From: Myxococcota bacterium
Lineage (GTDB): Bacteria; Myxococcota_C; UBA6777
Reading direction: 5' to 3'
NCBI GenBank assembly: GCA_023150835.1
Contig: JAKLKB010000182.1
Location: 1-9,266 of the forward strand
DNA length: 9,266 nt
Shown: positions 1 to 9,266 of the stretch, one piece after another
How positions within the stretch are numbered: position 1 is the first letter of the stretch
How the letters are laid out: each line of letters starts with the position of its first letter
Position numbers and translations under genes: made by a program
The notes under the pieces: model-generated
The model's input: the letters and a program-made list of their open reading frames with translations, nothing else
Databases searched by the model: none
What the model was told of the DNA's origin: nothing

Positions 1-2
1 TT

Positions 3-1088
3 GCCGCCTTCGGGAGTGGAGACGCTGTGGGTGTCGGCGAGGGCCTGTCCACCGAGGGCTTGGATCTCTGCAACCACTTGGGCGGCGGGGCCTGCGCTGA
101 TCTCGCCGCTGCCATCGCGGGCGATCCCGATATCATTCACCACCACTCTTGCTCCACGCTTGGCCAACTCCAGCGCGTATACACGGCCCAATCCGCCCCC
201 TGCGCCTGTCACCACCGCCACCTGTCCATCAAAGCGGATCGCATCAGGGCGCTCGGCACCTGCGCTTGCATAACCCCGATCCATCAGGATCTCGCCACTT
301 TGGGAGTGGACCACTTGGAAGTAGGCTGCGCTTCCCTCTTTCCAGATCCGCGTCTCGATCGGTTCGCCCGGGTACAAGGGCTTTGAGAAGCGCGCCTTCA
401 ACTCCCGCAGCTTGGATGGATCTCCCCCCGCGAGGTGTTTGATCAGCGCTCGACAAGCGTAACCATACGTGCAAAGCCCGTGCATAATCGGTTTTGAAAA
501 GCCGGCACTTCGGGCAAATTCAGGATCGACGTGCAGCGGAAAAAGATCACCCGAAAGCCGATACAACAACGGCTGTCCTTCCGATGGATAGGCTTTTTCG
601 ATAATATCTGGCTCGCGCTCCGGCAGGGCGTACCTCTCGGGCGGAGCATTGTCTCCACCAAAGCCCCCATCATTTCGACAAAACAAACGAAAGACGCTTT
701 CAAACAGCTTTCGCCCTTGCCCGTCGCGGGTGAGCGATCGTGCGATCAACAGCGCGCCTTTTCCTGCGCCTTTGTCGTAGATATCTGTGATGCGGCCTTC
801 TGTCACGAGCTTTCCCTTCGGTGGGATCGGGCGGTAAAAGATCAGTTCTTGTTCTCCGTGCAATATCCCCGACAGATCCGCCCCCGAACGCAAGATCACT
901 TCCCCTAAAAACCCGTGGATCGCCGCGATCCCAAAACTTGGAACCACCTTGAGTTCTTGCTCATAAACATACGACATCTCGTCGAAACCTGCCCCCACAC
1001 CCAACGCGTACAAGATCGCGTCCTTTTCCTCGTATTCCCGCTCATACGGACCCAATCGCTGCCCGATACTCTCCAAATTCAACGCCAT
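3..1088 (-). CDS. MaoC-like enoyl-CoA hydratase 2 fused to SDR dehydrogenase (MFE-2 type), partial
   Basis: I translated this frame by hand: 362 residues are present and it stays open to the left edge, so the 3' end is missing. Residues about 1-280 form a double hot-dog MaoC/hydratase 2 unit, with the signature YRLSGDLFPLH at 176-186 and KPIMHGLC at 199-206. Asp181 and His186 match the catalytic Asp/His pair of the family, but the usual Asn of GDxNPLH is Phe183. From about 287 a Rossmann SDR domain begins, with TGAGGGLG at 294-301 and VVVND at 315-319, closest in wording to peroxisomal multifunctional enzyme type 2. The expected role is hydration of 2-enoyl-CoA and oxidation of the 3-hydroxyacyl-CoA in fatty-acid or related beta-oxidation, in the cytoplasm. 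The domain order is hydratase then dehydrogenase, opposite to eukaryotic MFE-2. The ATG at 1088 is preceded by AAGGAGG (1099-1105). It lies 66 nt downstream of the glycosyltransferase on the same strand. The SDR catalytic Tyr/Lys fall outside the window. Confidence 0.9.
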   Translation of the reverse strand, partial: MALNLESIGQRLGPYEREYEEKDAILYALGVGAGFDEMSYVYEQELKVVPSFGIAAIHGFLGEVILRSGADLSGILHGEQELIFYRPIPPKGKLVTEGRITDIYDKGAGKGALLIARSLTRDGQGRKLFESVFRLFCRNDGGFGGDNAPPERYALPEREPDIIEKAYPSEGQPLLYRLSGDLFPLHVDPEFARSAGFSKPIMHGLCTYGYACRALIKHLAGGDPSKLRELKARFSKPLYPGEPIETRIWKEGSAAYFQVVHSQSGEILMDRGYASAGAERPDAIRFDGQVAVVTGAGGGLGRVYALELAKRGARVVVNDIGIARDGSGEISAGPAAQVVAEIQALGGQALADTHSVSTPEGG

Positions 1089-1154
1089 GCTTTCTGTTCC
1101 TCCTTGCACTTCCGTGTTGCTTGCTGTTCTTCGTTTGACGGATCTCGCGCCGAG

Positions 1155-1985
1155 TCAGTCTTGTTTCCAAAAAAGGTGATGGCGGATCTTTGCTTTTGTC
1201 TCGGTGTAAATGGAAAAAAAACGAGATAAAATAGGCGTCCGATTCAATAGACCGGCAAGGCGATCTTTGAGCGAAAGCGTTCGAAAACTATGCTCTGCGC
1301 CGACGTGTCGAAACACATCCTCATACTGTAATAGCACGGCAGCTTCAGCTGTCGATTTTAAGAATCGCCGAGACATATCCACCTCCGTATCTTCCATCTT
1401 TATGCCCTCCGCATAAGGGCCAATTTGTCGATGAAATGAGGCTTTTTTGAGATGTGGCTGATCTGAATAAATCAAAAAAGAAAAAGCCACATCAGATTGT
1501 CTCTTGCAGAAAAATCGTATTTTTTTTTCTTGCTGGTGGTTATCTTCGTAATTCAAAATTGGAAAATAATCATAATTTCCTTTCACCGTATAACGAATGA
1601 ATTGCAGATGCTCAAAGCGGCGAAGCGCCCAAACTCCTTGCTCCAAATAATCACTCGACCGCTCTATGAGCCAGTCATCTTGTAATTGTAAGATAAAATC
1701 TCCTGTTGCTGCTGCCAGCCCTTGGTTTGTGTTCGCTCCAAGTCCTCGGTTTACCAGAGAGCAAAGGAAGATATCAAAGGGCATTTTTCGGATCTCTTCT
1801 TGGACAGATAGTGGGCTGGCATCGTCACAAACGATGAGTTGCAATCGGTTTCGTGGGTAGGTCGTGTTCTTTAAGAAGCAATCAAGCGTTTTTTGCAACA
1901 AGGCAAGTCGATTGTATGTAATAAAAAGCACAGAAATGAGCGGTAAATGTTGCTCGGTACTGGGGGCTTCTTGGTGAGAGGGCAT
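1155..1985 (-). CDS. Family 2 (GT-A fold) glycosyltransferase
   Basis: This 276-residue cytoplasmic or membrane-associated protein has no predicted membrane segment. It shows the GT-A hallmarks in order: the first strand ISVLFITYNR (17-26), the nucleotide-binding CDDAS (53-57), the NRGLGANTNQGL helix (79-90), the metal-binding QDDW (102-105) in place of DxD, and an acidic EDTEVD (198-203) where the catalytic base is expected. It should transfer a sugar from a nucleotide-sugar donor to a glycan or lipid acceptor; the substrate cannot be read from sequence. I chose the ATG at 1985, with AAGGA at 1997-2001, over a TTG start 54 nt upstream that would overlap a dispersed repeat. My count of 1441-1620 gives about 33% G+C against about 66% for positions 1-180 of the neighbouring gene, which suggests acquisition by transfer. 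The MaoC-SDR gene follows 66 nt downstream, so co-transcription is possible. Confidence 0.88.
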   Translation of the reverse strand: MPSHQEAPSTEQHLPLISVLFITYNRLALLQKTLDCFLKNTTYPRNRLQLIVCDDASPLSVQEEIRKMPFDIFLCSLVNRGLGANTNQGLAAATGDFILQLQDDWLIERSSDYLEQGVWALRRFEHLQFIRYTVKGNYDYFPILNYEDNHQQEKKIRFFCKRQSDVAFSFLIYSDQPHLKKASFHRQIGPYAEGIKMEDTEVDMSRRFLKSTAEAAVLLQYEDVFRHVGAEHSFRTLSLKDRLAGLLNRTPILSRFFSIYTETKAKIRHHLFWKQD

Positions 1986-2012
1986 ATGGATCTCGTTCCT
2001 TTTTGTCGGGAA

Positions 2013-2087
2013 ATGATGCGGCCTATAGTGTGATCGCAAAGCGTAGGGGCATCCCCCTGTGGCTGCCCAACAATCGGGTGTCTACGC
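2013..2087. repeat. Dispersed hairpin repeat, copy A
   Basis: This segment shares an ordered set of blocks with 6997-7072: ATGAT, GTGTGATCGCAAA, AGGGGCA, TGTGGCTGCCCA and GTCTAC. It can fold: GCGTAG (2041-2046) pairs with CTACGC (2082-2087), and GGGCA (2047-2051) pairs with TGCCC (2064-2068). It lies just upstream of the minus-strand glycosyltransferase. No coding function is seen. It belongs in appearance to the GTAGGGGC class of short interspersed palindromic repeats; the class assignment is from memory. Confidence 0.6.
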
Positions 2088-2380
2088 ACTATCCTACGGG
2101 AACACATCACTCGGATATCGTATAAGCCTCGCGACGCATGATTACCGCCCCAAACCACGCAGGGTCAAGGGGCGACAGTCCGCGGCGAGGTGTGGCGCAT
2201 CACCTCGCACCCCAATCCAACAAGCCACTCCTATCCGATGAGGAACCCGAGAAGCCCCCGATGCCCTTCGATGTTCATACATCACGGCAGATTAACACCG
2301 CACACTCAAGATGAGCACGATACCGAACCCGCTCTTGACTTTGTTGATCTCCTCGGCTATACCGCAACCCAATGCGGTGA
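2088..2380. other. Non-coding stretch without a supportable gene
   Basis: No open frame here has a credible start, ribosome site or recognisable product. Two short overlapping frames (about 2160-2313 and 2278-2387) have protein-like wording but no start, and they shift phase near 2310, so at most they are remnants of an older gene. The stretch holds the stem-loop at 2169-2213 and, at its right end, ACCGCA/TGCGGT (2361-2378), which abuts the presumed left boundary of the ISC element. A short omega-RNA guide would be expected in the last 15-20 bases. Confidence 0.5.
2169..2213. repeat. Perfect 8-bp stem-loop with outer G/C arms
   Basis: GCGAGGTG (2185-2192) and CACCTCGC (2201-2208) are exact reverse complements around an 8-nt loop. 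An outer GGGG (2169-2172) can pair with CCCC (2210-2213) across a 5' bulge. There is no following T-tract, so it is not a classical terminator. It could be part of a structured RNA or a protein-binding palindrome. Confidence 0.55.
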
Positions 2381-2711
2381 TATCTAGCCAAACTTCGCAC
2401 CCTCATGTAAAGCTACGGAACCATGAGAGCTTCGTCAACGACCCGCCCCGACATGGAGCGGGCTTGCTTCGGTAAGCCCCGTTGACCCGCCCCAGAAGCC
2501 GAGGGAAACTTTGGTGGAGGAAACGTTGGGAGAGAATAGATAGGCATAGTCGGATGCTTCTCCAGTCCGATGCATCTGCGGGACACGCGGACAGTCCTTG
2601 GGTAAGGCTGCTTCGTGTCTTCAAAACCTCTCGTCCAACCGGGCCTTAAGAACTTGACCGAAACGCACGTTTCGAGAACACCCCGTCAATATGGGGAAAG
2701 GTAACGTCTTC
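2381..2711 (+). ncRNA. HEARO / IscB-associated omega-RNA
   Basis: A densely structured region abuts the IscB start, which is the known location of omega-RNA (first described as the HEARO RNA). Helices I can see are: CTCATG/CATGAG (2402-2407 with 2422-2427); GCTTC/GAAGC (2429-2433 with 2495-2499) enclosing GTCAACG/CGTTGAC (2434-2440 with 2480-2486); GGGCTTGC-TTCG-GTAAGCCC (2460-2479) with a UUCG tetraloop; GCAT+CGGA/TCCG+ATGC (2544-2573) with a 3-nt bulge; GACACG/CGTGTC (2582-2587 with 2614-2619) enclosing CAG+CCTT-GGGT-AAGG+CTG (2592-2610); CGAAAC/GTTTCG (2659-2674); and CCCC/GGGG (2681-2696). A family RNA would carry a short guide at its 5' end, copied from flanking DNA, and would load onto IscB. 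The 5' end is uncertain; nested pairing is solid from 2402. The 3' end may overlap the ribosome site of iscB. Confidence 0.85.
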
Positions 2712-3344
2712 ATGGCACTAAACAGAGTCCTCGTCTTGGACTTCAACCATCAACCCCTGATGCCTTGTCATCCTGCACGCGCTCGCCAACTGGCATTGCG
2801 AGAGCGGTTGTGTGGGTTGGTTGTACCGTTGGAAGTCGGCAGCGGGGGGCAAACGAAGTACAACCGCAGCCGACAAGAGTATCGGAAAACACATTGGCTG
2901 GATGCGGTGTGTGTGGGCGTGTCAGGAGAAAGAGTGTGCGTGGACTTCGCGCAAGAAGTGCTGGAGATCAGAGCGATGGGACGGGGAAGTCGGCAGAAGT
3001 GTAGCGTGGATCAGTACGGTTTGCGAAGCGCGAGACTCCCAAGGGTCGTCTTCCCCCGAACAGGGGCGAAAGCGAGACAGAAGAAAGTACACGGTTTTCA
3101 AACAGGAGACATGGTGGAAGCGGTGGTTCCGAAGGGAAAGAAAGCAGGCCGATACGTCGGACGGGTGGCGGTGCGAAGCACGGGCAGTTTCAACATCAAA
3201 ACCCGAAGTGGCGCCACACAAGGCATTTCTTACAAACATTGTCGTCTCCTTCAACACACCGATGGATACGCCTACACACGAAGACATGACGGCGCTTCCT
3301 CCCCCCTCGCCCATAAGGGGGCTTCCGCGCCGAAGAGACGGTGA
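2712..3344 (+). CDS. iscB: IscB-derived protein with in-frame deletion of the nuclease core
   Basis: The frame encodes 210 residues, against roughly 400-550 for IscB. Residues 6-27 are the N-terminal PLMP (RRXRR) module, with VLVLD and PLMPCHPARARQL. The protein then jumps directly to ALRERLCGL and PLEVGSGGQTKYNR (28-52), which in the family lies just after HNH. RuvC-III is present (KTHWLDA 59-65, His61 and Asp64). The C-terminal RNA/target-binding part follows, including GRGSRQKC, HGFQTGDMVEAVVPKGKK and NIKTRSGATQGI. RuvC-I, bridge helix, RuvC-II and HNH are all absent, so no complete nuclease site can form. The seam is near 2790-2795 and the frame stays open. The ATG at 2712 has AAAGG upstream (2697-2701); an in-frame ATG at 2691 falls in the last RNA hairpin. 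The last ~20 residues are translated from the right-end hairpin. It is either a decaying gene or a nuclease-dead omega-RNA binder; sequence alone does not decide. Confidence 0.88.
   Translation: MALNRVLVLDFNHQPLMPCHPARARQLALRERLCGLVVPLEVGSGGQTKYNRSRQEYRKTHWLDAVCVGVSGERVCVDFAQEVLEIRAMGRGSRQKCSVDQYGLRSARLPRVVFPRTGAKARQKKVHGFQTGDMVEAVVPKGKKAGRYVGRVAVRSTGSFNIKTRSGATQGISYKHCRLLQHTDGYAYTRRHDGASSPLAHKGASAPKRR
3291..3331. repeat. Right-end hairpin of the ISC element
   Basis: GGCGC (3291-3295) pairs with GCGCC (3327-3331), and CCCCC (within 3301-3306) pairs with GGGGG (3317-3321), with mismatched TTCCT/CTTCC between. Imperfect subterminal hairpins of this kind are typical of IS200/IS605-superfamily ends, where the transposase recognises them as single strands. 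Here it also encodes the C-terminal tail of the IscB-derived protein. Confidence 0.7.
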
Positions 3345-3506
3345 ATCGTTCACGTGTAGCTGCGTCAAAAGGTAGAACGTGGTGGTTGTTTGCCCTGCAC
3401 AGAGCGCAGCGTGGATGGCAAGCTAGGGAGTCCGTAGGTTTTTTTAGGTGCGATCGAAAAGCAGTACACAAAAAATGGACGAAAGCACGATGGTGCGGAG
3501 AGAACG

Positions 3507-4292
3507 ATGATCGAGAGTCCACATTACAATTCAAATGATCCGATCGAGATCGCGCCCGGGGTGTTTCACCTCGGCGTGCAGGACGCGAGACACAGTTTTT
3601 CGAATATCCCTTACCTGATCGTCGATGGCGACGAAGCGCTGATCTTGGATCCCGGATCGGCAAAACCTGAGTTCTACGCGACCGTTTTGCGAAAAGTCCA
3701 AGCTGTTGTCGATCCAAAACAAATCAAATACATGGTCGTTCAACACCAAGATCCCGATCTGTGCGCGGCTCTGCCCCTTTTTGAAAAACTGGTGGATCCC
3801 GATGTGAAGATCCTTGCTCCTTTAGAGGCCCAAGTTCTGCTGCAACACTACGGATGCCAACATGATGTTTACCCCTTGGATGACGGCGACACCCTGACCA
3901 TGAAACATGGGAGAACACTTTCGTTTATCATGGTTCCTTATTGTCATTTTGTTGGTAATATGATCACTTATGACGCCCGAACCAAGCTACTTTTTAGCTC
4001 AGACGTCTTTGGGGGATTTACGGGAAAAAGTCTCTTGTATGCCGATGACGATTATCCCTTCCAACTGAAAGTGTTTCTCGGACAATACCTCGGCTCCAAA
4101 AGAGCCTTGGAATATGCCCTCAAACGCATCGAACTTCTCGACAAAACCGATGGAATCGAGATGATCTGTCCCCAGCATGGATGCCTGATCAAAAAAGAAC
4201 AGATCCCCATGTACCTCGAAGCCGGTCATCAGCTCGAAGTCGGCGGAGAAGTGGAAATGCTTGCCAAAAAATATGCAATTTGTTTGGATTGA
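3507..4292 (+). CDS. ODP-type metallo-beta-lactamase-fold di-iron protein
   Basis: This 261-residue soluble protein has the MBL fold used by flavodiiron proteins but no flavodoxin domain. Metal ligands are readable: His80-x-Asp82-x-Asp84 (HQDPD), His147 (PYCHFVGN), Asp166 (SSDVFGG) and His224 (CPQHG). The spacing (62 residues from Asp84 to His147, 18 to Asp166, then 57) fits the oxygen-binding di-iron protein pattern as I recall it, HxExDx62Hx18Dx60H, with Asp in place of Glu at 82. ODP proteins bind O2 at a di-iron centre and act as sensors or sinks, and some work in bacterial chemotaxis. The ATG at 3507 follows GGAGAG (3497-3502). The gene lies 47 nt upstream of a small ORF and then a cyclase carrying a hemerythrin domain, which supports a shared O2/NO role. 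A simple flavodiiron reductase lacking its flavin partner is the alternative. The ISC element ends about 165 nt upstream and may affect its promoter. Confidence 0.85.
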   Translation: MIESPHYNSNDPIEIAPGVFHLGVQDARHSFSNIPYLIVDGDEALILDPGSAKPEFYATVLRKVQAVVDPKQIKYMVVQHQDPDLCAALPLFEKLVDPDVKILAPLEAQVLLQHYGCQHDVYPLDDGDTLTMKHGRTLSFIMVPYCHFVGNMITYDARTKLLFSSDVFGGFTGKSLLYADDDYPFQLKVFLGQYLGSKRALEYALKRIELLDKTDGIEMICPQHGCLIKKEQIPMYLEAGHQLEVGGEVEMLAKKYAICLD

Positions 4293-4339
4293 AATTGGAA
4301 AAGAAAGGATATATGCTGAAAAATAAAGGAGAAATCAAC

Positions 4340-4612
4340 ATGGATGAAAAAGAAGTCATCGAATTGATCTTGATTACCGCTCTCAAACTGACCCAAGATG
4401 AAGAGAAATTGGTCACGTTGCTTACCGACACAGGCATCTCTTTAAACGAAGACTTGAGCCTCCATTCGATCGATGGCTTGCCAACGGAGGTTTTGAAAAA
4501 ATTAATGGTCAACCTAACGCAATTGCCTGTAGTAAAGATCAGCGCCAAGCAGATCATCCGCAAAAGTGGACTCACCACTCCCAACTCGCTTGGCAAGTCT
4601 TTCATCGTCTAA
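4340..4612 (+). CDS. Small orphan protein between ODP and cyclase genes
   Basis: This is a 90-residue protein I do not recognise. It starts MDEKEVIELILITALKLTQD, has a mixed acidic/leucine-rich helical first half, and ends KQIIRKSGLTTPNSLGKSF with a basic tail. There is no signal peptide, membrane segment or Cys motif. The ATG at 4340 has AAAGGAG 8 nt upstream; an in-frame ATG at 4313, also with an AAAGGA, would add nine residues. It is in the same direction as its neighbours, 47 nt after the ODP gene and 74 nt before the cyclase, so it is probably in the same operon. A small regulator or partner of the sensor cyclase is possible, but nothing in the sequence proves it. Confidence 0.65.
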   Translation: MDEKEVIELILITALKLTQDEEKLVTLLTDTGISLNEDLSLHSIDGLPTEVLKKLMVNLTQLPVVKISAKQIIRKSGLTTPNSLGKSFIV

Positions 4613-4676
4613 GAGAATCTCGCAACCGTGATAGAGTCCCACAGGGCGATCTCTTTCAGCAAGTCTTTACGTCGCG

Positions 4677-4682
4677 TAGGAG
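4677..4682 (+). promoter_or_regulatory. Ribosome binding site deciding a TTG start
   Basis: TAGGAG sits four bases before the TTG at 4687. The next in-frame ATG is codon 53, inside the second HAMP-like repeat, so the TTG is the only start that keeps the repeat array whole. Confidence 0.6.
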
Positions 4683-4686
4683 AACC

Positions 4687-6978
4687 TTGTCACACAACTC
4701 TCCAGTCCATCCATCGGAACAAACACTCGATCAGCGGATCAAGGAAGCGCTCGCCCTCGCAAGAGGCGATTTGTCCGTGACTATCGTTCCTCATGCAGCG
4801 GATGACGAACTCGGCCACGCGCTCAAGAAGATCGCCGAATCGATGAGAAACAAAGCAACAGTCATCGAATTGATTGCAGGGGGAGTTCTGTCCACACAAG
4901 CCGAACTGGCTTCGGAGGATGATAATCTAGGAAAAACCATCAACAGGATGGCAAAATCTCTGAAAGACAAGATCCAGCTTACAGAAACCGTTGAAAAGGG
5001 GGAGTTGTCGTACAACATCGAATTGGCTTCGGAGTCAGACGAACTCGGCAAGGCTTTACAAAACATGGTCGCCTCGCTTCAAAGCAAACTGGAGGTGCTC
5101 GAAGCCATCGCCTTGGGGGATATGTCGATGGAGGTCGAACTGGTTTCCCCCGACGATGAACTTGGTTTGGCCTTCCAAGCGATGCTCCAAGTCCTTCGGA
5201 GTAAAGTTGCTCTTGCCGAGTCCATCGCACGAGGGGATCTGTCGAAGAAATTATTACTCGTTTCCGAAGCCGACGAGTTGGGCAAAGCGCTACAGGCGAT
5301 GGTTGCTTCGCTTCAAAGCAAGCTGGAAGTGTTGGAAGCCATCGCTTTGGGAGATATGTCGGTGGAAGTCGAGCTTGTTTCTGAGGACGATGAGCTGGGT
5401 TTGGCTCTGCAAGCGATGCTCGAAGTTCTCAAGAATAAAGTGTCTCTTGCGGAGTCCATCGCTCGGGGCGATTTGTCCACCGAATTAAGATTGGCTTCCG
5501 AGCAGGATTTTTTGGGCTTGGCTCTGCTGAAAACGCGAGAGTCCTTAAAAAATAAAGCGAAACTCGCTCAAGCCATCGCCAAAGGCGATTTTTCCATGAA
5601 GGTTCAACTTGCCTCCAAGTCCGATGAATTAGGAAAATCACTTCAAATTATGGCGGACAGCTTGGCCACCATGCAAGAAGCCGTCGCCCAAAAAATGAAA
5701 GAAAAATCAACGATCATCGAGATCTTTGAAAAATTTGTTCCCAAACAATTCTTGAACAGGATCGCGATCGAGGGCTTAGAAAAAATTCAATTAGGGAGTG
5801 CTGAGAGCGATAACATTACCATTCTTTTTTCTGATATCCGTTCGTTTACGACATTGTCTGAAAATTTAGCACCACAGGATCTGCTCGACTTACTGAACGC
5901 TTATTTTAAAAGGATGAATCAGCCGATCTACGACAACGGCGGCTTTGTCGATAAATTTATTGGCGATGGCATTATGGCGTTGTTTACCCATCATGGTATC
6001 TCCAAAGCCGACGAAGCGCGAAACGCGATCAAAGCGGCCATCGGGATGCAAAAAGCATTGCAGGACTTTAACGAAAATCATCCACCTCTGGGCGCTGCCC
6101 CCCTCCAGATGGGGATCGGTGTGCATACAGGTTTTGTGGTGATCGGAACGGTCGGTTCGGAAGATCGGATGGATTCGACGGTGCTTGGGGATGCCGTCAA
6201 CATCGCTGCTCGGCTAGAGGGGCTGACGAAACTTTATCAAGCTTCGATTTTGATCAGCAGCAACACCTTTTTTCTTCTCGATAATCCCAACGAATTTTCG
6301 ATGCGATTTATTGACCGTGTGACTGTCAAAGGCAAAACAGACGCGATCTCCGTCTTTGAAGTGTTCGATGCGGATTCCCCCCACATCCGCGAACGTAAAT
6401 TCAAAACCAAACATGCCCTAGAAGACGCCATCTCTTTGTTTTATTTGAAGCAATTCGACAAAGCGCATACACTTCTTGATCAGTGTTTGTCTTTATTTCC
6501 TCAAGACAAAACCGCTCAATTATACAAAGAACGATGCGAAGAAATGCTGCTTGCGACCGAAAAGCACGAAAAGGAGCCTCTCTCGTGGAGAGCGAACTGG
6601 ATGATCGGCGTGGATGTGCTGGATCAACAGCATGAAGAGCTGTTTCGTCGGATCAATACGCTATTTAAAGCCATCGAACATGGAAACAATCAAGAGGTGA
6701 TCAAAGTCGTTCAGTTTTTGGAAGAGTATGTCTTGTATCATTTCGAGGAAGAAGAGCGGCTGATGCTGGAATATGGATATCCAGAGTATTCGTTTCACTT
6801 GTCCCAACATCACCGATTTATCGAAGATTTCAAAAGTTTGAAAAGAGAGTGCGAATCTAAGGGCAGCAGTTTTCATTTGGCCCTGCGCACGCAATGTCAA
6901 GTGGTCGATTGGATGATCCACCATATCGCCAAAACCGATCGGAAGCTAGGAAAATACTTGAACGGAAAACTGCGGTAG
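4687..6978 (+). CDS. Poly-HAMP class III adenylate cyclase with TPR and hemerythrin domains
   Basis: This is a 763-residue protein with no membrane segment, so probably cytoplasmic. Residues 15-326 are eight gapless 39-residue HAMP-like repeats (GDLS-type turns at 27, 66, 105, 144, 183, 222, 261 and 300, each followed by DELG). A linker with EIFEKFVPKQFL (345-356), common before cyclase domains, leads to a class III catalytic domain (about 376-560). Metal Asp383 (FSDIRSFT) and Asp427 (FIGDG), adenine-selecting Lys423 and Asp502, and transition-state Asn505 and Arg509 are all present, so it should make cAMP from ATP. A TPR-like pair of helices (577-620) precedes a C-terminal hemerythrin (634-763) with all seven iron ligands: His649, His685, Glu689, His704, His708, His746 and Asp751. 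O2 or NO at the di-iron site probably controls cyclase output. It is the last gene of the ODP/orphan/cyclase run. It starts at TTG with TAGGAG. The class and ligands are certain; the signal sensed is inferred. Confidence 0.93.
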   Translation: MSHNSPVHPSEQTLDQRIKEALALARGDLSVTIVPHAADDELGHALKKIAESMRNKATVIELIAGGVLSTQAELASEDDNLGKTINRMAKSLKDKIQLTETVEKGELSYNIELASESDELGKALQNMVASLQSKLEVLEAIALGDMSMEVELVSPDDELGLAFQAMLQVLRSKVALAESIARGDLSKKLLLVSEADELGKALQAMVASLQSKLEVLEAIALGDMSVEVELVSEDDELGLALQAMLEVLKNKVSLAESIARGDLSTELRLASEQDFLGLALLKTRESLKNKAKLAQAIAKGDFSMKVQLASKSDELGKSLQIMADSLATMQEAVAQKMKEKSTIIEIFEKFVPKQFLNRIAIEGLEKIQLGSAESDNITILFSDIRSFTTLSENLAPQDLLDLLNAYFKRMNQPIYDNGGFVDKFIGDGIMALFTHHGISKADEARNAIKAAIGMQKALQDFNENHPPLGAAPLQMGIGVHTGFVVIGTVGSEDRMDSTVLGDAVNIAARLEGLTKLYQASILISSNTFFLLDNPNEFSMRFIDRVTVKGKTDAISVFEVFDADSPHIRERKFKTKHALEDAISLFYLKQFDKAHTLLDQCLSLFPQDKTAQLYKERCEEMLLATEKHEKEPLSWRANWMIGVDVLDQQHEELFRRINTLFKAIEHGNNQEVIKVVQFLEEYVLYHFEEEERLMLEYGYPEYSFHLSQHHRFIEDFKSLKRECESKGSSFHLALRTQCQVVDWMIHHIAKTDRKLGKYLNGKLR
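4729..5664 (+). repeat. Eight 117-bp tandem units (39-residue HAMP-like repeats)
   Basis: The spacing is exactly 39 codons over eight units with no insertions. Units 4-5 and 6-7 form a 234-bp higher-order duplication: residues 129-206 and 207-284 share LQSKLEVLEAIALGDMS and LAESIARGDLS blocks nearly unchanged. This means the array grew partly by doubling a two-unit block. Confidence 0.9.
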
Positions 6979-6992
6979 GACCGACTCAACAG

Positions 6993-7005
6993 CGATATGA
7001 TATCG
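6993..7005. repeat. Palindrome after the cyclase stop
   Basis: CGATAT-G-ATATCG is a perfect palindrome with a one-base centre, 15 nt after the cyclase stop codon and next to repeat copy B. It could be an operator or chance; no T-tract follows. Confidence 0.35.
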
Positions 7006-7101
7006 GCCCGTTGTGTGATCGCAAAACACAGGGGCAGACAGGTGTGGCTGCCCACACCAAAGGGCGTCTACAGCGGAGCGCACCACTCCTTCGTGTGCGC
7101 T
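6997..7101. repeat. Dispersed hairpin repeat, copy B, with two perfect stem-loops
   Basis: It matches copy A (2013-2087) in ordered blocks up to about 7072. GGTGTGG-CTGC-CCACACC (7041-7058) is a perfect 7-bp hairpin, and AGCGCAC/GTGCGCT (7077-7083 with 7095-7101) is another. It fills most of the 222-nt gap between the cyclase and lipoprotein genes and could end or process the upstream transcript, though no U-run follows either stem. Confidence 0.6.
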
Positions 7102-7200
7102 TCTCTTGGATTATCGCATCATGGGTGCCTTCGGGCTTTTTCTCTGCCGCTTCCACGCATCGTTGCGTTGAAGACTGCCAACCGAGAGGGAGAACAGAAC

Positions 7201-8145
7201 ATGAAGCAAAGAAACATTCGCTTGTTGACGGTTTTTTGGGGTTTGGGGCTGCTCGTTCTTGGAGTTGCCCATTGTGGAAGGGGCGGAGGCATCGACGATA
7301 AAATCACGTCTGCGGATGCCCAAGCCGCTTATGTCGGACAAGATCTGACCCAAGTCCTCAGCGTCAGTATGGAAGCCTATATCGCACCGACAAGCAGCGC
7401 ACTCGAATACGAGTTTGGTGGTCGTCCCCAACTTCCCGAAGGCTACGCAACGATCCACTCCGCGCTCACCGAAGAGCAAATGAACAAGGTTGTCAGCGAA
7501 GTCAAAACGCAGCTAGACAAATCAACCAGTTCCACCAGCGGCTGTGTCGCGGTCGCTCCCATCGACAGCAACTCGCTCAAGATCACATTCACCAATTGCG
7601 CTTTTGGGCAGATCAAAGTCAGCGGTAGCATGACCTGCGCTTTTGCCTTTGAGCGGGTGAAGCGAGAATTGCTCGTGACGGTCACTTTCGCCGACTTTAC
7701 GGTCAACGGGCGCAAAGTGGAAGGTACACTCAAAGTCGCCGTTGGTATCGCCAACAAAACCGAATTGAAACTCGCGACCGAAGGCTCTTTGAAAGTCACC
7801 ACCAAAGAAAACAAGACCGCTGAATTGCAACTGAACGCAACGGTTGCTCTCTCCCCCCAAAAAGAGACCATGACCCTCAACGGTACCGGCACCGTGAACT
7901 ACGACGAAACCTCCTACAACATCACTGCCAAAGACGTTGTCGTCAAGTTCGGCGATGGTGCCCCGTCTTCGGGCAGCGTGAGTGTCACTTTTAAATCTGG
8001 AAAACTTCAAACCACCAACACCGTCGAGATCGTCTTTAGCTCAGAAACTGTGACAAGCGGCAAAGTCGAAGTCAAAGTGAACGGAAAATCTGTGGGGATG
8101 ATGACTTCAGAAGAACTTCTCGCTCTCCTCAAAAGGGGTGTTTAA
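7201..8145 (+). CDS. Putative beta-rich secreted lipoprotein
   Basis: This 314-residue protein starts with a basic, then hydrophobic leader (KQRNIRLLTVFWGLGLLVLGV) ending at VAHC (22-25), a lipobox-like site with an unusual His at -1, so lipidation is likely but not certain. A short Gly/Asp linker follows, then an alternating-residue, beta-strand-rich body. Cys115, Cys133 (TNCAFG) and Cys146 sit in a GC...NC..G...SG pattern that I associate with envelope lipoproteins of unknown function. The body has repeating strands such as KVEGTLKV, LATEGSLKVTT and LQLNATVAL, consistent with a barrel or sandwich. The C-terminus KVEVKVNGKSVGMMT is duplicated downstream at 8808. The ATG at 7201 follows GAGGGAG; a longer start at 6997 would place the leader internally and is rejected. 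No family assigned. Confidence 0.75.
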   Translation: MKQRNIRLLTVFWGLGLLVLGVAHCGRGGGIDDKITSADAQAAYVGQDLTQVLSVSMEAYIAPTSSALEYEFGGRPQLPEGYATIHSALTEEQMNKVVSEVKTQLDKSTSSTSGCVAVAPIDSNSLKITFTNCAFGQIKVSGSMTCAFAFERVKRELLVTVTFADFTVNGRKVEGTLKVAVGIANKTELKLATEGSLKVTTKENKTAELQLNATVALSPQKETMTLNGTGTVNYDETSYNITAKDVVVKFGDGAPSSGSVSVTFKSGKLQTTNTVEIVFSSETVTSGKVEVKVNGKSVGMMTSEELLALLKRGV

Positions 8146-8230
8146 TCAACTGATGACAAAATTTCGCATCAAACACAAGACGATAGGAGGCCGATATGCT
8201 TATCGTGACTATCGAAGAGGCACAATCTAA
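8062..8230 (+). repeat. Direct repeat, copy 1 (lipoprotein tail to antitoxin start)
   Basis: This segment covers the last 27 or so codons of the lipoprotein gene, the spacer and the first codons of the antitoxin. It recurs at 8808-9056. The first 45 bases (8062-8106) are identical to 8808-8852, so the duplication is recent or under constraint. Confidence 0.85.
8185..8190 (+). promoter_or_regulatory. Strong ribosome binding site of the antitoxin
   Basis: AGGAGG lies 5 nt before the ATG at 8196. The equivalent position in the second copy reads AGAAAG, which explains why that copy is probably not translated. Confidence 0.7.
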
Positions 8231-8426
8231 GTTATCCGAATTAATCGATGGTTTGGCGAACGGAGAAGAATTGGTGATCGTTCGTAACAAGCAACCGATT
8301 GCCCGCTTGTTGGCTGAAGCGAAGCCTGAGCGCCAGCCTCGCAAAGCGGGAAGCGCGAAAGGAATGCTCGCCATCTTGACCGAAGATCACGAGCATCTCG
8401 ATGGGTTTGCGGAGTATATGGAATGA
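8196..8426 (+). CDS. Phd/YefM-family antitoxin
   Basis: This 76-residue protein has the Phd/YefM N-terminal DNA-binding fold: MLIVTIEEAQSKLSELID (1-18) and GEELVIVRNKQPIARLL (23-39), followed by a short, charged C-terminal tail rich in Lys, Glu and His that should wrap around and neutralise the toxin. Antitoxins of this family also repress their own operon, usually by binding a palindrome at the promoter; none is obvious in the 50-nt spacer after the lipoprotein gene. Its stop overlaps the toxin start in ATGA (8423-8426), typical of translational coupling. A Phd-type antitoxin with a PIN toxin is a known combination. Its first codons recur in a decayed copy at 9022. Confidence 0.92.
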   Translation: MLIVTIEEAQSKLSELIDGLANGEELVIVRNKQPIARLLAEAKPERQPRKAGSAKGMLAILTEDHEHLDGFAEYME

Positions 8427-8809
8427 GAGTGCTGCTTGATACGCATACGTTCTTGTGGTTTGTCCTCGACGATCCTCAATTGAGTTCGACAGCCAAGATT
8501 CTCATCCAAGACTCGGCCAACGATGTAGAAGTCAGTCCTGCAAGTTACTGGGAGATCGCCATCAAGATTAGACTCGGTAAGTATGTTCTGTCGCAACCGT
8601 ACCAATCGTTCATGGAAACACAGATCGCAGCGAACGACTTCCGCGTGTTGCCCATCGAACCTAGACACACGGCGTTGCTCACCACGATGCCATTCCATCA
8701 CAAAGACCCATTCGATCGGTTGCTTGTCGCTCAAGCCCTGAACGAGGACATCCCCATCATCAGCGTCGATGTTCAATTCGATTCTTATGGTGTGAAAAGG
8801 CTATGGTAA
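8423..8809 (+). CDS. vapC: PIN-domain ribonuclease toxin (VapC-like)
   Basis: This is a 128-residue single PIN domain, the usual VapC length. The acidic metal ligands are readable: Asp6 (LLDTHTFLW), Glu44 (SYWEIAIK), Asp98 (KDPFDRLLVAQA) and Asp116 (SVDVQFDSYGV). The DTHTFLW opening and HKDPFDRLL block place it in the subfamily often paired with Phd-type antitoxins. It should cut RNA with Mg2+ or Mn2+ and inhibit growth when free of antitoxin; the RNA target cannot be told. It starts within the antitoxin stop codon. Its own stop, TAA at 8807-8809, overlaps the first codon of the duplicated lipoprotein tail, so the gene ends exactly at the repeat seam. Confidence 0.92.
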   Translation: MRVLLDTHTFLWFVLDDPQLSSTAKILIQDSANDVEVSPASYWEIAIKIRLGKYVLSQPYQSFMETQIAANDFRVLPIEPRHTALLTTMPFHHKDPFDRLLVAQALNEDIPIISVDVQFDSYGVKRLW

Positions 8810-8888
8810 AGTCGAAGTCAAAGTGAACGGAAAATCTGTGGGGATGATGACTCCAGAACAGCTTCTCGCTTTCCTCAAAATAACGTAA
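8808..8888 (+). pseudogene. Second copy of the lipoprotein 3' end
   Basis: These 26 codons plus TAA encode KVEVKVNGKSVGMMTPEQLL and then AFLKIT, matching the lipoprotein end (residues 288 onward) with only a few replacements: S to P, E to Q, L to F, and a different last few residues. No start or upstream body remains, because the toxin gene occupies that position. It is a fragment from a tandem duplication or from a lost paralogous gene. Confidence 0.85.
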
Positions 8889-8891
8889 TCG

Positions 8892-8910
8892 CAGCGTTGT
8901 GGGAACGCTG
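8892..8910 (+). terminator. Possible weak terminator hairpin
   Basis: CAGCGTT-GTGGG-AACGCTG is a perfect 7-bp stem with a 5-nt loop, about 80 nt after the toxin stop. The following GTGTTTGG is only weakly T-rich, so termination is uncertain. This lies in DNA that separates the two conserved blocks of copy 2 and is absent from copy 1. Confidence 0.35.
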
Positions 8911-9021
8911 GTGTTTGGCTTCGCGCTTATTTACCTTCTGGGGGCTTAACGGGTGTGAGATGCTTGAGCGATCAATCACAGAATTTTGCACCAAACACAA
9001 ACAAGACGACAGAAAGCCAGC

Positions 9022-9056
9022 ATGCTTATCGTGACCATCCAAGAAGCGCAATCTAA
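9022..9056 (+). pseudogene. Truncated second antitoxin copy
   Basis: The ATG at 9022 begins MLIVTIQEAQS, matching the intact antitoxin MLIVTIEEAQS. Similarity ends after about 11 codons at 9056, and the frame then runs into unrelated repeat sequence and stops at 9144. The ribosome site is degraded (AGAAAG for AGGAGG). No toxin follows. It is a remnant, not a functional gene. Confidence 0.85.
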
Positions 9057-9266
9057 TAGGACCTACGCAGTTGAAAAGGGAAACCCTGAGGTATCAGAAC
9101 GTTGTAGGGGCGGTTCGCGAACCGCACCATTGGCATCAGGTTAAGCAATGACATCGGAAACAACAAGAGGATCGGGAGTATTGTGTTGCCATGTTGACGG
9201 TCGTTTTCGACGCGAACTGATTTTACAATTGTTACGGATGACAAGGGAAAGAGCCTCAAGCGCCAT
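9057..9266. other. Palindromic repeat element of MITE type, cut by the window edge
   Basis: The sequence begins TAGGACCTACGCAGTTGA, which resembles, from memory, TAGGACTTACGCA-type ends of small repeat elements. It contains a perfect 16-bp palindrome GCGGTTCGCGAACCGC (9110-9125) preceded by GTAGGGG, with outer CCTGA/TCAGG arms (9085-9089 with 9136-9140). A minus-strand frame reads through it but looks like a translated repeat. No matching inverted terminus is found before 9266, so the extent is unknown. Confidence 0.5.

What the first reader, a model, noticed from the sequence alone, without database searches (positions are those of the whole stretch)
2712..3344. IscB stripped of its nuclease core but still open and RNA-linked
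The frame joins the N-terminal PLMP module (residues 6-27) directly to the post-HNH segment, RuvC-III and the C-terminal RNA/target-binding region, deleting RuvC-I, bridge helix, RuvC-II and HNH in one in-frame step near 2790-2795. About 210 codons remain open, with a plausible ribosome site and start. Known relatives lose one nuclease domain (IsrB lacks HNH; IshB lacks RuvC); losing nearly both while keeping the ends and the omega-RNA is unusual. It could be a naturally dead RNA-guided DNA binder acting as a local repressor, or an internally deleted relic.
Basis: partly seen in the sequence, partly recalled or inferred. Interest (0 to 1): 0.85.

Follow-up and report, generated by a model that had tools for sequence, protein, structure and literature searches.

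The report
Internally deleted, decaying IscB element
This short gene is what remains of an RNA-guided DNA-cutting enzyme (IscB) after a 756-base hole opened in the mobile element carrying it; the remnant exists in a few copies in one Myxococcota genome and is mutating freely like a dead gene, so it is most likely an ordinary transposon relic and not a natural RNA-guided switch.

Summary
Window 2712-3341 fuses the first 27 residues of an IscB to everything from just after HNH (RuvC-III, WED, TAM-interacting barrel), behind a HEARO/omega-RNA. It lies in a mobile element with sharp ends (2434-3344). The genome also holds a full-length IscB (C226; 252 residues are missing here) and two more copies of the same seam (C171 intact, C225 5'-truncated), so it is not an assembly artefact. 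The sister species has an independent in-frame deletion (seam C).

The dead-binder reading is not supported. Changes private to deleted copies are 19 replacement to 5 silent, the neutral proportion; full-length copies show 8 to 19 (Fisher p = 6e-4). The intact-looking second copy has lost near-invariant residues. The omega-RNA block conserved in full-length copies and in at least 58 of 68 distant loci (CRARG) reads CCTTA in all three deleted copies that retain it. The seam also halves the PLMP domain, and only the C-terminal barrel is predicted to fold confidently. The C-terminal half is a patch nearly identical to full-length C226, which makes naive dN/dS (0.29) misleading.

Verdict: a non-autonomous, internally deleted derivative, comparable to PATEs/MITEs of IS605.

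The parts
2434..3344 (+). Whole element (911 bp), from left end GTCAACGACC to right end CG(A/G)TGA
   Evidence: LE and RE junctions identical in 13 LE and more than 20 RE examples from two genomes, with unrelated flanks; homology to all other copies starts at 2434 and stops at 3344/5
2414..2433 (+). Flank that would be the guide segment of the omega-RNA (TACGGAACCATGAGAGCTTC)
   Evidence: Sequence upstream of LE differs in every copy; no other match with fewer than 3 mismatches in own or sister genome
2434..2711 (+). HEARO/omega-RNA and leader; covariance-model match 2434-2658
   Evidence: RF02033 61.1 bits, E 4e-12; full-length copies 71-97 bits
2644..2648 (+). Degenerate conserved omega-RNA block: CCTTA where full-length copies have CAAGG
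   Evidence: CRARG found in 58 of 68 IscB loci from viral contigs and in all full-length copies of the family; CCTTA in C135, C171 and C68
2712..3344 (+). Deleted iscB ORF, 210 codons plus stop
   Evidence: alignments
2712..2788 (+). First half of the PLMP domain (residues 1-26), including motif PLMP (residues 15-18)
   Evidence: RRXRR match to model positions 1-23 of 174; model residues 1-20 pLDDT about 45-51
2789..2792 (+). Deletion seam A with ACTG microhomology; 252 codons missing relative to C226
   Evidence: same seam in C171 and C225
2889..2906 (+). RuvC-III remnant THWLDA (H and D retained; RuvC-I and RuvC-II partners deleted)
   Evidence: Alignment to IscBs; catalytic set described in PMC9640706
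2944..3295 (+). Conversion/recombination tract almost identical to full-length C226 (8 differences in about 360)
3111..3287 (+). TAM-interacting beta-barrel, the only confidently folded part (pLDDT mostly 94-96)
   Evidence: control
3276..3344 (+). Right end (hairpin CCCCC...GGGGG, terminal CGGTGA; consensus CGATGA); encodes the last ~20 residues and the stop

Best explanation
The locus is a non-autonomous, internally deleted copy of an IscB-bearing (ISC / IS200-IS605-like) mobile element. Shown: a full-length copy lost 756 bp between two ACTG tetranucleotides; the deletion happened to be in frame; the deleted form is present at three sites in this genome. Inferred: it spread as a mobile element, because the cis-acting ends (LE with omega-RNA, RE) were kept and could be served in trans. 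Shown: copies exchange sequence, and the C-terminal half of the window copy is a recent patch shared with full-length C226. Shown: deleted copies accumulate amino-acid changes at the neutral rate, and a block of their omega-RNA that is conserved in IscB elements is substituted. Inferred: the 210-residue ORF is an untended leftover that makes no working RNA-guided complex; its omega-RNA, if transcribed, would have been used (if at all) by a full-length IscB in trans.
For: Element with sharp ends and many insertions. Same seam at three loci, C135, C171, C225, against full-length C226 and C172. Other derivatives: C68 (2706-2902 missing), C151 fragment, sister-species G001:C14 with its own in-frame seam (residues 28|55) at the site where the window genome has full-length C172 (same 3' flank and same 410-codon downstream ORF). 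Private coding changes 5 silent: 19 replacement in deleted copies (neutral expectation 0.69-0.74 replacement) versus 19:8 in full-length copies, Fisher p = 6e-4; the two intact-looking seam copies alone 2:9, p = 0.005. C171 carries R52G and L84P, C68 D133G, at positions nearly invariant or invariant in about 40 diverse IscBs. omega-RNA block CRARG changed to CCTTA in C135, C171, C68. PLMP strands lost, N-terminus unfolded in the model, pTM 0.53 against 0.77 for a full-length control. Repeat-mediated core deletion is the described origin of PATEs from IS605-type elements (PMC3119063).
Against: Window and C171 ORFs are both open with no frameshift, although at this divergence few disabling hits are expected (probability of no stop about 0.6-0.7 after 8-12 neutral changes). 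Three junctions (seam A, seam C, C151) are in frame, which by chance has p about 0.04 if taken alone. The window copy itself has only 4 private coding changes in the tested region (2 silent, 2 replacement), so its own selection state is hardly measured. Only weak Y1-transposase hits were found in the genome, so the trans-acting helper was not identified.
Confidence: 0.87

Rival explanations
1. A naturally nuclease-dead, RNA-guided DNA binder (analogue of the TnpB-derived repressors TldR): the PLMP piece, RuvC-III, WED and TI parts plus omega-RNA bind DNA and repress a local or distant gene.
For: ORF open in two copies; start, ribosome site and omega-RNA adjacent; TAM-interacting barrel predicted to fold; naive C135-C171 omega 0.29.
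Against: The 0.29 is produced by the patch shared with full-length C226; branch-private changes are neutral; near-invariant residues lost in C171; omega-RNA block lost; PLMP halved, although deleting PLMP abolishes IsrB nicking (PMC9581776); bridge helix, which contacts guide adaptor and nexus (PMC9640706), absent; guide flank without target at 0-2 mismatches; absent from the other held genomes of the phylum and no seam-spanning match among the 40 plasmid records listed of 56.
Confidence: 0.04
2. A non-autonomous element kept for its omega-RNA: the protein is junk, but the omega-RNA guides full-length IscB (C226 or C172) in trans to protect the donor site, as reported for standalone omega-RNAs.
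For: HEARO structure mostly retained; full-length IscBs present in the genome; standalone omega-RNAs work with IscB in trans (stated in PMC9581776); different guide-position flanks in every copy.
Against: Conserved CRARG block lost in the three deleted copies that retain this region; HEARO score lowest of the complete copies scanned (61 against 71-97).
Confidence: 0.07
3. Assembly collapse or chimera: the genome has a full-length gene here and the seam is a short-read artefact between repeats.
For: Repeat family with many contig ends inside copies; draft assembly of 239 contigs.
Against: Same seam on three contigs whose copies differ by 7-11% around it, so it cannot be one mis-join; the window contig runs through the element with unique flanks on both sides.
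Confidence: 0.02

Closest known systems
IscB / HEARO elements (ISC group; RF02033 + NF040563)
   Same: Same ends, omega-RNA position, start, N-terminal 27 residues and C-terminal ~183 residues; full-length sister copies in the same genome
   Different: 252 internal residues deleted (rest of PLMP, RuvC-I, bridge helix, RuvC-II, HNH); omega-RNA block degenerate; neutral evolution
PATEs / core-deleted IS605-type elements (Haloquadratum, PMC3119063; Halanaerobium, PMC7290912)
   Same: Transposase-free derivatives with both ends retained, produced by repeat-mediated core deletion, several deletion types side by side
   Different: Here the parent carries iscB and omega-RNA instead of tnpB, the deletion is partial and leaves a long open frame
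IsrB (RuvC + bridge helix, no HNH)
   Same: Short OMEGA protein with PLMP and TI regions
   Different: IsrB keeps whole PLMP, RuvC-I/II/III and bridge helix and is an active nickase; this protein keeps only RuvC-III
TldR (nuclease-dead TnpB-derived repressors)
   Same: Would be the functional analogue if the dead-binder reading were true
   Different: Different nuclease family; TldRs are described RNA-guided transcription factors (PMC13418256), whereas no conserved target or selection is seen here

Membership tests
IscB (functional RNA-guided nuclease) | Complete PLMP, RuvC-I/II/III, bridge helix and HNH | tested here: not met
   252 residues between residue 27 and residue 279 of C226 missing; NF040563 51 bits against cut-off 175
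IscB (functional RNA-guided nuclease) | HEARO/omega-RNA upstream with intact conserved core | tested here: inconclusive
   HEARO 61 bits, E 4e-12, below gathering score 83; CRARG block replaced by CCTTA
ISC/IS605-like mobile element derivative | Precise shared ends with unrelated flanks, several copies | tested here: met
ISC/IS605-like mobile element derivative | Transposition by Y1 TnpA in trans | tested here: inconclusive
   Only weak partial PF01797 hits in own genome, assembly 93% complete
PATE/MITE-like non-autonomous element | Both ends kept, core deleted at a short repeat, no transposase, more than one copy | tested here: met
   ACTG microhomology, copies C135, C171, C225; the PATE palindromic ends were not compared in detail
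Nuclease-dead RNA-guided regulator (TldR-like) | Purifying selection on the protein | tested here: not met
   5 silent: 19 replacement private changes, neutral expectation 69-74% replacement
Nuclease-dead RNA-guided regulator (TldR-like) | Guide matching a host target | tested here: not met
   Only 3-mismatch hits, about the chance level
Nuclease-dead RNA-guided regulator (TldR-like) | RNA and DNA binding, repression | not testable with these tools
   Needs experiment
IsrB | RuvC-I/II/III and bridge helix without HNH | tested here: not met
   RuvC-I, bridge helix and RuvC-II are deleted

The most novel reading that the evidence does not exclude
A minimal IscB descendant reduced to a PLMP fragment, RuvC-III, WED and TI barrel that, with its omega-RNA, binds DNA without cutting and acts as a regulator or as a competitor of the full-length IscB in the same cell. 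The window copy alone has too few private changes to exclude this.
Probability: 0.04. Interest if true: 0.85.

Novelty: new member of a known kind. Interest (0 to 1): 0.22.

Why it matters
If it were a functional dead binder it would be a second natural route, beside TldR, from transposon nuclease to RNA-guided regulator. As a relic it is still useful: it documents how IscB elements decay (microhomology deletion, spread of the deleted form, patching from intact copies), and it shows how exchange with intact copies can make a dead OMEGA gene look selected (naive omega 0.29), a trap for scans looking for natural dead nucleases.

Tried and rejected
Searching for the seam outside the genome: the order, class and phylum searches all returned the same five held genomes, a genome-contig scan returned only the sister Myxococcota MAG, and a plasmid tblastn showed only matches beginning at residue 35 or later in the rows listed (40 of 56 records); no further seam-A copies. 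Empty insertion site: the downstream ODP gene has no E<=1e-30 homologue in the other four genomes and the upstream flank only matches a dispersed repeat, so no empty site could be compared. A first protein alignment for folding mis-registered the N-terminus and was replaced by fragments; as a result the N-terminal 27 residues had almost no alignment depth and their low pLDDT is only suggestive. The fold search gave low TM-scores, with OMEGA proteins IsrB/IscB on top. Assembly artefact was considered and rejected (three contigs with the seam). The original ISC and OMEGA papers are not held.

Full report
WHAT IS THERE. It matches the last 42 positions of the NCBIfam IscB model and the first 23 positions of Pfam RRXRR, with nothing between. 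Compared with the full-length IscB of the same genome (contig C226, 458 aa, with RuvC, bridge helix and HNH regions present), residue 27 of the window protein continues at residue 279: 252 residues, 756 bp, are missing. The junction has a four-base microhomology, ACTG, present on both sides in C226. Upstream lies an omega-RNA: HEARO RF02033, 2434-2658, E 4e-12, 61 bits, under the curated 83.

THE ELEMENT. Copies found in this genome and in a sister-species genome (a Myxococcota MAG) begin at GTCAACGACC and end at CGATGA (CGGTGA in the window), with unrelated sequence outside; 13 left and more than 20 right junctions were read. The window copy is therefore a 911-bp element, 2434-3344. The last ~20 codons and the stop are part of the right end, and the start codon and ribosome site are those of the full-length gene. 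The 'plausible start' is inherited, not evidence of a maintained gene.

COPIES. In the window's genome: full-length C226 and C172; seam A (this finding) at C135 (window), C171 and, 5'-truncated, C225; C68 with a different deletion (2706-2902 missing); fragment C151; several contig-end pieces. In the sister genome, contig C14 carries another in-frame internal deletion (residues 28|55) in front of the same downstream DNA that follows full-length C172. Deletion derivatives thus arise repeatedly; seam A arose once, by the parsimonious reading, and is now present at three places. Three contigs with the same seam and 7-11% divergence around it exclude an assembly collapse.

MOSAICISM. Identity along the copies is patchy. 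The omega-RNA and PLMP part of the window copy is about 97% identical to C171 and C68; just after the seam it is closest to C225; from about 2944 to 3295 it is 98% identical to full-length C226 and only about 82-88% to the other deleted copies of the genome; the right end is again closest to C171/C68. This is gene conversion or recombination among copies (the direction is not proven). It matters because the plain comparison of window and C171 gives dN/dS 0.29, which looks like selection but is inherited from divergence between full-length donors (C226 versus C172: 0.21).

SELECTION. To avoid this, only changes private to one copy were counted in 2790-3300. Deleted copies (C135, C171, C225, C68): 5 silent, 19 replacement, 79% replacement against a neutral expectation of 69-74%. 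Full-length copies (C226, C172): 19 silent, 8 replacement. Fisher p = 6e-4; restricting to the two intact-looking seam-A copies, 2:9 against 19:8, p = 0.005; leaving out the clustered C225/C226 right-end codons, p = 9e-4. C171 has replaced R52 and L84, and C68 D133, which are nearly invariant or invariant across about 40 diverse IscBs. The window copy itself contributes only 2:2, so its own state is inferred from its family.

THE RNA. All full-length members here have CAAGG after the last pseudoknot strand, and 58 of 68 IscB loci from viral contigs have CRARG at that place (several of the remaining ten carry a near variant). C135, C171 and C68 have CCTTA, and the sister-species deleted copy has CTAGG. 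The conserved block was lost in the deleted lineage, which argues against an RNA-linked function.

STRUCTURE. Published work defines PLMP as residues 1-59 in DtIsrB, packing on RuvC and TI and contacting the 3' hairpins of the RNA; removing PLMP or the last TI strand abolishes nicking (PMC9581776). In OgeuIscB the bridge helix recognises the guide adaptor and nexus (PMC9640706). Both the second half of PLMP and the bridge helix are gone. AlphaFold2 folds a full-length viral-contig IscB well (pLDDT 84, pTM 0.77, PLMP strands at 2-41). In the window protein the TI barrel (residues ~134-192, blocks mostly at pLDDT 94-96) is the only region folded with high confidence into a sheet, the first 20 residues are near or below 51 with no strand, and pTM is 0.53. 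The N-terminus had little alignment depth, so that part is suggestive only.

GUIDE. The 20 nt in front of the left end have no other match with up to 2 mismatches in either genome; the single 3-mismatch matches are at chance level. No sign of a conserved target.

MECHANISM, WITH STATUS. Shown: deletion between microhomologies in a full-length copy, three sites with the same seam, exchange with full-length copies, neutral amino-acid change, degenerate RNA block. Inferred: transposition in trans by a TnpA-type helper (only weak Y1 hits were found), no working protein. This parallels core-deleted IS605 elements and PATEs (PMC3119063, PMC7290912), here with iscB and omega-RNA as cargo.

VERDICT. 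The anatomy is real and unusual at first sight, but the evidence points to a decaying non-autonomous IscB element. The dead-binder reading is left at about 4%, because the window copy alone is too young to test.

Noticed in passing
window 3507-6978: Directly downstream: an ODP-family di-iron protein (PF19583), a small ORF, and a soluble protein with repeated HAMP units (234-nt repeats at 4978 and 5212), an adenylyl/guanylyl cyclase domain, TPR and C-terminal hemerythrin; looks like an oxygen-sensing cyclic-nucleotide module.
   Followed up: no
window 2019-2121 and 7004-7093: Dispersed ~100-bp repeat (GTGTGATCGCAAA..GGGGCA..GTGGCTGCCCA) with 354 first-look candidates in the sister genome, and short tandem copies spaced 34 nt at the end of contig C172.
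   Followed up: no
window 8059-9056: Phd/PIN toxin-antitoxin pair (8196-8809) bracketed by repeats: 8059-8134 recurs at 8805-8880 (93%) and 8170-8230 at 8996-9056 (80%), as if a module was duplicated or inserted.
   Followed up: no
L013/L031/L064 (G001:C14) versus L035/L072 (G000:C172): The same insertion site (by 3' flank) carries full-length iscB in one species and an internally deleted in-frame copy in the sister species; the 5' flanks differ, so a rearrangement is also possible.
   Followed up: partly
L036, C225:36681-36859: The right end is present twice in tandem behind the 5'-truncated seam-A copy.
   Followed up: no
L084 (G000:C193:34279-35535): A second, distant IscB (37% identity) shares the left- and right-end sequences of this family, suggesting one transposition machinery serves several IscB subfamilies.
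   Followed up: no
seam A, seam C, C151 junction: Three of three internal junctions inside the coding region are in frame (chance about 0.04); unexplained, small sample.
   Followed up: partly
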